A DNA stretch of 64,000 bases from Desulforegulaceae bacterium (lineage in GTDB: Bacteria > Desulfobacterota > Desulfobacteria > Desulfobacterales > JACKCP01): positions 1 to 64,000 of the forward strand of contig JAVETN010000011.1 of assembly GCA_034006035.1 (NCBI GenBank). Reading direction: 5' to 3'. The stretch's first letter is position 1. The number at the start of each line of letters is the position of its first letter. Shown here piece after piece: positions 1-64,000 of the stretch. The position numbers and the translations under genes are program-made. The notes beneath the pieces are model-generated. The model had not been told where the DNA came from. It saw only the letters and a list, made by a program, of their open reading frames with translations, and made no database searches.

Positions 1-2
1 AA

Positions 3-422
3 GAAGTCCAGAAAGAAGAAGTCCAGAAAGAAGAAGTCCAGAAAGAAGAAGTCCAGAAAGAAGAAGTCCAGAAAGAAGAAGTCCAGAAAGAAGAAGTCCA
101 GAAAGAAGAAGTCCAGAAAGAAGAAATCCAGGAAGAAGAAGTCCAGAAAGAAGAAGTCCAGAAAGAAGAAGTCCAGAAAGAAGAAATCCAGAAAGAAGAA
201 ATCCAGAAAGAAGAAATCCAGAAAGAAGAAGTCCAGAAAGAAGAAATCCAGAAAGAAGAAATCCAGAAAGAAGAAATCCAGGAAGAAGAAGTCCAGAAAG
301 AAGAAGTCCAGAAAGAAGAAGTCCAGAAAGAAGAAGTCCAGAAAGAAGAAATCCAGAAAGAAGAAATCCAGAAAGAAGAAATCCAGAAAGAAGAAGTCCA
401 GAAAGAAGAAGTCCAGAAAGAA
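3..422 (+). repeat. 15-bp tandem repeat, 28 copies, encoding EVQKE pentapeptides
   Basis: A 15-base unit (gaagtccagaaagaa) is repeated 28 times in frame from the window edge; it may extend further left. Copies vary only by GTC to ATC (Val to Ile) and, twice, AAA to GAA (Lys to Glu). The product is a Glu/Lys-rich, Gly/Pro-free stretch expected to form a long charged single alpha helix. The near-identity of the units suggests recent slippage expansion. Confidence 0.95.
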
Positions 423-785
423 ACAGCTCTTTCAGAAGAAGAAATAGCACAAAGAATATCAGTATTTCAAAATGAACTTGCCATGATTTGTCCTGTTTGC
501 AATGAGGGTAAAATTGTTGAAAATGAAACAGAAAAAGGAAAAGTTTTTTATGAGTGCACCAATAATTTATGCCATTTTATAAGCTGGGCAAAACCTTATC
601 ATTTCACCTGCCCTTTGTGTAGTAATCCGTTTTTAATAGAAGAGGTTTCAACTAATGGCTCAAAAGGGCTTAAATGTCAAAGGGCAACCTGCGATTATCG
701 CCAAGAGGGCCTGGGAAATCCAGGCCTATTTGCAAAACCCAAAAAAAAGAAAAGGATTGTCAGAAGGGTTAGAAGAAAAAAATAA
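3..785 (+). CDS. C-terminal part of a repeat-rich double zinc-ribbon protein (5' end outside window)
   Basis: The reading frame is open from the window edge to the TAA at 783-785, so this is the 3' part of a longer gene. About 140 residues of charged pentapeptide repeat (EVQKE and variants) are followed by a linker and two C4 zinc ribbons: CPVC paired with CTNNLC, then CPLC paired with CQRATC. The tail is very basic and ends RRVRRKK. Paired C4 ribbons near a basic C-terminus resemble the end of topoisomerase I, but the C-x4-C spacing and the repeat are not typical, and no catalytic domain is visible here. The internal ATG at 483 would start a ribbon-only protein, but the uninterrupted upstream frame makes that less likely. 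Identity unresolved. Confidence 0.6.
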   Translation, partial: EVQKEEVQKEEVQKEEVQKEEVQKEEVQKEEVQKEEVQKEEIQEEEVQKEEVQKEEVQKEEIQKEEIQKEEIQKEEVQKEEIQKEEIQKEEIQEEEVQKEEVQKEEVQKEEVQKEEIQKEEIQKEEIQKEEVQKEEVQKETALSEEEIAQRISVFQNELAMICPVCNEGKIVENETEKGKVFYECTNNLCHFISWAKPYHFTCPLCSNPFLIEEVSTNGSKGLKCQRATCDYRQEGLGNPGLFAKPKKKKRIVRRVRRKK

Positions 786-796
786 GAGTAAATTTT

Positions 797-1186
797 TTAA
801 TCAAGCACATGTTGTTTTGGGATTATAGTTGTGAATTCTCCTGTAAATACAAGCAAATCTTTAGAATAAACATTTACTTTGACAAAGATTTTATTTTTGT
901 CGGTTTTTAAGACTACAGCATCTGCAATGATAAGGTCTCCTATTTTAAGCGGCTTTAAAAACTTAGATGAGGATGCTGAAAGTACTACAAGGGGATGATT
1001 AACACATAGCATTGCAGCATAATCAGCAAGCCCAAAAATAAATCCTCCGTGAATAAGTCCTTTTTCATCCGCTGCCATTTCTTTGGTAAGTTTTAATTCT
1101 ACCTTGGCTTGGTTTTTTGTACATAAAACAGGAGTTCCGCAAAGTTTTTCGTTAATTAGTTTGTGAGTATTAATCTTTGATTTCAA
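797..1186 (-). CDS. PaaI-type hotdog-fold acyl-CoA thioesterase
   Basis: This 129-residue protein has the length and sequence pattern of a single hotdog domain. The stretch GLIHGGFIFGLADYAAM matches the central helix of PaaI/4HBT thioesterases, where the HGG segment binds the thioester and the following Asp is catalytic. It probably hydrolyses a small acyl-CoA; the substrate cannot be read from the sequence. The likely start is TTG at 1186, preceded by a strong GAGGAGG ribosome site, and it overlaps the end of the upstream histidine kinase gene by 17 bases, so translation is probably coupled. Confidence 0.75.
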   Translation of the reverse strand: MKSKINTHKLINEKLCGTPVLCTKNQAKVELKLTKEMAADEKGLIHGGFIFGLADYAAMLCVNHPLVVLSASSSKFLKPLKIGDLIIADAVVLKTDKNKIFVKVNVYSKDLLVFTGEFTTIIPKQHVLD

Positions 1187-2420
1187 AAATAAGTTCCTCC
1201 TCTGTATTTTTAAGCTCAGGTATTTTAAATTTAAAACATGAGCCTTTGTTTTCTTCGCTTTCTACCCAGATTTCCCCTTTATGAGCTTTAATTGCTAATT
1301 TGCAAAAGGACAGCCCAAGTCCTGAAGATGATTTGTTTGATTCAAGGTGAAAGTATTTATCAAAAATAAGTTTTTGATTTTCAAGGGGGATTCCTTTACC
1401 CAGATCTTTTACATAAAAAACAATACAATTATCTTCGATTTCAAATCCTGTTGAAATTGATTTAGAGCCGCTGTGAGTTATTGCATTCATAATAATGTTT
1501 TGAAGAACTCTTAAAAGAACTCCTCTGTCACCCCAGATAAAAGGTCCATCATTTTCCTTGTATTGGTGAGTGATTTCAAGTCCTTTGTTTTTTGCAACGG
1601 CAAAAAGTCTTGATGAAGCTTCAGTTAAAATTTCGGGCACAGAAATTTTTTCCAATATCAGATTAAGAGAGCCATCCTGAAGTCTTGTTATATCCAGCAG
1701 ATTTGAAATCATTGTATACATAGTGTCACAGCCGGACTGGGCAGCTTTTACATACTCAATGTTTTCATTATCAATGGTGTAGGACATTATATCAAGATTT
1801 GCAATAACTTCAGAAACAGGGCCTTTAAGATCATGAACCATCATTTGAAAGAATTCAGTCCTCATTTTTTCAAGCTTTTTAAGCTTTATGTTTTTTATTG
1901 AAAGTGTTTTTTGATTTTCTTCAAGCTTTTGAGTCAGTCGAAGGGTTTCTATCTGGCCGATTATTATTCCTGCAAGATCAAGAAGGATTTCCCTTTCTTC
2001 GTCTGAAAAACAGTCCTGACCTTTTTTTCCAGTAAGGTTGATTACTCCTATAACTTCATCCTTAATTATTATGGGGATTACAAGAAATGCCCTTGTCTTG
2101 TATTTCCCTTTTTGCCGACGTTCACCATCAAAGTCTTGAGGGTCATTTACATATAAAGGTTTTTTGTTTTTAAAAACCCAGCATGAGGGGCTTTCAGAGT
2201 TAAGCGGTTGTTTAATTCCTACAAGTTCAGGGTTTGTTGAAGCTGCAACTTCCATGCTCAGCCTGTTTTTTTTAATCATTATTGAGCCTTTGGAAGTTTC
2301 TGTTATAAGGGTGAGAAAGTAAATTAGCTCCATTAATTTTTCTGAATTTGACTTAGATTGATTGTTTGAGATTTTAATTATCTTTTTTATGAAACCCAAA
2401 ATATCCATAGACTTGCTCAT
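1170..2420 (-). CDS. GAF-domain sensor histidine kinase
   Basis: A soluble sensor kinase of about 416 residues without membrane segments. The first half is a GAF domain (PSCWVFKNKKPLYVND is typical), followed by a short coiled coil, the H-box HDLKGPVSEV with the phospho-accepting His, and an HATPase_c domain with N-box (NAITHSG), G1 (DLGKGIP) and G2 (GLGLSF). The ATG at 2420 is preferred over 2432 because GGAG lies six bases before it. It sits 63 bases downstream of a response regulator gene on the same strand and probably phosphorylates that protein. Its signal is unknown; GAF suggests a small cytosolic ligand or redox cue. Confidence 0.85.
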   Translation of the reverse strand: MSKSMDILGFIKKIIKISNNQSKSNSEKLMELIYFLTLITETSKGSIMIKKNRLSMEVAASTNPELVGIKQPLNSESPSCWVFKNKKPLYVNDPQDFDGERRQKGKYKTRAFLVIPIIIKDEVIGVINLTGKKGQDCFSDEEREILLDLAGIIIGQIETLRLTQKLEENQKTLSIKNIKLKKLEKMRTEFFQMMVHDLKGPVSEVIANLDIMSYTIDNENIEYVKAAQSGCDTMYTMISNLLDITRLQDGSLNLILEKISVPEILTEASSRLFAVAKNKGLEITHQYKENDGPFIWGDRGVLLRVLQNIIMNAITHSGSKSISTGFEIEDNCIVFYVKDLGKGIPLENQKLIFDKYFHLESNKSSSGLGLSFCKLAIKAHKGEIWVESEENKGSCFKFKIPELKNTEEELIFEIKD

Positions 2421-2483
2421 CTTAATCTCCATTGGAAGAGTTCTTTATAAAAGTTTTAAGTTCTGTTTATTGGCAGTCAATTG

Positions 2484-3635
2484 TTAAGTATTAAGTTTAA
2501 GAAGTTTTTTTACCTCTTCATTTGTGGGCATGATTTTTTCAAGCTTTCTTAATATTTCATCAGCTCTTAAGGCCTGTTTCATTGCCATGAATGATTTGGC
2601 AAGCATTAAATTTGCTTCAAAATTTTCAGGTTCAGTCTTGGTGATTTTTGTACAATAATCAATTACTTTTCCAGGCTGTTTAAAGTTGTTGTAAATTCTT
2701 GCAATGGTAAGCAAAACATCTGTTCGTTCTGGATAAAAAGTTTGAAGCTCTTCAAGAAGTTCCAGGGAATCTTCATAATGTTTGTGTTTAAGGTATAAAA
2801 AAGCAACTTCTTCTTTTTGAACAAGAGGGTCTTCTGCAAGTTCAAACACTTTGTTAAACAAAGGTTTTGCTTTTGCTATATTGTTGTTGGCAAGAAGAAT
2901 TTTTGCAAAATTAAATGCTCTTTCATAATGTCTTGGGCTTATTTTCATAGCTCTTTCAAAGAACTTGCCAGCTTTTTCAATATCATTTTTTTTAAGATAG
3001 ATTTCCCCAAGATGGTGGTATGCATAAACATCAAGCCTGTTCATTTTTGCTGCTCTTAAAAAGCATTTTTCAGCATTTGTCATTTCGTTTTTTTTATAAA
3101 AAAGAGAACCTAAAACCCTTATTGGACGAGAAGATTTTGGTTCAGCAATTATTGCTTTTTTGGAAATTTCTATGGCTTTGTCCAATTCTCCTGACTCGGC
3201 AAGCTCTCTTGCTTCTTTGAGTAAAACCATGAATTTTGGGGGGGTATTGTATTTTTCTATTACTCCCTTAATTTTGTTTTCAAGGGATTTGACTGTGAGC
3301 GGTTTTAAAATATAGGCGTCAATGTCTGATTCTGCAGCTTCTGCAACAATTTCTTTGTTTGATTCGGCTGTGATCATAATCACAGGCATATCCCTGAGTT
3401 TTTTGTTGTTTCTTATATGCTCCAAAACTTCTATGCCTTTCATTTTTGGCATATTCCAGTCTATTATTGCAAGATCAAAGTCTCTTTGGCTCATGGCTTT
3501 AAGTGCAAGCTCTCCGCTATAACACAGGGTGAATGAACTTCCGTATTTTAGGATTTTCATCATATTACGGATTGATTTGCACATGTTTTCCATATCATCT
3601 ACAATAAGAACGTTCATTTTGTTGATGTCTATCAT
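2484..3635 (-). CDS. Response regulator: receiver domain fused to TPR repeats
   Basis: Residues about 5-125 form an intact receiver: the acidic pair in LIVDD, the phospho-acceptor Asp in LAIIDWNMPK, Thr in VIMITAES and Lys in AYILKPL are all present. The rest is made of tetratricopeptide repeats (for example CFLRAAKMNRLDVYAYHHLG and FFERAMKISPRHYERAFNFA), with no DNA-binding or enzymatic output domain. Phosphorylation therefore probably controls a protein-protein interaction. It is the first gene of the kinase-thioesterase operon and diverges from comF with a 79-base gap. Partner and process unknown. Confidence 0.8.
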   Translation of the reverse strand: MIDINKMNVLIVDDMENMCKSIRNMMKILKYGSSFTLCYSGELALKAMSQRDFDLAIIDWNMPKMKGIEVLEHIRNNKKLRDMPVIMITAESNKEIVAEAAESDIDAYILKPLTVKSLENKIKGVIEKYNTPPKFMVLLKEARELAESGELDKAIEISKKAIIAEPKSSRPIRVLGSLFYKKNEMTNAEKCFLRAAKMNRLDVYAYHHLGEIYLKKNDIEKAGKFFERAMKISPRHYERAFNFAKILLANNNIAKAKPLFNKVFELAEDPLVQKEEVAFLYLKHKHYEDSLELLEELQTFYPERTDVLLTIARIYNNFKQPGKVIDYCTKITKTEPENFEANLMLAKSFMAMKQALRADEILRKLEKIMPTNEEVKKLLKLNT

Positions 3636-3714
3636 TTGTGTGGAGCTCCGTAGTGTAAATGGTTGCAGTTTTATTATTTAAATTGGCATTATATACCAAA
3701 AAAAAGAACAGACC

Positions 3715-4428
3715 ATGAAAAATCTGATTTATCCTGATATTTGCTTTATTTGTAAAAATTTTTTTGAATACAAAGGGTTAAAAGAAGAAAAGTTTAAATT
3801 TCCAGGAGATTTTAACGAAGTGTTTTGCGATGTTTTATGTCCTGAGTGTTTAAGCAAAGTTTTTTTTGTTCAGGGTAGAATAAAAGATTTGTTTGCTGAT
3901 AAAAAGTTTTTATCTTCAATTAATTCACCTTTTATTTATCAGGATTCTATTGTGGACATAGTACATTTGTTAAAGTACAATTATAAAACATTTTTTGCTG
4001 AAAAAATTTCATGGTTCATTTTAAAAACATATCTGGAATTTTATAAAAATCAGGTCCATGATCTGGCGGTGTTTGTTCCCATGCATAAAAAAGCTTTTAG
4101 GAAAAGGGGATTTAATCAAACCTATCTGATTGCTATAGAAACACAAAATCTTGCAAAAAAATACAGAGTTGATTTTCCTGAAATTAATAAAAATGTTTTA
4201 ATAAAAATAAAAAACACAAGATCCCAGGCAGGATTAAAAAAAGAGGAAAGAAGAAAAAATATTTCCAATGTTTTTAAAGTAAAAAATTCTTTTCTTGTTA
4301 AGGGAAAAAAAGTCTTAATCATAGATGATGTTTGTACAACAGGCTCTACACTTGAAGAATGTGCAAAAACACTTGTAAAGTCCGGTGCCCAATGCGTGGA
4401 TGCAATAACCTTTGCAAGAGCTGTTTAA
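3715..4428 (+). CDS. comF: ComF family phosphoribosyltransferase-like protein
   Basis: The protein of 237 residues begins with a Cys-rich zinc-finger-like segment (CFICKNFF near the start and CDVLCPECL later) and ends with a type I phosphoribosyltransferase domain whose PRPP loop is VLIIDDVCTTGSTLEECA. RKRGFNQ is another ComF family signature. ComF proteins are linked to DNA uptake in Haemophilus and Bacillus and to recombination or replication restart; an enzymatic product is not established. Downstream genes are on the same strand with short gaps, so it may lead an operon to selD. Confidence 0.85.
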   Translation: MKNLIYPDICFICKNFFEYKGLKEEKFKFPGDFNEVFCDVLCPECLSKVFFVQGRIKDLFADKKFLSSINSPFIYQDSIVDIVHLLKYNYKTFFAEKISWFILKTYLEFYKNQVHDLAVFVPMHKKAFRKRGFNQTYLIAIETQNLAKKYRVDFPEINKNVLIKIKNTRSQAGLKKEERRKNISNVFKVKNSFLVKGKKVLIIDDVCTTGSTLEECAKTLVKSGAQCVDAITFARAV

Positions 4429-4445
4429 TATAAGGAGTAAATAAA

Positions 4446-5237
4446 ATGCTTGAATTAAATCAGGTTAAATCAGGGTTTGTTCAGTTTGATGTTGTTTACG
4501 GAAATTATGAACACAATTTTAGTGAAGTTGAAAAAGGTCTTGAAATCTTAAATAAAAAAGAAACAGAGCTTGTAGTTCTTCCTGAAATGTGGAGCTGTGG
4601 ATTTGATTATAATTCTCTTAGGGAGCATTGTCTTAAAACTCCGGAAATAATTGAAAGACTATGCGGTTTTGCAAAAAAATATTCCATGGTTATTACTGGA
4701 TCCCTTCCTGAACTGGATGAAAATAAAATTTACAACACAGCCTATGTGATTGAAAAAGATGGAACAATAAACAGCTCATATAGAAAGGTTCATCTTTTTT
4801 CACTTGCAGGAGAGCATAAGAGATTTTCTAGAGGTGAAAAGGCAGTGGTTGCACAGACTTCAATAGGAAAGCTTGGTCTTTTAATCTGCTATGATTTAAG
4901 GTTTCCTGAGCTTTCAAGAACAATTACTGATATGGATGCTGATATAATTGCTGTAAGTGCTCAATGGCCTCTTGCCAGGCAGTCTCACTGGGAAATTCTT
5001 CTCCAGGCCAGAGCAATTGAAAACCAGTTGTTTATCATAGGATGTAATAGAACAGGAAGTGATACCAGGGAATATGGTGGAGGTTCTTTGATTGTTTCTC
5101 CTAAAGGCAGGCTTTTGTACAAAGCAGAAAACAAATTTGAGGCAGGTTTTGCAAAGCTTGAATTTATGGAAATGATAGAGTACAGATCCCAGATCCCTTC
5201 TCTTGAAGAAAGAGTGCCAGAAGCTTATAAATCCTGA
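4446..5237 (+). CDS. Carbon-nitrogen hydrolase (nitrilase superfamily, omega-amidase-like)
   Basis: The Glu-Lys-Cys triad of the nitrilase superfamily is visible: Glu in VVLPEMWSCGF, Lys in SYRKVHLFS and Cys in GLLICYDLRFPELSR. The length of 263 residues and the wording of these motifs fit the omega-amidase/YafV branch, which deaminates alpha-ketoglutaramate or similar amides left by transaminases. No signal peptide is present, so it is cytosolic. It lies 17 bases after comF and 14 before pgeF. The exact amide substrate is an inference. Confidence 0.85.
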   Translation: MLELNQVKSGFVQFDVVYGNYEHNFSEVEKGLEILNKKETELVVLPEMWSCGFDYNSLREHCLKTPEIIERLCGFAKKYSMVITGSLPELDENKIYNTAYVIEKDGTINSSYRKVHLFSLAGEHKRFSRGEKAVVAQTSIGKLGLLICYDLRFPELSRTITDMDADIIAVSAQWPLARQSHWEILLQARAIENQLFIIGCNRTGSDTREYGGGSLIVSPKGRLLYKAENKFEAGFAKLEFMEMIEYRSQIPSLEERVPEAYKS

Positions 5238-5251
5238 TTGAGGTTTTTATT

Positions 5252-6004
5252 ATGGTTGATTATGCAAAAGCTCCGGTTTTTGAAAATATAAAAAATCTTT
5301 ATCATGGTTTTTTTTTCAGAACTGGAGGAAAAAGTGTTTCTCCTTTTGATTCTTTAAATGTTTCCTTTGACGTAGGTGATAAAGAATCTGATGTAGTAAG
5401 GAATCGTAAATTTATTCTAAATGAACTTGGGTTTGATAAAATGATCTCTGTTAATCAGGTTCATGGAATTTCACATTATATTCCAAATCCCCTTGAAGGT
5501 GCTTATGGTGAACATTTTTTAAAAAAAGAAGATGCAGACATTTTAATAACAGATAATCCAGGGCAGCTTCTTTTGATAAAAACAGCAGATTGCCAGCCTA
5601 TTTTAATTGTAGATTCTAAAAAAAGAGTTTGTGCAGCAGTTCATTGCGGATGGAAAGGGCTTGTTTCAAATATAATAGTGAAAACACTTGATATAATGAT
5701 GGAAAAATACGGATCTTTACCAAAAGATTTGTCAGTTGCAATAGGTCCTTCCCTTGGTCCCTGCTGTGCTGAGTTTGTTAATTATAAAAAAGAGATTCCT
5801 GAATCACTTTGGGAATTCAGGATAGGAGACTATAATTTTGATTTAAGGGAAATTTCAAAACAATATTTTCTTAAATTAGGGGTTGAAGACAGAAACATTT
5901 GGATTGATCAAAATTGCACCAAATGCAGGGAGGATTTTTATTTTTCCTATAGAAACAATAAAGTCACTGGCAGGCAGGCATCTGTTATAGGGTGGAAACT
6001 TTAG
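5252..6004 (+). CDS. pgeF: PgeF/YfiH family (LACC1-like) peptidoglycan editing factor
   Basis: The metal-binding and active-site signatures of the multicopper-oxidase-like YfiH family are all present: NQVHG, TADCQPILI, AAVHCGWKGL and GPSLGPCCAEF. Members act as purine nucleoside phosphorylase/adenosine deaminase type enzymes and, in E. coli, as an amidase that corrects peptidoglycan precursors containing Ser instead of Ala. The 250-residue length is normal. A CxxC pair (CTKC) near the C-terminus fits the ending seen in this family. It is cotranscribed with the amidase upstream and probably with the selD pair downstream. Confidence 0.85.
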   Translation: MVDYAKAPVFENIKNLYHGFFFRTGGKSVSPFDSLNVSFDVGDKESDVVRNRKFILNELGFDKMISVNQVHGISHYIPNPLEGAYGEHFLKKEDADILITDNPGQLLLIKTADCQPILIVDSKKRVCAAVHCGWKGLVSNIIVKTLDIMMEKYGSLPKDLSVAIGPSLGPCCAEFVNYKKEIPESLWEFRIGDYNFDLREISKQYFLKLGVEDRNIWIDQNCTKCREDFYFSYRNNKVTGRQASVIGWKL

Positions 6005-6018
6005 TTGGGATTTAGAAA

Positions 6019-6282
6019 ATGCATAAAATGATTTTTGTATTAAAAAATTTTTTATTTATTTTTCACCTTGGTTTGGGTACAAGGCACTTTGGAGTAAATA
6101 ACAAGCTTTGGTCAAAAGACAGTTCTATTTTTTCTGTTCCCTTTTATAAGGGTATATTAACTTTTCCAGGAAGAATTAGAATGATGAAAAAAAGGGCTTT
6201 TATGGGTTTTATGCCATTTAATGAGGCAAAAAGGCTTTTTCCTTTATATGCAAAAAAAAATTATAGGAACGATTATAAATGA
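6019..6282 (+). CDS. Unknown 87-residue basic protein translationally coupled to selD
   Basis: I do not recognise this protein. It is basic and aromatic-rich, with a hydrophobic N-terminal stretch (MIFVLKNFLFIFHLGLG) and a conserved-looking middle (KGILTFPGRIRMMKKRAFMG). Its TGA overlaps the ATG of selD (ATGA at 6279-6282), which argues that it is translated and that selD translation depends on it. The gap to pgeF is 14 bases. It could be a small partner of selenium metabolism or a leader-like gene; nothing in the sequence decides this. Confidence 0.55.
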   Translation: MHKMIFVLKNFLFIFHLGLGTRHFGVNNKLWSKDSSIFSVPFYKGILTFPGRIRMMKKRAFMGFMPFNEAKRLFPLYAKKNYRNDYK

Positions 6283-7340
6283 GTGGTTGTAAATCTTATA
6301 AAAATCCTCCAAGGCTTACTGAAACAGTAAAAGCTTCGGGCTGAGCGGCTAAAATAGGGCCGGAGGTTCTGGCCGAGATAGTCAAAGGGTTTCCCAAAAC
6401 TAATAATAAAAATGTTATTGCAGGCTTTGAAAACTCTGAAGATGCTGGTGTTTATAAGATTTCTGATAAGTTTGCTCTTGTTCAGACCCTGGATTTTTTG
6501 ACTCCTATAGTAGATGATCCCTTTGTTTTTGGACAGATTGCAGCGGCAAATTCTTTGAGTGATGTTTATGCAATGGGAGGAAAGCCTCTTACTGCAATGA
6601 ATATTGTGTGTTTTCCTTCTTCAATTTATCCTCCTGATGTTTTAAAAGAAGTTCTTGATGGAGGCAGAAGTAAAATTGATGAATCTGGGGCAGTTCTTCT
6701 TGGAGGCCATAGTGTTGAAGACGATGAATTTAAATATGGTCTTTCTGTTACAGGTACAATTGATCCAAAAAATGTAAAAAGAAATTCTGATTCAACTAAA
6801 GGCCAGGATATAATTTTAACCAAAGCTCTTGGAACCGGAATAATTGCAACAGCTTTAAAAGGCGGAGTAGCTGATGAACTGTCAATAAATAAAATGATTG
6901 AAGTTATGATCTGTCTTAATAAATTTATAATTGAAATTATTGAAAATTATGAAATCGGCGGAGTTACAGATGTTACAGGTTTTGGGCTTGGAGGTCACCT
7001 TATGGAAATGGCTGTTGCCTCCCAAAAAAAAGTTTTTCTTTATTCAGAAAAACTTCCATTGCTGCCTATGGCCTTAGATTATGCAGAAATGGGACTGATT
7101 CCTGCAGGAGCATATAGAAACAGGAAGTATTGCAAGGACCATCTTCTGATTAAATCAAAAATAAATAAAGCTCTTGAAGATATAATTTTTGATCCCCAGA
7201 CTTCAGGAGGGCTTTTAGTTACTTGTGATAAAAAGTTTTCTAAAGATATTTTGGGAAAAATACGAAATTCAAATGTTAGGGCTGAAATTATCGGTGAAGT
7301 TGTGGATGACGATAAAAACGGTATTGTTGAGGTTTTTTAA
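6279..7340 (+). CDS. selD: Selenide, water dikinase (selenophosphate synthetase), selenocysteine-containing
   Basis: SelD makes selenophosphate from selenide and ATP, the donor for selenocysteine tRNA. Starting at the ATG overlapping the previous gene, codon 22 is TGA (6342-6344) within KASGUAAKIG, exactly where SelD has its catalytic Cys or Sec, with the essential Lys three residues later. The frame then runs uninterrupted into QTLDFLTPIVDDPF, the AIRS-type core (GGHSVED, TDVTGFGLGGHL) and DPQTSGGLL. The total of 353 residues is the usual length. A hairpin with a GU-containing loop just after the TGA fits a bacterial SECIS. A conventional start at 6498 would lose the active site. A functional Sec-insertion machinery must therefore exist in this genome. 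Confidence 0.93.
6342..6378 (+). promoter_or_regulatory. Selenocysteine TGA codon and bacterial SECIS hairpin in selD
   Basis: The TGA at 6342-6344 is followed 13 bases later by a six-pair stem, GGCCGG (6358-6363) with CTGGCC (6369-6374), one pair being G-U, closing a five-base loop AGGTT. Bacterial SECIS elements sit within about 40 bases after the UGA and expose G-U in the loop for SelB; this one matches in position and loop. Folding was done by eye. Confidence 0.8.
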
Positions 7341-7421
7341 CCAAAGGGGCCTTGTAAGGGGGTTTTTCGTTGACTGGGTTTTTTAATTATGGTAGGCGAC
7401 GTTTTAAATGGAGATTTATGA

Positions 7422-7634
7422 ATGGGTCAAATGAAGTGGTTTAAAGAGATTTCCTTGTTTGGAAGTGTGGGGCTTAGTTTTGCTTTATCCATATTTATAG
7501 GACTCTTTTTTGGGATTTGGCTTGACAAAGTTTTCTCTTTGTCTCCTATTTGTACCTTTGCAGGACTTTTTTTAGGAATATGTGCTGGATACAATGGCAT
7601 TATTAAATTGATTAAAAGGATAAATAAACTCTGA
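7422..7634 (+). CDS. atpZ: AtpZ-type FO-associated small membrane protein
   Basis: A 70-residue protein with two membrane segments separated by a short polar loop (IWLDKVFSLSP). Size, layout and the GxxxGxWLD pattern match AtpZ, the small companion of AtpI encoded at the start of many F-type ATP synthase operons. AtpZ/AtpI have been connected with Mg2+/Ca2+ supply and with c-ring assembly. Its stop overlaps the first base of the next gene, so the two are coupled. Confidence 0.8.
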   Translation: MGQMKWFKEISLFGSVGLSFALSIFIGLFFGIWLDKVFSLSPICTFAGLFLGICAGYNGIIKLIKRINKL

Positions 7635-8038
7635 TGAGCAACTCTATGGACAAAGTTCCCCAGGTAAGAATAATAAAATTTGTTACAATTTCCAACTGGG
7701 TTCTTCTTCTTGTTTTCAGTTTGGCTTCATTCCCTTTAAAATCGTATAATTTTACCTCGGGAATAATTCTTGGAGGACTTATAGTATGTGTAAATTTTCA
7801 TCTCCTTTCCAGGACTTTAAAAAAAGCTTTTGTTCCAGAAAAGCTTAAAAGTCATCAAAGCGTAATAGTAAAGTATTATATCCGCTTATTCATAAGCGGG
7901 GTGATTATATTTTTATTGCTGGCAAACAATATTGTTGCTCCACCAGGTCTTATTCTTGGTGTATCTGTTGTGGTTGCAAGTTTTTTTCTTGCCAGTATTC
8001 TTGAAATTAAGAAAATAATTTTTAAGGAGGCTGTGTAA
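7634..8038 (+). CDS. atpI: ATP synthase protein I (AtpI-like)
   Basis: A 134-residue integral membrane protein with four predicted helices, the pattern of ATP synthase subunit I. AtpI acts as a chaperone for c-ring assembly. It lies between atpZ (one-base overlap) and atpB (two-base gap), which is the best support because AtpI sequences are poorly conserved. Confidence 0.78.
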   Translation: MSNSMDKVPQVRIIKFVTISNWVLLLVFSLASFPLKSYNFTSGIILGGLIVCVNFHLLSRTLKKAFVPEKLKSHQSVIVKYYIRLFISGVIIFLLLANNIVAPPGLILGVSVVVASFFLASILEIKKIIFKEAV

Positions 8039-8040
8039 GA

Positions 8041-8736
8041 ATGGAACATCCATATTTGTTTTTGGTAAATTTTTTTGAAATTATAGGGCTGGGGGATTTT
8101 GCCCATGCCAACATCCACGTTATTTATACTTGGTTTATAATGCTTCTTCTTATAGGGCTTGGCTACCTTGGAGCAAGAAATGTTCAAATGATTCCTGGTA
8201 AAGCTCAGAATGTTTTTGAAGCTATTATTTCAGAGATTGAAAATTTTATGGTTGATACCGCAGGTGAAGAAGGAAGATGGTTTTTCCCAATTGTAGCCAC
8301 TCTTTTTGTTTATATTTTTATATGCAACCTTTTTGGTCTTATCCCAGGTTTTTTTCCGCCCACTGCAAGTCTTAATACAACTGCATCATGTGCCCTTGTA
8401 GTTTTTTTTATGACACATTATATAGGAATCAAGTATCATGGTATTAAGTATGTAAATCATTTTACAGGGCCTGTATGGTGGCTTATCCCAATTATTATGC
8501 CCATTGAAATAATTGGTCATCTTGCCAGGGTATTGTCTCTTTCCTTTCGTCTTTTCGGTAATATGATGGGACATGAGCTTGTTGTAACTATTCTTCTTAC
8601 ACTTGCAGGGCTTTATCTTGCTCCATTGCCCATAATGGCTCTTGGAATTTTTATTGCCTTTGTTCAGGCTTTTATCTTTTTTCTTTTAGCTGTTATGTAT
8701 TTTGCAGGTGCCATGGAAGTGGAAGAAAGTCATTAA
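8041..8736 (+). CDS. atpB: F-type ATP synthase subunit a
   Basis: Subunit a forms the ion half-channels of the FO motor. The 231-residue protein has the usual membrane helices and the key region HLARVLSLSFRLFGNMMGHE, containing the essential stator Arg (SLSFRLFGN), followed by a last helix rich in aromatic residues (FVQAFIFFLLAVMYFAGAME). An AAGGAGG ribosome site precedes the ATG. The F1 genes are not in this window, so the FO sector is encoded separately here, as is common in Desulfobacterota. Confidence 0.95.
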   Translation: MEHPYLFLVNFFEIIGLGDFAHANIHVIYTWFIMLLLIGLGYLGARNVQMIPGKAQNVFEAIISEIENFMVDTAGEEGRWFFPIVATLFVYIFICNLFGLIPGFFPPTASLNTTASCALVVFFMTHYIGIKYHGIKYVNHFTGPVWWLIPIIMPIEIIGHLARVLSLSFRLFGNMMGHELVVTILLTLAGLYLAPLPIMALGIFIAFVQAFIFFLLAVMYFAGAMEVEESH

Positions 8737-8820
8737 TTTTGGAAGCGTAATCAGTTTTATATATTTTCGGGTAATTTGTGAAGAAGCGTAATTAATTAAC
8801 TTTTTAAGGAGGATTTTTTA

Positions 8821-9099
8821 ATGGAAACACAGGCACTTAGTTTTTTTATCGCATCGGTTATAGGAGCCAGCTTTGGTCTTGCAATTGCAGCAGCATTTTG
8901 CGGATTAAGCCAGGGTATGGGTCTTAAAGCAGCTGTTGAAGGTATCGCACGTAACCCTGAGTCTTCAGGTAAGGTTACTGTTACCTTGCTTATCGGTCTT
9001 GCGATGATTGAATCACTTTGTATTTATGCCCTTGTTATTTCTCTTATCCTTATTTATGCACACCCTCAGGCAGAAGTAATTGCAGCTCTTCTTGGGTAA
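8821..9099 (+). CDS. atpE: F-type ATP synthase subunit c
   Basis: A 92-residue hairpin of two membrane helices with the polar loop ARNPE, the standard c subunit. The ion-binding carboxylate is Glu64 in IGLAMIESLCIYALV. Gln31 in helix 1 and Ser65 after the Glu align with two of the Na+ ligands of Ilyobacter c subunits, while the following Thr is Leu66 here. Proton versus Na+ use is therefore open but leans to Na+. A strong AAGGAGG site fits high expression, and a terminator follows. Confidence 0.95.
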   Translation: METQALSFFIASVIGASFGLAIAAAFCGLSQGMGLKAAVEGIARNPESSGKVTVTLLIGLAMIESLCIYALVISLILIYAHPQAEVIAALLG

Positions 9100-9130
9100 T
9101 TAACTGCTTAAATTATCAGGTAAGTGAAAA

Positions 9131-9168
9131 ATAAAAAAGTCGGGGACATTTTCTCCGGCTTTTTTTAT
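9131..9168. terminator. Bidirectional intrinsic terminator between atpE and uvrA
   Basis: A nine-pair stem (AGTCGGGGA at 9138-9146, TCTCCGGCT at 9152-9160, two G-T pairs) closes a five-base loop, with an A-run before it and a T-run after it. It lies between the converging ends of atpE and uvrA and can serve both. Confidence 0.8.
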
Positions 9169-9189
9169 TTTAAACCTCTAAGTCTTTAT

Positions 9190-12006
9190 TTAGTTTTTTA
9201 AAATTTGTTTTAAAAATTTTCCTGTATGTGATTTTTTGTTTTTTGCAATTTCTTCAGGGGTTCCGGCTGCAACAATTTCTCCCCCTTCATCTCCTCCCTC
9301 AGGGCCAAGATCAATTATATAGTCTGAAAATTTAATCACATCAAGATTGTGTTCAATTACTATTATTGTGTTATCTGCCTTTACCAGCTTGTCCAATACT
9401 TCAAGAAGTTTTTTTATATCGTCAACATGAAGTCCTGTGGTGGGTTCATCTAGAATATACAAGGTGTTTGTTCCGGTTTTTTTTGAAAGTTCCCTTGAAA
9501 GTTTTATTCTCTGGGCTTCCCCTCCTGAAAGAGTGGTTGCTTGCTGGCCAAGTTTTATATATCCTAGTCCAACATCTTTTAATGTCTGAAGTTTGCTTTT
9601 TATCAATGGTATATTGGTGAAAAATTCTGAGGCCTGATTAATCGTCATATTAAGGACATCAGCTATATTTTTTCCTTTGAATTTTATGTCAAGGGTTTCT
9701 CTGTTATATCTTTTCCCTGAACAAAGGTCGCATTTAACATAAATATCAGCCAGAAAATGCATTTCAATTTTTATTACCCCATCTCCAGAACAGGCCTCGC
9801 AGCGGCCGCCTTTAACATTGAAGCTAAATCTTCCCGGCTTGTAGCCTCTTGCCTTTGATTCTTCTGTTTTGGCAAACAGCTCTCTTATATAGGTAAATAT
9901 TCCTGTATATGTTCCAGGATTTGATCTAGGAGTTCTTCCTATTGGAGATTGATCAATGTTTATGATTTTTCTTATGTTTTCACTTCCTTCTATTGAATCA
10001 TATTCTCCGGGTCTGAAAAGGTTTTTTCCATTAAATTTATTTAAAAGAGCCTTATAAAGAGTTTCAATTACAAGGGTTGATTTTCCTGAACCTGAAACTC
10101 CTGTAATACAGGTAAAAGAATTAACCGGGAATTTTACATTAATGTTTTTAAGATTGTTTTTTTTTGCTCCTTTTAATTCAAGAAATTCTTTTGCTTTTCT
10201 TCTTTTGGCCGGGATTTCTATTTTTTTTCTTCCTGAAAGATATTGTCCTGTAAGTGAATTTGATTTTAGTATTTCTTTAGGAGTTCCTTGAAAAGTTATT
10301 TCCCCTCCTAAAACTCCAGCTCCCGGGCCCATGTCAATTATTTGATCTGAATGAAGAATTGTATCTTCGTCATGTTCAACAACAAGGACTGTATTTCCAA
10401 GGTCTCTCATTTGTTTTAAAGTGTTTATCAGCTTTAGATTATCCCTTTGGTGAAGGCCAATACTTGGCTCATCAAGTACATATAAAACTCCTGAAAGCTT
10501 TGATCCTATTTGGGTTGCCAGTCTTATTCGTTGGCTTTCCCCTCCTGAAAGAGTTGAAGCTGTTCTTGAAAGGGTAAGATATGAAAGACCTACACTGGAT
10601 AAAAACTCCATTCTGTCATTGATTTCTTTTAAAATAGGCTTTGAAATTTCACCTTTTTTTCCTGGAAGTTTTATTTGGGATAAAAACTTTTTTGAATCCC
10701 TGATTGCCATATCACAGATTTTTGGCAGTGTTTTTCCTTCAATTTTTACTGACCTGCTTACAATATTAAGTCTTGTGCCTTTACATGAAGAGCAGGGAAT
10801 AAAGTTCATATATTCTTTTATTTCTTCACGGGATGCTGAAGATTTGTCTGAATCTAGGTATTTTCTTTTAAGGTTTTCGACTATGCCTTCGTATTTTTTA
10901 TTTTTAACTTTTTTTCTGCCTTTGACCTGGTATTTAAAAGGGATCATATCTTTTGAACCATAAAGAATTGTTTCCTGGCATTTTTTTGGCAGATTTTCAA
11001 ATGGAGTGTAAATATCAGCATCATAAAAATTAAGAATAGATTCTATAAAATCTAAAAAATAAAACGAAGTTCTGTTTGCCCAGGGTCTTATTGCCCCCTG
11101 TCTTATGGAAAGTTTTTTATCTGGTATTATCATTTCAGGATCAAGTTCTGTGGTGTTTCCAAGACCGTCACATTCAGGACATGCCCCCTGGGGAGAGTTA
11201 AATGAAAAACTTGAAGGCTTAAGTTCTGGATAGTTGATTTGGCATTTGGTACAGGCAAGGTTTTCACTGAACAAAATATCTTTTTCAAGATCAAGGTTTA
11301 CTATTAGATTTCCATTTGACATTTTAAGTGCAAGCTCAACACTGTCGGAAAGCCTTTTTTCTATTCCCTCTTTATTGACAAGCCTGTCAATTACAACGTC
11401 TATATTGTATTTTTTGTTTTTGTTCATTTTAGGCAATTCATCAAGATCATAAATTTCATTGTTTATTCTTACCCTTGCAAAACCTTCCTTTTTAAGGCTT
11501 TCAAAAGTTTTTTCATGGGCTCCTTTTTTCTCAATAAAAATAGGAGACAAAATAATTAGTTTTGAAGATTTGGGGAAATTGATTACTTGATCAATTATTT
11601 GATCCACACTTTGAGCTTCAATTTTATCTCCGCAGGACCAGCAATAAGGGGTTCCTGTGCGGGCAAATAAAAGCCTTAAATAATCATAAATTTCAGTAAC
11701 TGTTCCAATAGTTGATCTGGGGTTATGGCTGGCAGATTTTTGTTCTATGGCAATTGAAGGAGAAAGACCGTCAATAGAGTCAATATCTGGTTTTTCCATC
11801 TGGCCTAAAAATTGTCTGGCATAGGTTGAAAGTGATTCAACATATCTTCTTTGGCCTTCTGCATATAAAGTATCAAAGGCAAGAGAGGATTTTCCAGAGC
11901 CTGAAAGTCCTGTTACTACAATAAATTTATCTTTGGGTATGTCTACATCAATGTTTTTTAAGTTGTGCTCCCTTGCACCTTTGATGGATAAAATTCTTTT
12001 TTTCAT
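9190..12006 (-). CDS. uvrA: UvrA, nucleotide excision repair damage-recognition ATPase
   Basis: UvrA scans DNA with UvrB and starts excision repair. The 938-residue protein has the two ABC ATPase halves: Walker A motifs [14 protein letters not shown] near residue 33 and [15 protein letters not shown] near 635, and two ABC signatures ([24 protein letters not shown]). Zinc modules are seen as [21 protein letters not shown] and CEACSGDG with [10 protein letters not shown]. The length matches the family. No SOS-type CTGT-N8-ACAG operator is visible in the 114 bases upstream. It follows pdxA on the same strand. Confidence 0.97.
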
Positions 12007-12120
12007 TTAACCTCTTTATTTTTTATACTTAGAGTCTGAGTTGGATGTAAAATTTATCTGCTCAGGTTGAATTAAAAGTCCTAAGACTTGTAATCTAAGC
12101 TGGATTTAAAAAAAATAAAG

Positions 12121-13125
12121 CTAATTGCCAAAGTTTTTCATATTTACCGCCTGAAGGGCTGCAAGTTTTATTGCCTCTATCATGCTTTGGGGATTGGCAA
12201 TGTTTTTTCCGGCTATGTCATAAGCTGTTCCATGATCAACAGATGTTCTTGGGAAAGGAAGCCCAAGAGTTGTATTAACTCCGTCTTCAAAGTGAAGAAG
12301 TTTAAAAGGGATAAGTCCTTGATCATGGTAGATGGCTAAAACTGCATCATAGGTTTTGTTTTTTGCTTTAAAAAACAAGGTGTCAGGAGGAAGGGGGCCT
12401 AAAACATTAATTCCTTTTTCAAGGGCTTTTTTTACAGCCGGAATAATGATTTTTTCTTCTTCATCTCCAAAAAGAGAATCTTCTCCTGCATGGGGATTAA
12501 GACCGCAAACAGCAATTTTTGGATTTTTTATTCCAAACCTTTGTTTAAGTGAAATATCTGAAAGAATAATTTTGTTTAAGATATTTTCTTTTGTAATGGC
12601 AAAAGGTACTTCTTTTAAAGGAATATGAATAGTTGCAAGAACAACAGAAAGACTTTTTCCATACATCATCATTGCATATTCTTTTGTGTTTGAATAGTGG
12701 GCAAGAATTTCAGTATGACCCTGAAAATTTATTTTAGAATTTTTCAGGGTGGTTTTGCTTATGGGAGCTGTAGCTATTGCCTGAGCTTTGTTTTCCATGC
12801 ATAATTTTACCGAATCTATTATATAGGTAAAAACATTTTCTCCAGTATCTGGAGGAGGGGATGAATATTTAAAATCTTTAATAGGTTTTCCTGATTCAAT
12901 AATCAAAAAATTATTAGTATCATGAAATGGTTTTTTGGGATTGTAATTGTTTAAATTAAAATTTATTGAAAAATCTTTGGCAGCCTTTTGGATTAGATTG
13001 GTATTTCCTACCATTACAGGACAGCAGATCTCGTGGATAGATTTTTCTTTAAGTGATTTAAGAACTATTTCAGGGCCTATTCCGCTTGGGTCGCCCATTG
13101 TGATCAGTATTACTGGTTTTATCAT
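12121..13125 (-). CDS. pdxA: 4-hydroxythreonine-4-phosphate dehydrogenase
   Basis: PdxA oxidises 4-phosphohydroxy-L-threonine in the DXP-dependent pyridoxal phosphate pathway. The 334-residue protein starts with the family signature MGDPSGIGPEI, contains the metal ligands in QGHTEIL and YHDQGLIPFK, and ends with HGTAYDIAGK. It is followed by uvrA after 114 bases and diverges from the dnaA-like gene across a 700-base gap. PdxJ is not in the window. Confidence 0.95.
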   Translation of the reverse strand: MIKPVILITMGDPSGIGPEIVLKSLKEKSIHEICCPVMVGNTNLIQKAAKDFSINFNLNNYNPKKPFHDTNNFLIIESGKPIKDFKYSSPPPDTGENVFTYIIDSVKLCMENKAQAIATAPISKTTLKNSKINFQGHTEILAHYSNTKEYAMMMYGKSLSVVLATIHIPLKEVPFAITKENILNKIILSDISLKQRFGIKNPKIAVCGLNPHAGEDSLFGDEEEKIIIPAVKKALEKGINVLGPLPPDTLFFKAKNKTYDAVLAIYHDQGLIPFKLLHFEDGVNTTLGLPFPRTSVDHGTAYDIAGKNIANPQSMIEAIKLAALQAVNMKNFGN

Positions 13126-13824
13126 TTCTTAAAATCCTTTTTATTTAATAAGTTGTCTGAGTTAAAATTTAATTTAGCGGGTTTAAGTTTGGCGAAATAT
13201 AAAATACACTAATTTTGTTTATCATGGAATCTTTGTAAAAGCTAAAAAACAATTTAGCCTGCAAACTTTGCTTGAAACTGGGCAGAACAGTGTTTTTAAA
13301 AAAGAACAAAATCTTTTACAATCATGTTCTAAAATCATTTGATTTCAGGAAGTTAAAAGAATTCAAGCTTAAAATTGAAAGAATAGACAAAATGTTTTTA
13401 AAAAAAATTGTCCAAGATTGCAGATTGTTAGATGAAAACCGAAGTAAAGCAGAGTAAATCTTCAAAAAACGGAGCTTTTTTAAAAAAGATGTTTTTTAAA
13501 ATATTTGATAAACCTCTGAAACCTACCAGAATATTTGACAAAACTCCTTAGATGAAAAAAACCTTGTATAATGAGTGCTTTAAAAGATATTATCTGGTTA
13601 ATATAGATAAATTCAGGATGTTAGAGTTTTTAAGGGTAAAGGACTAAAAACAGCTGTAACTGGATTTAAGTATGATTGACCTTAATCAATATCTGGATTA
13701 AGTATCTTGTCTATAAAGTTCAAGTTTAGTTTTTTTAAAAAAAATCACACAAATCATCGCTAATGTATAAATTTTGGGAATTTTTAATTTCCAGGAATTA
13801 GTATTTTTAAAAAAAAGTGTTGTT
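13126..13824. other. Long AT-rich intergenic region between pdxA and the dnaA-like gene
   Basis: About 700 bases with no convincing gene. A 61-codon frame at 13272-13457 has no good ribosome site and Lys/Phe-rich composition typical of AT-rich noise. No canonical TTATCCACA DnaA box is present, so an origin is not supported. Two sites matching the DnaA box at 7 of 9 positions occur: TCTGGTTAA at 13593-13601 and TCTGGATTA at 13692-13700, plus a weaker CTGGATTTAAG at 13660. Near-direct repeats of AATATTTGAYAAA occur around 13500-13545. Confidence 0.5.
13676..13704 (+). promoter_or_regulatory. Candidate promoter of the dnaA-like gene
   Basis: TTGACC (13676-13681) is followed after 17 bases by TAAGTA (13699-13704). 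The -35 match is good and the -10 weak. The second CTGGATTAA site lies in and over the -10, which would fit autoregulation by the product; this is inference. Confidence 0.35.
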
Positions 13825-15228
13825 ATGGATAATTTTTGTTCAAGGATTAAAGAAAAATTAAAAGAAAAAATGCCGGCCCATTCTTTCAATATGTGGATTG
13901 ACCCTTTGTCAATTAATTTGGAAAATGGTAATAAGGTTATAGTTGAGTGTAAAAACAGTTTTTTCAAAAAAAGAATTTTGGAAAACTACTCAGAAATTAT
14001 TAAAAAAGTTTTGGCTGAAGATACAGAAAAAACTGATCTTGTAGTTGATTTTACCGAGTCTTCAACTTTAAATTTAAAAAAGAAACCCAAAAAAAAGCAA
14101 TTATCCAAAAATATTGTAAAGCCTACACAAAGAGAAAAGCATTTGTTTTCTGATAATAAACAAATGAGTTTTTTTGGAGACAGGTTTAAATTTCAAAACG
14201 GAAGATTTCTAAGGGCAGGGTATACTCTTGATAATTTTATTGTGGGGAAAAATTCAGAGTTTGCTTATTCTGCAGCTCTTTCCCTTGCTTCTCCTAAAAG
14301 AAGAACTCCATATAACTCAGTTTATATTCAGTCAGACACAGGCCTTGGTAAAAGTCACCTCAGCCAGGCCGTAGGCCATCATATATTGACTGATTTTCCC
14401 CAAGAGGCTGTTTACTATGTAACTGCTGAAGATTTTACAAACGAGATGGTAATGAGCCTGAAAAGTGATAATATAAACAGCTTTAAGGAAAGATATAGAA
14501 AAAAATGTGATGTTCTTCTTATGGATGATGTTCAGTTCCTTTCAGGGAAGGCAAGAACTCAGCAGGAACTTTCAATGATTCTTGATTATCTTATGGAAGC
14601 TGACAAAAAAATAATTTTTTCAGGAAGTCTTTCTCCACTTGAAATTCCAAAGCTTGACAATCAGCTCAAATCAAGACTTTCCTCCAGCCTTTTGTCCATA
14701 ATTGACAAACCTGATTTTGCAACGAGAAAGAAAATAGCCAGAAAAAAAGCTGCTGCTTCAGGGTTTAATATTTCAGACAATATAATCGAGTATCTTGCAA
14801 GTGAGCTTACAGACAGTATCAGACAGCTTGAAAGTGGAGTTAATTCTGTAGGGATAAGAAGTTCTCTTTTAGGGGTTCCCTTAACTCTTGGACTGGCTGA
14901 AGAGATAATGGCTGAAATTACAGAAACAAAAAGGGAAATCACAATAGATTCCATTAAAAAACTTGTTTGTGATGAATTTGGAGTCACTGTTGACAATCTT
15001 GTTTCCAAATCAAGAAAACAGGCAATTGTTCGTCCAAGACAGATTGCAATTTTTCTTTCAAGGAAATATACTGATCAGCCTTTGCAGTTTATTGGAAAAA
15101 GTTTTAACAGGTATCATGCAACTGCTATTCATTCAATCAAAACAGTGGAGCAGGGAATTAAGTCCAGGAATGCATTTTTTAAACAAGTTGAGGTTTTAGA
15201 AAAAAAGCTGGAAAGCAAATTCTCTTAA
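13825..15228 (+). CDS. Divergent DnaA-family replication initiator (DnaA paralogue)
   Basis: The domain order is that of DnaA: a short domain I (MPAHSFNMWIDPL), a low-complexity Lys-rich linker, an AAA+ core with Walker A SDTGLGKSHLSQA and Walker B LLMDDVQFL, and a C-terminal helix-turn-helix domain (RPRQIAIFLSRKYTDQ). The 467 residues are a normal length. The usual box-recognition signature GGRDHTTV is replaced by N-RYHATAI, one residue shorter, and Walker A has Ser for Thr. Neighbours are pdxA and a glcD-like gene, not dnaN, so this is probably a second DnaA rather than the chromosomal initiator. ATG 13825 was chosen over TTG 13774 because it begins directly at domain I. Confidence 0.85.
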   Translation: MDNFCSRIKEKLKEKMPAHSFNMWIDPLSINLENGNKVIVECKNSFFKKRILENYSEIIKKVLAEDTEKTDLVVDFTESSTLNLKKKPKKKQLSKNIVKPTQREKHLFSDNKQMSFFGDRFKFQNGRFLRAGYTLDNFIVGKNSEFAYSAALSLASPKRRTPYNSVYIQSDTGLGKSHLSQAVGHHILTDFPQEAVYYVTAEDFTNEMVMSLKSDNINSFKERYRKKCDVLLMDDVQFLSGKARTQQELSMILDYLMEADKKIIFSGSLSPLEIPKLDNQLKSRLSSSLLSIIDKPDFATRKKIARKKAAASGFNISDNIIEYLASELTDSIRQLESGVNSVGIRSSLLGVPLTLGLAEEIMAEITETKREITIDSIKKLVCDEFGVTVDNLVSKSRKQAIVRPRQIAIFLSRKYTDQPLQFIGKSFNRYHATAIHSIKTVEQGIKSRNAFFKQVEVLEKKLESKFS

Positions 15229-15235
15229 AAAATTC

Positions 15236-16609
15236 ATGAAAAATAAAAAAATACTGGAAAGCTTATTTAAAATTTTTTCCAAAGAAAATATCCTGTGGAA
15301 AAAAGAAGATTTGTTTTGCTATGGGTATGATTCAAAGGAAGGCAATTATTTGCCTGATTTTGTGGTTTTTCCAAATTCAGCAATTCAGGTTTCCCAGGTG
15401 TTGAAGTTTTGCTGTCAAAAAAGAATTTATGCAGTTCCAAGAGGTGCAGGCACAGGCACAACAGGAGGAAGTGTTCCTGTTAAAGGCGGGGTGGTTATCT
15501 GTCTTTCTAAAATGAATGAAATTTTAGAAGTAAACAATTCTGATTTTTATGCCAGGGTTCAGCCTGGTGTTTTTACAGGAGAACTTCAGCGTGAAGTAAT
15601 GAAGTTTAATATGTTTTATCCCCCAGATCCTGCAAGTTCTGATTATTGTACAATAGGAGGAAATATTGCCGAATGTGCAGGGGGACCAAAAGCTGTAAAA
15701 TACGGAGTTACCAAAGACTATGTAATTGGTCTTGAAGTGGTTTTACCCACGGGAGAAATTATTAATACAGGGGTTAAAACTGCCAAGGGAGTTACAGGTT
15801 ATGATTTAACAAAACTTATCATAGGATCAGAAGGAACTCTTGCAATTGTTACAGAGGCAACTTTAAAACTTCTTCCTGCTCCTGAGTTTGTTAAAACAAT
15901 GATTTCATTTTTTCCGTCAATGAATGATGCTGCAAAAACAGTTTCTAAAATAATTCAAAATGGCCTTATTCCCAGAGTGCTTGAATATATGGATCATTTA
16001 TCCATTGAATGCATAAGGGAAGATGTGAACTTTGAACTTCCTGAAAATGCAAAAGCCCTTTTAATTATTGAATCTGACGGTAAAAAAGAATTTATAGATG
16101 CTGAAATTGAAGAAATAGAAAAAATCTGCAAAAAAAACAATTCACTAACTTCAATTATTGCCGAAGATCAAGAGGTTAAAACAAGGATTTGGGATGTGAG
16201 AAAAACCCTTTCTTCATCTTTGTTTAAATATGGGCCTGATAAAATCAACGAAGATATTGTTGTTCCAAGAAGTAAAATTCCCCAGGTAGTTTCAAAAATT
16301 GAAGAACTTAAAAATCAAACCAATCTTTCCATGGTATCTTTTGGTCATGCAGGAGACGGAAATATTCATTTTAATATAATCCTTGATAAAACAGATGAAA
16401 TATTGCATGAAAAGGCAGTAAGTTCGGTTAAAGAGCTTTTTGAATACGTAATTGCTCTTGGAGGCACCTTATCAGGTGAACACGGAATAGGAATAACTAA
16501 GAAAGAATATTTAAGTCTGGAAATTGATAGAAACCAAAGGGATCTTATGAGAAGAATTAAAAATGCCTTTGATCCCGGGGGGATTTTAAATCCGGGTAAA
16601 ATTCTTTAA
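15236..16609 (+). CDS. FAD-linked oxidase, GlcD/D-lactate dehydrogenase family
   Basis: The VAO-type FAD domain is seen in the first half (PRGAGTGTTGGSVPV, then GGNIAECAGGPKAVKYG and GVTGYDLTKLIIGSEGTL), and the C-terminal oxidase domain carries the metal/substrate motif GHAGDGNIHFN and GEHGIGITKKEYL. The protein of 457 residues ends FDPGGILNPGKIL, the canonical GlcD ending. Such enzymes oxidise glycolate, D-lactate or another D-2-hydroxyacid, normally with an iron-sulfur partner (GlcF), which is not adjacent. Substrate unknown. It starts eight bases after the dnaA-like gene and probably shares its transcript. Confidence 0.88.
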   Translation: MKNKKILESLFKIFSKENILWKKEDLFCYGYDSKEGNYLPDFVVFPNSAIQVSQVLKFCCQKRIYAVPRGAGTGTTGGSVPVKGGVVICLSKMNEILEVNNSDFYARVQPGVFTGELQREVMKFNMFYPPDPASSDYCTIGGNIAECAGGPKAVKYGVTKDYVIGLEVVLPTGEIINTGVKTAKGVTGYDLTKLIIGSEGTLAIVTEATLKLLPAPEFVKTMISFFPSMNDAAKTVSKIIQNGLIPRVLEYMDHLSIECIREDVNFELPENAKALLIIESDGKKEFIDAEIEEIEKICKKNNSLTSIIAEDQEVKTRIWDVRKTLSSSLFKYGPDKINEDIVVPRSKIPQVVSKIEELKNQTNLSMVSFGHAGDGNIHFNIILDKTDEILHEKAVSSVKELFEYVIALGGTLSGEHGIGITKKEYLSLEIDRNQRDLMRRIKNAFDPGGILNPGKIL

Positions 16610-16621
16610 TAAAGGATTAAA

Positions 16622-17389
16622 ATGAATAAAATAACCGGTATAATAATTACCTTAAATGAAGAAAAAAATATAAAAGATTGTATTTTATCCCTTAAAAAAC
16701 TTTGCCATGAAATCATTGTTGTAGATTCTTTAAGCAAAGATAATACTGTTGAAATAGCCAAGGATTTGGGAGCTGTAGTTTATTTACAGAAATATCTTGG
16801 TGATGGTCCTCAAAAAGCTTTTGGAGTAAAATATGCCAAAAACGACTGGATTTTAAGTATTGATGCAGATGAAAGACTTGAAGACGATTTAATAGAAAAA
16901 GTTTCTTCCCTTGAACTTAAAAACGAAGATATTGCCTATGCTTTTAGGAGAAGAAATTTTGTTGGCAATCACTGGATTAAAGCCGCGGGGTTTTACCCTG
17001 ATTATGTAACAAGACTTTATAATAGAAAAACTTCAGGTTATCTTGACAAAAAAGCCCATTCAAAAGTAGAAGCTCCTAAAATAAAAAAAATTAAGGGCCA
17101 TATTACTCATTATACTTATGAAAGTTACTCCCACTGGGTTGAAAGACTAAGCTGGTTTTGTACTAATGATGCCTGGGGATATTATCAGGATGGAAGAAAA
17201 GTTGGTAAATATAAACCTGTTTTAAGTGCTATTGGTGCTTTTTTTCAAAAGTTTATTGTAAAAGGTGGAATATTTCAGGGAGTTGACGGTTTTACTGTTA
17301 CATTAACTACTATGTTTAGGGCTTATATGAAATATACTATTTTAAATGAGATTCATGAGAATTCTAAAAACGAAAAAAAAGAATGCTAA
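16622..17389 (+). CDS. Family 2 glycosyltransferase, LPS core type (WaaE/KdtX-like)
   Basis: The GT-A fold N-terminus is clear: TGIIITLNEEKNIKDCI, IIVVDSLSKDNTVE, and the DxD motif in ILSIDADERLEDDL. These and the KxxxxKFIVKGGIFQGVDGF ending resemble WaaE/KdtX-type lipopolysaccharide core glucosyltransferases. It probably adds a sugar to the core at the inner face of the membrane. The gene overlaps the O-antigen ligase gene by seven bases and begins a polysaccharide patch running to 21.1 kb. Confidence 0.85.
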   Translation: MNKITGIIITLNEEKNIKDCILSLKKLCHEIIVVDSLSKDNTVEIAKDLGAVVYLQKYLGDGPQKAFGVKYAKNDWILSIDADERLEDDLIEKVSSLELKNEDIAYAFRRRNFVGNHWIKAAGFYPDYVTRLYNRKTSGYLDKKAHSKVEAPKIKKIKGHITHYTYESYSHWVERLSWFCTNDAWGYYQDGRKVGKYKPVLSAIGAFFQKFIVKGGIFQGVDGFTVTLTTMFRAYMKYTILNEIHENSKNEKKEC

Positions 17390-18582
17390 AAACGATAAAA
17401 AACAACTTGATTTGGATTGTTTTCGTTCCTTTTATCTGGATTAATACAGGTATGTTTTGGTTTGAAAAAGGAGTCAGCTATACTCCTGCAATAATTCTTA
17501 TTTTTACCTTGATATACTCAGTTGTTTTTAGAAAAGATTTAAAAGACAATTTAATTGATAAAAAACAAGACCTGTTTTTAAAACTTTTGATAATTTATCT
17601 AATTATCTGTGTTATTGTATATTTTTTAAATGGCTATAGTTCAAGGCAGATAAAAGCAATTGGCTATAGTTTTCTCTATTTATTGTTTCTTCCCAAAAAA
17701 GACCTGAAAAAACTTCCTTTTAAATTAACTATTGTTTTATCAGCGACTGGTTTCTTTGTTATCTCTTTTTATCAGTATTTTATTTTAAATACACCAAGAG
17801 TTCATGGTTATATTAACCCAATTGTTTTTGGTTCAGTAGTTGCTTTAGTTTGCTGTATAAGCCTTCTCTTGATGTTTGCAAGTAAGGAAAAAACAGAAAA
17901 GTTTGTTTTTTTTATTTGTTTTTCATTGCTTTTAGCTTCAACAGTATACCATCTTTCAAGAGGAGTTTGGTTAGCTTTGATATTTGTTTTTTGTTTTTTG
18001 TTTTTTTTAAATATAAAAAATAATTATTTAAACCATAAGAAAGCTATGTTATTTCTTTTAGTTATTATTTTAGGGGTCATTGCAGTTAATAAAGATATTA
18101 TTTGGGATAGAGCTGTAACAAACACATCATTTGAGTTTTCTCAAATAAAAAAAGGTGACTTTAAAAACAGTGTTGGTTTAAGATTACAAATGTTTAAAAG
18201 TGGTTTTATCATAATAGAAGACAATCTTTTATTTGGTGTTGGCGATAATTTTTCTGAGAAAATAAAAAATCAATACAATAATAAGCAAGTTGATGGAGCA
18301 CTTATCGAGTATCCTTTAAGTCATTTCCACAACCAATATATTGATAAATTTGTAAAAACAGGGATATTAGGATTTTTATCTTTATTAAGCCTTATTCTCT
18401 ATCCATTGATTAGAGCTTTAAAATATAAAAAACCATCTGATTATATGTTGATTTCTATTTGTTCAATTTTGTTCATAGCAGGATTAACAGATGTTCCTTT
18501 AAACCATGGGCCAATTTTATATTATTTTTTTATTATGGCATATTTTTTAATGAATGTTGATAAAAAGTATCAAGGGGGTTGA
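17383..18582 (+). CDS. O-antigen ligase family membrane protein
   Basis: A 399-residue protein with about ten to twelve hydrophobic segments and a large periplasmic loop between the later helices (roughly residues 235-315), the topology of WaaL/Wzy_C proteins. The segment HLSRGVWLAL matches the conserved SRG region of that family. It would join O-antigen or a similar glycan to lipid A-core in the periplasm, though a polymerase role is equally possible on sequence alone. It is coupled to both flanking glycosyltransferases. Confidence 0.75.
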   Translation: MLKTIKNNLIWIVFVPFIWINTGMFWFEKGVSYTPAIILIFTLIYSVVFRKDLKDNLIDKKQDLFLKLLIIYLIICVIVYFLNGYSSRQIKAIGYSFLYLLFLPKKDLKKLPFKLTIVLSATGFFVISFYQYFILNTPRVHGYINPIVFGSVVALVCCISLLLMFASKEKTEKFVFFICFSLLLASTVYHLSRGVWLALIFVFCFLFFLNIKNNYLNHKKAMLFLLVIILGVIAVNKDIIWDRAVTNTSFEFSQIKKGDFKNSVGLRLQMFKSGFIIIEDNLLFGVGDNFSEKIKNQYNNKQVDGALIEYPLSHFHNQYIDKFVKTGILGFLSLLSLILYPLIRALKYKKPSDYMLISICSILFIAGLTDVPLNHGPILYYFFIMAYFLMNVDKKYQGG

Positions 18583-18593
18583 TAAATCTCGAA

Positions 18594-19364
18594 ATGAATG
18601 AAACTAAAATTTTTGCTATAAGTTTAGATAGGTTTTCCAAAAGATTTGAAAACTTAAGTCGAAATTTGGAAAAAATTGGTTTAGAGTGTGAATTTTTTCA
18701 GGCGGTTGACGGAAGAGAAAATAAGAAGCATTCTCTTTTCAACAGGCATGATAAAAAAAAAAGGATGCTCATAAAAGGGAATCTTCTTAGAGGGCCTGAG
18801 CTAGGTTGTTATTCAAGTCATTATTTGTTGTGGGAAAAATGTGTTTCTTTGAATGAACCTATTATTGTTTTAGAGGATGATGCTATAATTATCCCCGATA
18901 ATTTTTCAGATTTTTATAATAATATAAAAAATTTAAAAACAGATTATGAATGTATAAGGCTTTTTTATTGTGAAAAGCGAAAACCTAAGTTTTTAAAAAT
19001 AGAAACCTTTGGGGCTTTTGATATTGTTAAGTTTTTTAAAGGGCCTAGTTATGCAGTTGGTTATTATTTAACTCCTTCAGGTGCAAAAAAATTTTTGGAA
19101 AGTTCTAAAACATGGATTCTCCCAGTTGATATTTTTATGGATAGGTTTTGGACCAATAAAGTTGAGTGTTATGGTGTTACACCAATTTGTCTAGAACATG
19201 GTGTTGAAATTTATGGTTCAAATATTACAGATAATACTCGAGTAATTAAAAAAAATTTTTTAACAAGAGTCAGGAGAGAAACCTTTGCTGCTAAAGAACT
19301 TTTTTTTAGACTAGTTCATAATTTAAAATATTGGTTGAAGTTTATCATAATAAACAGAAAATAA
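18594..19364 (+). CDS. Family 25 glycosyltransferase
   Basis: Features of GT25 (LOS/LPS beta-galactosyltransferase LgtB type) are present: an N-terminal ISLDRFSKRFENLSRNLE, FQAVDGRE, GCYSSHYLLWEKCV and the acidic motif IIVLEDDAII. It probably transfers a hexose to the outer core. ATG 18594 was chosen; a TTG at 18579 overlapping the preceding stop is an alternative that adds five residues. A run of Gs at 18573-18577 is the only ribosome-site candidate. Confidence 0.82.
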   Translation: MNETKIFAISLDRFSKRFENLSRNLEKIGLECEFFQAVDGRENKKHSLFNRHDKKKRMLIKGNLLRGPELGCYSSHYLLWEKCVSLNEPIIVLEDDAIIIPDNFSDFYNNIKNLKTDYECIRLFYCEKRKPKFLKIETFGAFDIVKFFKGPSYAVGYYLTPSGAKKFLESSKTWILPVDIFMDRFWTNKVECYGVTPICLEHGVEIYGSNITDNTRVIKKNFLTRVRRETFAAKELFFRLVHNLKYWLKFIIINRK

Positions 19365-19402
19365 CTATGTAATTGAATTTGTTACCTTATTAAAATTGTT
19401 TT

Positions 19403-20308
19403 TTATATATTTTGCATAATAACTTTTTCCACATCCTCAAATTTAATGTTATATAGGCATTTAATATCATAAGGGCATTTAATATTTTGGTTGCAAGGCC
19501 TGCAAGGTAAGTCTAGTTCAATATAGGAAGTATTGTGATTAATACTTCCGCTACGATTATAGGTGTTTGGGCCGTAAATACCGATTGTTTTTGTTTTTAG
19601 TGCAGATGCTAAATGAAAAATTCCGCTGTCAGAAGCAATTACCAGTCTGGCATTATACAACCATTTTTTGGTGTTTTTTAATGAGCTGAATTTAAACACA
19701 GGGAAACCATTTGTTTTTTCTAAAATTTTTTCAGCGATATCTGTTTCATGTCCAATTAAACGAACTGGAATATTTTTAGATTTAAAAAAATTACAAATAT
19801 CTATAATAAGATTTAAAGGTATGCATCTTATTCGGCTCTTTGCTCCTATGTGAATGCAAACTTCATTGCCTGGCTTTTTATTTATAGATGTATTTAAATA
19901 GGTATTGTTTATTGGTTCAATGTTTAATAATTCAAGAACAGGTTTGAAATTATATACTATATGATTAGATTTAGTATATTTATTCACTTGTTTAGTGTAG
20001 ACATACGAGTGTTTAATTTTTGAAAAAAAATTTTTATTTCTACCAATTTTATTTTTTGACTTAATTTTCTTAATGATTTTTCTGCTGCCATTATCTGAGG
20101 TAAGATCAATTGTTAGATCAAAGAAGGATGAAGGAATGCTTTTAGTTGTATACTCAATATAGTCAGTGTCAGAAAATAAAGAGCTAAATGTGTCTTTTAT
20201 AAGGTAACTTACTTCATAGCCAGCCTTAAGTAAGGGGTTTGAAACATAAATACCTGATATTACATCACCTAAATTTGAAGTGTTTATAATTAAAGCTTTT
20301 TTCATCAC
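19403..20308 (-). CDS. Family 9 glycosyltransferase (ADP-heptose:LPS heptosyltransferase-like)
   Basis: The C-terminal half has the GT9 nucleotide-sugar site: ARLVIASDSGIFHLASALKT followed by TIGIYGPN, then a Cys-rich segment (CRPCNQNIKCPYDIKC) seen in several heptosyltransferases. The N-terminus NTSNLGDVISGIYVSNPLLK matches the conserved LGD...TP region. It probably acts in the lipopolysaccharide core. Its ATG overlaps the stop of the FkbM methyltransferase gene (ATGA type) on the minus strand, converging on the GT25 gene. Confidence 0.85.
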   Translation of the reverse strand: MMKKALIINTSNLGDVISGIYVSNPLLKAGYEVSYLIKDTFSSLFSDTDYIEYTTKSIPSSFFDLTIDLTSDNGSRKIIKKIKSKNKIGRNKNFFSKIKHSYVYTKQVNKYTKSNHIVYNFKPVLELLNIEPINNTYLNTSINKKPGNEVCIHIGAKSRIRCIPLNLIIDICNFFKSKNIPVRLIGHETDIAEKILEKTNGFPVFKFSSLKNTKKWLYNARLVIASDSGIFHLASALKTKTIGIYGPNTYNRSGSINHNTSYIELDLPCRPCNQNIKCPYDIKCLYNIKFEDVEKVIMQNI

Positions 20309-21087
20309 AATAACCTAAAAAGATTAGGTTTTATAAAGTTTTTACGTGACAAGTATACATTTTCTCCTTGCTTCCACTCAGCATCAAAACCACTAGATCC
20401 ACAGTAAAAACTTCTGTTACATCCTTGTTTCATTCTTTCATGAAGCTCTATGATAATAGAATTTACATTGTTTATCCAAGCAAGTGTTTCGCTAAAAACT
20501 TCTTTTTCTGCTCCCTCGATATCAATTTTTAAGATATCAATTTCTTCAAGGTTGTATTCAAGTATTAGTTTGTCAATTGTAATTCCTGGTACAATTGAAT
20601 TGGAAGGTTTTTTAGCATCTTGCTCTGATTGTTTTTTAGATGTCATGAATCCCCAGTTGCCTAGACCTGGGTCAATTACATTTATTTCTTCATTTTTATT
20701 CCATAAGGCAGCGTGTATTGGAATAATGTTAGGGTAAGGAGCAACGTTGTTTTTTAAAAGTTCAAAATTCTTTTTTTCAGGCTCTATAGAATAAATTTTT
20801 GCTCCAGGAAATTTATTGGCAAAGTATATGGCTGCAAGACCTATATTTGCACCTGCATCAACAATAACTTGTGGATGCTTTTCTGTAGAAAAGTTATATT
20901 CTTCTTTTAAGAATATTTGCTTAAATGTTGATATATCAGATGATGAAGCCCGCAATGTGAATGGGTGTTTACAATCATTTCTATTAACTGTTAAAAGAAT
21001 AGTTTTTTTTGTTGTTTTTGCTCGAAAACAGCAAAAGATTCCTTTTAATTTGCTAATCTTCCAATATAGTTTTATTCTTCTAAACAT
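20305..21087 (-). CDS. FkbM-family SAM-dependent methyltransferase
   Basis: The family core is visible: VIVDAGANIGLAAIYFANKF (SAM-binding motif I), YSIEPEKKNFELLKNN, and EIDILKIDIEGAEKEVF, the FkbM signature. FkbM methyltransferases O-methylate sugars or polyketides; next to GT9 a glycan target is likely. ATG 21087 is preferred since AAGGAA lies six bases before it; 21102 would add five residues. A hairpin (AACCTAA/TTAGGTT, 20312-20330) near its 3' end overlaps the ribosome-site region of GT9. Confidence 0.85.
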   Translation of the reverse strand: MFRRIKLYWKISKLKGIFCCFRAKTTKKTILLTVNRNDCKHPFTLRASSSDISTFKQIFLKEEYNFSTEKHPQVIVDAGANIGLAAIYFANKFPGAKIYSIEPEKKNFELLKNNVAPYPNIIPIHAALWNKNEEINVIDPGLGNWGFMTSKKQSEQDAKKPSNSIVPGITIDKLILEYNLEEIDILKIDIEGAEKEVFSETLAWINNVNSIIIELHERMKQGCNRSFYCGSSGFDAEWKQGENVYLSRKNFIKPNLFRLL

Positions 21088-21340
21088 ATTCATTTCCTTC
21101 ATAAGGCAAATAAACAGTTGCTTTGCTATATGTTGTTAAAAACTAATTTAGTCTTTTTTTGAAAAATCAATTTTTTTCCATTTGCAATGTAAAATCCAGC
21201 CATTATTTGAAAAATTATAGAAAGAATATTTAAGTTTTATGATAATCCAAGACCAAGATTATCAGACGAATAGTCAAGTATTGAATTAAAAAATAGTTAC
21301 TTCTAAGTTTTAAAGCCACAAACTGTTATTTTTATAAAAA

Positions 21341-21538
21341 TCACTGAATAATCAAACTATTATCTTCAGTTCCAAAAATTTCATCGGAAAAAAGAAGGCT
21401 TTGGGTTTCGTGTTTTTCAAGATAGCATTTAATGCACAACGCACATTTTGTACGGCAGATCGAGTCTTTAGAATCAAACTCTCCAAAGCAGTCAAGGTGG
21501 CTGTCAATTATTTGCTTTAAAAGCTTTTTTTTAGTCAT
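21341..21538 (-). CDS. Small Cys-rich protein of unknown function
   Basis: A 65-residue protein with a compact cluster CFGEFDSKDSICRTKC followed by ALCIKC, giving five Cys within about 25 residues. The pattern C-F-G-x-y-D then C-x3-C-x5-C looks like a metal-binding knot seen in various anaerobe proteins, but I cannot name a family. The start ATG at 21538 has a modest ribosome site. It lies about 120 bases downstream of hflX and may be at the end of that operon. Confidence 0.55.
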   Translation of the reverse strand: MTKKKLLKQIIDSHLDCFGEFDSKDSICRTKCALCIKCYLEKHETQSLLFSDEIFGTEDNSLIIQ

Positions 21539-21655
21539 TTTATCTCCATTTTACATCCTGAATTTGGATGGAATTTTAAATTAATTAAATAATTGCCCTT
21601 GGTTTCTATAAAACTTCAAACATTTATTTGTTTTGAGCAACAAAGCTTAAACAAC

Positions 21656-23299
21656 CTAAACAAAGTCAAAAACCTCATCAAGTTTTTTGTCAAGGACATT
21701 GTAGAGGGTTTCAAGACTGTCTGCTTTTTTTGCAGTAATTGAAATTCCCCCATATTTTTTTTCCAGGGCAGCAGCTGTGTCTTTATTAACAAGATCTGCC
21801 TTGTTTAAGGCAATCACCACAGGAAGGTGGTTGAGTTTAAGATCTTGTACTATTTTATTTACAGCTTCTATCTGGTTTTCCATTAAAGGATTTGAAATAT
21901 CAGCTACATGTAAAAGAATATCTGCCGATTCAAGTTCTTCAAGGGTTGCCTTGAAAGCAGTTTTAAGATCTTCTGGAAGATCTCTTATAAATCCCACTGT
22001 ATCTGTTATTATAACTTCACGCTCCCTTGGAAACCTGAGTCTTCTTGAAGTTGGATCAAGAGTTGCAAAAAGTTTATTGGCAGACATAACCTCACTTTTG
22101 GTAAGTGTATTTAAAAGGGTTGATTTGCCAGCATTGGTATATCCAATTATGGAAATAATAGGAATATTGTTTTTTTCGCGCTTAGCCCTTTGTTTTTTCC
22201 TGTTTTTTTGTACTTTTTTTAAATCTTTTTCAAGTTTGTTAATTCGGTCTCTGGCCCTTCTTCTGTCTGTTTCAAGCTTGGTTTCACCAGGACCTCTTCC
22301 TCCTATTCCTCCTGCAAGTCTCGACAAAGCAGTGTTTTGCTGCATCATAAGCCTTGGAAGAAGATATTTTTGCTGGGCAAGGGCTACTTGAAGTTTTCCT
22401 TCCCTTGTTTTTGCCCGTGAAGCAAATATATCAAGAATAAGTTGAGTTCTGTCTATTACTTTAACATCAAGAACTTCGGAAATAGAGTTTATTTGTGAAG
22501 GACTGAGCTCCTGATCAAAAACAATCATTGAAACATCTTTACTTAAGCAGGTTATGGAAAGTTCGTTTATTTTTCCTTTTCCAATAGCAAATTTTGGATC
22601 AGGTCTTCTTCTTGACTGATGCATTGTTTCCACAACTTCAATCCCTGCAGTTTTAGCAAGTTCTTCAAGTTCTTCAAGTGATGATTCAACTTCATATTTT
22701 GGTTGAGCTGATACATTTATTAAAACAGCCTTTTCCTTGGCACTGGTTTTTTTTGAAGTTGGACTTTTTCTAGAAATTTCATCTTCTATTGAAGATATAA
22801 GTTCAAAGCAATCGTTGTTTAAGCTTGAAATTGGATTTTTTTCGCTTACAAAATAAGGAGTGCTGTTTTTTTCATCAAAAATAAGATGGGCAGTAAATAT
22901 TCCATCAGGACTTCCATCAGGATTAATTGTAACAGCACAGACAAGATCAAGTCTTAAAAGAACAAGATCGTTAATGTCTTCTTGAGAAAGGGCTTCGTTT
23001 GGCTTTAAATGGGTGTGAACAAATCTAAGGCCTTTGAGCCTGCCAGATCCTCCTCTATATCCGGATAAATCGGGAATAGATATTTGCTGACTTGTGCCTA
23101 TGATCACATTTTCTATCTTGCCTTTTCTATCAATTAAAAGTCCTATTTGTCTTTTAACCTGGCTGGACAATGCAGATAATTTAAAGGCAATTTCAGGATC
23201 AACAATATTATCTGGGGATGTACTTTCAAAATAAAGAGATTCAATCTCTTTTAAGGTGGAAGCTCTTATTCCATCTGTGTTACCAAAAATTTTTTTCAT
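21656..23299 (-). CDS. hflX: GTPase HflX (long form)
   Basis: HflX splits stalled 70S ribosomes. The GTPase domain shows G1 GYTNAGKSTLLN, G3 DTVGFIRDLP and G4 ALNKADLV, preceded by the HflX domain (DPKFAIGKGKINEL, RAKTREGKLQVALAQ, GPGETKLE). At 547 residues it is longer than the E. coli protein (about 426) owing to about 190 extra N-terminal residues that include a segment starting RKGKIENVIIGTSQQISIPD. This extra region probably contacts RNA or ribosome; its role is not known. It follows dnaB with an 11-base gap. Confidence 0.93.
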   Translation of the reverse strand: MKKIFGNTDGIRASTLKEIESLYFESTSPDNIVDPEIAFKLSALSSQVKRQIGLLIDRKGKIENVIIGTSQQISIPDLSGYRGGSGRLKGLRFVHTHLKPNEALSQEDINDLVLLRLDLVCAVTINPDGSPDGIFTAHLIFDEKNSTPYFVSEKNPISSLNNDCFELISSIEDEISRKSPTSKKTSAKEKAVLINVSAQPKYEVESSLEELEELAKTAGIEVVETMHQSRRRPDPKFAIGKGKINELSITCLSKDVSMIVFDQELSPSQINSISEVLDVKVIDRTQLILDIFASRAKTREGKLQVALAQQKYLLPRLMMQQNTALSRLAGGIGGRGPGETKLETDRRRARDRINKLEKDLKKVQKNRKKQRAKREKNNIPIISIIGYTNAGKSTLLNTLTKSEVMSANKLFATLDPTSRRLRFPREREVIITDTVGFIRDLPEDLKTAFKATLEELESADILLHVADISNPLMENQIEAVNKIVQDLKLNHLPVVIALNKADLVNKDTAAALEKKYGGISITAKKADSLETLYNVLDKKLDEVFDFV

Positions 23300-23310
23300 T
23301 TATAGCCCGA

Positions 23311-24672
23311 TCATGAGTAATTTAGGGCAAGTTCTTCAAATCTTGTGTATTTGCCCATAAAGCTCATATTAATGGTTCCAACCGCTCCGTTTCTGTGTTT
23401 TGCTATTATTATTTCAGCAAGACCTTTGTTTGGGTTGTTTTCATCCTTATTATATACCTCATCCCTGTAAATAAATGAAACAATATCAGCATCCTGCTCA
23501 AGAGCTCCTGATTCTCTTAAGTCTGAAAGCATTGGTCTTTTGTCGCTTCTTTGTTCAAGTGTCCTGTTAAGCTGTGAAAGAGCAACTACAGGAATGTTTA
23601 GTTCTTTGGCAAGCATTTTAAGGGATCTTGAAATTTCTGCTATTTCAAGGTCTCTTCTGTCAGATTTTGTCTGGGCATTCATAAGCTGAAGATAATCAAT
23701 TATTAATAATCCAAGGCCTTTGTCCATTTTAAGTCTTCTTGCTTTAGTTCTTATTTCAAGGGGCCTTATATCAGGCGAGTCATCTATATAAATAGGTGAA
23801 TCATATAAAATAGAAGCTGCATTATGAACCCTGTCCCAGTCTTCTTTATCAAGATATCCACCTCTTATTTTTGAGGAATCCACCCTTGCTTCAGCTGTTA
23901 AAAGTCTCATTGAGAGCTGTTCTTTTGACATTTCAAGGGAAAAAATCCCAACTGGAATGTTTGAACCCACTGCAATATTTCTTGCAAGATTTAGGGCAAA
24001 CGCTGTTTTACCCATGGCAGGTCTTGCAGCAATAATTATAAGATCAGAACCCTGAAGACCCGAGGTTATTTTGTCAAGACTTGGGTATCCTGTGGGCAGT
24101 CCTGTAATTTTGCTGTCATTTCCCTGTCTTTCATCAAGGGTATTTATATTGATGTCAATAAGAGAGTGTAATGGAGAAAAATTTGGTTTTTGTTTTTTTT
24201 CTGTAATTTCAAATATGGTTTTTTCTGCAAAATCAAGAATTTCAGAAGCACTTCCAGCTTCGCCATAGCATTTTGTAATAATTTGGGAAGCAGAGTTGAT
24301 TAGCCTTCTTAAATGTGCCTTGTCCCTTATTATCATTGCATAATCAATGGGGTTTGGTGCAATAGGGGAAAGTTCAATTATTGATGCAAGCTCTTGTTTT
24401 CCTCCTGCGTTTTCAAGTTCTCCTCTTTCTGTGAGATGGTTTGCAAGGGTTACAAGATCTATTGGTTTATTATTGCTGAAAAGATTAAGCATTGATACAT
24501 AGATAAGGCTGTGGGAATGCTTGTAAAAATCTTCAGAACTTACAAGGTCTGCCACATCAAGAAGGGTGTCATTATCTAAAAGTATGGTTGCCAATAACGA
24601 CGATTCCGCCTCATAGTTCTGGGGCGGAATTTTTGCTTCAAAAATTTTTGAAACATTGGTTTTTTTTGACAT
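23311..24672 (-). CDS. dnaB: Replicative DNA helicase DnaB
   Basis: DnaB unwinds DNA at the fork. An N-terminal DnaG-binding domain (PPQNYEAESSLLATILLDN) is followed by a RecA-type core with Walker A ARPAMGKTAFALN, Walker B LGLLIIDYLQLM and the Arg finger region. The length is 453 residues from ATG 24672; the longer TTG start at 24711 was rejected because homologous DnaB begins close to PPQ. The usual order rpsF-rpsR-rplI-dnaB is kept. Confidence 0.96.
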   Translation of the reverse strand: MSKKTNVSKIFEAKIPPQNYEAESSLLATILLDNDTLLDVADLVSSEDFYKHSHSLIYVSMLNLFSNNKPIDLVTLANHLTERGELENAGGKQELASIIELSPIAPNPIDYAMIIRDKAHLRRLINSASQIITKCYGEAGSASEILDFAEKTIFEITEKKQKPNFSPLHSLIDININTLDERQGNDSKITGLPTGYPSLDKITSGLQGSDLIIIAARPAMGKTAFALNLARNIAVGSNIPVGIFSLEMSKEQLSMRLLTAEARVDSSKIRGGYLDKEDWDRVHNAASILYDSPIYIDDSPDIRPLEIRTKARRLKMDKGLGLLIIDYLQLMNAQTKSDRRDLEIAEISRSLKMLAKELNIPVVALSQLNRTLEQRSDKRPMLSDLRESGALEQDADIVSFIYRDEVYNKDENNPNKGLAEIIIAKHRNGAVGTINMSFMGKYTRFEELALNYS

Positions 24673-24810
24673 TTTACGCTCAGTTTTTAAGCTGAACCAA
24701 AAAACTTCCAATTTAAGTATAAAACTTATTAAATTGAATCAGGTATAGCATAAGTAAAACCTGACTAAACCTGCCTTTAAATCAGACAAATTTGAAATCT
24801 TTTAATTCAG

Positions 24811-24838
24811 TTTCCAACCGGAACAATCCGGCTGGAAA
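24811..24838. other. Strong hairpin between rplI and dnaB
   Basis: Twelve-base arms (24811-24822 and 24827-24838) pair with a single mismatch around an ACAA tetraloop. There is no adjacent T-run on either strand, so it is not a classical terminator. On the transcript it lies between rplI and dnaB and may be a processing or stability element that sets their relative amounts. Confidence 0.55.
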
Positions 24839-24880
24839 TTATATTTATACTTATGCTTAACTAAGAATAATTTGTTTTAA

Positions 24881-25327
24881 TTATTCCTCAGGAAGAATAG
24901 AAATGATAATTTCAGGTTCAACATCCGTATAAATTCTAACAGGAACAGAATATTCTCCTGTTTCCTTTATAGGTTTTGCAAGAAGAAGCATTCTTTTTTC
25001 AATTGAAATATCCTGTTTTGCCAGCTCATCAACAATATCCTGAGCTTTAACAGAACCGTAAAGTTTTTTATCTTCAGCAACTTTAGCACGGATTTCACAT
25101 CTTACGCCTTCAAGACGCTTTGCCATTTCTTTAGCAATTTCAATTTCTTTGGCAATTTGAGCTTCTACTTTTTTGGCTTCCTGTGCCATGAGTTTTCTAT
25201 TGGCATCGGTTGCCAACACGGCTTTTTTATGGGGAAGCAGGTAGTTTCTTGCGTATCCATCTGCAACTTCCACTTCAGAACCTATAATTCCAAGTGAACT
25301 TATTGTTTCTTTAAGTATAATTTTCAT
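24881..25327 (-). CDS. rplI: 50S ribosomal protein bL9
   Basis: Length (148 residues) and sequence match bL9: N-terminal MKIILKETISSLGIIGSEVE and DGYARNYLLPHKKAVLAT, a long connecting helix rich in Lys/Glu/Ala, and a C-terminal domain with KLYGSVKAQDI. It sits in the conserved cluster with bS18 and bS6. Confidence 0.97.
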   Translation of the reverse strand: MKIILKETISSLGIIGSEVEVADGYARNYLLPHKKAVLATDANRKLMAQEAKKVEAQIAKEIEIAKEMAKRLEGVRCEIRAKVAEDKKLYGSVKAQDIVDELAKQDISIEKRMLLLAKPIKETGEYSVPVRIYTDVEPEIIISILPEE

Positions 25328-25384
25328 CAGTCCTCCATGTAAATAACAATCAAATTGAGCCTATATAATTTAAGGTGTAATTTT

Positions 25385-25633
25385 TTAATCTACTCTTCCA
25401 ACGTAAGGCAGAAGTGCAAGATGTCTTGACCTTTTAATTGCAGTACTCAGCTCTCTTTGATGTTTTGCACATGTACCTGTTATTCTTCTTGGAATAATTT
25501 TTCCTCTTTCAGTTATGAAATGCTTTAAGGTTTTTGGGTCTTTGTAATCAATAGAAATGTTTTTATCAACGCAGAATTTACAAACTTTTTTTCTTCTATA
25601 GACCTTTTTTTTTCTTCTTTTTACATAAGCCAT
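25385..25633 (-). CDS. rpsR: 30S ribosomal protein bS18
   Basis: The 82-residue protein has the bS18 core [34 protein letters not shown] and a C-terminal [10 protein letters not shown]. Two Cys in CKFC near the N-terminus and a third in TGTC mark the zinc-containing (C+) type. The ATG is three bases after the rpsF stop. Confidence 0.97.
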
Positions 25634-25636
25634 TTT

Positions 25637-26086
25637 TTAAAGGTCCTCCTCTGTTTTTGTTTCTGTGGATGCTTCTTCAGCTGAATCACTGACTGTTTCT
25701 TCTACTACTGTTTCTGTTGTTTCTTCAACAGCTTCTTTAGCGGCTTCAGAATCAGTTTCTTTTTCGAGCATCTCAGCTTTTATCTGCTCAATATCAGGAT
25801 TATCATCAATAAGAACAGTAAGATATCTTGTTATTCTTTCATCAAGTCTAAAATATCTTTCAATTTCTGCTATAAGTGCGGCAGGAGTACAATATTCTAT
25901 CCTGAAATAATTCCCCCTGGTTTTCTTTCTGATTTCATAGGCAAGCTTAAGCGAGCCCCATTCGTCAGTTTTTAAGTGAATTCCGCCACTTGTTTCAATT
26001 TGTGAAATCATTCTGCCATAAATTTCCTCCCAGGTTTCTTTACCTGTGTCAGGATCCATGACAATAATAGTTTCATAACGTTTCAT
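25637..26086 (-). CDS. rpsF: 30S ribosomal protein bS6 with acidic C-terminal tail
   Basis: The first 100 residues are bS6 (MKRYETIIVMDPD, KKTRGNYFRIEYC, LDERITRYLTVLID). The last 45 or so are almost only Glu, Thr, Val, Ser and Ala, an acidic disordered tail longer than usual. It pairs with bS18 on the platform. A strong AAAGGAGG site precedes the ATG. A short perfect hairpin (26100-26112) lies in the leader, where S6:S18 autoregulatory sites occur in other bacteria, but I could not match the known motif. Confidence 0.95.
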   Translation of the reverse strand: MKRYETIIVMDPDTGKETWEEIYGRMISQIETSGGIHLKTDEWGSLKLAYEIRKKTRGNYFRIEYCTPAALIAEIERYFRLDERITRYLTVLIDDNPDIEQIKAEMLEKETDSEAAKEAVEETTETVVEETVSDSAEEASTETKTEEDL

Positions 26087-26497
26087 AAAACCTCCTTTTG
26101 GCTTTTAAAGCCCCAATTGAATTATTGGAGCAAGGAATACTGAACAAACAAACCAAATTTAACTATCACCTGATTTGTTTGTTGTCAATTTTTATCTTTT
26201 GGGCTAATATTCAAATTTAAAATTTATCTAAAAAAATAGGGTTTAATTTGACTTTTTCAGGTTAAAAAATTAAGTAAAAGAACCTGTCAATTAAATATTT
26301 TTTGTGCAGATAAATTAAGGTTTTCAGAAGCCAGGATAAAAATCGATTAATATTTTAATAAAATAAAAATATAAAAAAAGTTTAAAACTTTGACACAGGG
26401 CTTTTGTTTTTGATATTAATAAGGAAGTTTTTTTGTCAGTAAGGGTCATTCCAAATAAAAATATTTTTTTGTTAAATTTAACTTTAAGGAGAAAAAA
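26087..26497. other. Divergent intergenic region rpsF / porin 1
   Basis: About 410 AT-rich bases holding the rpsF leader on the minus side and the first porin promoter and 5' UTR on the plus side. No additional gene is supported; a frame on the minus strand across 26324-26839 is only the shadow of the porin. Confidence 0.6.
26390..26417 (+). promoter_or_regulatory. Promoter of porin 1
   Basis: A perfect TTGACA (26390-26395) is followed after 16 bases by GATATT (26412-26417). The spacer end CTTTTGTTTTTGATAT recurs almost unchanged before porin 2, and both leaders share AAGGGTCAT, which supports real function. The 5' UTR is about 75 bases. Confidence 0.65.
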
Positions 26498-27829
26498 ATG
26501 AAGAAGTTCTTTTTTGCAGCCATTGCTGCAGTCCTTGCAGTGGCAATTTCTGTTCCTGCAAGTGCTATTGAACATGAATTCAGCGGTTATTGGAGAACCA
26601 GAGCTTATACTCAGAAAAATTTTTCTGGGAGTAAAGACACCATTGGGAATAAAGACGTTCAAGCTGTTGATACAAGAACCCGTCTTTGGTATACAGCAAA
26701 GTTTTCCGATGATTTCAAGTTTGTAAATGGATTTGAAATGGATGCTGTTTGGGGTGGGGATGATAACTACTTTGATAAAGATGCAAATAAGAGTTATGGT
26801 CGCGTGGGTACCGACGGTGTAAATGTGCAAATCAAACATTCCTATGTTGATTTTAACTTTGAAAATTTCAATTTTAAAATTGGTGCACAGCCTGGATATA
26901 TTGGCCGTGGTTTTATAATGGATGAAGATTTTGCAGGTGCAGTAATTACAGGAAATTACGGCAATATCACAGTTCCTTTTTACTGGATTAAAAATATTGA
27001 AGGCGGAATCGGTAAAGATAAAAATGATGGTGACCTTGATACCATAGTAATTGCTCCTGAGTTCAAAATAGACAATATGAGGATCAACCCTTATTTTGTT
27101 TGGAGTTATATGAATGATGGTGAATATGATTATTTAAATAATTTTACAGAGCAAAAATTCAAAGATTTTAACGTAGCTAACCTTGGTGTTGATGTTGATT
27201 TTGCTTTGAATGAAGATATTAATTTGTGGTTCACAGGTATTTACCAGTTTGGAAAAGCTGATGTAAGATCAGCAACTTTTGATCTTGATAATAAAAAGTA
27301 TAGTAGTAAAGAAATTGATATTTCTGCATTCTTGATTGCATTTGGTGGAAACATGGATGTTGAAGGAATAGATCTTCATGGTCAGTTTTTCTATGCATCA
27401 GGTGATGATAAAGATCTAGACGGCGATTATAAGGCATTTGGAGACCTTACCCAGGGACAGTCCTATTATTGGGCGGAAATTATGGGTTATGGAATGGTTG
27501 ACAACCAATGGTCAGCAGGTTCTTGTGGAGATAAAATTTCAGATATAATGGCTTTTAACTTTGGTGCTTCCATGTCTCCAATGGAAAAACTTACTGTTGG
27601 TGCTGATATCTGGGCTGCCTGGCTTGCAGAAGATGTTGTCCTAGCTGATGGTTCAAAAGAAAACTATCTTGGAACAGAACTAGACCTTTCTGCATCTTAT
27701 AAGATAATGGACAATCTTGATCTAGACCTTGTAGCAGCTTACCTTTTTGCAGGTGATGCAACAACTGAGAAAGCTAAAAATGACAAAGACCCATATCAGT
27801 TAGCAGCTCAGCTTTCATTCTCATTCTAA
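26498..27829 (+). CDS. Outer-membrane beta-barrel porin (copy 1)
   Basis: A signal peptide (MKKFFFAAIAAVLAVAISVP, cleavage after ASA) precedes a 420-residue Asp/Gly/Tyr/Phe-rich protein with alternating beta strands ending in LSFSF, the C-terminal Phe expected by the BAM machinery. There is no S-layer or OprP domain that I can name; it fits the general porin family seen in Desulfobacterales. The chain is acidic with many Asp/Asn in predicted loops. It is followed by a terminator and by a close paralogue. Confidence 0.85.
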   Translation: MKKFFFAAIAAVLAVAISVPASAIEHEFSGYWRTRAYTQKNFSGSKDTIGNKDVQAVDTRTRLWYTAKFSDDFKFVNGFEMDAVWGGDDNYFDKDANKSYGRVGTDGVNVQIKHSYVDFNFENFNFKIGAQPGYIGRGFIMDEDFAGAVITGNYGNITVPFYWIKNIEGGIGKDKNDGDLDTIVIAPEFKIDNMRINPYFVWSYMNDGEYDYLNNFTEQKFKDFNVANLGVDVDFALNEDINLWFTGIYQFGKADVRSATFDLDNKKYSSKEIDISAFLIAFGGNMDVEGIDLHGQFFYASGDDKDLDGDYKAFGDLTQGQSYYWAEIMGYGMVDNQWSAGSCGDKISDIMAFNFGASMSPMEKLTVGADIWAAWLAEDVVLADGSKENYLGTELDLSASYKIMDNLDLDLVAAYLFAGDATTEKAKNDKDPYQLAAQLSFSF

Positions 27830-27861
27830 TAAAATCACAATAGTTTTTGTTTAAACAAACT

Positions 27862-27890
27862 AAGGCTCCTTAAAATTAAGGGGCCTTTTG
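27862..27890 (+). terminator. Intrinsic terminator of porin 1
   Basis: AAGGCTCCTTA (27862-27872) pairs with TAAGGGGCCTT (27877-27887) around AAAT, followed by a T-rich stretch. The porin 2 terminator has the same left arm, another sign that the whole unit was duplicated. Confidence 0.85.
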
Positions 27891-28032
27891 TTTTATTTGT
27901 AAATTAATTTTATTAAAACCAAAAACAAATGAGTAAACACTTGTCCATGGTGATAAATTAAGGGTTTAAAAATTTAATGCAAAAATAATAATAACTGGAT
28001 AAATCAACAAATCAAAGAAAGGTTTAAACGAT

Positions 28033-28060
28033 TTGACATTTAGCCTTTGTTTTTGATATA
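28033..28060 (+). promoter_or_regulatory. Promoter of porin 2
   Basis: TTGACA (28033-28038), 16-base spacer, GATATA (28055-28060). The spacer shares CCTTTGTTTTTGATAT-type sequence with the porin 1 promoter, and AAGGGTCAT recurs downstream. Confidence 0.65.
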
Positions 28061-28147
28061 TATTAAGATATTTTTTAATTTCGGAAGGGTCATCTGAAAT
28101 TAAAAGCAATTTTTTTATAATATTAATTTTAACTAGGGAGAAAAGAA

Positions 28148-29476
28148 ATGAAGAAGTTTTTTATTGTAGCTCTTGTTGCAGTTCTTGCAGTTGCAATTTC
28201 TGTTCCTGCAAGTGCTATTGAGCATGAGTTCAGTGGTTATTGGAGAACCAGAGCTTATACTCAGAAAAATTTTTCTGGTAATAAGGACAAAGCTGAAAAC
28301 CAAGACGTTCAAGCTGTTGATACAAGAACCCGTCTTTGGTATACAGCAAAGTTTTCTGAAGATTTCAAGTTTGTAAATGGATTTGAAATGGACGCTGTTT
28401 GGGGTGGGTATGATGGTCTTGATAATACAAAAAAGAGTTATGGACGCGTAGGTACCGATGGTGTAAATGTGCAAATCAAACATTCCTATGTTGATTTTAA
28501 TCTTGAAAATTTCAATTTTAAAATCGGTGCCCAGCCTGGTTATCTTGCCCGCGGTCTTATAATGGACGAAGATTTTGCTGGTGCAGTAATTACAGGAAAC
28601 TTTGGTAATGTATCTGTTCCTTTTTACTGGATCAAAAATATTGAAGGTGGGATTGGTAAAGATTATAATGATTTTGACGCTGACACTATCGTAATTGCTC
28701 CAGAAATCAAAATTGACAATATGAGAATCAATCCTTTTATTTCATATACTTATATGAATAAGAACTCTTCATATAAAGATGAAAATAATGTAACAAAGTA
28801 TCATTATGATGTTCTTGGTGAAGGCAGGGATACAAAAAATTTACATGCAGTAAACCTTGGTGTTGATTTTGATTTTGCTTTAAGTGATAATTCTAATCTT
28901 TGGTTCACAGGTATTTACCAGTGGGGTGAGTTTGACGTTATAAAAAATGATGAATATAAAGGTCATGACATTTCTGCATACCTAATTGCTTTTGGTGGTA
29001 ATCTTGATGTTGAAGGAATTGATCTTCATGGACAGTTTTTCTATGCTTCTGGTGACGATAATGGTGAAGATAGAGACAAAGATAACTTCCTAGACCTTAC
29101 CCAGGGACAGTCCTACTATTGGGCAGAAATCATGGGTTATGGAATGGTTGATAACCAATGGTCAGCAGGTTCTTGTGGAGATAAAATTTCAAATATAATG
29201 GCTTTTAACCTTGGTGCTTCAATGTCTCCAATGGAAAAACTTACTGTTGGTGCTGATGTCTGGGCAGCCTGGCTTGCAGAAGATGACGAAAACAAAGAAA
29301 ATTATCTTGGAACAGAACTAGACCTTTCTGCATCTTATCAGTTAATGGATAATCTTGTTTTTGACGTTGTAGCAGCTTATCTGTTTGCTGGTGATGCAAC
29401 ATCAGATGGAAAGAAAGGTTCAGAGAATGATAAAGATCCATATCAGTTAGCAGCTCAGCTTTCATTCTCATTCTAA
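28148..29476 (+). CDS. Outer-membrane beta-barrel porin (copy 2)
   Basis: A close paralogue of the preceding porin: signal peptide MKKFFIVALVAVLAVAISVP, then nearly the same mature N-terminus (IEHEFSGYWRTRAYTQKNFS) and C-terminus (DPYQLAAQLSFSF). Differences are concentrated in what look like surface loops, for example after residue 85, 195 and 260, with small insertions and deletions. The two copies are therefore likely to differ in pore properties or phage/ligand recognition rather than in basic role. Confidence 0.85.
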   Translation: MKKFFIVALVAVLAVAISVPASAIEHEFSGYWRTRAYTQKNFSGNKDKAENQDVQAVDTRTRLWYTAKFSEDFKFVNGFEMDAVWGGYDGLDNTKKSYGRVGTDGVNVQIKHSYVDFNLENFNFKIGAQPGYLARGLIMDEDFAGAVITGNFGNVSVPFYWIKNIEGGIGKDYNDFDADTIVIAPEIKIDNMRINPFISYTYMNKNSSYKDENNVTKYHYDVLGEGRDTKNLHAVNLGVDFDFALSDNSNLWFTGIYQWGEFDVIKNDEYKGHDISAYLIAFGGNLDVEGIDLHGQFFYASGDDNGEDRDKDNFLDLTQGQSYYWAEIMGYGMVDNQWSAGSCGDKISNIMAFNLGASMSPMEKLTVGADVWAAWLAEDDENKENYLGTELDLSASYQLMDNLVFDVVAAYLFAGDATSDGKKGSENDKDPYQLAAQLSFSF

Positions 29477-29521
29477 TAAAACAACTTAAGATTGTTGTTA
29501 GTTAGATTAGATAAATAAATT

Positions 29522-29552
29522 AAGGCTCCTTATTTTAAGGAGCCTTTTTTTA
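29522..29552. terminator. Intrinsic terminator of porin 2
   Basis: AAGGCTCCTTA (29522-29532) and TAAGGAGCCTT (29536-29546) form a perfect 11-pair stem with a TTT loop and a T-run. It is almost symmetrical and could also end gatB transcription from the other strand. Confidence 0.9.
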
Positions 29553-29617
29553 TTGGTAAACTAGTTAAATAATTTTAAAGATTAGATTTTATTTAAACAT
29601 CAGAAAGATAAATTTAT

Positions 29618-31051
29618 TTAGCCAAGCTTTTTAGTAATCATTGGATTTACAAGTTTAGGATTTGCTTTTCCTTTGGTTTCCTTCATAACCTGTCCCATGA
29701 AAAAGCTTATCAGCTTTTTATTCCCTGATTTATATTTTTCCACTTCTTCAGGGTTTTGGGCAAGAATTTTATCAACCACAGCTTCAAGCTCACCTTCATC
29801 AGAAACCTGCTCAAGTCCTTTTTTCTTTATAATTTCATTGGGAGATTTTTGAGAAGATATACAGTCATTAAAAATTTCTTTCCCTGTTTTATCATTAATT
29901 TTTCCATCTTTAACTGCCAGAATAATTTCAGCCATAAATTTTGGTGAAATTTCTGATTTATCAGCTTCAATGTTTTTTTCTTTAAGATAAGATAAAAATG
30001 TTCCAAGAATCCAGTTTGCTGAAAGCTTTGAATCATTAACAGATTTGTTGGATTTTTCAAAAAACTCTGAAAGTTCCCTTGAAGAAGTAAGGGTTTCTGC
30101 CTGCTGATCTGAAAGATTTAATTTTTCTATAAATCTTTTTTTCTTTTCTTCTGGAAGTTCTGGAATTGTTTGTTTAATTTCGTTTTTCCATTCTTCACTT
30201 ATTTCAATTGGCATAAGATCAGGATCTGGAAAATATCTATAATCATTGGCTTCTTCTTTTCCCCTCATTGAAAAGGTTTTAAATTTTTCAGGGTTCCAAA
30301 GCCTTGTTTCCTGAACAATGCTTTGTCCGTCTTCTATAAGAGCAATATGTCTTGCTATTTCATGCTCAATTCCATTTTCAACATGGCGAAAAGAGTTTAA
30401 ATTTTTAATTTCTGTTCTTGTTCCAAGCTTTGTAGTTCCCTTTGGCCTGACAGACACATTGGCATCACACCTAAAACTTCCTTCTTCCATATTTCCGTCT
30501 GTAATCTGAAGGTACTTAACTATTGAATGGAGTTGTCTTAAATAATTTCCAGCTTCTTTAGCTGAGCCTATTTCAGGTTCGCTTACTATTTCAATCAGCG
30601 GAGTTCCAGCCCTGTTTAAATCTACATAGCTTACAGGATTTGATGGATCATGGATAAGTTTGCCTGCATCTTCTTCCATATGAATTCTTGTGATTCCTAT
30701 TTTCTTTTTCTCATTTGTTAAGTCAGAATCAATTTCAAGATAACCTGAAAGTGCCAGGGGAAGATCCAGCTGTGAAATCTGATATCCCTTGGGAAGGTCA
30801 GGGTAAAAATAGTTTTTTCTTGCAAATACAGCTTTGGCCTGGACCTGGCAGTTTGTTGCTAGGGAAGCCATTATTGCAAATTCCACAGCTTTTTTGTTTA
30901 GTACAGGAAGGGTTCCTGGCATTGCAAGGCAGATTGGACAGGTAAACTCGTTTGGTTTGCTTCCAAATTCAGCAGGACAGCTGCAAAAAATTTTGGTGTT
31001 GGTTTTAAGTTGAACATGAACTTCAAGACCTATTACAGGTTCAAATTCCAT
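29618..31051 (-). CDS. gatB: Asp/Glu-tRNA(Asn/Gln) amidotransferase subunit B
   Basis: GatB is the kinase/tRNA-binding subunit that activates misacylated Glu-tRNAGln or Asp-tRNAAsn for amidation. The signature EVHVQLKTNTKIFCSCP starts the protein, with CPICLAMPGTLPVLN, HMEEDAGKLIHD, DLNRAGTPLIEIVSEPE, then the C-terminal GatB/Yqey domain. The 477-residue length is standard. gatA and gatC are not nearby, so the complex is encoded at scattered loci. Confidence 0.97.
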   Translation of the reverse strand: MEFEPVIGLEVHVQLKTNTKIFCSCPAEFGSKPNEFTCPICLAMPGTLPVLNKKAVEFAIMASLATNCQVQAKAVFARKNYFYPDLPKGYQISQLDLPLALSGYLEIDSDLTNEKKKIGITRIHMEEDAGKLIHDPSNPVSYVDLNRAGTPLIEIVSEPEIGSAKEAGNYLRQLHSIVKYLQITDGNMEEGSFRCDANVSVRPKGTTKLGTRTEIKNLNSFRHVENGIEHEIARHIALIEDGQSIVQETRLWNPEKFKTFSMRGKEEANDYRYFPDPDLMPIEISEEWKNEIKQTIPELPEEKKKRFIEKLNLSDQQAETLTSSRELSEFFEKSNKSVNDSKLSANWILGTFLSYLKEKNIEADKSEISPKFMAEIILAVKDGKINDKTGKEIFNDCISSQKSPNEIIKKKGLEQVSDEGELEAVVDKILAQNPEEVEKYKSGNKKLISFFMGQVMKETKGKANPKLVNPMITKKLG

Positions 31052-31280
31052 TTTTAATCCTTAAATTATTTATTATTTTGTGGTTAAAGTATACAAAATC
31101 TGAAATCTTAGAATTGCCAACAGACTGGCAATCTATTAATTTAAAAAAGGTTGTTCCTGATTTCAAGTATTATTTTAAAAAAGAGGTGTCAATACAAAAG
31201 CCTAGTTTTATTGTTACTTAAACCCGAATTGATTAATTTTCAAGTAAGCAGCCAATAATAAAATTTATTTAGGAATTTAA

Positions 31281-31466
31281 ATGGAATATTTTATCAGTTT
31301 ATTAGGAATGGTTCTTGTGGTTGAAGGTCTTGTTTATTCTTTGTTTCCTTCAGGACTTAAAAAAATTGTTATAATGGTGTTATCCATGGAAGAAAAACAA
31401 ATTAGAACCATGGGGATAACTTTTATGTTAATCGGCACTTTTATTGTCTGGGCTGCCAATGCCTGA
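31281..31466 (+). CDS. DUF2065 small membrane protein (YjeT-like)
   Basis: A 61-residue protein with two membrane segments joined by a short amphipathic part (PSGLKKIVIMVLSMEEKQIR), the DUF2065/YjeT pattern. In E. coli yjeT sits beside hflC. Function unknown. It precedes carD by 118 bases, but carD has its own promoter. Confidence 0.75.
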   Translation: MEYFISLLGMVLVVEGLVYSLFPSGLKKIVIMVLSMEEKQIRTMGITFMLIGTFIVWAANA

Positions 31467-31510
31467 ATTGTAAATATATATAAAAAACAGAAACTTATTT
31501 TTTTAGCTGC

Positions 31511-31539
31511 TTGATATTTCTTAATAGATATGGTATATA
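31511..31539 (+). promoter_or_regulatory. Promoter of carD
   Basis: TTGATA (31511-31516), a 17-base spacer and TATATA (31534-31539) give near-consensus elements with ideal spacing, about 45 bases before the carD ATG. Confidence 0.6.
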
Positions 31540-31584
31540 TACTTTTTGGTAAATTGGCATTAATCTCAAAGAAATGGTGGCAAA

Positions 31585-32133
31585 ATGGAAGAAAAAGAGA
31601 TGGTTCAAGCTTCATCAAAAACTTTTTCCGTAGGGGAGCTTGCTGTTTACCCTGCTCATGGTGTTGGACGAATTGAGTCCATAGAAACCAAGGAGATAGG
31701 CGGAACCAAACAGGATTTTTATATATTAAAAATTCTTGAAAATGGAATGGTTATAATGATCCCCACTGTAAATGTGGATTCAGTTGGATTAAGAGATGTT
31801 ATTGAGGAAAGTGACATTGCTAAAATTTATGAAGTTATGCAAGACACTGATTCAATGACAGGGGAAACTCAGACATGGAATAGACGTTATAGAGAGTATA
31901 TGGATAAACTTAAGACCGGCTCTATCTATGATGTGGCCGAAGTTTTCAGAGATCTCTTTCTCTTAAGAATTACCAAGGATTTATCTTTTGGAGAAAGAAA
32001 GCTTCTTGATACAGCCCAAAGTCTTCTTCTTAAAGAACTTTGTCTGGCAAGAAATTCAGATGAAGAAACAATGATGGCAGAAATTGAAAATCTTTTTGCA
32101 GATGAACTGGCAGAAGAGCCAAAAGAATCATAA
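31585..32133 (+). CDS. carD: CarD family transcription factor
   Basis: The N-terminal RNA-polymerase-interacting domain is seen in FSVGELAVYPAHGVGRIESI and FYILKILENGMVIMIPT, followed by a helical C-terminal DNA-contacting part (RRYREYMDKLKTGSIYDVAE, SFGERKLLDTAQSLL). CarD/CdnL binds the beta subunit and stabilises open promoter complexes, often at rRNA promoters. The length (182 residues) is a little more than usual because of an acidic tail. It is 49 bases before the pseudouridine synthase start. Confidence 0.9.
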   Translation: MEEKEMVQASSKTFSVGELAVYPAHGVGRIESIETKEIGGTKQDFYILKILENGMVIMIPTVNVDSVGLRDVIEESDIAKIYEVMQDTDSMTGETQTWNRRYREYMDKLKTGSIYDVAEVFRDLFLLRITKDLSFGERKLLDTAQSLLLKELCLARNSDEETMMAEIENLFADELAEEPKES

Positions 32134-32182
32134 ACAAATCTTTTAAAGTTTGATTTTAGCTCAAACCGATCCTGTTCCCGAT

Positions 32183-33157
32183 ATGAATACATTTGAAAAC
32201 CCAAAAGCCTCACAAGGCTCAGTGTTTGAGCTTTTAGTAACTCCCGAAGATGAAAGAAAAAGAATTGATGTTTTTCTTTGTACAAACTTAGACTGCTCAA
32301 GAAACTTTGCTTCAAATCTTGTTTCAGATAAAAAAGTTTTTGTAAATGGTGAAAATGTCAAGGCTTCCTACAAGATAAAAATAAACGATAAAATTTCTGG
32401 CCGGGTTCCCAAAATCCGGCCAATTATTCCCAAACCTGAAAATCTTTCACTTGATATTATTTATGATGATAAATACATTTCAATAATTAATAAGCCCCCT
32501 AAAATGGTTGTTCACCCAGCTCCGGGACATTTGTCATCCACCCTTGTAAACGGGATTTTATATGAATTTGAAAATATGGATTTTTCTTTTAACTCCCTAA
32601 GACCTGGAATTGTTCACAGGCTTGATAAAGATACCAGCGGTGCTATTGTTATAGCAAAAACTCAAAAAATACAAAAAGAGCTGGAGCAAAGCTTTAAAAA
32701 TAGGGAAGTTGTAAAAAAATATTTTGTCCTTGTCCATGGAAATCCCCCTGAAAAATTTATTGTGGAAAAGCCAATTGGCAGGCATTTGACCAAAAGAAAA
32801 AAAATGTCTGTATCTTTTGAAAATGGAAGAGATGCCTTAAGTTATTTTAAGGTTATCAATTGTTTTGGGGATATTTCCCTTTTAGAAGCTGATATAATCA
32901 CAGGGCGAACCCATCAGATTAGAGTTCATTTATCGTCAGAGGGTTTTCCTGTTTTAGGTGATGAGCTTTATGGATACAAACATCCAATGAAACATTTAAG
33001 TGATAAGAGCAGGGCAATTGTAAAAAAACATCTTTCCCGTCAAATGCTTCATTCTGCTTTTCTTTCCTTTAATCATCCCTATACAAAAGAAAAAGTAAGT
33101 TTTGAAGCAGATTTTTTTGAAGATATGAAAAAAATAATAAGTGAATTAAAAACCTGA
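32183..33157 (+). CDS. RluA/RluD-family 23S rRNA pseudouridine synthase
   Basis: An S4 RNA-binding domain (RIDVFLCTNLDCSRNFASNL, VNGENVKASYKI) is followed by the catalytic domain with PGIVHRLDKDTSGAIVIAKT, containing the catalytic Asp of HRLDxxTSG, and TGRTHQIRVHLS. Closest in layout to RluD, which modifies helix 69, but assignment among RluA/C/D is not certain. ATG 32183 was chosen; a TTG at 32150 would add 11 residues. Confidence 0.88.
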   Translation: MNTFENPKASQGSVFELLVTPEDERKRIDVFLCTNLDCSRNFASNLVSDKKVFVNGENVKASYKIKINDKISGRVPKIRPIIPKPENLSLDIIYDDKYISIINKPPKMVVHPAPGHLSSTLVNGILYEFENMDFSFNSLRPGIVHRLDKDTSGAIVIAKTQKIQKELEQSFKNREVVKKYFVLVHGNPPEKFIVEKPIGRHLTKRKKMSVSFENGRDALSYFKVINCFGDISLLEADIITGRTHQIRVHLSSEGFPVLGDELYGYKHPMKHLSDKSRAIVKKHLSRQMLHSAFLSFNHPYTKEKVSFEADFFEDMKKIISELKT

Positions 33158-33167
33158 AAAACTAGCT

Positions 33168-33857
33168 ATGGAAAAAAAAGTTTTTATAAACATTGATAAA
33201 AATAGAAATACTTCTGCAATTATAAATCTGCCTTTGTCAAAGGGCTGTTTTTCAGGATTTGTATTTGTAATTGCCCATGGCTCAAGTAATGATAAAAATC
33301 ATGAGCTTATTAAAGGGGTTTCTGAAATTTATTCTTTAAACGGAGCAAAAACAATTAGGTTTAATTTTTTGTTTAGAGAAGAAAATAAGTTTTCAGGGGA
33401 TATAAAAAAGGATAATTCTTTAACCTATTTAAAAGTCTTTGAATATGCAAAATCAAGGCTTGCTTCTAAAAATGACTTTGTTTTTGCCTGTGGAAAATCC
33501 CTTGGGGCAAAAGTTGGAGCAGAGCTTATTTCTTCAAAGCTTATTTTTCCCCATGGATTTATTTCCTTTGGATATCCTCTTCATTCCAAAAGCTGTTTTT
33601 TAAACTTAAAGCTTGATCCTTTAAAAAATATTTTTGTTCCTTCAATTTTTTTTACAGGAGAATTTGATCCTCTTTGTAAAAAAGAACTTCTTTCAAGGGG
33701 TTTGGCTGAACTTAAAATTAATTCAAAAATTTATTTAATAAAAAATGCAGATCATGGGCTTGGAATTGACAAAAAATATACTAGCTCAATTTTTAAAGAA
33801 ATTTATAAGGCAAGCTTGGAGTGGATAAACAGCTGGATAATAAAAAAACAAATCTAG
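33168..33857 (+). CDS. Alpha/beta hydrolase, KANL3/Tex30 type
   Basis: A 229-residue cytosolic hydrolase: oxyanion region FVIAHGSSNDKNH, nucleophile elbow GKSLGAKVGAEL (G-x-S-x-G), acid in FTGEFDPLC and a terminal His in NADHGLG. The HGSSN segment and size match the KANL3/Tex30 or dienelactone-hydrolase-like group, whose bacterial substrates are unknown. It is ten bases after the pseudouridine synthase gene. Confidence 0.75.
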   Translation: MEKKVFINIDKNRNTSAIINLPLSKGCFSGFVFVIAHGSSNDKNHELIKGVSEIYSLNGAKTIRFNFLFREENKFSGDIKKDNSLTYLKVFEYAKSRLASKNDFVFACGKSLGAKVGAELISSKLIFPHGFISFGYPLHSKSCFLNLKLDPLKNIFVPSIFFTGEFDPLCKKELLSRGLAELKINSKIYLIKNADHGLGIDKKYTSSIFKEIYKASLEWINSWIIKKQI

Positions 33858-34045
33858 AAACATTGATAAGCTTTTAGCCTTTTGTATTATAAAAAACTAT
33901 TGATTTTTAAACTTAGATTTGAAATTTGAATTTGACAGATCCTGAGAAACTCTTAAATTACTTTATAAGCAACAAAAATGTTCATGGGTATTTAAATTTT
34001 TTAAATTCATGAATACATTTTTTACAAAATAAATAGGAGAATTCC

Positions 34046-34354
34046 ATGTTTAAAGTTACCAATCCAGCACAAACTGAAATAGCGGCTTATTTTGCAGATA
34101 AAGAACTTAAACCTCTAAGGGTTTTTTTGCACCCTGGAAGCTGTGCAGGGCCTGAGCTTTTAATGTCTATTGATGAAAAAAAAGAAGGGGATAAAAGTTT
34201 TAAAATTAATGGAATAGAGTTTGTTATTGAAGAAAAACTTCTTAAAGATGTAAATCCTGTGGAAATAGATTATTTGGAAACAGGGTTTAAAATAAGCTCT
34301 TCTTTAAAAGCAGATCTGGGGTGTTCCGGCTGTTCTGGAGGCTGCGGGGTTTAA
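34046..34354 (+). CDS. HesB/IscA-like iron-sulfur protein with Cys-rich tail
   Basis: A 102-residue protein of the HesB-like group: the first conserved Cys is Cys33 in LHPGSCAGPELLM and the C-terminal cluster is GCSGCSGGCG, richer in Cys than the CGCG of IscA. It may carry or donate Fe-S clusters or bind other soft metals. Selenocysteine versions of HesB-like proteins are known in Desulfobacterota, and this is an all-Cys form. A GGAG ribosome site precedes the ATG. Confidence 0.75.
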   Translation: MFKVTNPAQTEIAAYFADKELKPLRVFLHPGSCAGPELLMSIDEKKEGDKSFKINGIEFVIEEKLLKDVNPVEIDYLETGFKISSSLKADLGCSGCSGGCGV

Positions 34355-34396
34355 ATATTAATCCTGGATTTTAAAATAATGAAAATATTTTTCTAG

Positions 34397-34425
34397 CTTA
34401 TTCCCGGGTTTTGCCCGGGAGTAAG
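34397..34425. terminator. GC-rich hairpin between converging genes
   Basis: Arms 34397-34408 and 34414-34425 form twelve pairs (one T-G) containing CCCGGG around a TTTTG loop. It lies between the HesB-like gene and the minus-strand gene at 34497 and probably ends transcription, although neither side has a pure T-run. Confidence 0.5.
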
Positions 34426-34496
34426 TTAAAAAATAAAAATTTTATAAAATTTCAAATTAAAAAACAAACAAATTACTAAAAAAATTCAGCTTTTAA

Positions 34497-34928
34497 TCAA
34501 GACCTTGATTTAAGAAGATGTTTTTTTACTTCAGAATTAATACAGGAATAAATTTCACGATCATCTCCGTAAATATCTATGATATCCCTGTGGTTTATCA
34601 AATCTTCAATTATAAATGCAGTTAAATACAAAGATACAAAGTTAGGGTTTGGTACAAGCCCTCTTATTGGTGCCACTTTGTAGTCAATGTCAAAGTCTTC
34701 GGCTTTTGAAAGCTCTTCAAGACAGGAAAATATCTGCTTTTGAAGTCCGTTTTTATTGTTTGTTTCAATTAACTCTTTTTCAATTAATTTCATTGAGATG
34801 GAGTTGCTTAACGGATCTGCTTTTTCTTTAAGCTGATAAAGAATCTGTTGTCTTTCTCTTTCCCTTGAAGATTCAATTCTTGAAAGAATTTGGGATTCAC
34901 GTGAACTTGGTCTGAAATTTTTCGCCAT
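34497..34928 (-). CDS. Hypothetical helical protein
   Basis: 143 residues, no family recognised. The N-terminal part is strongly charged and helical (SRIESSRERERQQILYQLKE), the middle carries a conserved-looking VAPIRGLVPNPNFVSLYLTA, and there is no signal peptide or membrane segment. A clear AAAGGGAA ribosome site at the right distance supports translation. It lies downstream of recJ on the same strand with a 100-base gap. Confidence 0.6.
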   Translation of the reverse strand: MAKNFRPSSRESQILSRIESSRERERQQILYQLKEKADPLSNSISMKLIEKELIETNNKNGLQKQIFSCLEELSKAEDFDIDYKVAPIRGLVPNPNFVSLYLTAFIIEDLINHRDIIDIYGDDREIYSCINSEVKKHLLKSRS

Positions 34929-35028
34929 TATATTCCCTTTCTATTTTAGTGGGCGGGAAAATATTTCGATTTTACATATATTAAATAAAAAACTAAAAGC
35001 AAGTAAAATTTTACATTTATTATTCTAA

Positions 35029-36744
35029 TTATTCCCAGGCTTCAATTAAAAGATTGAATTTGTTTTTTGTATATCTATCTTCTACAGCTTTTATTAAAAC
35101 CTGATTTAAATGAGACGGAGGGTTTTCTTTAGAGTTGAAGATAAACCCTGTCATTTTGTTTTGATTAACACATCCTGGCTGAAAAAGCTCAAGTCTTGAA
35201 TGGATTTCTTTTATTTTTGTTCTTGATTGGATTATTAAGTTTTTTGCAATAAAAAGTGGATAGGGGTTTGATTGTCCAAAGGGCTCAAGAATATCCAGTT
35301 CTTTTAAAAAATTTGGCAGGAGTTGATCAAAAGTAATTACATCTTCTGCCTGATGAACCGGGGTAAGACTGGCTGGTAAAATGTTTTTGTTTGAATAATC
35401 TATCAAGGATTTTGAAAATTCATTGTAGTTTTTAAAATCCAGTGAAAGACCTGCTGCCTGAGAATGGCCTCCAAAGTTTTCAAGGTAATTGTTTTGTGAA
35501 ACTATAAGATCATAAATTGAAATGTTTTTTATACTTCTTGCCGACCCCTTAACAAAAGAATCTTTTTTGCTCAAAAGTATAGATGGTCTATTGTATTTTC
35601 TTGTTATTTTTGATGCTGCTGTTCCAAGGACTCCGGGTGCCCATTTTTCTGAGATAAATAAAAGAATTTTATTTTTCAAATCTTTTGGAGTCATTTGTTT
35701 TTCTATATCTTCTACAATTAAATTTTCCTGTTTTTTTCTTTCTTCGTTAAGCCTGTCAAGATTGTTGCAGATAGAAATTATTTCATTTGAATCAGATGAT
35801 AAAAAAAGCTCAACACAGATTTTTGCATCAGACAGTCTTCCTGCAGAGTTAAGTCTTGGTGCAAAATAAAAAGCAATATCCTGGGAAGAAATAGAGTTTT
35901 TGTCAAGGTTCCATGATTGTAAAATCAGTTTTGGAAGTTTGTCATTGGTGGTTTTTAAATAATCAAGCCCGTATTTAGCAAAGATTCTGTTTTCTTTTAT
36001 AAGGGGAACAACGTCTGCAATGGTTCCTATTGCACACAGCCATAGGTAGGAGTTTAAAGAAGGTTCTTTTTTTTTGTTAAAGAAATTGTTTTCCCTCATG
36101 GTTTTTCTAAGCTGAATTAAAAGATAAAAAGCCACTCCTGCTCCTGCAAGATGGGTGAGCCCGGAGCTGCAGTCTTTTCTCCATGGATTTACTACTGAAT
36201 GGGCATTTTCAGGAATTTCAGGGATTTGGTGGTGATCGGTTACTATTGTGTCAATTCCCTGACTTTTTGCATAGTCTATGGCCTCTTTGTCTGAAGAGCC
36301 GCAGTCAACTGTTATTATAAGACTTACCTGCTTTTTTTTAAAAGAATCAACAAATTTTGATTTAAACCCGTACCCGTCTTTTTCCCTGTGGGGAATAAAG
36401 TAAAAAAGATTTTTAACATAGGGTTTTAAAAATTTGTATAAAATAGCAATTGAAGTTATCCCGTCAGCATCATAATCTCCGTAAATTAAAATATTTTCAT
36501 TGTTGATTATGGCTTTTAATATTCTGGAACAGGCTTTTTCTATGTCTTTTATTTCCCAGGGGGGAGTGATTTTTTTAATATCAGGATAAAGAAATGATTT
36601 TAAATCTTTTAGTGAAGATATATTTCTATTTGCAAGAAGTGTTGAAGCAAGAAAGCTAAGCCCTGTGGTCTTTTGAATTTTATTTATCTGATCTGCAGGG
36701 GGCTTTAATGTATTCCATAAAGATTTTTGCATAGGTCTCATCAT
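35029..36744 (-). CDS. recJ: Single-stranded-DNA-specific exonuclease RecJ
   Basis: RecJ is the 5'-3' exonuclease of RecF recombination and mismatch repair. The DHH motifs are present: IYGDYDADGITSIAIL, IITVDCGSSDKEA, VTDHHQIPE and FAPRLNSAGRLSDA, with a DHHA1 domain (SARSIKNISIYDLI, NFGGHSQAAGLSL) and an OB-like C-terminus. The 571-residue length fits the family. Confidence 0.95.
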   Translation of the reverse strand: MMRPMQKSLWNTLKPPADQINKIQKTTGLSFLASTLLANRNISSLKDLKSFLYPDIKKITPPWEIKDIEKACSRILKAIINNENILIYGDYDADGITSIAILYKFLKPYVKNLFYFIPHREKDGYGFKSKFVDSFKKKQVSLIITVDCGSSDKEAIDYAKSQGIDTIVTDHHQIPEIPENAHSVVNPWRKDCSSGLTHLAGAGVAFYLLIQLRKTMRENNFFNKKKEPSLNSYLWLCAIGTIADVVPLIKENRIFAKYGLDYLKTTNDKLPKLILQSWNLDKNSISSQDIAFYFAPRLNSAGRLSDAKICVELFLSSDSNEIISICNNLDRLNEERKKQENLIVEDIEKQMTPKDLKNKILLFISEKWAPGVLGTAASKITRKYNRPSILLSKKDSFVKGSARSIKNISIYDLIVSQNNYLENFGGHSQAAGLSLDFKNYNEFSKSLIDYSNKNILPASLTPVHQAEDVITFDQLLPNFLKELDILEPFGQSNPYPLFIAKNLIIQSRTKIKEIHSRLELFQPGCVNQNKMTGFIFNSKENPPSHLNQVLIKAVEDRYTKNKFNLLIEAWE

Positions 36745-36889
36745 GATTTCAGAGTTGGCTTTTTTTAAAAAAAATTATATATTACCAAATTGAGCTTTTT
36801 AAGGTCAACCTTGAAAAGATCTCAAGTGGGATAAAAAGTTTAGTTTGGTTTTAGTTTAATTTTATTAAAATAGCAACAAGCGGGTTTAA

Positions 36890-37102
36890 ATGGGTAATTG
36901 TGAGTTGGTTGAACTTAAAATTGAAAAAAAAGATATAGCTCTTTTAAAGTTTATATTTGAGGCCTACGAAGGAGCCGGGCTTACAACCACCCTTGATGCA
37001 TCTTTGGGTAAAGTTGCTGTGATTACTCCTCCGGGCTTTAGAGAAGAAGTTTTTGAGATTTTACATTCTTTAAAAAATACAATAAATTTTAAAATAGTGT
37101 GA
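36890..37102 (+). CDS. DUF4911 family protein
   Basis: A 70-residue protein of alpha/beta character (ALLKFIFEAYEGAGLTTTLD, VAVITPPGFREEVFEILHSL). Small proteins of this kind precede miaB in many Desulfobacterota. The arrangement resembles an ACT-like or ferredoxin-like fold, but no function is known. Its end lies 12 bases before the miaB start. Confidence 0.7.
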   Translation: MGNCELVELKIEKKDIALLKFIFEAYEGAGLTTTLDASLGKVAVITPPGFREEVFEILHSLKNTINFKIV

Positions 37103-37113
37103 TTTGGAGTTTT

Positions 37114-38457
37114 ATGAAATCAGTTTATATTTTTACTTTGGGATGCCAGATGAATGTTTATGATTCTGAGCAGATTCTTCGTCTTCTTCATCCCCTTGGA
37201 TATTCTTATGTAGATGATCCTGAAAAAGCGGATCTTGTTATTTTAAATACCTGTTCAATAAGACAAAAAGCTTTTGATAAGGGATTTAGTTTTCTTGGAA
37301 GGGTGAAGAAAAGAAAAAAGCTTGGTGATCATGTTTTAATTGGAGTTGGGGGATGTGTTGCCCAGCAGGAAGGTGAAAAAATTATTAAAAGAGCTCCCTA
37401 TGTTGATTTTGTATTTGGGACCTCATCAATTCACAGGCTTCCTCAAATTGTAAAAAGAGCAGAACAAGGGGAAAAAGTTTCAGATATTTCAGAAAAAGAG
37501 GAAATTATTGAAACTGGAAGCAATCCCAATCTTCCTGATGAATTAACTCCTTCAGGTTTTGTTTCCATAATGAGGGGATGCAATAATTTTTGCACTTATT
37601 GTATTGTGCCTTTTGTAAGGGGACGGGAAAAAAGCAGAAACCCTGATGAAATAATATCTGAAATAAAACGCAGAGCCCTTAAAGGGATGAAGGAAATTAC
37701 TCTTCTTGGACAAAATGTCAATAGTTATGGAAAGTCTGGAGGTATGCCTGATTTTCCTGATCTTTTATATTTGGTAAGTGAAATTGAAGAAATAGAAAGA
37801 ATCCGGTTTGCCACTTCACATCCAAAAGATCTTTCTTCCAAGCTTGTTGATTGTTTTAAAAATATAGAAAAACTTTGCAGACATTTTCATATACCGGTTC
37901 AGGCAGGCTCAGACAAAATACTTTCTGCCATGAATAGAAAATACAGTGTAAAGGATTATCTTGAAAAAATAGCTGCCCTAAGAAAAGCATGTCCTGGAAT
38001 TGAGCTCAGCACAGATATAATAGTGGGGTTTCCCGGAGAAACAGAAGCTGAGTTTAATCAGACCTTAAATCTTTTAAAAGAAGTTTCTTATGATAATGTT
38101 TTTGCCTTTGCTTATTCTGACAGGCCTGGAACAAAAGCTTCTTCCTTTGAAGATAAAATTGAGCTTAAAATAAAAAAAGAAAGGCTTAACAAGCTTTTAG
38201 ATATTCAAAAGGAAATTACAAAAAAGAAAAATATGGATTTCCAGGATAAAATTGTCAGTGTTTTGGTTGAAAGGCAAAGCTGTCAGGAAAATAAACTTTC
38301 TCTATCAGGAAGAACCTTTGGAAACAGAATAGTTCATCTTCAAGAAGATTTGGGGTCTTTGGATGAAATTAAATTGTTCAAAGGCAAAATTGTTGATGTT
38401 AAAATTAAAAAAACCCTTGGACATTCTCTTAAGGGAGAGCTTTTGGAAACTTTCTAG
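37114..38457 (+). CDS. miaB: tRNA-2-methylthio-N6-dimethylallyladenosine synthase
   Basis: A radical-SAM methylthiotransferase that thiomethylates i6A37 of tRNA. The UPF0004 domain has Cys in TLGCQMN, NTCSIRQKA and GGCVAQQ, binding the auxiliary cluster; the radical-SAM motif is RGCNNFCTYCIVPFVRGRE; a TRAM domain closes the protein. ATG 37114 has GGAG at the right distance, so the upstream GTG at 37099 was not used. Confidence 0.95.
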   Translation: MKSVYIFTLGCQMNVYDSEQILRLLHPLGYSYVDDPEKADLVILNTCSIRQKAFDKGFSFLGRVKKRKKLGDHVLIGVGGCVAQQEGEKIIKRAPYVDFVFGTSSIHRLPQIVKRAEQGEKVSDISEKEEIIETGSNPNLPDELTPSGFVSIMRGCNNFCTYCIVPFVRGREKSRNPDEIISEIKRRALKGMKEITLLGQNVNSYGKSGGMPDFPDLLYLVSEIEEIERIRFATSHPKDLSSKLVDCFKNIEKLCRHFHIPVQAGSDKILSAMNRKYSVKDYLEKIAALRKACPGIELSTDIIVGFPGETEAEFNQTLNLLKEVSYDNVFAFAYSDRPGTKASSFEDKIELKIKKERLNKLLDIQKEITKKKNMDFQDKIVSVLVERQSCQENKLSLSGRTFGNRIVHLQEDLGSLDEIKLFKGKIVDVKIKKTLGHSLKGELLETF

Positions 38458-38578
38458 ATTTTTTGTTTTTTTATAAAATATGCAATTAAAAGTTTTTTGG
38501 TGTATAATTTGTTTGTTGTGTAAATGAATTTAGATTTTAAATTGATATTAAAAACAATAACTAAAGTGGTATTTGTAT

Positions 38579-39109
38579 ATGATATATGAAATGGAAGTAG
38601 CGGGAATGGGAATTGATTCTGAATCTCAATCGCCTGTTCTTCTTCTCAGGCAAATCAGCGGGGGAGATCCTGTTCCTATTTTGATCGGTCTTTTTGAGGC
38701 GGCCTCAATTGTAATGGCTTTAAAAGATGAGATTCCCCAGCGTCCCATGACCCATGATCTTTTTTGTAATTTTATAAAAGATCTGGGAATGTATGTAGAA
38801 AAAATTACAATTTATGATTTCAAAAACGGGGTGTATTATTCAAATATTTATTATAAAAGTAAAAAAGCTCCTGATTTTAGACTCCAGACAGATTCAAGGC
38901 CAAGTGATGCTGTAGCTCTTGCCTTAAGATTTAAGGCTCCTGTTTTTATGGATGAAAAAGTTATAGCAAAGGCTGGTGAAAGTTTTAGTCTTGAACATAG
39001 TGATGATTTTGATGGTTCAGAGCCTGTTGATAAAAGCGAAGAAGGCAAAAAGTGGGCTGAGTATCTAAAAAATCTTTCTGATGATGAGTTTGGAAAATAC
39101 AAGATTTAA
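38579..39109 (+). CDS. Bifunctional nuclease family (DUF151) protein
   Basis: The DUF151/BFN core is clear: PVLLLRQISGGDPVPILIG, RPMTHDLFCNFI and DSRPSDAVALALRFKAPVFM. Plant and Thermotoga members bind or cut RNA/DNA, but the bacterial role is poorly known. The C-terminal tail is acidic with a short helical region. ATG 38579 was chosen over the TTG two codons upstream. Confidence 0.88.
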   Translation: MIYEMEVAGMGIDSESQSPVLLLRQISGGDPVPILIGLFEAASIVMALKDEIPQRPMTHDLFCNFIKDLGMYVEKITIYDFKNGVYYSNIYYKSKKAPDFRLQTDSRPSDAVALALRFKAPVFMDEKVIAKAGESFSLEHSDDFDGSEPVDKSEEGKKWAEYLKNLSDDEFGKYKI

Positions 39110-39113
39110 GTTT

Positions 39114-39180
39114 GCGGCCTAACTGATAAAAGTTGGATTAAAGTACGGGGGATCCTTCTGTTATTATCAGTTAAGGCCGC
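39114..39180. other. GC-rich long-loop inverted repeat between converging genes
   Basis: GCGGCCTAACTGATAA (39114-39129) is complementary to 39164-39180 across all 16 bases with one bulged A, leaving a 34-base loop that contains GGGGGATCC. It lies four bases after the stop of the DUF151 gene and 13 bases before the stop of the minus-strand phasin-like gene. The GC-rich arms stand out from the AT-rich background. A bidirectional terminator, a dispersed repeat unit or a structured RNA are possible. Confidence 0.6.
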
Positions 39181-39193
39181 ATATTTTATATTT

Positions 39194-39451
39194 CTATTCT
39201 ATTATTTTTTTAATATTTTGAAAACCTTCGTCAATCATTTTTTTAAAATTTATCTGACCTTCCTTGTAGGCATCTTTCCATTGCTCAAGGATTTCTATTC
39301 CCTGGCCGCCAAAATCTTTGGCAAAGGGAAGGCTAAGGATATTTTTTGTAAATTTTTCGCTGTACTCCTGGTATTTTTCAAATGTTAAGTGTGCATGGTT
39401 TAAATTGTCCTGGTTAAACTTAAGACATTCTTTTAAAAAGCTTTTATTCAT
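39194..39451 (-). CDS. Phasin-like small helical protein
   Basis: An 85-residue all-helical, amphipathic protein (NHAHLTFEKYQEYSEKFTKN, EQWKDAYKEGQINFKKMIDE) resembling phasins, which coat polyhydroxyalkanoate granules. The call rests largely on its divergent position next to the phaR-like regulator, with GGAG at a good distance before its ATG. It is shorter than classical phasins, and no PHA synthase gene is in the window. Confidence 0.6.
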   Translation of the reverse strand: MNKSFLKECLKFNQDNLNHAHLTFEKYQEYSEKFTKNILSLPFAKDFGGQGIEILEQWKDAYKEGQINFKKMIDEGFQNIKKIIE

Positions 39452-39565
39452 GGTAACTATCTCCGTTTGGTTTTTTAAATTAAATTTATGTTGTGTTGCA
39501 CCATTAAATTTAACTATGATTGCTTGTTTGTCAATTTTGCTTCAATTTTAATATAAAATATTTTA

Positions 39566-39580
39566 TTTTGCAATGCAAAA
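39566..39580. promoter_or_regulatory. Perfect palindrome directly upstream of phaR (candidate operator)
   Basis: TTTTGCAATGCAAAA has two perfect seven-base arms around a single base and ends 11 bases before the phaR ATG. PhaR regulators bind TGC/GCA-rich dyads and repress their own gene and phasin genes, so an operator at this spot is plausible. Binding itself is inferred. Confidence 0.5.
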
Positions 39581-39591
39581 AAAGGTGGGAA

Positions 39592-40047
39592 ATGGAAACT
39601 GTTCTTGTAAAAAAATATGCCAATAGAAGACTCTATGACACAGTTCAAAGTAAATATGTGATTATTCAGGAGTTAAGAGAGATCATAAAGTCAGGTAAAA
39701 TGGTCAGGGTTATAGATGTAAACACTGAAGAGGATGTTACAGCTTTTATTCTCACTCAAATCCTTTTGGAAGAGGCAAAAAAGAAAAATGCCCTTTTACC
39801 CGAATCTCTTCTTCATCTTATTATTTGTTATGGGGATAATGTTTTGAGTGATTTTTTTGAAAGGTATCTTCAAAAGGTAATTAATAATTATCTTCATCAA
39901 AAATCAATGTTTGATGAACAATTTGGCAAAATGCTTGATCTGGGTATGGATATTTCAGGGATGGCTAAAAAAACCATGGATGGAATGACTCCTTTTAAGC
40001 CGTTTATGGATTTTTTTAATACAAATGATAAAAAAACAAAAAAATAA
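39592..40047 (+). CDS. phaR: Polyhydroxyalkanoate synthesis regulator PhaR family
   Basis: The PHB_acc_N DNA-binding domain is unmistakable: VKKYANRRLYDTVQSKYVII, followed by IRVIDVNTEED-type sequence (VRVIDVNTEEDVTAFILTQI). The remaining part is helical and ends in a disordered Lys-rich tail. PhaR senses PHA granules and controls phasin expression. ATG 39592 is preceded by AGGTGGG. A phasin-like gene diverges from it. Confidence 0.88.
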   Translation: METVLVKKYANRRLYDTVQSKYVIIQELREIIKSGKMVRVIDVNTEEDVTAFILTQILLEEAKKKNALLPESLLHLIICYGDNVLSDFFERYLQKVINNYLHQKSMFDEQFGKMLDLGMDISGMAKKTMDGMTPFKPFMDFFNTNDKKTKK

Positions 40048-40390
40048 CTGGATGGATTTGTATTTTTAAAGTAAAAATTTATGAAAAATCAATCTTTTGT
40101 CTTAAATTCCATAAAGTCTTTCAGAGTTTTTTGTTAAAAAGCCGGGTTTTGCTTGGTTGTTAAATAAATTTCTTTATTTTTTACCGGGTCAAGATTATAG
40201 TTGATTTGCTCAACCCTTTAAAATTTTTAAATATCCAGGCTCTTTGTCTTTGGCTGGTATTTTCAGACTTGTTTACTCTATAAATAATTCAGCTTTTCAA
40301 GTTGGTTAATTTTTGTTTATTTGCGTGGGATGGGCCTTTATATAAAAAGATATTTGGTCTGAATTTAAATGAAAAAGAAGGAGATTTTAA
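40048..40390 (+). other. Intergenic region phaR / binding protein
   Basis: 343 AT-rich bases. I see no supported gene, no clear terminator and no consensus promoter. A 60-codon frame at 40302-40484 overlaps the next gene in another frame and was not accepted. Confidence 0.5.
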
Positions 40391-41197
40391 ATGTACAAAA
40401 GAGCTTTTCGCCGGTTTTTCTTTTTTACGATTTTTTTTATTTTTTCAGTTTTTTTATCAAATCTTTATGCCGAGAACAAATTAAAGTTTAGCTGTTCTGC
40501 CCAGATAGCTGAAGCCCTTGGCAAAGATGTCCTTGAAATTTTGAAAGACAAAAGAGGAATAGTTTTTGACTTGAGAATAGTTTCTTCTGCTACTGCCTTA
40601 AACAGGCTTGAGAACGGCTTTTCAGAAATAGCTGCAGTTACCCTGCCCATTTCTTTTGAAATGCTGGAAAAAGGATATGTTTCAATACCTTTTTGTAAAG
40701 ATCCTCTTGTTATAATAGTCAATAAATCTTGTCCTGCTGACTCGGTTAAATCAGTTCAGGTTAGAAAGATTTTTTCAGGCAATATTTCAAACTGGAAAGA
40801 ACTGGGCGGTGATGATTTTGAAATTACAAAAATTATCCCCTGCAAGGACACAGGTGCTTTCAAAAACTTTGAAAGACTTTTTATGGGTTTGAAGCCGGTT
40901 GCCTATGATTTTATGAGCTATTCTTCAGTTGATACAATCAAAGGTGTTGGCTCAATTGAGGGAGGCATCTCTTTTATCTCCCATGGAGCCGCTGTAAAAT
41001 CAGATAAAATTAAAATCCTTAATATAGATAAAAAGTCAGCCTTGAGTGGTAAATATGATTATTTTCAGACTTTTACCTTTGTAACAAAGGGTAGGCCTTC
41101 CGAAGCCTCAAAGGAACTTATTGATGTGGCTCTTTCTAAATCAGGGCAGGAAATTATGAAGCAAAAAGGGATGGTTCCAATTTTTACAGGCCAATAA
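40391..41197 (+). CDS. Periplasmic phosphate-type substrate-binding protein
   Basis: An N-terminal signal sequence (FFFFTIFFIFSVFLSNLYAE) precedes a PstS-like domain: SSATALNRLENGFSEIAAV, IVNKSCPADSVKSVQVRKIF, SGNISNWKELGG and KDTGAFKNFERLF are hallmarks of the PBP-like domain of phosphate ABC systems. The usual TGSGT phosphate loop is not obvious, and no permease genes adjoin, so the ligand may not be phosphate. A strong AAGGAG site precedes ATG. Confidence 0.75.
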   Translation: MYKRAFRRFFFFTIFFIFSVFLSNLYAENKLKFSCSAQIAEALGKDVLEILKDKRGIVFDLRIVSSATALNRLENGFSEIAAVTLPISFEMLEKGYVSIPFCKDPLVIIVNKSCPADSVKSVQVRKIFSGNISNWKELGGDDFEITKIIPCKDTGAFKNFERLFMGLKPVAYDFMSYSSVDTIKGVGSIEGGISFISHGAAVKSDKIKILNIDKKSALSGKYDYFQTFTFVTKGRPSEASKELIDVALSKSGQEIMKQKGMVPIFTGQ

Positions 41198-41213
41198 ACA
41201 TAAGGGAATGAAT

Positions 41214-41795
41214 ATGAAAGTAAATTTAATATTATTGGCTGTTTTTGTGCTTATCTTTTCAGGATGTGCTTCTTTTACAACAGCTGCCTGGCCTCCTGTT
41301 GAAAGAGAAGTTGTTGGTGAAACCACAATTGTTGATGAAAAATCCAGTTATGATTATAGTCTTGAAACCAGGGATAAACGTTTTTTTGTTGTTGGAGTGC
41401 CTTATTGTCTTGAAAAGGAGTCTGTTTATAAGGTCAGTCAAAAACAGCATAGAGGAATTGTTTTCATTGTAATAGAAACTCCTATCTGGGGCCTTGGACT
41501 GGCGGACTGGGTGTTATCTTATATGATTTCTGAAAACAGTTTGAAAAAAGAACTTCTGGGATATAAACCCACAGGAATGAAAAAAAAGTGCGAAAACCAA
41601 ATTGAAGTCTTTCCTGCCCAAGGGGAAATAATTATCCAAAACTCCAATTCAGGGGAAATTTTTTGGACTTTAACCGATGAAAATGGTGAGTTTTTTCTTG
41701 ATACAATTATTGGAGAATATAGCGGGAGGAGTTCCTGGAATGTTTTTTTCAATCTTAATGATGAAATTCGATATCTTACAAGTTTTTGGTGGTAG
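41214..41795 (+). CDS. Lipoprotein of unknown function
   Basis: The N-terminus has a lipoprotein signal with lipobox FSGC (Cys after VLIFSG). The mature 170 residues contain a hydrophobic stretch (GIVFIVIETPIWGLGLADW) and a C-terminal beta-rich part (GEIIIQNSNSGEIFWTLTDE). I recognise no family. ATG 41214 is used since AAGGGA lies six bases before it; 41208 is an alternative two codons upstream. It is 16 bases from the binding-protein gene. Confidence 0.65.
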   Translation: MKVNLILLAVFVLIFSGCASFTTAAWPPVEREVVGETTIVDEKSSYDYSLETRDKRFFVVGVPYCLEKESVYKVSQKQHRGIVFIVIETPIWGLGLADWVLSYMISENSLKKELLGYKPTGMKKKCENQIEVFPAQGEIIIQNSNSGEIFWTLTDENGEFFLDTIIGEYSGRSSWNVFFNLNDEIRYLTSFWW

Positions 41796-41819
41796 GCTGA
41801 AAAATAAAGCCTGTTTTGT

Positions 41820-42026
41820 TTAAGGTTGTTTTTTCAAAAGAAATATTGACGCAGTCAAAATTGCAAGGCTTAAAAGAATTATAAAGCTTGAAGAAAAAAA
41901 TAAAATTATAAAAAAAAACGGATTTTCCAAAGAGTAGGTTTTGATTAAGGAAAAAATTCCAAAGAAAAGAAAGAAAACACTTAAAATCAAGCTTGGTTTT
42001 TTTAAATAAAACTTTATATTTCCCAA
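41820..42026 (-). CDS. Possible small membrane protein
   Basis: A 68-residue frame with two hydrophobic segments (ILSVFFLFFGIFSLI and FFFIILFFSSSFIILLSLAI) and a TTG start preceded by GAGGT. No family recognised. In AT-rich DNA such Phe/Ile-rich frames can be chance, so this is a weak call. Confidence 0.3.
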   Translation of the reverse strand: MGNIKFYLKKPSLILSVFFLFFGIFSLIKTYSLENPFFFIILFFSSSFIILLSLAILTASIFLLKKQP

Positions 42027-42258
42027 TTTCTACCTCAGATTTTATGATTTGTAATTTTAATCAAATTGACATTGGTTAATATACTTATAGGGTTTTAGTT
42101 TTTTTGCAATGTTTTTATCAGCGGTTTTCTTACCTGGGCTGATTCAAATTCTTCTTGATGATTGTAGTTATAGTTTGTATATTGCTAATTACTAAAAAAA
42201 ACAAATTTTCTTTTAGCCAGTCCAGTCAAAATTAAATTTTAAACTTCAGGGAAATTTT

Positions 42259-42684
42259 ATGCAGGACTCTAATTTGTATTTATCTTCAGATAACGGAATG
42301 AAAAGGGAAGAATTTTTTATTGAAAGAGTCAAGCTCCTTATTGTTATGAGTAAAGCCTTTATCAAAGGTTATCCTCTTGACGGTTACAGAAAAGAAGCTG
42401 TGCTGAACAATGCTGAGCAGGTTTTTTTTGAAACAGCTGACTGGGGCGGCCAATATTTGAATGTAAGGGAAAAGGATTTATATATAAAAGGGCTCAAACC
42501 GGATAATTACTTTTATCAGCGAGTAAAGCTCCTTGCTCTTATGGCGAAAAGTTTTGCTGAAGGTAATCCCACTGGATATTTCAGGGTTAAAGCCGCTGAA
42601 GATACAATCGAGGAAATAGAAAAGGCTCTGAAACTGAATCAGGATGAAGATTTGCTGGACTGTTTGTCATTCAAGGTAGCCTGA
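42259..42684 (+). CDS. Unknown protein with an internal duplication
   Basis: 141 residues made of two related helical units: residues 19-48 (FIERVKLLIVMSKAFIKGYP) and 84-113 (FYQRVKLLALMAKSFAEGNP), each continuing into a Gly-Tyr-x-x-x-A(A/V) helix. No signal peptide or known domain. A TTGACA at 42066-42071 upstream may belong to a promoter, with a poor -10. It is followed after 15 bases by a degenerate receiver gene, suggesting a shared role. Confidence 0.7.
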   Translation: MQDSNLYLSSDNGMKREEFFIERVKLLIVMSKAFIKGYPLDGYRKEAVLNNAEQVFFETADWGGQYLNVREKDLYIKGLKPDNYFYQRVKLLALMAKSFAEGNPTGYFRVKAAEDTIEEIEKALKLNQDEDLLDCLSFKVA

Positions 42685-42699
42685 CGGAGAAAGTTGCGG

Positions 42700-43068
42700 A
42701 TGGAAAATGTAAAGATCATGGTTGTGGAAAACAATCCTATGGTTAATTCTCTGATAAAAGATGTGATGATGTTTTGTGTCAATAGGGAGATAATGTCATT
42801 TTCTAGTGATGATGAAGCAATAAGATATATGCAAAGCTCCGGAATTGTCCCAGACCTTGTTATTTCCAGGTATAAAAATCAAGGGGTGAGTCCGGGAAAA
42901 ATTGTAGGTTATATAAAAGCCAAAAATAAAAAATCGATTTTTGTTTTTTCATCTGATGCTGAAAATGATAAGGAAAGAGTACAAAAAGATGGTGGCGATG
43001 CTTTTTTGTCCATTCCTTTTTCTATTTCAGATCTTTTTAAAATAGTTGATGATTTTGTTGTTGGCTGA
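42700..43068 (+). CDS. Degenerate (pseudo-)receiver domain protein
   Basis: A single-domain CheY-like fold of 122 residues. The acidic pair is changed (VVENNPMV), the phospho-acceptor Asp is replaced in PDLVISRYKNQ, the Thr/Ser is retained (FVFSSDAE) and the Lys of the KPF motif is Ile in LSIPFSI. It cannot be phosphorylated in the usual way and probably works as a constitutive binding module. ATG 42700 follows GGAGAAAG-type sequence. Neighbours are the duplicated protein and a lipoprotein. Confidence 0.7.
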   Translation: MENVKIMVVENNPMVNSLIKDVMMFCVNREIMSFSSDDEAIRYMQSSGIVPDLVISRYKNQGVSPGKIVGYIKAKNKKSIFVFSSDAENDKERVQKDGGDAFLSIPFSISDLFKIVDDFVVG

Positions 43069-43080
43069 GTTGTTTTGTAA

Positions 43081-43446
43081 ATGTTTTTAATAAAACTTAA
43101 TTATAATCTCAATCCAGCCAAGGTTGTATTGTTTTTTTGTTTGATATTTTTTGCTTCTTGCCAGGGCAAGCCGGAACTTAAGTATTCTGCGGTAATTGTT
43201 ATAAAAGGCAGGGAAGTTAAAATGACAATTTATGGACCTTATTACGATGTGATTAACCAAACTACTGAGTTAGATAATGTTTTGAATAAAATACATAAAA
43301 ATCATTCAGCAAAAACAGTTCTTATACGAATCCTCCCTTTAAAAAATTATAAAAACGATAATTTGTTTACAGAATATACAATTTCAAAAGTAACCAGCTA
43401 TTTTGACTTGAAAAATATAAATTATGAAATTAGAGATGAAAGATAA
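43081..43446 (+). CDS. Small lipoprotein of unknown function
   Basis: 121 residues with a lipoprotein-type N-terminus whose lipobox is FASC (VVLFFCLIFFASC). The mature part is mixed alpha/beta (YSAVIVIKGREVKMTIYGPY, KTVLIRILPLKNYKND). No family recognised. It lies 12 bases after the degenerate receiver gene and 23 before hisC. Confidence 0.6.
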   Translation: MFLIKLNYNLNPAKVVLFFCLIFFASCQGKPELKYSAVIVIKGREVKMTIYGPYYDVINQTTELDNVLNKIHKNHSAKTVLIRILPLKNYKNDNLFTEYTISKVTSYFDLKNINYEIRDER

Positions 43447-43469
43447 ATTTAAATCAGCCGGAGATTTTT

Positions 43470-44555
43470 ATGAAGATAGATCCACCAGAATATATTAAAA
43501 AAATAAAACCCTATAAGGCAGGAAAACCAATTGAAGAGCTTGAAAGAGAATATGGAATTAAAAATGCAGTAAAGCTTGCTTCAAATGAAAACCCTCTTGG
43601 CCCTTCTCCAATGGCGGTAAAGGCAGTTAAAGAATTTGCTTTCCAACTCAATAGATATCCTGACAGCTCTGGATATGAACTTTCAGCCAAAATTTCTTCA
43701 AAATTTAATCTTCCCTTTGAAAATATAGTTTTAGGAAACGGTTCAGATGATATAATTGCTCTTTTGTGCAAAGCTTTTGTCAATGAAACCAAAAATGTTA
43801 TCATGCCTGACCCTGGATTTTTAATGTATGAAATCTCCACAAGATCAGAAGGGGGAACTCCAGTTAAGGTACCTTTGAAAAACCTTTGTCTTGATCTTGA
43901 TAAAATGGCAGATCTTTGCAATGAAAATACAGCTATTGTTTTTATAACAAATCCCAACAATCCAACCGGAAGCTTTATTTCAAAGGAAAAGTTTGAAGAG
44001 TTTTTAAATAAAATTCCCCCAAATGTAATTGTTGCTTCAGATGAAGCTTATATGGAGTTTTCTGAGTTATCTTATTTTTCTTGGGAACTGATAGAAAAAC
44101 ATGAAAATCTTGTATCCATGAGAACTTTTTCAAAGGCATATGGTTTGGCTGGTTTAAGAATTGGGTATGGAGTTATGAATCCTTTTATTTCCGGGATTTT
44201 AAATAAGATAAGACAGCCTTTTAATACAAGCCTTATTGCTCAAAAGGCCGCTTTGGCAGCCTTAGATGATGATGAGTTTCTTTTAAAAACAAGAAATCTT
44301 GTTTTTAGTGAAAGAAAAAAACTTTCAGAAGAATTTCAAAAAATGGGACTTCTTTCTTTTAAAACAGATGCAAATTTTATTTTGGTTGATCTTGGAAGGT
44401 CAGCAGATGATGTTTATGAAAAGCTTTTGCAAAAAGGAGTAATTACAAGATCCATGAGTTCTTATGGTTATCCCCAGTATTTAAGGGTGACAATAGGTCT
44501 TGAAGACGAAAATCTTTTATTGGTCAATTCCCTTAAAGAGGTTTTAATTAGTTGA
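43470..44555 (+). CDS. hisC: Histidinol-phosphate aminotransferase
   Basis: A fold-type I aminotransferase of the histidine pathway. Substrate and PLP motifs are intact: KLASNENPLGPSP, ITNPNNPTGSFIS, SDEAYMEF, and the PLP Lys in RTFSKAYGLAGLRIGYG. At 361 residues it is of standard size. No other his gene is nearby, so it may serve several aromatic or histidinol substrates. Its stop overlaps the TTG start of cmk. Confidence 0.92.
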   Translation: MKIDPPEYIKKIKPYKAGKPIEELEREYGIKNAVKLASNENPLGPSPMAVKAVKEFAFQLNRYPDSSGYELSAKISSKFNLPFENIVLGNGSDDIIALLCKAFVNETKNVIMPDPGFLMYEISTRSEGGTPVKVPLKNLCLDLDKMADLCNENTAIVFITNPNNPTGSFISKEKFEEFLNKIPPNVIVASDEAYMEFSELSYFSWELIEKHENLVSMRTFSKAYGLAGLRIGYGVMNPFISGILNKIRQPFNTSLIAQKAALAALDDDEFLLKTRNLVFSERKKLSEEFQKMGLLSFKTDANFILVDLGRSADDVYEKLLQKGVITRSMSSYGYPQYLRVTIGLEDENLLLVNSLKEVLIS

Positions 44556-45208
44556 AAAAACACATAATAACCATTGACGGTCCTGCTGCGGCAGGAAAAA
44601 CTACAATAAGCAGGTCTATTTCAAAAGAGCTTGGTTTTTTGTATGTTGATACAGGTGCCATATATAGAGCTCTTGCCTTGTTCATGAAAAACAAGATGAT
44701 AGATTTTGAGGATAAAACAAAGGTAGAAGAAAATCTTTTTGCTAAGATAAGGCCAAAAGGTGAAAAAGTTTTTTTAGATAACAAAGATGTTTCATCATTT
44801 ATCCGAACTGAAGAAATATCCATGGGAGCATCCATAATTTCTTCCTATGAAAAAGTCAGAAGCTATCTTCTAAATGTCCAAAGATATATAAGCTTAGAAT
44901 TCGATTGTGTTTTTGAAGGAAGGGATATGGGAACAAGGGTTTTTCCTGAAGCTGAATTTAAGTTTTATCTTGACGCAGATCTGGAAATCAGGGCCAGGAG
45001 AAGGTTTTCTCAACTTAAGGAAATAGATGAAAACTCAGTTTACGAAACTATTTACAATGATCTTAAAAAACGTGATCTTCAGGATATGACAAGGAAACAT
45101 TCTCCGCTGAAACCCGCTCCTGATTCAGTGGTTATAGATTCTACTTCAATTGATCTTGATCAAGTCTGTGAAAAAATGCTCAAAGTCATAAGGTCGTCGA
45201 TTTCATAA
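44552..45208 (+). CDS. cmk: Cytidylate kinase
   Basis: Phosphorylates CMP and dCMP. P-loop GPAAAGKTTISRSIS, then LGFLYVDTGAIYRALAL, EGRDMGTRVFP and the LID region RDLQDMTRKHSPLKPAPD are all typical. 218 residues is a normal length. The start is TTG at 44552, overlapping the hisC TGA, so the two are probably coupled. The cmk-rpsA order is widespread in bacteria. Confidence 0.95.
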   Translation: MKKHIITIDGPAAAGKTTISRSISKELGFLYVDTGAIYRALALFMKNKMIDFEDKTKVEENLFAKIRPKGEKVFLDNKDVSSFIRTEEISMGASIISSYEKVRSYLLNVQRYISLEFDCVFEGRDMGTRVFPEAEFKFYLDADLEIRARRRFSQLKEIDENSVYETIYNDLKKRDLQDMTRKHSPLKPAPDSVVIDSTSIDLDQVCEKMLKVIRSSIS

Positions 45209-45356
45209 ATTTAGACCGATTGCTAAACTAATTCATTGAAAATACAAAACTAATTTGTTTTTTCTTGATGTATTCATTCTGATTTGTTAAAGAAACAAGA
45301 TTATGTTTTCTTAGCCGAAAGAAAATATAAAATATATCCAGGGAGAATTGATAATA

Positions 45357-47102
45357 ATGGCAAATGACAATTTAGAAACGCAAGACAAATTTGAAGAAGT
45401 AGAAACAATGGAAGAGCTTCTTGAACTGTATGAAGACAGCTTCAGCAGGTTTCAAGAAGGCGAAGTGGTAACCGGTAAGGTTATCTCAGTTGGCAGGGAT
45501 TCTGTAGTCGTTGATATTGGCTACAAATCTGAGGGTGTGGTTCCTGCTGAGGAATTCAAAGATGAAAACGGCGAAATTACTGTTGAAAAAGGTGATAAAG
45601 TCGAAGTAATGATTGAATTCTGGGATGAGGACGAAGAAGAGGTTGTCCTTTCCAAAGAAAAAGCCGAAAAGCAAAAAGTCTGGGATGAAATTGCAGAAAT
45701 TCATGAACAGGACGGAGTTGTTGAAGGTATTATAATTAACAGAGTTAAAGGCGGTTTTTCTGTTGACATCGGAGTACAGGCATTCCTTCCAGGTTCACAG
45801 GCTGATCTTCGTCCTATCAAGAACATGGACGTTATGGTAGGCAAAAAATTCAAGTTCAAGGTTCTTAAATTCAATAAACGCAGAAGTAATATTGTTCTTT
45901 CAAGAAGAGTAATTCTTGAATCCCAGAGACAGGAACAAAGAGCTGCTACTCTTGAAGAGCTAGAAGTTGGAAAAGTAATGCCCGGTACAGTCAAGAATAT
46001 CACCGAATATGGTGTTTTTATCGATCTTGGCGGAGTTGACGGACTTTTGCATATCACAGATATTTCCTGGGGAAGAGTCAAGCATCCTTCAGAGCTTTTT
46101 GCTCTTGGTGATGAAATTGAAGTTAAGATTCTTTCCTATGACCTTGAGAAAGAAAGAGTTTCTCTTGGTATGAAGCAACTTACCCCTGATCCATGGGAAA
46201 CTGCTGCAGAACATTATCCTGTAGAAAGCAAAGTTAATGGAAGGGTTGTAAGTCTTACAGATTACGGTGCTTTTGTAGAACTTGAAGAAGGAATTGAAGG
46301 TCTTATCCATGTTTCAGAAATGTCATGGACAAAAAAAGTAAAGCATCCTTCTAAAATGGTTTCAGTTGGTGAAGAAGTTGAGGCTATTGTTCTTGACCTT
46401 AAGCCGGAAAGCCGCAGAATTTCACTTGGAATGAAGCAGGTTGAGCCAAACCCCTGGGATCTTATCAGTGACAAGTATCCTGTTGGAACAATCATTGAAG
46501 GCAAAATCAAAAACATTACAGACTTTGGTCTTTTCATAGGAATTGAAGACGATATTGACGGACTTGTCCATATATCTGATATTTCCTGGACAAAAAGAAT
46601 CAAGCATCCTGGCGAAGTATACAAAAAAGGTGATACTGTTCAGGCAGTTGTTCTTGATATTGACAAGGAAAATGAAAGATTCTCACTGGGAATCAAGCAG
46701 ACCCAGCCTGATCCGTGGGAAAGTGCTCCTGAGACCTATAAAGTGGGTTCAAAGATCAGCGGTAAAATAACAAATATCACTGATTTTGGTATTTTTGTTG
46801 AGCTTGAAGAAGGGGTTGAAGGTCTTGTTCATATTTCTGAAGTTGAAAATGAGAAAAAAGATCTTTCCAAAGAATATGAAACAGGCTCAGAGCTTGAAGC
46901 TAAAGTAATGAATGTCAATACTGAGGAAAGAAGAATAGGTCTTTCAGTCAAGCGCCTTGGAATGGATGATGATGAAGCTATTCTAAAGGATTATATCAAA
47001 AAGATTGAAGATGTTCCTACTTCTACATTTGGTGAAATCCTCAGGGAAAATATTGAGGAAAAAATCAAGGAAAAAGAAGAAGCAAGAAATAGCAAGAAAT
47101 AG
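45357..47102 (+). CDS. rpsA: 30S ribosomal protein bS1
   Basis: Six S1 RNA-binding domains can be counted, starting near EGEVVTGKVISVG, DGVVEGIIINRVKGG, GKVMPGTVKNITEYG, ESKVNGRVVSLTDYG, GTIIEGKIKNITDFG and GSKISGKITNITDFG. It binds mRNA leaders on the small subunit. The length of 581 residues is close to the E. coli protein. ATG 45357 follows GGGAG; a longer TTG start at 45348 was rejected. A strong terminator follows. Confidence 0.97.
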   Translation: MANDNLETQDKFEEVETMEELLELYEDSFSRFQEGEVVTGKVISVGRDSVVVDIGYKSEGVVPAEEFKDENGEITVEKGDKVEVMIEFWDEDEEEVVLSKEKAEKQKVWDEIAEIHEQDGVVEGIIINRVKGGFSVDIGVQAFLPGSQADLRPIKNMDVMVGKKFKFKVLKFNKRRSNIVLSRRVILESQRQEQRAATLEELEVGKVMPGTVKNITEYGVFIDLGGVDGLLHITDISWGRVKHPSELFALGDEIEVKILSYDLEKERVSLGMKQLTPDPWETAAEHYPVESKVNGRVVSLTDYGAFVELEEGIEGLIHVSEMSWTKKVKHPSKMVSVGEEVEAIVLDLKPESRRISLGMKQVEPNPWDLISDKYPVGTIIEGKIKNITDFGLFIGIEDDIDGLVHISDISWTKRIKHPGEVYKKGDTVQAVVLDIDKENERFSLGIKQTQPDPWESAPETYKVGSKISGKITNITDFGIFVELEEGVEGLVHISEVENEKKDLSKEYETGSELEAKVMNVNTEERRIGLSVKRLGMDDDEAILKDYIKKIEDVPTSTFGEILRENIEEKIKEKEEARNSKK

Positions 47103-47134
47103 TCTTCTAATCTTTGAATGATTAAAATTAATAT

Positions 47135-47170
47135 ACGGGTACTTTAGCTTCTAAGGTATCCGTTTTTTTT
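47135..47170 (+). terminator. Intrinsic terminator after rpsA
   Basis: A 13-pair stem (47135-47147 with 47151-47163, two G-T pairs) with a CTT loop is followed by eight Ts. It ends one base before the ribosome site of sppA, so sppA needs its own promoter or read-through. Confidence 0.9.
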
Positions 47171-47184
47171 AAGGAGATTTATAA

Positions 47185-48066
47185 ATGTTTTCAAGAAGAC
47201 ATCCCTATCTTTTTTTTCTTTTGACCTTTACTTTAATAATATGTTCAGCATCCATAATTATTTCCCTTATTTCGGGAGCATCCAAACTTACTTCCAAAAA
47301 AACAGGTAAACACAATATAGGCGTTATCGAAATAAGCGGAATAATTTTTGAGTCTGAATCTGTATTAAAAAATCTTAAAAATTTTAGGGAAAGAAAAGAT
47401 ATTGAGGCGGTTTTATTAAGAATTAATTCTCCCGGAGGCGGAGTTGCCCCTTCCCAGGAAATTTATGAATCAGTGAAAAGACTTTCAGAGAAAAAAAAGG
47501 TAATCGCCTCCCTTGGAAGCGTTGCTGCTTCAGGAGGATATTATATTGCATCTGCAGCTGATAAAATAATAACAAATCCGGGTACAATCACAGGAAGTAT
47601 AGGTGTAATAATGGAATACACCAATATTCAAGAAGTGCTGGATAAAATAGGAATATCTCCTGTGGTTATAAAAAGTGGAAAATTTAAGGATACAGGATCT
47701 CCAACCCGCAGCTTAAGAGAAGAAGAAAAAGAGTTTCTTCAAAATTTTATTGATAAAATTCACCTTAAATTCGTAGAAGATGTTGCCTTAGGCAGAAATA
47801 TGGATAAAGAAAAACTTATGAAATATGCTGATGGAAGAATTATTTCAGGAGCTGACGCTGTTTTATACGGACTTGCGGATATGACAGGAAATTTTGAATC
47901 TGCCTTAGATTATACTGCAAAAGAGGCAGGAATAAAAAACAATGACTATAATCTTGTATATCCTCCAAAAGCAAAGTTTTCATTTTTAAAGGAGATTTTA
48001 AACGAGTCAATTTCCAGGTTTACCGAGGTTGTTTTTGAAAATACAAGCACTTTCAGTCTTAAATAG
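47185..48066 (+). CDS. sppA: Signal peptide peptidase SppA (short form)
   Basis: An N-terminal membrane anchor (YLFFLLTFTLIICSASIIIS) precedes a ClpP-like serine peptidase: INSPGGGVAPSQEIYESV, the catalytic Ser in LGSVAASGGYYIA and the Lys in VVIKSGKFKDTGSP. At 293 residues this is the half-length bacterial SppA that forms octamers and degrades cleaved signal peptides. The terminator stem lies just upstream and AAGGAG precedes ATG. Confidence 0.93.
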   Translation: MFSRRHPYLFFLLTFTLIICSASIIISLISGASKLTSKKTGKHNIGVIEISGIIFESESVLKNLKNFRERKDIEAVLLRINSPGGGVAPSQEIYESVKRLSEKKKVIASLGSVAASGGYYIASAADKIITNPGTITGSIGVIMEYTNIQEVLDKIGISPVVIKSGKFKDTGSPTRSLREEEKEFLQNFIDKIHLKFVEDVALGRNMDKEKLMKYADGRIISGADAVLYGLADMTGNFESALDYTAKEAGIKNNDYNLVYPPKAKFSFLKEILNESISRFTEVVFENTSTFSLK

Positions 48067-48122
48067 TAATTTATCAGCAATTAAAACTTTGTTTTATATA
48101 AAGGTAAAAAAATAAGAAAATT

Positions 48123-48141
48123 AAGATTAAGCTTTAATCTT
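48123..48141 (-). terminator. Likely terminator of the YrdC-family gene
   Basis: AAGATTAA and TTAATCTT form a perfect eight-pair stem with a GCT loop; in the minus direction it is followed by a U-rich tract. The stem is AT-rich, so strength is uncertain. Confidence 0.4.
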
Positions 48142-48150
48142 TGAATGGGG

Positions 48151-48759
48151 TTATTCAAATTCTTCAATAGGCCCAATTCCTTTTCTTAAAATTTCAGGTT
48201 GATCATTGATAAGAGAGATAACACTTGAGGGGCCGTTTGGAACATTTCCCCCATCAATTATTATGTCTACAAGTTTTTCGTAGTAATCGGACATTTCTGC
48301 AAAAGTTTCAAAAGGTATTCCTTTTTCATCAGAAGCAGTTGTGGAAATTATAGGGTTTTCAAGCATTCTTACAATTTTTGTGCATATTGTATTGTCAGGC
48401 ACTCTTATACCTGCTGTTTTTCTTTTGGTAAGCATCATTTTCGGTACTTGCTTGGAACCTTCAAGAATAAATGTATAAGGGCCAGGGAGAAGTCTTCTTA
48501 GTACCCTGTATGAAATGTTTGAAACTTTTGCATATTCACTTATATGGTTTAAGTCTGAACAGATAAAGCTGAAAGGTGTTTTTTTTGTTCTTTTTTTAAT
48601 TAAATTAACCCTTGCAATGGCTTTTTTGTTTTTAATATCACAGCCTATTCCGTAATATGTGTCTGTTGGATAAATTATCACCCCTCCGTCTTTAAGGCAG
48701 GAGCAGATTTTGTTAATGAGCCGTTTTTGTGGATTTTCGGGGTAAATTTTCAGTATCAT
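48151..48759 (-). CDS. Sua5/YciO/YrdC family L-threonylcarbamoyladenylate synthase-like protein
   Basis: The 202-residue protein shows the YrdC core: GGVIIYPTDTYYGIGCDI, KKRTKKTPFSFICSDL, LLPGPYTFILEG and AGIRVPDNTIC. YrdC/TsaC makes threonylcarbamoyl-AMP for tRNA t6A37. The wording PFSFICSDL is closer to the YciO branch, whose activity is weaker or different, so the role is not certain. It converges with sppA and diverges from guaB. Confidence 0.8.
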   Translation of the reverse strand: MILKIYPENPQKRLINKICSCLKDGGVIIYPTDTYYGIGCDIKNKKAIARVNLIKKRTKKTPFSFICSDLNHISEYAKVSNISYRVLRRLLPGPYTFILEGSKQVPKMMLTKRKTAGIRVPDNTICTKIVRMLENPIISTTASDEKGIPFETFAEMSDYYEKLVDIIIDGGNVPNGPSSVISLINDQPEILRKGIGPIEEFE

Positions 48760-48966
48760 TTTTTTAATTTGTCCTTAAGGCTTATGTAAATGTATTTTTG
48801 TAAAACCAATAATTCTTGGAGTTCAGTTTTGATAAAATACCCTTTTTAGCCCTTGTTGTAAATTGGCAATAAGATTGGTTTTTTTTAGATTGCCAAAATT
48901 TTTCAGTTTTGTTAGTAGATAGTCCAACTTTAAATAAATAAACTAAATAATTTTTTGTTTATATTC

Positions 48967-50466
<1,500 letters not shown>

Positions 50467-50522
50467 GGTTTTTTACCCAGTAATTTTTTGTTTTGGTTTT
50501 TAAGATAAGATTTAAAAATTAT

Positions 50523-50565
50523 AAAAGTCCGGATAAAGTTTGTAAAAACATTTGTCCGGATTTTT
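50523..50565 (+). terminator. Intrinsic terminator of guaB
   Basis: AAAAGTCCGGATAAA (50523-50537) pairs with TTTGTCCGGATTTTT (50551-50565) over 15 positions with two G-T pairs; GTTT/AAAC can extend the stem inside. The T-rich tail completes a strong terminator. Confidence 0.9.
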
Positions 50566-50758
50566 ATTTTGTTCTAAGATTATTGGTTCATGATTTTATA
50601 TAAAACTTGAGGGATTTTCAAAGTTGGACTCTTTCAGGTAAAATTTTATTGAAAAAACAAAATCTAAAAAACTGTCTTTGTTTAAGGCAAAATTAAAAAT
50701 CATTTACTTCAGGTTTTTATATGCTGAGGTTTTGTATACAAATCTATAAGGGGTAATA

Positions 50759-53700
50759 ATGTCTGGTTTAAAATTTGCGCATCTTCATCTTCATTCAGAA
50801 TACAGTCTTCTTGACGGGGCCATAAGGTTTAAGCAGCTTTTTAAAAAACTTAAAGAAAACAATATGGATTCTGTGGCTTTAACTGATCATGGAACTATGT
50901 TTGGAGCTGCAGAATTTTATGACCTTGCAAAACAAGAAGGGATTCACCCTGTAATAGGTTGTGAATGCTATATGGCTAAAAGAAGTCTTAAAGATAAAAC
51001 ACCCCAGGATAAAAGTTCTGCTCACCTTGTTCTTCTTGCTGAAAACAACCTTGGTTATCAAAATTTGTGCAAGCTTGCCTCCATTGCAAAGCTTGAAGGG
51101 TTTTACTATAAGCCCAGAATTGATGATGAGGTTTTAAAAAAATATTCTAAAGGCCTTATTGCACTTTCTGCTTGTTTAAAAGGGGAAATTCCCCAGCTAA
51201 TTTTAAAAAAAGATTTTGAAGGTGCCAAAAAAAAGGCACTTTTTTACAATGAAATGTTTGGACAGAACAATTTTTTTCTTGAAGTTCAGAAAAACGGGAT
51301 TCAGGAGCAGGAAATTGTAAACTTGGGAATTGAAAAACTTTCAAAAGAGCTTTCAATTCCAATGGTGGCAACCAATGATTGTCATTATCTTAATAAGGAA
51401 GATTCAAGAGCCCATGAAATTCTTTTATGTGTTCAAACAGGTAAAACCATAGATGATCCCACAAGATTCAAATTTGGAACCAACTCCCTTTATGTAAAAA
51501 CCCCAGAAGAAATGCAAAGTGATCTTGGAAAATATGAAGGAGCTGTTTCTAATACCTGGGAAATTGCCCAAAGGTGTCAGGTTGAATTTGATTTCAATAC
51601 TTATCATTTCCCGGCAATCGAGCTTCAGCCCGGTGAATCTGAAGATGAAATGTTTGAAAGAGAAGCTCTTGAAGGGTTTAAAAAAAGACTTGAAGAGGTT
51701 AAAAAAAGAAATCCCAAAATAAATGAGGAAGAATACCAAAAAAGACTCCAATATGAAATTGATACAATACAAAACATGGGTTTTTCAGCCTATTTTATCA
51801 TTGTTGCCGATTTTATAAGATTTAGCAAAAACAGTAATATTCCGGTAGGACCTGGAAGAGGTTCAGCTGCGGGAAGTATGGTTGCTTATTCAATGGGAAT
51901 AACTGACCTTGATCCCATTGAGCATAATCTTATTTTTGAAAGATTTTTAAATCCTGAAAGAATAAGCATGCCTGATATTGATGTAGATTTTTGCATAAAC
52001 GGCAGGGAAAAAGTTTTTAATTATGTGGTTGAAAAATACGGCAAAGATAAAGTTTCCCACATTATTACCTATGGAACAATGAAATCAAGGGGGGTTTTAA
52101 GAGATGTTGGAAGAGCCCTTGGGATTCCTTTGAAAGAAGTTGACTATATTGCCAAGCTTATTCCAGATAAAATTGGAATAAGCCTTGATGAGTCAATTGA
52201 GCAGGAGCCGGAAATAATGAGGACTGTTGAGGGAAGAGATGATCTTATGGAGCTTATTAAGGTTTCCAAAGTTCTTGAAGGTCTTACAAGACATGCTTCA
52301 ACCCACGCAGCAGGTGTAGTTATAGGAGACAAACCTCTTTCAGATTATCTTCCCCTTTATTCAGGAAAGCAAGATGAAACAATTACCCAGTTTGATATGG
52401 AATATGTTGAAAAAATCGGTCTTGTAAAATTTGACTTTTTAGGATTGAGAAACCTTACAGTTATTGCAGAGGCTTTAAGGCTTATAGAAAAGCAGGGTCT
52501 TCTTCCTCCTGATTTAAAAAACCTTGATTTTGAAGATCAGGCTACTTTTGAGCTTCTTAAAAAAGGAGATACCACTGGAGTTTTTCAGCTTGAAAGTTCG
52601 GGAATGAAAGATTTGTTAAAACGTCTTAAGCCCGAAAGTTTTAATGATATAATTGCTCTTGTGGCTTTATACAGGCCGGGCCCCCTTGAAAGTGGAATGG
52701 TAAATGATTTTGTAAAAAGAAAACATGGGGAAGAAAAAATTTCTTATCCCATTGCCCAGCTTGAGCCTATTTTAAAAGAAACTTATGGAGTGATTTTATA
52801 TCAGGAACAGGTAATGAAAATTGCAAGTGTTCTTGCAAATTATTCAATGGCAGATGCTGATGGCTTAAGAAAAGCAATGGGTAAAAAAATTAAATCCATG
52901 ATGGATGAACACAGGGCTAAGTTTTTAGAAGGAGCAAAGGAAAATAAGATTGCTAAAGACAAGGCTGAATATATTTTTGATCTAATGGAAAAATTTGCAG
53001 GATATGGTTTTAACAAATCCCATAGTGCAGCTTATGCACTTATTTCATACCAGACTGCCTATTTAAAAGCTCATTTTCCAGTTGCTTTTATGGCTGCTCT
53101 TTTAAATAGTGAAATAAATTCAATAGATGGGGTGGTAAAATTTATTGATGAGTGCAAATTGCAGAAAATAGAAATTTTAAAACCCAATATAAATAAGTCT
53201 GATACTTATTTTAAGGTTGAGGATAATAAAATCCGTTTTGGTCTTGCAGCTGCAAAAAACGTAGGAGAATCTGTAGTTGATCATATTGTTGAGGAAAGAC
53301 AAAAAAACGATGAATTTAAAGATATTTTCGATTTTTGCGAACGCTGTGATTTGAGAAAAGTGAACAAAAGAGTGGTTGAAGCCTTGATTAAATGCGGAGC
53401 TTTTGATGGCACAGGTATAAAAAGAGCTCAGCTTGTTTCTGTTATTGAAGAGGCTACTGAATATGGGCAGAGAGTAAAAAAAGACAAAGCAAGTCCTCAA
53501 ATGGGTTTTTTTGATTCAGATGAAAGCTTTTCAGCAATGTTTGATAAACCAGTTGTTCCAGACATTGAAGAATGGGATGAAAAAGAGCTTCTTCTCCAGG
53601 AAAAAGAAGCCCTTGGATTTTATATTTCAGGGCACCCTTTAAATGCCTATAAAGATGTAATTACAACTTATTCCAATGCTGATTCATTAAGTCTTGGTGA

Positions 53701-54280
53701 ATTAAAAGATGGAGATATTGTAATTGTTGGAGGAATTTTAAGTAAAATCAAGGTCATTTATACAAAAAAGAACGATAAAATGGCTTTTGTAACAATTGAA
53801 GATTTTAAGGATTTTCTGGAGATTGTTGTTTTTTCAGATCTTTATGTCCAAACTTCTGATTATTTTTATGAAGACAGTGTTCTTATGGTGGCAGGTAAAG
53901 TTCAAAAAAATGAAAAAGGCCTGAGCCTTATTGCAATTAAAATTTATCCTGCGGATCTGGCTGAAGAAAATCTTAGCGGATGTATTTATATAACAATGGA
54001 ATCCGTATCTCACACCCCTGAAGATGTGTTAAAACTTCAGGAAATTTTAAGAAGGCATCCTGGTACCAAAAAAATTTATATAGATGTATTTACTAAGTCA
54101 GGGGCCCAGCTTTTAATGGAACTTCCAGATATTTTAAATGTTAATATTACAAAAGAGCTGGTTGAAGAATTAAGAGAGTTTGCAGGAAAAGAAAAGGTTT
54201 GGGTAAAACCTCTTGATCTTAATGTTTTTGCTGAAAAAGAAAGAAAACCAAGATTTACGGCAAGAGAAAAAAAATATTAA
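50759..54280 (+). CDS. dnaE: DNA polymerase III subunit alpha
   Basis: The replicative polymerase. The PHP domain opens the protein (FAHLHLHSEYSLLDGAIRF), followed by the C-family palm with GPGRGSAAGSMVAYSMGI and the catalytic Asp residues in MPDIDVDFC, fingers (YGVILYQEQVMKIA, GYGFNKSHSAAYALI), and an OB domain near residue 985. At 1173 residues it is the DnaE1 type. Its TAA overlaps the ATG of bioF by one base, an unusual coupling of replication and biotin genes. Confidence 0.97.
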   Translation: MSGLKFAHLHLHSEYSLLDGAIRFKQLFKKLKENNMDSVALTDHGTMFGAAEFYDLAKQEGIHPVIGCECYMAKRSLKDKTPQDKSSAHLVLLAENNLGYQNLCKLASIAKLEGFYYKPRIDDEVLKKYSKGLIALSACLKGEIPQLILKKDFEGAKKKALFYNEMFGQNNFFLEVQKNGIQEQEIVNLGIEKLSKELSIPMVATNDCHYLNKEDSRAHEILLCVQTGKTIDDPTRFKFGTNSLYVKTPEEMQSDLGKYEGAVSNTWEIAQRCQVEFDFNTYHFPAIELQPGESEDEMFEREALEGFKKRLEEVKKRNPKINEEEYQKRLQYEIDTIQNMGFSAYFIIVADFIRFSKNSNIPVGPGRGSAAGSMVAYSMGITDLDPIEHNLIFERFLNPERISMPDIDVDFCINGREKVFNYVVEKYGKDKVSHIITYGTMKSRGVLRDVGRALGIPLKEVDYIAKLIPDKIGISLDESIEQEPEIMRTVEGRDDLMELIKVSKVLEGLTRHASTHAAGVVIGDKPLSDYLPLYSGKQDETITQFDMEYVEKIGLVKFDFLGLRNLTVIAEALRLIEKQGLLPPDLKNLDFEDQATFELLKKGDTTGVFQLESSGMKDLLKRLKPESFNDIIALVALYRPGPLESGMVNDFVKRKHGEEKISYPIAQLEPILKETYGVILYQEQVMKIASVLANYSMADADGLRKAMGKKIKSMMDEHRAKFLEGAKENKIAKDKAEYIFDLMEKFAGYGFNKSHSAAYALISYQTAYLKAHFPVAFMAALLNSEINSIDGVVKFIDECKLQKIEILKPNINKSDTYFKVEDNKIRFGLAAAKNVGESVVDHIVEERQKNDEFKDIFDFCERCDLRKVNKRVVEALIKCGAFDGTGIKRAQLVSVIEEATEYGQRVKKDKASPQMGFFDSDESFSAMFDKPVVPDIEEWDEKELLLQEKEALGFYISGHPLNAYKDVITTYSNADSLSLGELKDGDIVIVGGILSKIKVIYTKKNDKMAFVTIEDFKDFLEIVVFSDLYVQTSDYFYEDSVLMVAGKVQKNEKGLSLIAIKIYPADLAEENLSGCIYITMESVSHTPEDVLKLQEILRRHPGTKKIYIDVFTKSGAQLLMELPDILNVNITKELVEELREFAGKEKVWVKPLDLNVFAEKERKPRFTAREKKY

Positions 54281-55431
54281 TGGAAAAGTTTGATTTTTAT
54301 ACAAGAAAGCTTGAATCAAGAAAAAAGAAAAATCAGAAAAGATCTCTTGTTTCTTATCTTCCCTTAAAAAACGGGAGAGTTGAAAAAAATGGGGAAGTTT
54401 TTTTAAATTTAAGTTCAAATGATTATCTAGGGCTTTCTTTTAATGAAAAAATCATTGAAAAAGGGTGTGAGTATGCAAGAAAATTTGGAGCTGGCACCGG
54501 AGCTTCAAGACTTGTTACAGGAAGTTCAAAGATTTTTTTTGAGGTTGAGGAAAAGATTTCAAAACTTAAAAATAAAGATAAATCAATTGTTTTAAACTCG
54601 GGCTACCAGGCAAATATTGGGGTGATTTCTTCTCTTGCGTCAAGAAAAAGTATAATTTTTTCAGATTATTTAAATCACAATAGTATTATAAAAGGTGCTC
54701 TTTTAAGCAGGGCTGAACTTAGAAGGTTTAGGCATAATGATTTAAATCATCTTGAAGAAATGCTTAAAAAAACAAAAGACAAAAAATATTCTTCAAAAAT
54801 CATTGTAACAGAATCAGTTTTCAGTATGGACGGAGATATCCCGGATCTTGAAAAAATTGCAGATTTAAGTGAGGAATATGGCTGTATTTTCCTTGCAGAT
54901 GAGGCCCATTCAACTGGGATTTTTGGTGAAAACTCAATGGGACTTGCAAAAAGAGCTGATATTTCCATAGGAACCTTTGGAAAAGGCGGAGGTTCTTTTG
55001 GGGCCTATGTTTCATGTTCTGAAGAAATTTATGAGTATTTTGTAAATTTTTGTGAGGCTCTTATTTTTTCAACCTCTCTTCCTCCCTTTAATATTGGTGC
55101 AATTTCAGCTTTTCTAGATCTTATTCCTAAACTTGATGATAAAAGGGCTAAGCTTTTAAATAATTCAAATGCTTTGCGTAAAGGTTTAAAAGAAATTGGA
55201 TTTGATCTTCCAAAGGGAATTACCCAGATTATTCCAGTAATTACAGGAAGTGAAAAAAGTGCAATCAGGCTTTCAGAGTTTTTAAAAAAAAGAAAGATTC
55301 TTTGTGTTCCCATTAGACCTCCCACAGTTCCAGAAAATATGTCAAGAATAAGACTTAGTTTATCTGCAGCTCATAATAAAAAAGATATTGATTATATTTT
55401 AGGTGTGTTTGATGAGTACAAAAAAAAATAG
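54280..55431 (+). CDS. bioF: 8-amino-7-oxononanoate synthase (BioF family)
   Basis: A PLP alpha-oxoamine synthase joining pimeloyl-ACP/CoA and alanine. NLSSNDYLGLSFNEK, GAGTGASRLVTGSS, DYLNHNSIIKGALLS, LADEAHSTGIFG and the PLP Lys in GTFGKGGGSFGAYV are all typical. The 383-residue length is standard. It leads the biotin genes and overlaps the following esterase gene by 20 bases. Confidence 0.92.
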   Translation: MEKFDFYTRKLESRKKKNQKRSLVSYLPLKNGRVEKNGEVFLNLSSNDYLGLSFNEKIIEKGCEYARKFGAGTGASRLVTGSSKIFFEVEEKISKLKNKDKSIVLNSGYQANIGVISSLASRKSIIFSDYLNHNSIIKGALLSRAELRRFRHNDLNHLEEMLKKTKDKKYSSKIIVTESVFSMDGDIPDLEKIADLSEEYGCIFLADEAHSTGIFGENSMGLAKRADISIGTFGKGGGSFGAYVSCSEEIYEYFVNFCEALIFSTSLPPFNIGAISAFLDLIPKLDDKRAKLLNNSNALRKGLKEIGFDLPKGITQIIPVITGSEKSAIRLSEFLKKRKILCVPIRPPTVPENMSRIRLSLSAAHNKKDIDYILGVFDEYKKK

Positions 55432-56089
55432 GGCTGAATTTGTTCTTCAACACGGGTGGGGACTTTCATCTTCATGCTGGGAGGGATGGAAAAATAAGCT
55501 TGGTAAAAACTTTATAGTTTCCATTCCTGATAGGGGATATTTTGGAGATGAAAAAATAATTAAGGATTTTAAGACAAGCTCTGAAAAAATTCTTGTATCC
55601 CATTCTTTTGGACTTTTTCTTTTTGAAAAGTCGCTTTTAGAAAAAGCTGATTCACTTATAATAATAAGCGGATTTACAAAGTTTCATCCAGAGGAAAAAA
55701 GGGAGGTCAGGCGAACAAGGCTTCTTATGAAATTCATGCAGAAAAAACTTAAATTGGAGCCTGAAAAACTCTTAATAGATTTTTATAATGGCCATGATTT
55801 AAGGGGAAATTTGGATTCAAACCCAGATGTTTTTCTTTTAGCAAAGGATCTTGAACAAATTAACACCCAAACTCCAGATATTGAATCAATAAAAAAAATA
55901 AAAAACATTTTAATTATACATGGGGCAAAAGATATGGTGGTGCCTTTATCAAGGGCAGCTTATTTAAAAGACAACCTTTTTCAGGCTGAAATGGTTGAGT
56001 TTGAAGATGGAGATCATGCGCTTCCTTTTGTATATGAAAACCAAGTAATTGAAAAAATCTTTGAGTTTTTAGGTTTTACAAATCAATGA
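55412..56089 (+). CDS. BioH/BioG-like alpha/beta hydrolase in the biotin operon
   Basis: A 225-residue hydrolase with oxyanion motif LQHGWGLSSSCWEGW, nucleophile Ser65 in VSHSFGLFLFE (first Gly of G-x-S-x-G replaced by Ser), acid in IIHGAKDMVVP and His in EDGDHALPF. Its place between bioF and bioC argues that it is the carboxylesterase that releases pimeloyl-ACP from its methyl ester, the job of BioH, BioG, BioJ or BioK elsewhere. Which of these families it belongs to I cannot tell. ATG 55412 lies inside the bioF end; its stop overlaps the bioC ATG. Confidence 0.72.
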   Translation: MSTKKNRAEFVLQHGWGLSSSCWEGWKNKLGKNFIVSIPDRGYFGDEKIIKDFKTSSEKILVSHSFGLFLFEKSLLEKADSLIIISGFTKFHPEEKREVRRTRLLMKFMQKKLKLEPEKLLIDFYNGHDLRGNLDSNPDVFLLAKDLEQINTQTPDIESIKKIKNILIIHGAKDMVVPLSRAAYLKDNLFQAEMVEFEDGDHALPFVYENQVIEKIFEFLGFTNQ

Positions 56090-56850
56090 AAAATTTAATA
56101 AGAAAAAGCTTTTCCAAACATTCAATTACCTATGATGATTATGCAATTGCTCAAAAAAAAGCAGCTTTTCTTTTAAAAGAAGAGATTTTAAAAGATGGAA
56201 TTTGTGAAAAAAACATTGAAAAAATCATAGAAATTGGCTGTGGAACTGGAATTTTAAGCGTTTATCTAGATGATTTTTTTAAAAATTCTCAAATTTATTT
56301 TTCTGATATTTCTTCTCAAATGATCTTAGAGTGTAAAAAGAAAATAAAAACCTCGCGGCAAAGACATTTTCTTTTAGTAAATGGAGAAAATTATAAAAAA
56401 GAAAATCGTTTTGACTTAATTGTTTCTTCTTTTACTCTCCAATGGTTTGAAGATTATGGAAATGCCTTGAATAATTATTTATTATCATTAAAGAAAAACG
56501 GGTTTTTATACCTGGCTTTTCAAGGTCCTGAATCTTTCCCTGAATGGAAGCAAACAGCATTGGAATTAAACCTTCCTTTTACAGGAAATTTAATGCCTGA
56601 TCCAAAAAAAATTAAAACCATAATAAACAAATTCAGCTCCAGTGAAGTTTTTAAAAAAGAAATAAAAGTCAATTATAATTCCTCCATTGATTTTTTCAGA
56701 TCCTTGCAAAAAATTGGGGCAGGTCATAAAACAAATAGTAAATCTTATTCAAAAAAAGAATTTATAAATCTTATTAAACACTGGGATAAAAAAACAAATA
56801 ATAAAGTTGAAATAACCTATGTGGTTTATTTTGTAAAAGGTCAAAAATAA
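56086..56850 (+). CDS. bioC: Malonyl-ACP O-methyltransferase
   Basis: BioC methylates malonyl-ACP to disguise it for fatty acid elongation towards pimelate. The class I SAM motif is IIEIGCGTGILSVYL, followed by YFSDISSQMILECKK and LIVSSFTLQWFED, the BioC-type post-motif. The N-terminal FSKHSITYDDYAIAQKKAA is also typical. At 254 residues it has the family length. It is coupled to the genes on either side. Confidence 0.9.
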   Translation: MKNLIRKSFSKHSITYDDYAIAQKKAAFLLKEEILKDGICEKNIEKIIEIGCGTGILSVYLDDFFKNSQIYFSDISSQMILECKKKIKTSRQRHFLLVNGENYKKENRFDLIVSSFTLQWFEDYGNALNNYLLSLKKNGFLYLAFQGPESFPEWKQTALELNLPFTGNLMPDPKKIKTIINKFSSSEVFKKEIKVNYNSSIDFFRSLQKIGAGHKTNSKSYSKKEFINLIKHWDKKTNNKVEITYVVYFVKGQK

Positions 56851-57488
56851 TGAGAAAAATCAGTCTTCCTTCTAAAGTTTTTGTTACAGGTACAGATACA
56901 GGAATTGGAAAGACTTTTGTATCATCTGTTCTTTCAGAAAAAATGAAGGCTTCGTATTGGAAAATAATTCAGACAGGAAATGATTCTGACAAAGAATTTG
57001 TAAAAAGTACTACCACTCTTTCCGAGGATAAAATAATAGATGAAGCCTATAAACTTAAATATCCTTTGTCACCTTATCTGGCTTCATTAAAGGAAAACAA
57101 AGAAATAAACATCAATTATATTTTAAAAAAGCTTGATCAAATAAAAGATCATAAAATTATCTGCGAAGGTGCAGGAGGAGTAATGGTTCCTGTGCAAAGA
57201 AAATATTTTATTTCTGATCTTATAAAAGATATTGGGTTTTCAGCGGTTATTGCTGCAAGATCAGGGCTTGGAACAATAAATCATACTCTTCTTACAATTG
57301 AGCATTTGAAAAGCAAAAACATTGACATAGCCTGTATAATTTTAAATGGTGAAATCAATGAAGATAACGAAAAAACAATTGAGGATATAAGTGAAATCCC
57401 TGTTTTTTCATTTGGTTATCTGGATTTTTCTAAAAAAATAAATATTTTTGAAATGTTTGAAGAAAAATTTTCTTTTGAAATAAGATAA
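56850..57488 (+). CDS. bioD: Dethiobiotin synthetase
   Basis: Closes the ureido ring of dethiobiotin using CO2 and ATP. The P-loop FVTGTDTGIGKTFVSSVL, ICEGAGGVMVPV and AARSGLGTINHTLLTIEHL are diagnostic. The usual KP motif of the PVxTG region reads KIIQTGND here, with Ile-Gln in place of Lys-Pro, a small variation. 212 residues; one-base overlap with bioC. Confidence 0.92.
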   Translation: MRKISLPSKVFVTGTDTGIGKTFVSSVLSEKMKASYWKIIQTGNDSDKEFVKSTTTLSEDKIIDEAYKLKYPLSPYLASLKENKEININYILKKLDQIKDHKIICEGAGGVMVPVQRKYFISDLIKDIGFSAVIAARSGLGTINHTLLTIEHLKSKNIDIACIILNGEINEDNEKTIEDISEIPVFSFGYLDFSKKINIFEMFEEKFSFEIR

Positions 57489-57515
57489 ATTTACAAATTA
57501 AATTTAGGGGATTTT

Positions 57516-58799
57516 ATGAAAAACAAAAATTCAAATTTCTGGCTTCCTTTCACTCAGATGAAAGAAGTTGGTGAAGTTATAGAAATAGTAAAAGGAGAGG
57601 GTTCTTATCTTTTTACAAAAGATGGAAGAAAAATTTTAGATGCAATTTCAAGCTGGTGGGTAACTATCCACGGCCATGGAAATAAGGTTGTTGCAAAAGC
57701 AATCGGAGATCAGGCAAAAACTTTAGAACAGGTTATTTGTGCGGGATTTACCCACTTAAATGCTGAGGTTCTTTCTAAAAATCTTGTTGAACTTCTTCCT
57801 TTAAAAATTTCCAAAATGTTTTATTCAGACAATGGTTCAACTGCTGTTGAAGTAGGTTTAAAAATGGTTTTTCAATATTGGAAAAACAAGGGGGATAAAA
57901 ACAGAAGAAAATTTATTGCCTTTGAAAATGCCTATCATGGCGACACTTTGGGAGCCATGTCTGTTGGAGGCAGGTCTATTTTTACAGATCAATTTAAAGA
58001 ACTTTTGTTTGATACAATTTATCTTGAATATCCCTCCACTTTTGAAGGTGATAAAAAAGCAGAAATAAAAGAAAACTTGGTTATTGAAAGTTTAAAGAAA
58101 ATTCTTAAAAATCAAGGTTCAGAAATTGCTGGCTTGATCATAGAACCTCTTGTTCAGGGAGCAGGTGGGATGAATATGGCAAGGCCTGTTTTTTTAAGAA
58201 AAATTGAAGAAACAATGAAAGAATTTGAAATTCCTGTTATCTATGATGAGGTAATGACAGGATTTGGGCGGACAGGGGATTTGTTTGCCTGTTTAAAAGC
58301 AAAGACAAATCCTGATATTATCTGCGTTTCAAAAGGAATTACAGGGGGTTTTATGCCTCTTGCCGGAACATTTTGTACAGATGAAATCTATCAGTCATTT
58401 TATTCTGATGATCCTTTAAAAACTTTTTTTCATGGACACTCATATACTGCAAATCCCATAGGATGTGCTGCAGGAGTTGCCTCTTTAAAATTATTGATGG
58501 AAAATAAAAATTATGAAAAAATTGAAGCCTGGCACAGGGAAGGCATAAAAAAGTTTGAAAACAATAAAAATGTTGAAAAAATAAGAATTTGCGGAACAAT
58601 AATGGCTTTTGATATAAAAACACCAGGCGGAGGATACCTTGACAAGGTGGGCTCTTTTTTGAAAAAAGAGTTTTTAAAAAAAGGATTTCTTTTACGACCC
58701 CTTGGCAATGTATTGTATTTTCTTCCTCCCTATTGCATTACAAAAGAAGAACTTGAGGTTTTGTATGATTGTGTAAATGAAGTTACCTCATTACTTTAA
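57516..58799 (+). CDS. bioA: Adenosylmethionine-8-amino-7-oxononanoate aminotransferase
   Basis: Transfers an amino group from SAM to KAPA. BioA signatures are present: WLPFTQM at the start, AISSWWVTIHGH, SDNGSTAVEVGLKM, YHGDTLGAMSVGG and the PLP Lys in VSKGITGGFMPLAGTFC. 427 residues. AGGGG precedes the ATG and 27 bases separate it from bioD. bioB is not in the window, so the last step is encoded elsewhere. Confidence 0.95.
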   Translation: MKNKNSNFWLPFTQMKEVGEVIEIVKGEGSYLFTKDGRKILDAISSWWVTIHGHGNKVVAKAIGDQAKTLEQVICAGFTHLNAEVLSKNLVELLPLKISKMFYSDNGSTAVEVGLKMVFQYWKNKGDKNRRKFIAFENAYHGDTLGAMSVGGRSIFTDQFKELLFDTIYLEYPSTFEGDKKAEIKENLVIESLKKILKNQGSEIAGLIIEPLVQGAGGMNMARPVFLRKIEETMKEFEIPVIYDEVMTGFGRTGDLFACLKAKTNPDIICVSKGITGGFMPLAGTFCTDEIYQSFYSDDPLKTFFHGHSYTANPIGCAAGVASLKLLMENKNYEKIEAWHREGIKKFENNKNVEKIRICGTIMAFDIKTPGGGYLDKVGSFLKKEFLKKGFLLRPLGNVLYFLPPYCITKEELEVLYDCVNEVTSLL

Positions 58800-58810
58800 G
58801 GAGATATCAA

Positions 58811-59542
58811 ATGGGAATAGAAAAAAGAACAGCCTTTGTATCAGGGGCTTCAAGGGGGATTGGAAAAGCTGTAGCCTTAAAGCTTGCAGAAATGGGTTTT
58901 AAAGTGATAATCAATTATTCTTCTTCTGAAAATCAGGCAAAGCAAGTTCTTGAGCAGATTGAAAATTTTGGAGGAGAAGGAAGACTTGCCTGTTTTGATG
59001 TAACTGATAGAAAAGCATGCAAAGATGAGTTTAAAAAAATAACTGAAATAGAAAAAAGGCTTGATATTCTTGTTCATAGTGCAGGAATAAGAAAAGACGG
59101 TCTTGCAGTTAGAATGAAAGATGAGAACTGGGATCGGGTAATTGATGTAAATCTTACAGCTTTTTTTAATCTGGCAAAACCTGCTGTAAAATTGATGCTT
59201 AAAAATAAATGGGGAAGAATTTTGGGGATTTCTTCAACCTCAGGTCAGGCAGGAGTTCCCGGTCAAATAAATTATTCAGCTTCAAAGGCTGGTCTTATAG
59301 GGGCAATAAAATCTCTTTCCAAAGAAATTGGGCCAAGAAATATAACAGTAAATGCTTTAAGTCCGGGTTTTATTGAAACTGAAATGACCGATTCCCTTGA
59401 CAAAGAAGAAATTGTTAAAACAATACCTTTACAAAGATTTGGAACTGCAGTTGAAGTTGCAGCTGTAGCAGGTTTTTTATGCTCTGAAGAAGCTTCCTAT
59501 ATTACAGGGCAGGTTATTGGTATAAATGGCGGAATTTATTAA
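58811..59542 (+). CDS. fabG: 3-oxoacyl-ACP reductase (FabG-type SDR)
   Basis: A short-chain dehydrogenase of 243 residues with the NADP motif SGASRGIGKAVALKLAEMGF, NNAG-equivalent HSAGIRKDG, catalytic Ser in ISSTSGQAGVPG and YSASK, and an end INGGIY. Lying 11 bases after bioA, it may provide the ketoreductase step for the BioC-primed pimelate chain; a role in general fatty acid synthesis is equally possible. Confidence 0.85.
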   Translation: MGIEKRTAFVSGASRGIGKAVALKLAEMGFKVIINYSSSENQAKQVLEQIENFGGEGRLACFDVTDRKACKDEFKKITEIEKRLDILVHSAGIRKDGLAVRMKDENWDRVIDVNLTAFFNLAKPAVKLMLKNKWGRILGISSTSGQAGVPGQINYSASKAGLIGAIKSLSKEIGPRNITVNALSPGFIETEMTDSLDKEEIVKTIPLQRFGTAVEVAAVAGFLCSEEASYITGQVIGINGGIY

Positions 59543-59558
59543 TCTGAAAGGAAATAAA

Positions 59559-59735
59559 ATGGGATTGGACAAACAATTGCTGGATATTCTTGCATGTCCT
59601 GTGTGCAAGGGTGATGTTGTGGAGTCAGCTGATCAAAATTTTTTAATATGTGAGAAATGCAAAATAAAGTTTCCGGTAAAGGAAGGTATTCCTGTAATGC
59701 TTCCTGAAGAAGCTGTTTCTCTGGACAATGAGTAA
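59559..59735 (+). CDS. Trm112/YcaR-family zinc-ribbon protein
   Basis: A 58-residue protein with LLDILACPVCKGDV and LICEKCKIKFPVKEGIPVML, the Trm112/UPF0434 pattern with two CxxC pairs. Trm112 proteins activate methyltransferases; the bacterial partner is unknown, although it lies two genes after bioA and near bioC. ATG 59559 has GAAAGGA before it. Confidence 0.85.
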   Translation: MGLDKQLLDILACPVCKGDVVESADQNFLICEKCKIKFPVKEGIPVMLPEEAVSLDNE

Positions 59736-59740
59736 AACTT

Positions 59741-60271
59741 ATGAGTAAGCCTTTTTCCCCGGGCAAAGGACTTGTTGTTATAGCTATAATGACAAACGAT
59801 AAAAGGCTTTTTGCTTTTGCATTAAAAGAGCTTGAAAAAGAATTTGGAAGTTGTTTTCTAGTCAGTGCCTGGTTAGATTTTTCCTTTTCAGATTATTATG
59901 AAAACGAAATGGGGAAAAAATTAAGTAAAAGGTTTGTTTGTTTTAAAAATCCTGTTAATCAGGACAGTCTTTTGAATATCAAGCATAAGACCTATGAAAT
60001 AGAAAATAAATATCTTGAAGAAAATAAAAGAACTATAAATTTAGATCCCGGAATTTTAACTCCTGACAACTATGTATTGTCTACATTCAAAAATTTTCCC
60101 CATAGAATTTATCTTGGGAATAGTGTTTTTGCAGAAGTTGAGTTTTCCTTTACAAAAAATCAAATTATTTTTTATGATTGGACCTATTCTGATTACAGGG
60201 AAAAAGAAGTTTGTGATTTTTTTTTAACTTCAAGAAGATATCTATTGCTTTTTAATTCAATTAAAGCCTGA
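59741..60271 (+). CDS. DUF4416 family protein
   Basis: 176 residues with the DUF4416 hallmarks NLDPGILTPDNYVLSTFKNF, HRIYLGNSVFAEVEFSF and DWTYSDYREKEVCDFF. Common in Desulfobacterota, function unknown. Sits five bases after the Trm112-like gene. Confidence 0.82.
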   Translation: MSKPFSPGKGLVVIAIMTNDKRLFAFALKELEKEFGSCFLVSAWLDFSFSDYYENEMGKKLSKRFVCFKNPVNQDSLLNIKHKTYEIENKYLEENKRTINLDPGILTPDNYVLSTFKNFPHRIYLGNSVFAEVEFSFTKNQIIFYDWTYSDYREKEVCDFFLTSRRYLLLFNSIKA

Positions 60272-60323
60272 TTTTGGCAGGCAAAAAAATATTAAAGATG
60301 CTAGTTAATGAAAGTGAGTTTCC

Positions 60324-61205
60324 ATGATATTAAGCATGACCTCGTATTCAAGAGCTGAAAAAACAAAGGAAGATCTTAAAATATCTGTTGAAGCAAGAAC
60401 TTACAATAGCAGATTTTTAGACATTGCATTAAAAGTTTCATCAGATTTTGCAGATCTTGAGGAAATTATAAAAAAAAAGATTTCTTCAGTAATTTCAAGG
60501 GGCAGGGTGGAAATCAAGTGTTACTTTGAAGATTTGGGTGAAAATGATGCTTTGATTTCCATAGATTCTGACAAGGCAAAAGCATATTTCAATATTTATG
60601 AAAAACTTAGGAATGAGCTTGGGATCAAAGAGGAAATTAAAATTGAGCAGATTTTAAAATCCGATGGGGTGATAAAGAAAAATGAGAAAAAAGATAATAC
60701 AAAATATCTTGGTCTTTTAAATGAAGTAATGGATGAAATGCTTTCAGCCTTAATAAAAGCAAGAAAGCTGGAAGGCGAAGTTATTTATAATGATTTTTGC
60801 GAAAGACTTTCTTTGATTGATTCTTTGATAAAGGAAATTGAAGCTGAATCTGAAAATGCTGCAAAGGAATATTTTAATAAGCTCCAATTGAAAATAAAAG
60901 ATCTGGTTTCCTCAGCAGAGCTGGAAATAGATGAGTCAAGATTTGCCCAGGAAGCAGCTTTTCTTGCTGATAAAACTGATGTTTCAGAAGAAATTTTAAG
61001 ATTTAAAACCCATCTTATTCAGTTTAAAAAATACATGGATTCTGATTCTTCTCCTGGAAGGAATCTTAACTTTTTGCTCCAGGAGCTTCATCGTGAGATC
61101 AATACTCTCGGGGTTAAACAAGGGAGTGTAAAAATTTCAAAAAATTGTGTTGAGATTAAATCTGAGCTTGAGAAACTAAGAGAGCAGGTTCAAAATATTG
61201 AATAA
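60324..61205 (+). CDS. yicC: YicC family endoribonuclease
   Basis: YicC is an RNA-binding endoribonuclease involved in sRNA decay. MTSYSRAEKTKEDLKISVEA and YNSRFLDIALKV at the N-terminus and FLLQELHREINTLGVKQG near the C-terminus are the family signatures. 293 residues, standard. The order yicC-remA-gmk is conserved in many anaerobes. Confidence 0.92.
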   Translation: MILSMTSYSRAEKTKEDLKISVEARTYNSRFLDIALKVSSDFADLEEIIKKKISSVISRGRVEIKCYFEDLGENDALISIDSDKAKAYFNIYEKLRNELGIKEEIKIEQILKSDGVIKKNEKKDNTKYLGLLNEVMDEMLSALIKARKLEGEVIYNDFCERLSLIDSLIKEIEAESENAAKEYFNKLQLKIKDLVSSAELEIDESRFAQEAAFLADKTDVSEEILRFKTHLIQFKKYMDSDSSPGRNLNFLLQELHREINTLGVKQGSVKISKNCVEIKSELEKLREQVQNIE

Positions 61206-61347
61206 CCTGAATAAGGTAAAATCGCTTAATTCAGGAATAAAAAAAGAGTTTATTTAGAAAGTGTTGAAAGTTTAAGTCATACTTTTATCATAACTTAAAA
61301 ATATTTGTTTAGTTTTGTTAATTTCTAAAATTAAAAGGTTTAGCATA

Positions 61348-61689
61348 ATGACTAAAAACTCTTCCATGGGGAAAAGTTTATCTTCTAAGTTTAAATTAAA
61401 TCAGCAGCTTCTTTTAAATATAGGTTTTGGAAGCACAGTGGCGGCTGAAAGAGTGGTTGCTGTTCTTTCTCCAAATTCAGCACCAATGAAAAGGCTGAAA
61501 GATAATGCAAAAGACGATAGGAGGCTTGTGGATGCTACCCATGGCAGAAGAACAAGATCCATTATTGTTTTAGATAGCAATCATATTGTTTTGTCTGCAA
61601 TTCAGGCTGAAACAATTTCAAACAGGTTTGTTTCTTTGGGCCGGGAAAAGGAAGGCAGTCTTCCTTTGGATGATGAGGAGATTTTTTAA
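61348..61689 (+). CDS. remA: RemA/DUF370 family regulator
   Basis: The DUF370 core is clear: LLLNIGFGSTVAAERVVAVL, SPNSAPMKRLKDNAK, DATHGRRTRSIIVLDSNHIV and SAIQAETISNRF. RemA forms DNA-wrapping rings in Bacillus. From ATG 61348 there are about 20 extra residues before the usual start (MTKNSSMGKSLSSKFKLNQQ); a strong AAGG site supports that start. Confidence 0.88.
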   Translation: MTKNSSMGKSLSSKFKLNQQLLLNIGFGSTVAAERVVAVLSPNSAPMKRLKDNAKDDRRLVDATHGRRTRSIIVLDSNHIVLSAIQAETISNRFVSLGREKEGSLPLDDEEIF

Positions 61690-61692
61690 AAT

Positions 61693-62253
61693 ATGGAAAG
61701 AGGCAAAATTTTTGTAATTTCAGCACCTTCTGGTGCAGGTAAATCCAGTCTTTGCAATTATCTTTTAAAAGAGATTAAAGATCTTTGTTTTTCTGTTTCA
61801 TACACAACCCGTGAACCAAGAAAAGGTGAAATTGATGGAAAAGATTATTTGTTTACAGATAAAAAAACTTTTGAGTCCTGGATAAAAGAAGACAAGTTTG
61901 CTGAATATGCTCTTGTTTATGGAAACTACTATGGTACCTCAAAGGATTATCTTTATAAATCAATTCAGGCTGGAAAAAATATTCTTTTGGAAATAGATAT
62001 TCAGGGAGCAAAAGCAATTAAAAAAAAGTTTAATCCTGCTGTTTTAATTTTTATCAATCCTCCTTCCATTGAAGAGCTTGGAAAAAGACTTGAAAAAAGG
62101 GGGACTGACAGTAAAGAGATAATTAAAAAAAGACTTGTTGCCGCTGAAACTGAAATTAAGGCTTCAGAAATCTTTGACCATATAATTGTAAATGATGATT
62201 TTAAAAAAGCTTCAAATGAACTTAAAAATTTAATTGAAAAAGAAATTTCCTGA
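61693..62253 (+). CDS. gmk: Guanylate kinase
   Basis: Phosphorylates GMP. The P-loop ISAPSGAGKSSLCNYLL, the GMP-binding SVSYTTREPRKGEIDGKDY and YGTSKDYLY, and LLEIDIQGAKAIKKK are all typical. 186 residues. Three bases after remA, in the conserved order. Confidence 0.95.
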   Translation: MERGKIFVISAPSGAGKSSLCNYLLKEIKDLCFSVSYTTREPRKGEIDGKDYLFTDKKTFESWIKEDKFAEYALVYGNYYGTSKDYLYKSIQAGKNILLEIDIQGAKAIKKKFNPAVLIFINPPSIEELGKRLEKRGTDSKEIIKKRLVAAETEIKASEIFDHIIVNDDFKKASNELKNLIEKEIS

Positions 62254-62262
62254 AGGCGGAAT

Positions 62263-62994
62263 ATGTCAAAAACAGAAATTCTATTTGGTAATCATAGTGT
62301 AATTTCAGCTGTAAAAGCAGGTAAAAGGAAAATAAATAAGATTTATTTAACTGAAAAAAACAGTTTTTCAGATGAAATTAGACAAGAAGCAGAAAAAAGA
62401 AAAATAAAGATTGTTCCAACAGATAAGGAAAAAATTTCAGAGCTTTCAAAGGCTAAAAACCATCAGGGAATTGCTGCAGAGGCAACTATGATTCCTTTTT
62501 ATGATTTTAATGAATTTTTAAATTCCAATAAGTTTAAAAACCCTTTTGCAGTTATTTTAGATAACCTTGAGGACCCTTTGAATCTTGGTTCAATAGCACG
62601 TTCAGCCTTGTGCCTTGGTGCTGATGTCCTTATAATACCCAAAGACAGATCAGTTCGTCCTACTCCCTTTGCTTCAAAAGTTTCTGCAGGAGCCCTGGAG
62701 TATATTCCCCTTATTGTCCAGACAAATATTGTAAATTCAATAAAAGATCTTAAAGCTGCCGGTTTTTGGATCGGCGGTCTTGATGGAAGCGGGAAAGATA
62801 TAATTGAAAAGTCTAGTCTAAGCTCGCCTTTTGGGCTTGTTGTTGGAAGTGAAGGTAAGGGAATTCGACCTCTTGTTAAAAAAAACCTTGATTTTGTTTT
62901 TAAAATTGAACAAAAAGGGCCGGTTACCTCACTTAATGCATCTTCTGCAGCAGCTATTGGGATTTATGAGTGTATAAAAAAAATAAAAAATTAG
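62263..62994 (+). CDS. rlmB: 23S rRNA (guanosine-2'-O-) methyltransferase RlmB/TrmH family
   Basis: An N-terminal SpoU substrate-binding domain (LFGNHSVISAVKAGKRKINK) and a SPOUT knot with VILDNLEDPLNLGSIARSA, LVVGSEGKGIRPLVKK and VTSLNASSAAAIGIYECI. RlmB methylates G2251; paralogues act on tRNA, so the exact target is inferred. 243 residues. Confidence 0.9.
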   Translation: MSKTEILFGNHSVISAVKAGKRKINKIYLTEKNSFSDEIRQEAEKRKIKIVPTDKEKISELSKAKNHQGIAAEATMIPFYDFNEFLNSNKFKNPFAVILDNLEDPLNLGSIARSALCLGADVLIIPKDRSVRPTPFASKVSAGALEYIPLIVQTNIVNSIKDLKAAGFWIGGLDGSGKDIIEKSSLSSPFGLVVGSEGKGIRPLVKKNLDFVFKIEQKGPVTSLNASSAAAIGIYECIKKIKN

Positions 62995-62998
62995 AGCT

Positions 62999-64000
62999 TT
63001 AAACAAAAATATTATTTTTATCAAAAGCCTCAATTATTTTTCCAGAAAGGTAAATTGAGCCGGCCGCACAAATAAGATCGTCTTTTGATGCAATTTTTAT
63101 TGCTTTTAAACAGGCTTTTACGGGGTCAGGTTCAAGAAAAGAATTGATTTTTGTTAAGTTTTTAAGCTCAATTGGATTCAATGCTCTTGGAGAATCGGGT
63201 TTTGTAAATATAAAGGTTTTGGCTAAAGGCTCAAGAATTTTTAGGTTTTTCAAATAATCCTTGTCATTTAAAGATCCAAAAACAAAAATTATCTTTTTAT
63301 TTTTATCCCTAAGAAAGTTTCTTAAAGCTCTTGATGAATCGGGATTATGTGCACAATCTACAATAAACTCAGGTGAGTTTAAAATTTTTTCAAGCCTTCC
63401 TCTCCATTTGGTTTTTTTAATTCCATCTTCAATCTGGTGTTTTTTTATCTTAAATATTTCAGGATAAAATTCATTTAATTTAAGACAGGCAAATGCGGCA
63501 AGACCTGAGTTTATTATTTGATGCATTCCTGGAAGATGAGGCTTGAGTTCTAAGTTATTAATATGATTAAGAAAAAAACTTCCATTGAGTTTTTCAATTT
63601 TAAAGTCTTTGTTTATTGCAAATAGGTCAGAATTGTTTTTTATGGCTTTTTCACTTATGATTTTAAGAACTTTTGGGTTGGTTTCTCCTGTAATTACAGG
63701 GATGTTTTTTTTTATTATACCTGACTTTTCATAAGCGATAAGTTCAATTTTATTTCCAAGAAAATCCAGATGATCCATAGTTACATTGGTAATTATTGAC
63801 AAGTGGGGAATGATAAGATTAGTTGAGTCAAACTTTCCCCCCATTCCTGTTTCAATTACTGCTGCTTCAACCTTGTTTTCTTCAAAATATTTAAAAGCAA
63901 GAGCTGTGGTAAATTCAAAAAAAGTCGATTTTCTTTTTCCTGTATCATTTTTTTCTATTAGATCAAAAAGCCTGACTAAAGATTTGTTTTCTATCATCTT
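62999..64000 (-). CDS. folC: Folylpolyglutamate/dihydrofolate synthase, N-terminus outside window
   Basis: A Mur-ligase-family enzyme that adds glutamate to folates. TNVTMDHLDFLG, AYEKSGIIKKN, ETGMGGKFDSTN and DCAHNPDSSRALRNF are typical. The frame is open to the window edge, so about 70-90 N-terminal residues including the P-loop lie beyond it; the ATG at 63997 is internal. It converges with rlmB. Confidence 0.92.
   Translation of the reverse strand, partial: KMIENKSLVRLFDLIEKNDTGKRKSTFFEFTTALAFKYFEENKVEAAVIETGMGGKFDSTNLIIPHLSIITNVTMDHLDFLGNKIELIAYEKSGIIKKNIPVITGETNPKVLKIISEKAIKNNSDLFAINKDFKIEKLNGSFFLNHINNLELKPHLPGMHQIINSGLAAFACLKLNEFYPEIFKIKKHQIEDGIKKTKWRGRLEKILNSPEFIVDCAHNPDSSRALRNFLRDKNKKIIFVFGSLNDKDYLKNLKILEPLAKTFIFTKPDSPRALNPIELKNLTKINSFLEPDPVKACLKAIKIASKDDLICAAGSIYLSGKIIEAFDKNNIFV

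Follow-up and report, generated by a model that had tools for sequence, protein, structure and literature searches.

The question raised by this locus is whether a TGA codon inside a selD gene ends translation or is read as selenocysteine (Sec). In the window, that is, the whole stretch of 64,000 nucleotides that was analysed, the selD frame contains this TGA as its sole in-frame stop before the end, and the preliminary description, which had placed an in-frame TGA at 6342 with SelD sequence on both of its sides, was right in both respects. The protein matches the NCBIfam equivalog TIGR00476 with 358.7 bits over residues 12–319 (curated cut-off 125) and PRK00943 with 321.4 bits (cut-off 299), and its AIRS (PF00586) and AIRS_C (PF02769) domains both exceed their cut-offs. 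The best solved relative is 2yye (E 2e-63), in whose alignment residue 22, encoded by the TGA, falls on Cys and residue 25 falls on Lys; the Cys of nine Cys-type SelD genes also aligns with the TGA, which agrees with the catalytic Cys/Sec position that had been claimed for it. The positions of Cys/Sec22 and Lys25 are presumably the catalytic ones in SelD. Judged from its sequence, the frame is a complete SelD. The coordinates of the features are collected in Table 1.

Table 1. Features of the selD locus, in positions of the window.
Feature	Positions	Strand	Remarks
selD (selenide, water dikinase/selenophosphate synthetase)	6279–7340	+	353 aa including Sec22 as predicted; ATG start; stop codon 7338–7340 included
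TGA (UGA), predicted to be read as Sec	6342–6344	+	Catalytic Cys/Sec position (KASG-U-AAKIG); same column as the Cys of 2yye and of nine Cys-type SelD genes
Truncated ORF from a standard caller	6498–7340	+	TTG start; without the active site
Putative bacterial SECIS core hairpin	6358–6374	+	7-bp stem 6358–6364/6368–6374; GGU apical loop 6365–6367
Candidate longer fold	6347–6383	+	Five more pairs under an internal loop beneath the core hairpin; minimum-energy and centroid structure of 6345–6384, −15.5 kcal/mol

Ahead of selD lies a small ORF of 87 residues (6019–6282, +), whose stop shares four bases (ATGA) with the selD start ATG, and for which searches of Pfam and NCBIfam gave no match. On the other side, an ATP synthase F0 cluster (7422–9099, +) follows selD directly; it comprises PF09527 (ATPase_gene1) and the subunits I, A and C of ATP synthase.

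When ORFs are found mechanically (table 11, with ATG, GTG or TTG as starts), the gene is reported to begin at the TTG and the active site is lost, as had been foreseen. This report is what speaks for taking the TGA as a real stop, either in a pseudogene or through a sequencing error, or for a restart at the TTG that yields a shorter protein in which the active site is missing. Such an explanation is nevertheless very improbable, since the selD frame is otherwise intact and the same TGA stands at the exact codon in all 101 distinct related loci, which come from many genomes. These remained of 110 loci after duplicates were removed by a 150-nt key; the 110 consisted of the 30 best matches of a same-order search and 80 others, so that the set, which includes the window locus and holds best matches only, is biased to close relatives. 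As the TGA occurs in all 101 loci, a slip of this assembly is very unlikely.

The wider searches give the same picture. SelD matches were found in 89 of the 96 genomes of the same-order search, and among the matches listed, every one with E ≤1e-36 that reaches residue 22 reports a TGA inside; two strong matches without it start past that residue (query 45–347 and 138–344). In the phylum sample, 255 of 297 genomes match SelD at 1e-60, and all the matches listed report a TGA except one, from genome G221, where no stop is reported and TGC stands at the site. This gene and 11 others from plasmids served for comparison, and at the Sec column the 12 comparison genes have nine Cys codons and two TGA codons, while one is not covered there. 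The gene of G221 (G221:C4:99085–100401) is thus a Cys-type SelD of the same phylum; its peptide closely resembles those of the Sec types, a 5-bp stem is retained at the place of the SECIS, and it possibly reflects a recent Sec-to-Cys change.

The genome as a whole (2.64 Mb in 31 contigs, 97.7% complete) also bears on the question. The preliminary description had made its reading depend on selA, selB and selC, and all three are present outside the window: selA with 524.6 bits, selB with 365.2 bits (cut-off 242.25) and the tRNA-Sec gene selC with 81.1 bits (gathering score 47), which ARAGORN calls tRNA-SeC with anticodon tca (UCA). In a search of the genome for a second SelD, only that of the window was found. 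Both results speak against a real stop or a restart, because the Sec machinery would then be without a source of selenophosphate. It could also be supposed that the UGA is decoded as Trp, Gly or Cys, through a changed code or plain readthrough, a supposition in whose favour nothing was found and which is less probable still: ordinary genes of the window end in TGA and the neighbours are compact under table 11, the genome has a tRNA-Sec with the UCA anticodon, and the homologues without TGA carry Cys at the site (nine of nine such controls). Pyrrolysine use, which PMC8318568 brings up as dual code expansion, was rejected: the PylS model scored 24.6 bits, its cut-off being 178.15. In addition, a SelU/YbbB selenouridine synthase is encoded at G000:C5:83475–84374 (330 bits, cut-off 219.75).

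It is almost certain, on the sequence evidence, that the UGA at codon 22 of selD is read as Sec by way of a downstream hairpin. Folding of the RNA past the TGA gave a hairpin 13 nt from the UGA to the stem, the distance claimed beforehand, and 20 nt from the UGA to the loop. According to section 5 of PMC13188914, a bSECIS has a loop of 3–9 nt with G in its first two positions, a stem of 4–16 bp, a UGA–loop distance of 16–37 nt and an energy of ≤−7.5 kcal/mol; the selD hairpin, with its GGU loop, 7 bp, 20 nt and −11.6 kcal/mol for the core, lies within these limits. This loose rule is passed by 100 of 101 Sec loci and by eight of nine Cys-type controls as well, and for that reason it is not evidence by itself. 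Under a stricter rule (stem ≥5 bp, G in the first two loop positions, spacing 16–22), 95 of the 101 Sec loci and three of the nine Cys controls pass, and the two TGA-type SelDs from plasmids (L136 and L138) fail with stems of only 3 bp.

The hairpin folds better than chance, and how much better depends on the control used. Against 200 dinucleotide shuffles, z is −1.36 for the 51 nt of 6340–6390 (14 shuffles as good), −2.42 for 6345–6384 (1 as good) and −2.50 for 6355–6377, the hairpin flanked by 3 nt at either end (5 as good). When the same 16 residues are recoded synonymously, the mean is −6.3 kcal/mol (sd 2.3) against the −15.5 observed, and the observed energy is reached by 0.04% of 5000 codon-usage-weighted recodings (P 0.0004) and by 1% of 300 GC-weighted ones (P 0.01). 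Over the 101 Sec loci, the mean synonymous z is only −1.56, with 43 loci below P 0.05, against −0.45 for the nine Cys loci (Mann–Whitney P 0.0023). Among 99 distinct 48-mers, the stem positions pair in 88.2% of cases and in 13–56% when slid by 1–3 columns; two-sided changes of the stem number 37, where shuffles average 10.0 (sd 2.7) and 0 of 500 reach the observed number, although such counts are inflated by the relatedness of the sequences and by codon constraints, and the conserved peptide accounts for part of the conservation of the hairpin. The longer fold may also be part of the element, with weaker evidence than the core. No Rfam family matched the window at its gathering score.

Sec insertion, catalysis and the dependence of SelD on itself are what we infer from established knowledge of these families, and the process may be pictured as follows. 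The selD mRNA carries UGA at codon 22, and SelB with its Sec-tRNA(Sec) would bind the hairpin that lies inside the coding sequence just past this codon; in this way the ribosome would insert Sec at the catalytic position without stopping. SelD would then convert selenide and ATP into selenophosphate, which would be used by SelA in the synthesis of Sec-tRNA and hence for the synthesis of SelD itself, and very probably also by SelU for 2-selenouridine in tRNA.

As for the users of selenium, the molybdopterin oxidoreductase family (PF00384) was searched for in the 97.7% complete genome and not found, the same search being positive in 11 of 14 control genomes, and hence no FdhA (formate dehydrogenase alpha subunit) was found; nor did a search of the same genome find the large subunit of NiFe(Se) hydrogenase (PF00374). 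That is to say, Sec decoding persists in a genome without a detectable FdhA. Two adjacent genes on contig C2 (locus L133, G000:C2:1–12000) each contain a single in-frame TGA: a FlpD/VhuD-like protein (1612–2055, −) has it at VSG-U-HPGDC, and a HdrA-like protein of 1011 residues (2108–5143, −) has it at NDCAM-U-IISPK. This pair is likely to represent two further selenoproteins of the genome, as far as their sequences can tell. FlpD is taken by us to be equivalent to FrhD, the F420-reducing hydrogenase delta family. PMC1794560 counts HdrA and FrhD with the Sec families known from Deltaproteobacteria. According to a remark of 2006, organisms that decode Sec but lack FdhA possess a Sec-SelD and, for the most part, the selenouridine trait, and this genome is one more case of that published pattern. 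It is conceivable, and somewhat doubtful, that this small genome, in which neither FdhA nor NiFe hydrogenase is detectable, retains the Sec system to serve a set that is minimal and closed, namely SelD and the HdrA/FlpD pair; the Sec of SelD itself would lock the trait in place, and selenophosphate would also feed tRNA selenouridine. If it were so, the genome would be a natural test of the idea that Sec decoding is not easily lost once SelD itself contains Sec.

In the window itself, 13 candidates with an in-frame TGA were collected, selD included, and three besides selD were compared with Pfam. The candidate at 61693–62994 was rejected as a selenoprotein: Pfam recognises a guanylate kinase followed by an in-frame SpoU methylase, and its TGA is therefore an ordinary stop. 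The other two, 42259–43068 and 41121–41795, had no Pfam match. The former (+) is made up of one ORF of 141 residues and another of 124, which share a frame and have a single TGA (42682) between them; its read-through product is without a Pfam match, and it is probably two genes.

Compared with known systems, the SelD structures 2yye, 2zod and 2zau, which we take to be from Aquifex aeolicus, share the fold family and the active-site segment (E 2e-63), whereas in the chain that was crystallised Cys occupies the Sec position of the window SelD. The Cys-type SelDs (plasmid copies of Ensifer, Caballeronia and Rhizobium, and the phylum member G221) belong to the same enzyme family, but they carry a Cys codon in the Sec column, with no UGA and no need of a SECIS, while the window SelD has UGA. 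Among the 96 genomes searched, none of the same family or genus appeared, and identity to the nearest named locus is 57%. The importance of the gene lies mostly in annotation: its arrangement is well known, ordinary gene callers tend to shorten such genes, and without Sec-aware calling the sole detected SelD of the genome would be recorded as N-terminally truncated, with its active site missing. Sec-SelD is common in Deltaproteobacteria, according to PMC1794560 and PMC8318568, and is also documented elsewhere (PMC4561486); in PMC1794560, the family table gives 38 SelD selenoproteins, and Table 3 has SelD in each of the eight deltaproteobacterial rows shown in full. Since Sec-SelD is documented, the finding is correct but ordinary, the SelD of the window being one more of a kind already known. 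With the deltaproteobacterial Sec-SelDs of Table 3, for example those of Syntrophobacter, Desulfotalea and Geobacter, it shares Sec at the active site and the same pathway, and it differs from them by organism only.

Follow-up and report, generated by a model that had tools for sequence, protein, structure and literature searches.

The only DnaA of a Desulfobacterales genome has changed DNA-reading residues and appears to go with an altered DnaA box

DnaA is the protein that starts chromosome copying. We are fairly confident that, in the order Desulfobacterales, the base-reading residues of the sole chromosomal DnaA and the DnaA box have changed together, and that the origin lies upstream of dnaN. 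Our starting point was a stretch of 64,000 nucleotides (the window) of a Desulforegulaceae genome of 2.64 Mb, which is assembled in 31 contigs and is 97.7% complete. Judging from the sites near dnaN, TTATNCACA has in all likelihood given way to TTATN(A>G)ACA as the box, with an extended form of roughly A-S-TTATNAACA-A. The dnaA gene of the window encodes the usual initiator of the chromosome, except that the surface that reads DNA has changed.

The gene (13825..15228, forward strand) starts with ATG and encodes 467 amino acids. Residues 6-462 match the DnaA equivalog TIGR00362 with 385.2 bits, as compared to a cut-off of 343.9. On the forward strand we find domain I (DnaA_N, PF11638, E 8e-12; residues 6-64, 13840..14016), the AAA+ ATPase domain (Bac_DnaA, PF00308, E 2.5e-46; residues 131-289, 14215..14691), and the helix-turn-helix DNA-binding domain IV (Bac_DnaA_C, PF08299, E 1.6e-23; residues 374-441, 14944..15147). 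So the protein has what is expected of the family: a full-length equivalog match, domains I, III, and IV, and a single gene copy. The original prediction, which was made from the window's letters, held that the AAA+ core was intact and that the motif that reads the DnaA box was altered. The first point agrees with the match to PF00308 and with the intact Walker A (SDTGLGKSHL) and Walker B (DVLLMDD) motifs in the alignment. The second is accurate as well: aligned to domain IV of E. coli DnaA (1j1v), residues 427-435 read FNRYHATAI where GGRDHTTV is usual. The altered segment, N428-R-Y430-H-A432-T-A-I-H436 (15106..15132, forward strand), corresponds to G430/G431-R432-D433-H434-T435-T436-V437-L438-H439 of E. 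coli, with a one-residue gap at GG/N before R432, D433 replaced by Y, and T435 replaced by A. In place of the classic R-D-H-T-T signature (E. coli 432-436), which is typical of the family but does not define it, the protein has R-Y-H-A-T.

A missing residue in this motif had also been pointed out. It is indeed missing, but it is not distinctive: the DnaA of Mycobacterium tuberculosis (3pvp) aligns to the window's DnaA without a gap at this site, and FDRDHTT is found in metagenome-assembled genomes of alphaproteobacteria, so the one-residue deletion is ordinary. Because M. tuberculosis DnaA shares it, we ruled out the deletion as the cause of a changed specificity.

The substitutions are shared by the whole clade, which we take to be the order Desulfobacterales on the basis of its named members. 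(Among the named records, the motif is present in Desulfobotulus alkaliphilus and in others labeled Desulfobacterales, Desulfobacteraceae, or Desulfococcaceae.) In a first comparison, all 29 of 29 full-length DnaAs from the same order had RYHAT or a near form, with one RHHAT. We then scored 46 clade members at the base-contact positions of E. coli DnaA, as listed in PMC5043019. D433 is replaced by Y in 45/46, T435 by A in 45/46, and P423 by Q in 41/46, while R399, R432, and H434 are each kept in 46/46. Outside of the clade, position 433 is D in 55 of 70 proteins and position 435 is T or S in 60 of 70. The change cannot be put down to a sequencing error, as it is fixed throughout the clade. A DnaA tree had been proposed as a check, and in it the 46 clade members come together. 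The 46 are monophyletic (FastTree support 0.86) even when the columns of the recognition helix are removed, so the motif marks vertical descent. Replacement of D433 is also seen in unrelated lineages, as DnaA reads KHHTT in three Terriglobia/Acidiferrales loci (L064, L087, and L090) and in one from Omnitrophota (L073). Three genomes (G005, G050, and G051) had no full-length match to DnaA domain IV; G005 is 98% complete and G050 is 95% complete, and these could be assembly gaps or real losses.

To see which boxes are present, we took the regions upstream of dnaN from 40 genomes and obtained expected counts from second-order Markov shuffles. In the 2.5 kb before dnaN, TTATNAACA occurs 89 times (12.4 expected) and TTATNGACA 30 times (3.9 expected), versus 7 occurrences of the canonical TTATNCACA (5.6 expected). 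At least three altered boxes within 500 bp were found before dnaN in 17 of the 40 genomes (0.35 expected), while three canonical TTATNCACA boxes within 500 bp were found before dnaN in none of the 40. In the other 23 genomes, no 500-bp stretch of the 3 kb before dnaN reaches three altered boxes, and their origins may lie elsewhere. In an unbiased ranking of k-mers from the 2.5 kb before dnaN, conserved coding sequence dominates, but GTTAT.AACA still stands out (18/40, 1.0 expected). A genome-wide search gave paired TTRTNAACA before dnaN in many genomes, for example, G006, G014, G015, G021, G022, G031, G035, G037, G045, G046, and the window genome. The clusters can be dense, with ten boxes in 400 bp in G031 and seven in G006; G021 has a mix of TTATCAACA and TTATTGACA before dnaN. 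A is favored at both outer flanks of the clustered boxes. These clusters of TTATN[A/G]ACA, together with the lack of TTATNCACA clusters in the clade's origin-like regions, support the earlier suggestion of a different binding site, as far as this can be judged from sequence.

Altered boxes turn up in other settings as well. On contig C1 of one genome (G048) there are two repeats, one of 31 bp (TTATAAACATTTTATCAATAAGTTATGAACA) and one of 29 bp (TTATCAACATGTTAATGCTTTGTTTATAA), both built of altered boxes and with about 20 copies each. In the same genome, the DnaA_C domain is matched 29 times, and several of these matches are in ORFs of about 340 amino acids. G001, G003, G012, G013, G014, G024, and G048 encode many ORFs of 320-350 amino acids with a weak match to DnaA domain IV. 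These may be transposases of the REP type whose DNA-binding domain resembles that of DnaA.

Upstream of dnaA itself, the counts differ with the protein. At 30 clade loci there are 19 TTATNAACA (3.0 expected) and 1 TTATNCACA (1.1 expected). At 53 loci whose DnaA keeps D433 in an [RK]DH motif, there are 105 TTATNCACA (3.5 expected). These 53 loci also have 24 TTATNAACA (3.7 expected), so A at position 6 may be tolerated as a weak box by canonical DnaA too. A rival explanation is that the clade's DnaA has a relaxed rather than a switched specificity, with any base accepted at position 6 and AT-rich drift favoring A. In the clade's clusters, both A and G do occur there, and without the side chains of D433 and T435 a contact could be lost. 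On the other hand, when clusters were picked with position 6 left free, the 85 sites had A 60 times and G 19 times, that is, a purine in 79, but C just 3 times and T just 3 times. Also, a high-GC member of the clade (G004, 61% GC) still has TTATCAACA before dnaN. So we consider a merely relaxed specificity to be unlikely.

We prefer the idea that specificity was switched, and it fits with what is known of how DnaA reads its box. In E. coli, the helix formed by residues 434-451 sits in the major groove and reads the 3' TnCACA there, TTA is read from the minor groove by R399, and the T435M and R399A variants fail to bind (PMC5742627). The clade keeps R399, and it keeps the 5' half of the box too; the altered helix would read the 3' part, which is where the box appears to have changed. 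The DnaA of the clade would then bind the altered boxes, these boxes would make up oriC, and the substituted residues would be responsible for the shift. Initiation would otherwise proceed as usual: ATP-DnaA would assemble on the clustered boxes and AT-rich DNA would open, at an origin upstream of dnaN instead of dnaA. To us this reads as co-evolution of an initiator and its sites.

One DnaA (L048) keeps D433 but has T435A, and there are three TTATTAACA before its dnaN. So D433Y is not clearly the cause of the change in the box, and T435A is a possible first step. Sister lineages with N, S, T, or K at position 433 have so few boxes in the vicinity of dnaA or dnaN that no motif could be read. 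A bolder proposal is that the order rewrote the DnaA-box code at an otherwise invariant base 6, that the result is an orthogonal pair (the clade's DnaA would not use TTATCCACA, and a canonical DnaA would not use TTATGAACA), and that this happened stepwise, via T435A and the loss of D433 in sister lineages. We give this proposal about an even chance of being right.

Could the substitutions instead be neutral drift, with DnaA still preferring TTATCCACA and some other factor, such as a regulator of dnaN, binding the clusters of TTATNAACA? In principle, the clusters might be used by some other factor of the dnaN region. Canonical boxes do occur, singly, in the genome. But D433Y and T435A are each fixed in 45 of 46 proteins, canonical boxes are not clustered before dnaN in any of the 40 genomes, and 79 of the 85 clustered sites have a purine at position 6. 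Furthermore, the clustered motif is a DnaA box in all other respects, and it is found where the GC skew flips. We view this explanation as quite improbable. As for the original prediction that the gene encodes a second, divergent DnaA that serves regulation or a second replicon, its motif is unusual and it adjoins neither dnaN nor recF, but we find this very hard to believe, as it would require a canonical dnaA to be hidden in the missing 2.3% of this genome and in every relative.

Profile searches of the window genome gave one match to Bac_DnaA and one to Bac_DnaA_C, and both are the gene at 13825-15228; no canonical dnaA is found elsewhere in the 97.7%-complete assembly. Almost every relative encodes one full-length DnaA and no more, and it has this motif too; the 46 clade members form one orthologous group. 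Because of the single matches and the single orthologous group, we conclude that this is not a second DnaA, and a regulatory role or a second replicon is not supported for what is the sole DnaA of the genome. The prediction was right that dnaN and recF are absent nearby: the neighbors are uvrA, pdxA (upstream, reverse strand), and an FAD-linked oxidase. The dnaN of the window genome is on another contig (G000:C3:95981-97096), and in these genomes dnaN is generally away from dnaA.

In this order, dnaA and oriC appear to be apart, and the presumed origin appears to be upstream of dnaN. The clearest case is G010, whose chromosome is a single contig of 4.455 Mb. At the ends of this contig, the GC skew goes from negative to positive, and it changes back near 2.2 Mb; dnaN-gyrB is at 4.42 Mb and dnaA is at 1.23 Mb, far from the switch. 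In the dnaA contigs of G041 and G017, the sign of the skew is the same on both sides of dnaA. These two observations are why we place dnaA and oriC apart. There is no skew flip at dnaA in G010, G041, or G017, nor at dnaA within the 64-kb window. (Among three chromosomes that are complete or nearly so, the skew is clean in G010 alone; in G048 and G053 the noise is too strong for an origin to be placed.) In G010, an AT-rich gap (2275-2872) that is no more than about 2 kb from the skew minimum contains TTGTGAACA and TTATGAACA in opposite orientation and an AT-rich stretch with TAG repeats.

In the window genome, dnaN runs leftward from 97.1 kb of contig C3, and the 500 bp at 97.2-97.7 kb contain six altered boxes (TTATTAACA, TTGTTGACA/TTGTCAACA, TTATCAACA, and two TTATTGACA) and no canonical box. 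None of 200 shuffles reached six altered boxes per 500 bp at this site. At this cluster beside dnaN, the skew changes sign, going from about -0.2 to +0.1 or so. So a candidate origin for the window genome, from sequence features, is at about C3:97.1-97.7 kb. Across this AT-rich genome, TTATNAACA occurs 360 times as compared to 308 for its reversed control. This total is near the background; the signal is in the clustering of the boxes, not in their number. If an origin is taken broadly, as clustered asymmetric 9-mers in AT-rich intergenic DNA at a skew minimum, then G010 and the window genome each have a candidate, and there are clusters in G031, G006, and G021. Before dnaN, none of the clade's 40 genomes has an origin-like cluster of TTATNCACA. 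By eye, a gene resembling a lytic transglycosylase is near both candidate origins (L132 746-1546 in G010 and L240 ~8850-9420 in the window genome), and it may be a marker of oriC synteny in the order.

The region upstream of dnaA deserves comment as well. The 700-bp intergenic leader (13126..13824) is a diverged version of a leader that is conserved over about 30 families. About 350 bp are conserved (as in the leaders of L112-L131 and L033-L041), with A-rich AAAGATAAT repeats, GGATATGCTTAAAATGCTT, GTATTTAAAGNCAGTTG, ATAAATTGTTNATAACTTGTT, and the promoter CCGGTTTGACA. The leader also has TTTTAAGCA in tandem, and TTTTTAAAAAA in the window. The window's version has a promoter-like TTGACC / TTAAGT (TTGACC at 13676-13681) and, just downstream, a single match to the altered box (TTATAGACA, 13708..13716, reverse strand). 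This match might be an autoregulatory site, although in 700 AT-rich bases a single match may arise by chance. The conserved leader may be under the control of DnaA, may titrate it in the manner of datA, or may once have been an origin. We rejected it as the current oriC, despite its conservation and its altered boxes, given that dnaA is 1.23 Mb from the skew switch in G010 and, in G041 and G017, lies within a single arm of the skew.

How does this system compare to the known ones? The DnaAs of E. coli and Bacillus subtilis, with their TTATCCACA boxes, share the domain layout, the AAA+ motifs, R399, R432, and H434, a single chromosomal copy, and clustered 9-mers with those of the clade. The clade differs by P423Q, D433Y, T435A, and one residue fewer before R432, by having A or G instead of C at position 6 of its boxes, and by presumed origins that are next to dnaN and away from dnaA. 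M. tuberculosis DnaA (3pvp/3pvv; box TTGTCCACA) likewise has one residue fewer before its RDH motif, but its recognition positions still have D and T, and its box still has C at position 6 (PMC4285127). The epsilonproteobacteria (Helicobacter and Arcobacter, with TTCAC-core boxes) are another example of a clade-specific box preference that is tied to residues of helix 5, but there it is position 5 that changed, from C to T, and C6 is kept; replacement of D433 and boxes with A6 are absent from that account, in the accessible text of PMC5043019. In Table 1 of PMC4285127, the high-affinity 9-mers of E. coli, Vibrio cholerae, Pseudomonas putida, B. subtilis, Caulobacter crescentus, Helicobacter pylori, M. 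tuberculosis, and Streptomyces coelicolor always have CACA at positions 6-9, and only the 12-mer of Thermotoga departs further. The 12-mer boxes of Thermotoga maritima (AAACCTACCACC) are a precedent for a strongly deviating DnaA box; they differ in both length and sequence, while the boxes of the clade are still 9-mers and depart at position 6.

We found no paper on the DnaA boxes of Desulfobacterales in the open literature, which is what our search covered (subscription papers and the DoriC tables were outside of it). As far as the open literature shows, a purine at base 6 across an entire order is undescribed. Few protein-DNA codes in bacteria are as conserved as the recognition of the DnaA box, and methods for finding origins use TTATCCACA by default. 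Going by the sites that we found, Desulfobacterales appears to have rewritten position 6 of the box, with TTATnAACA replacing the nearly universal TTATnCACA. If so, searches that are based on TTATCCACA would miss the origins of a whole order of sulfate reducers. The clade is also a natural experiment in which an essential initiator and many genomic sites appear to have changed together, with named residues, and it may offer an orthogonal initiator-origin pair.
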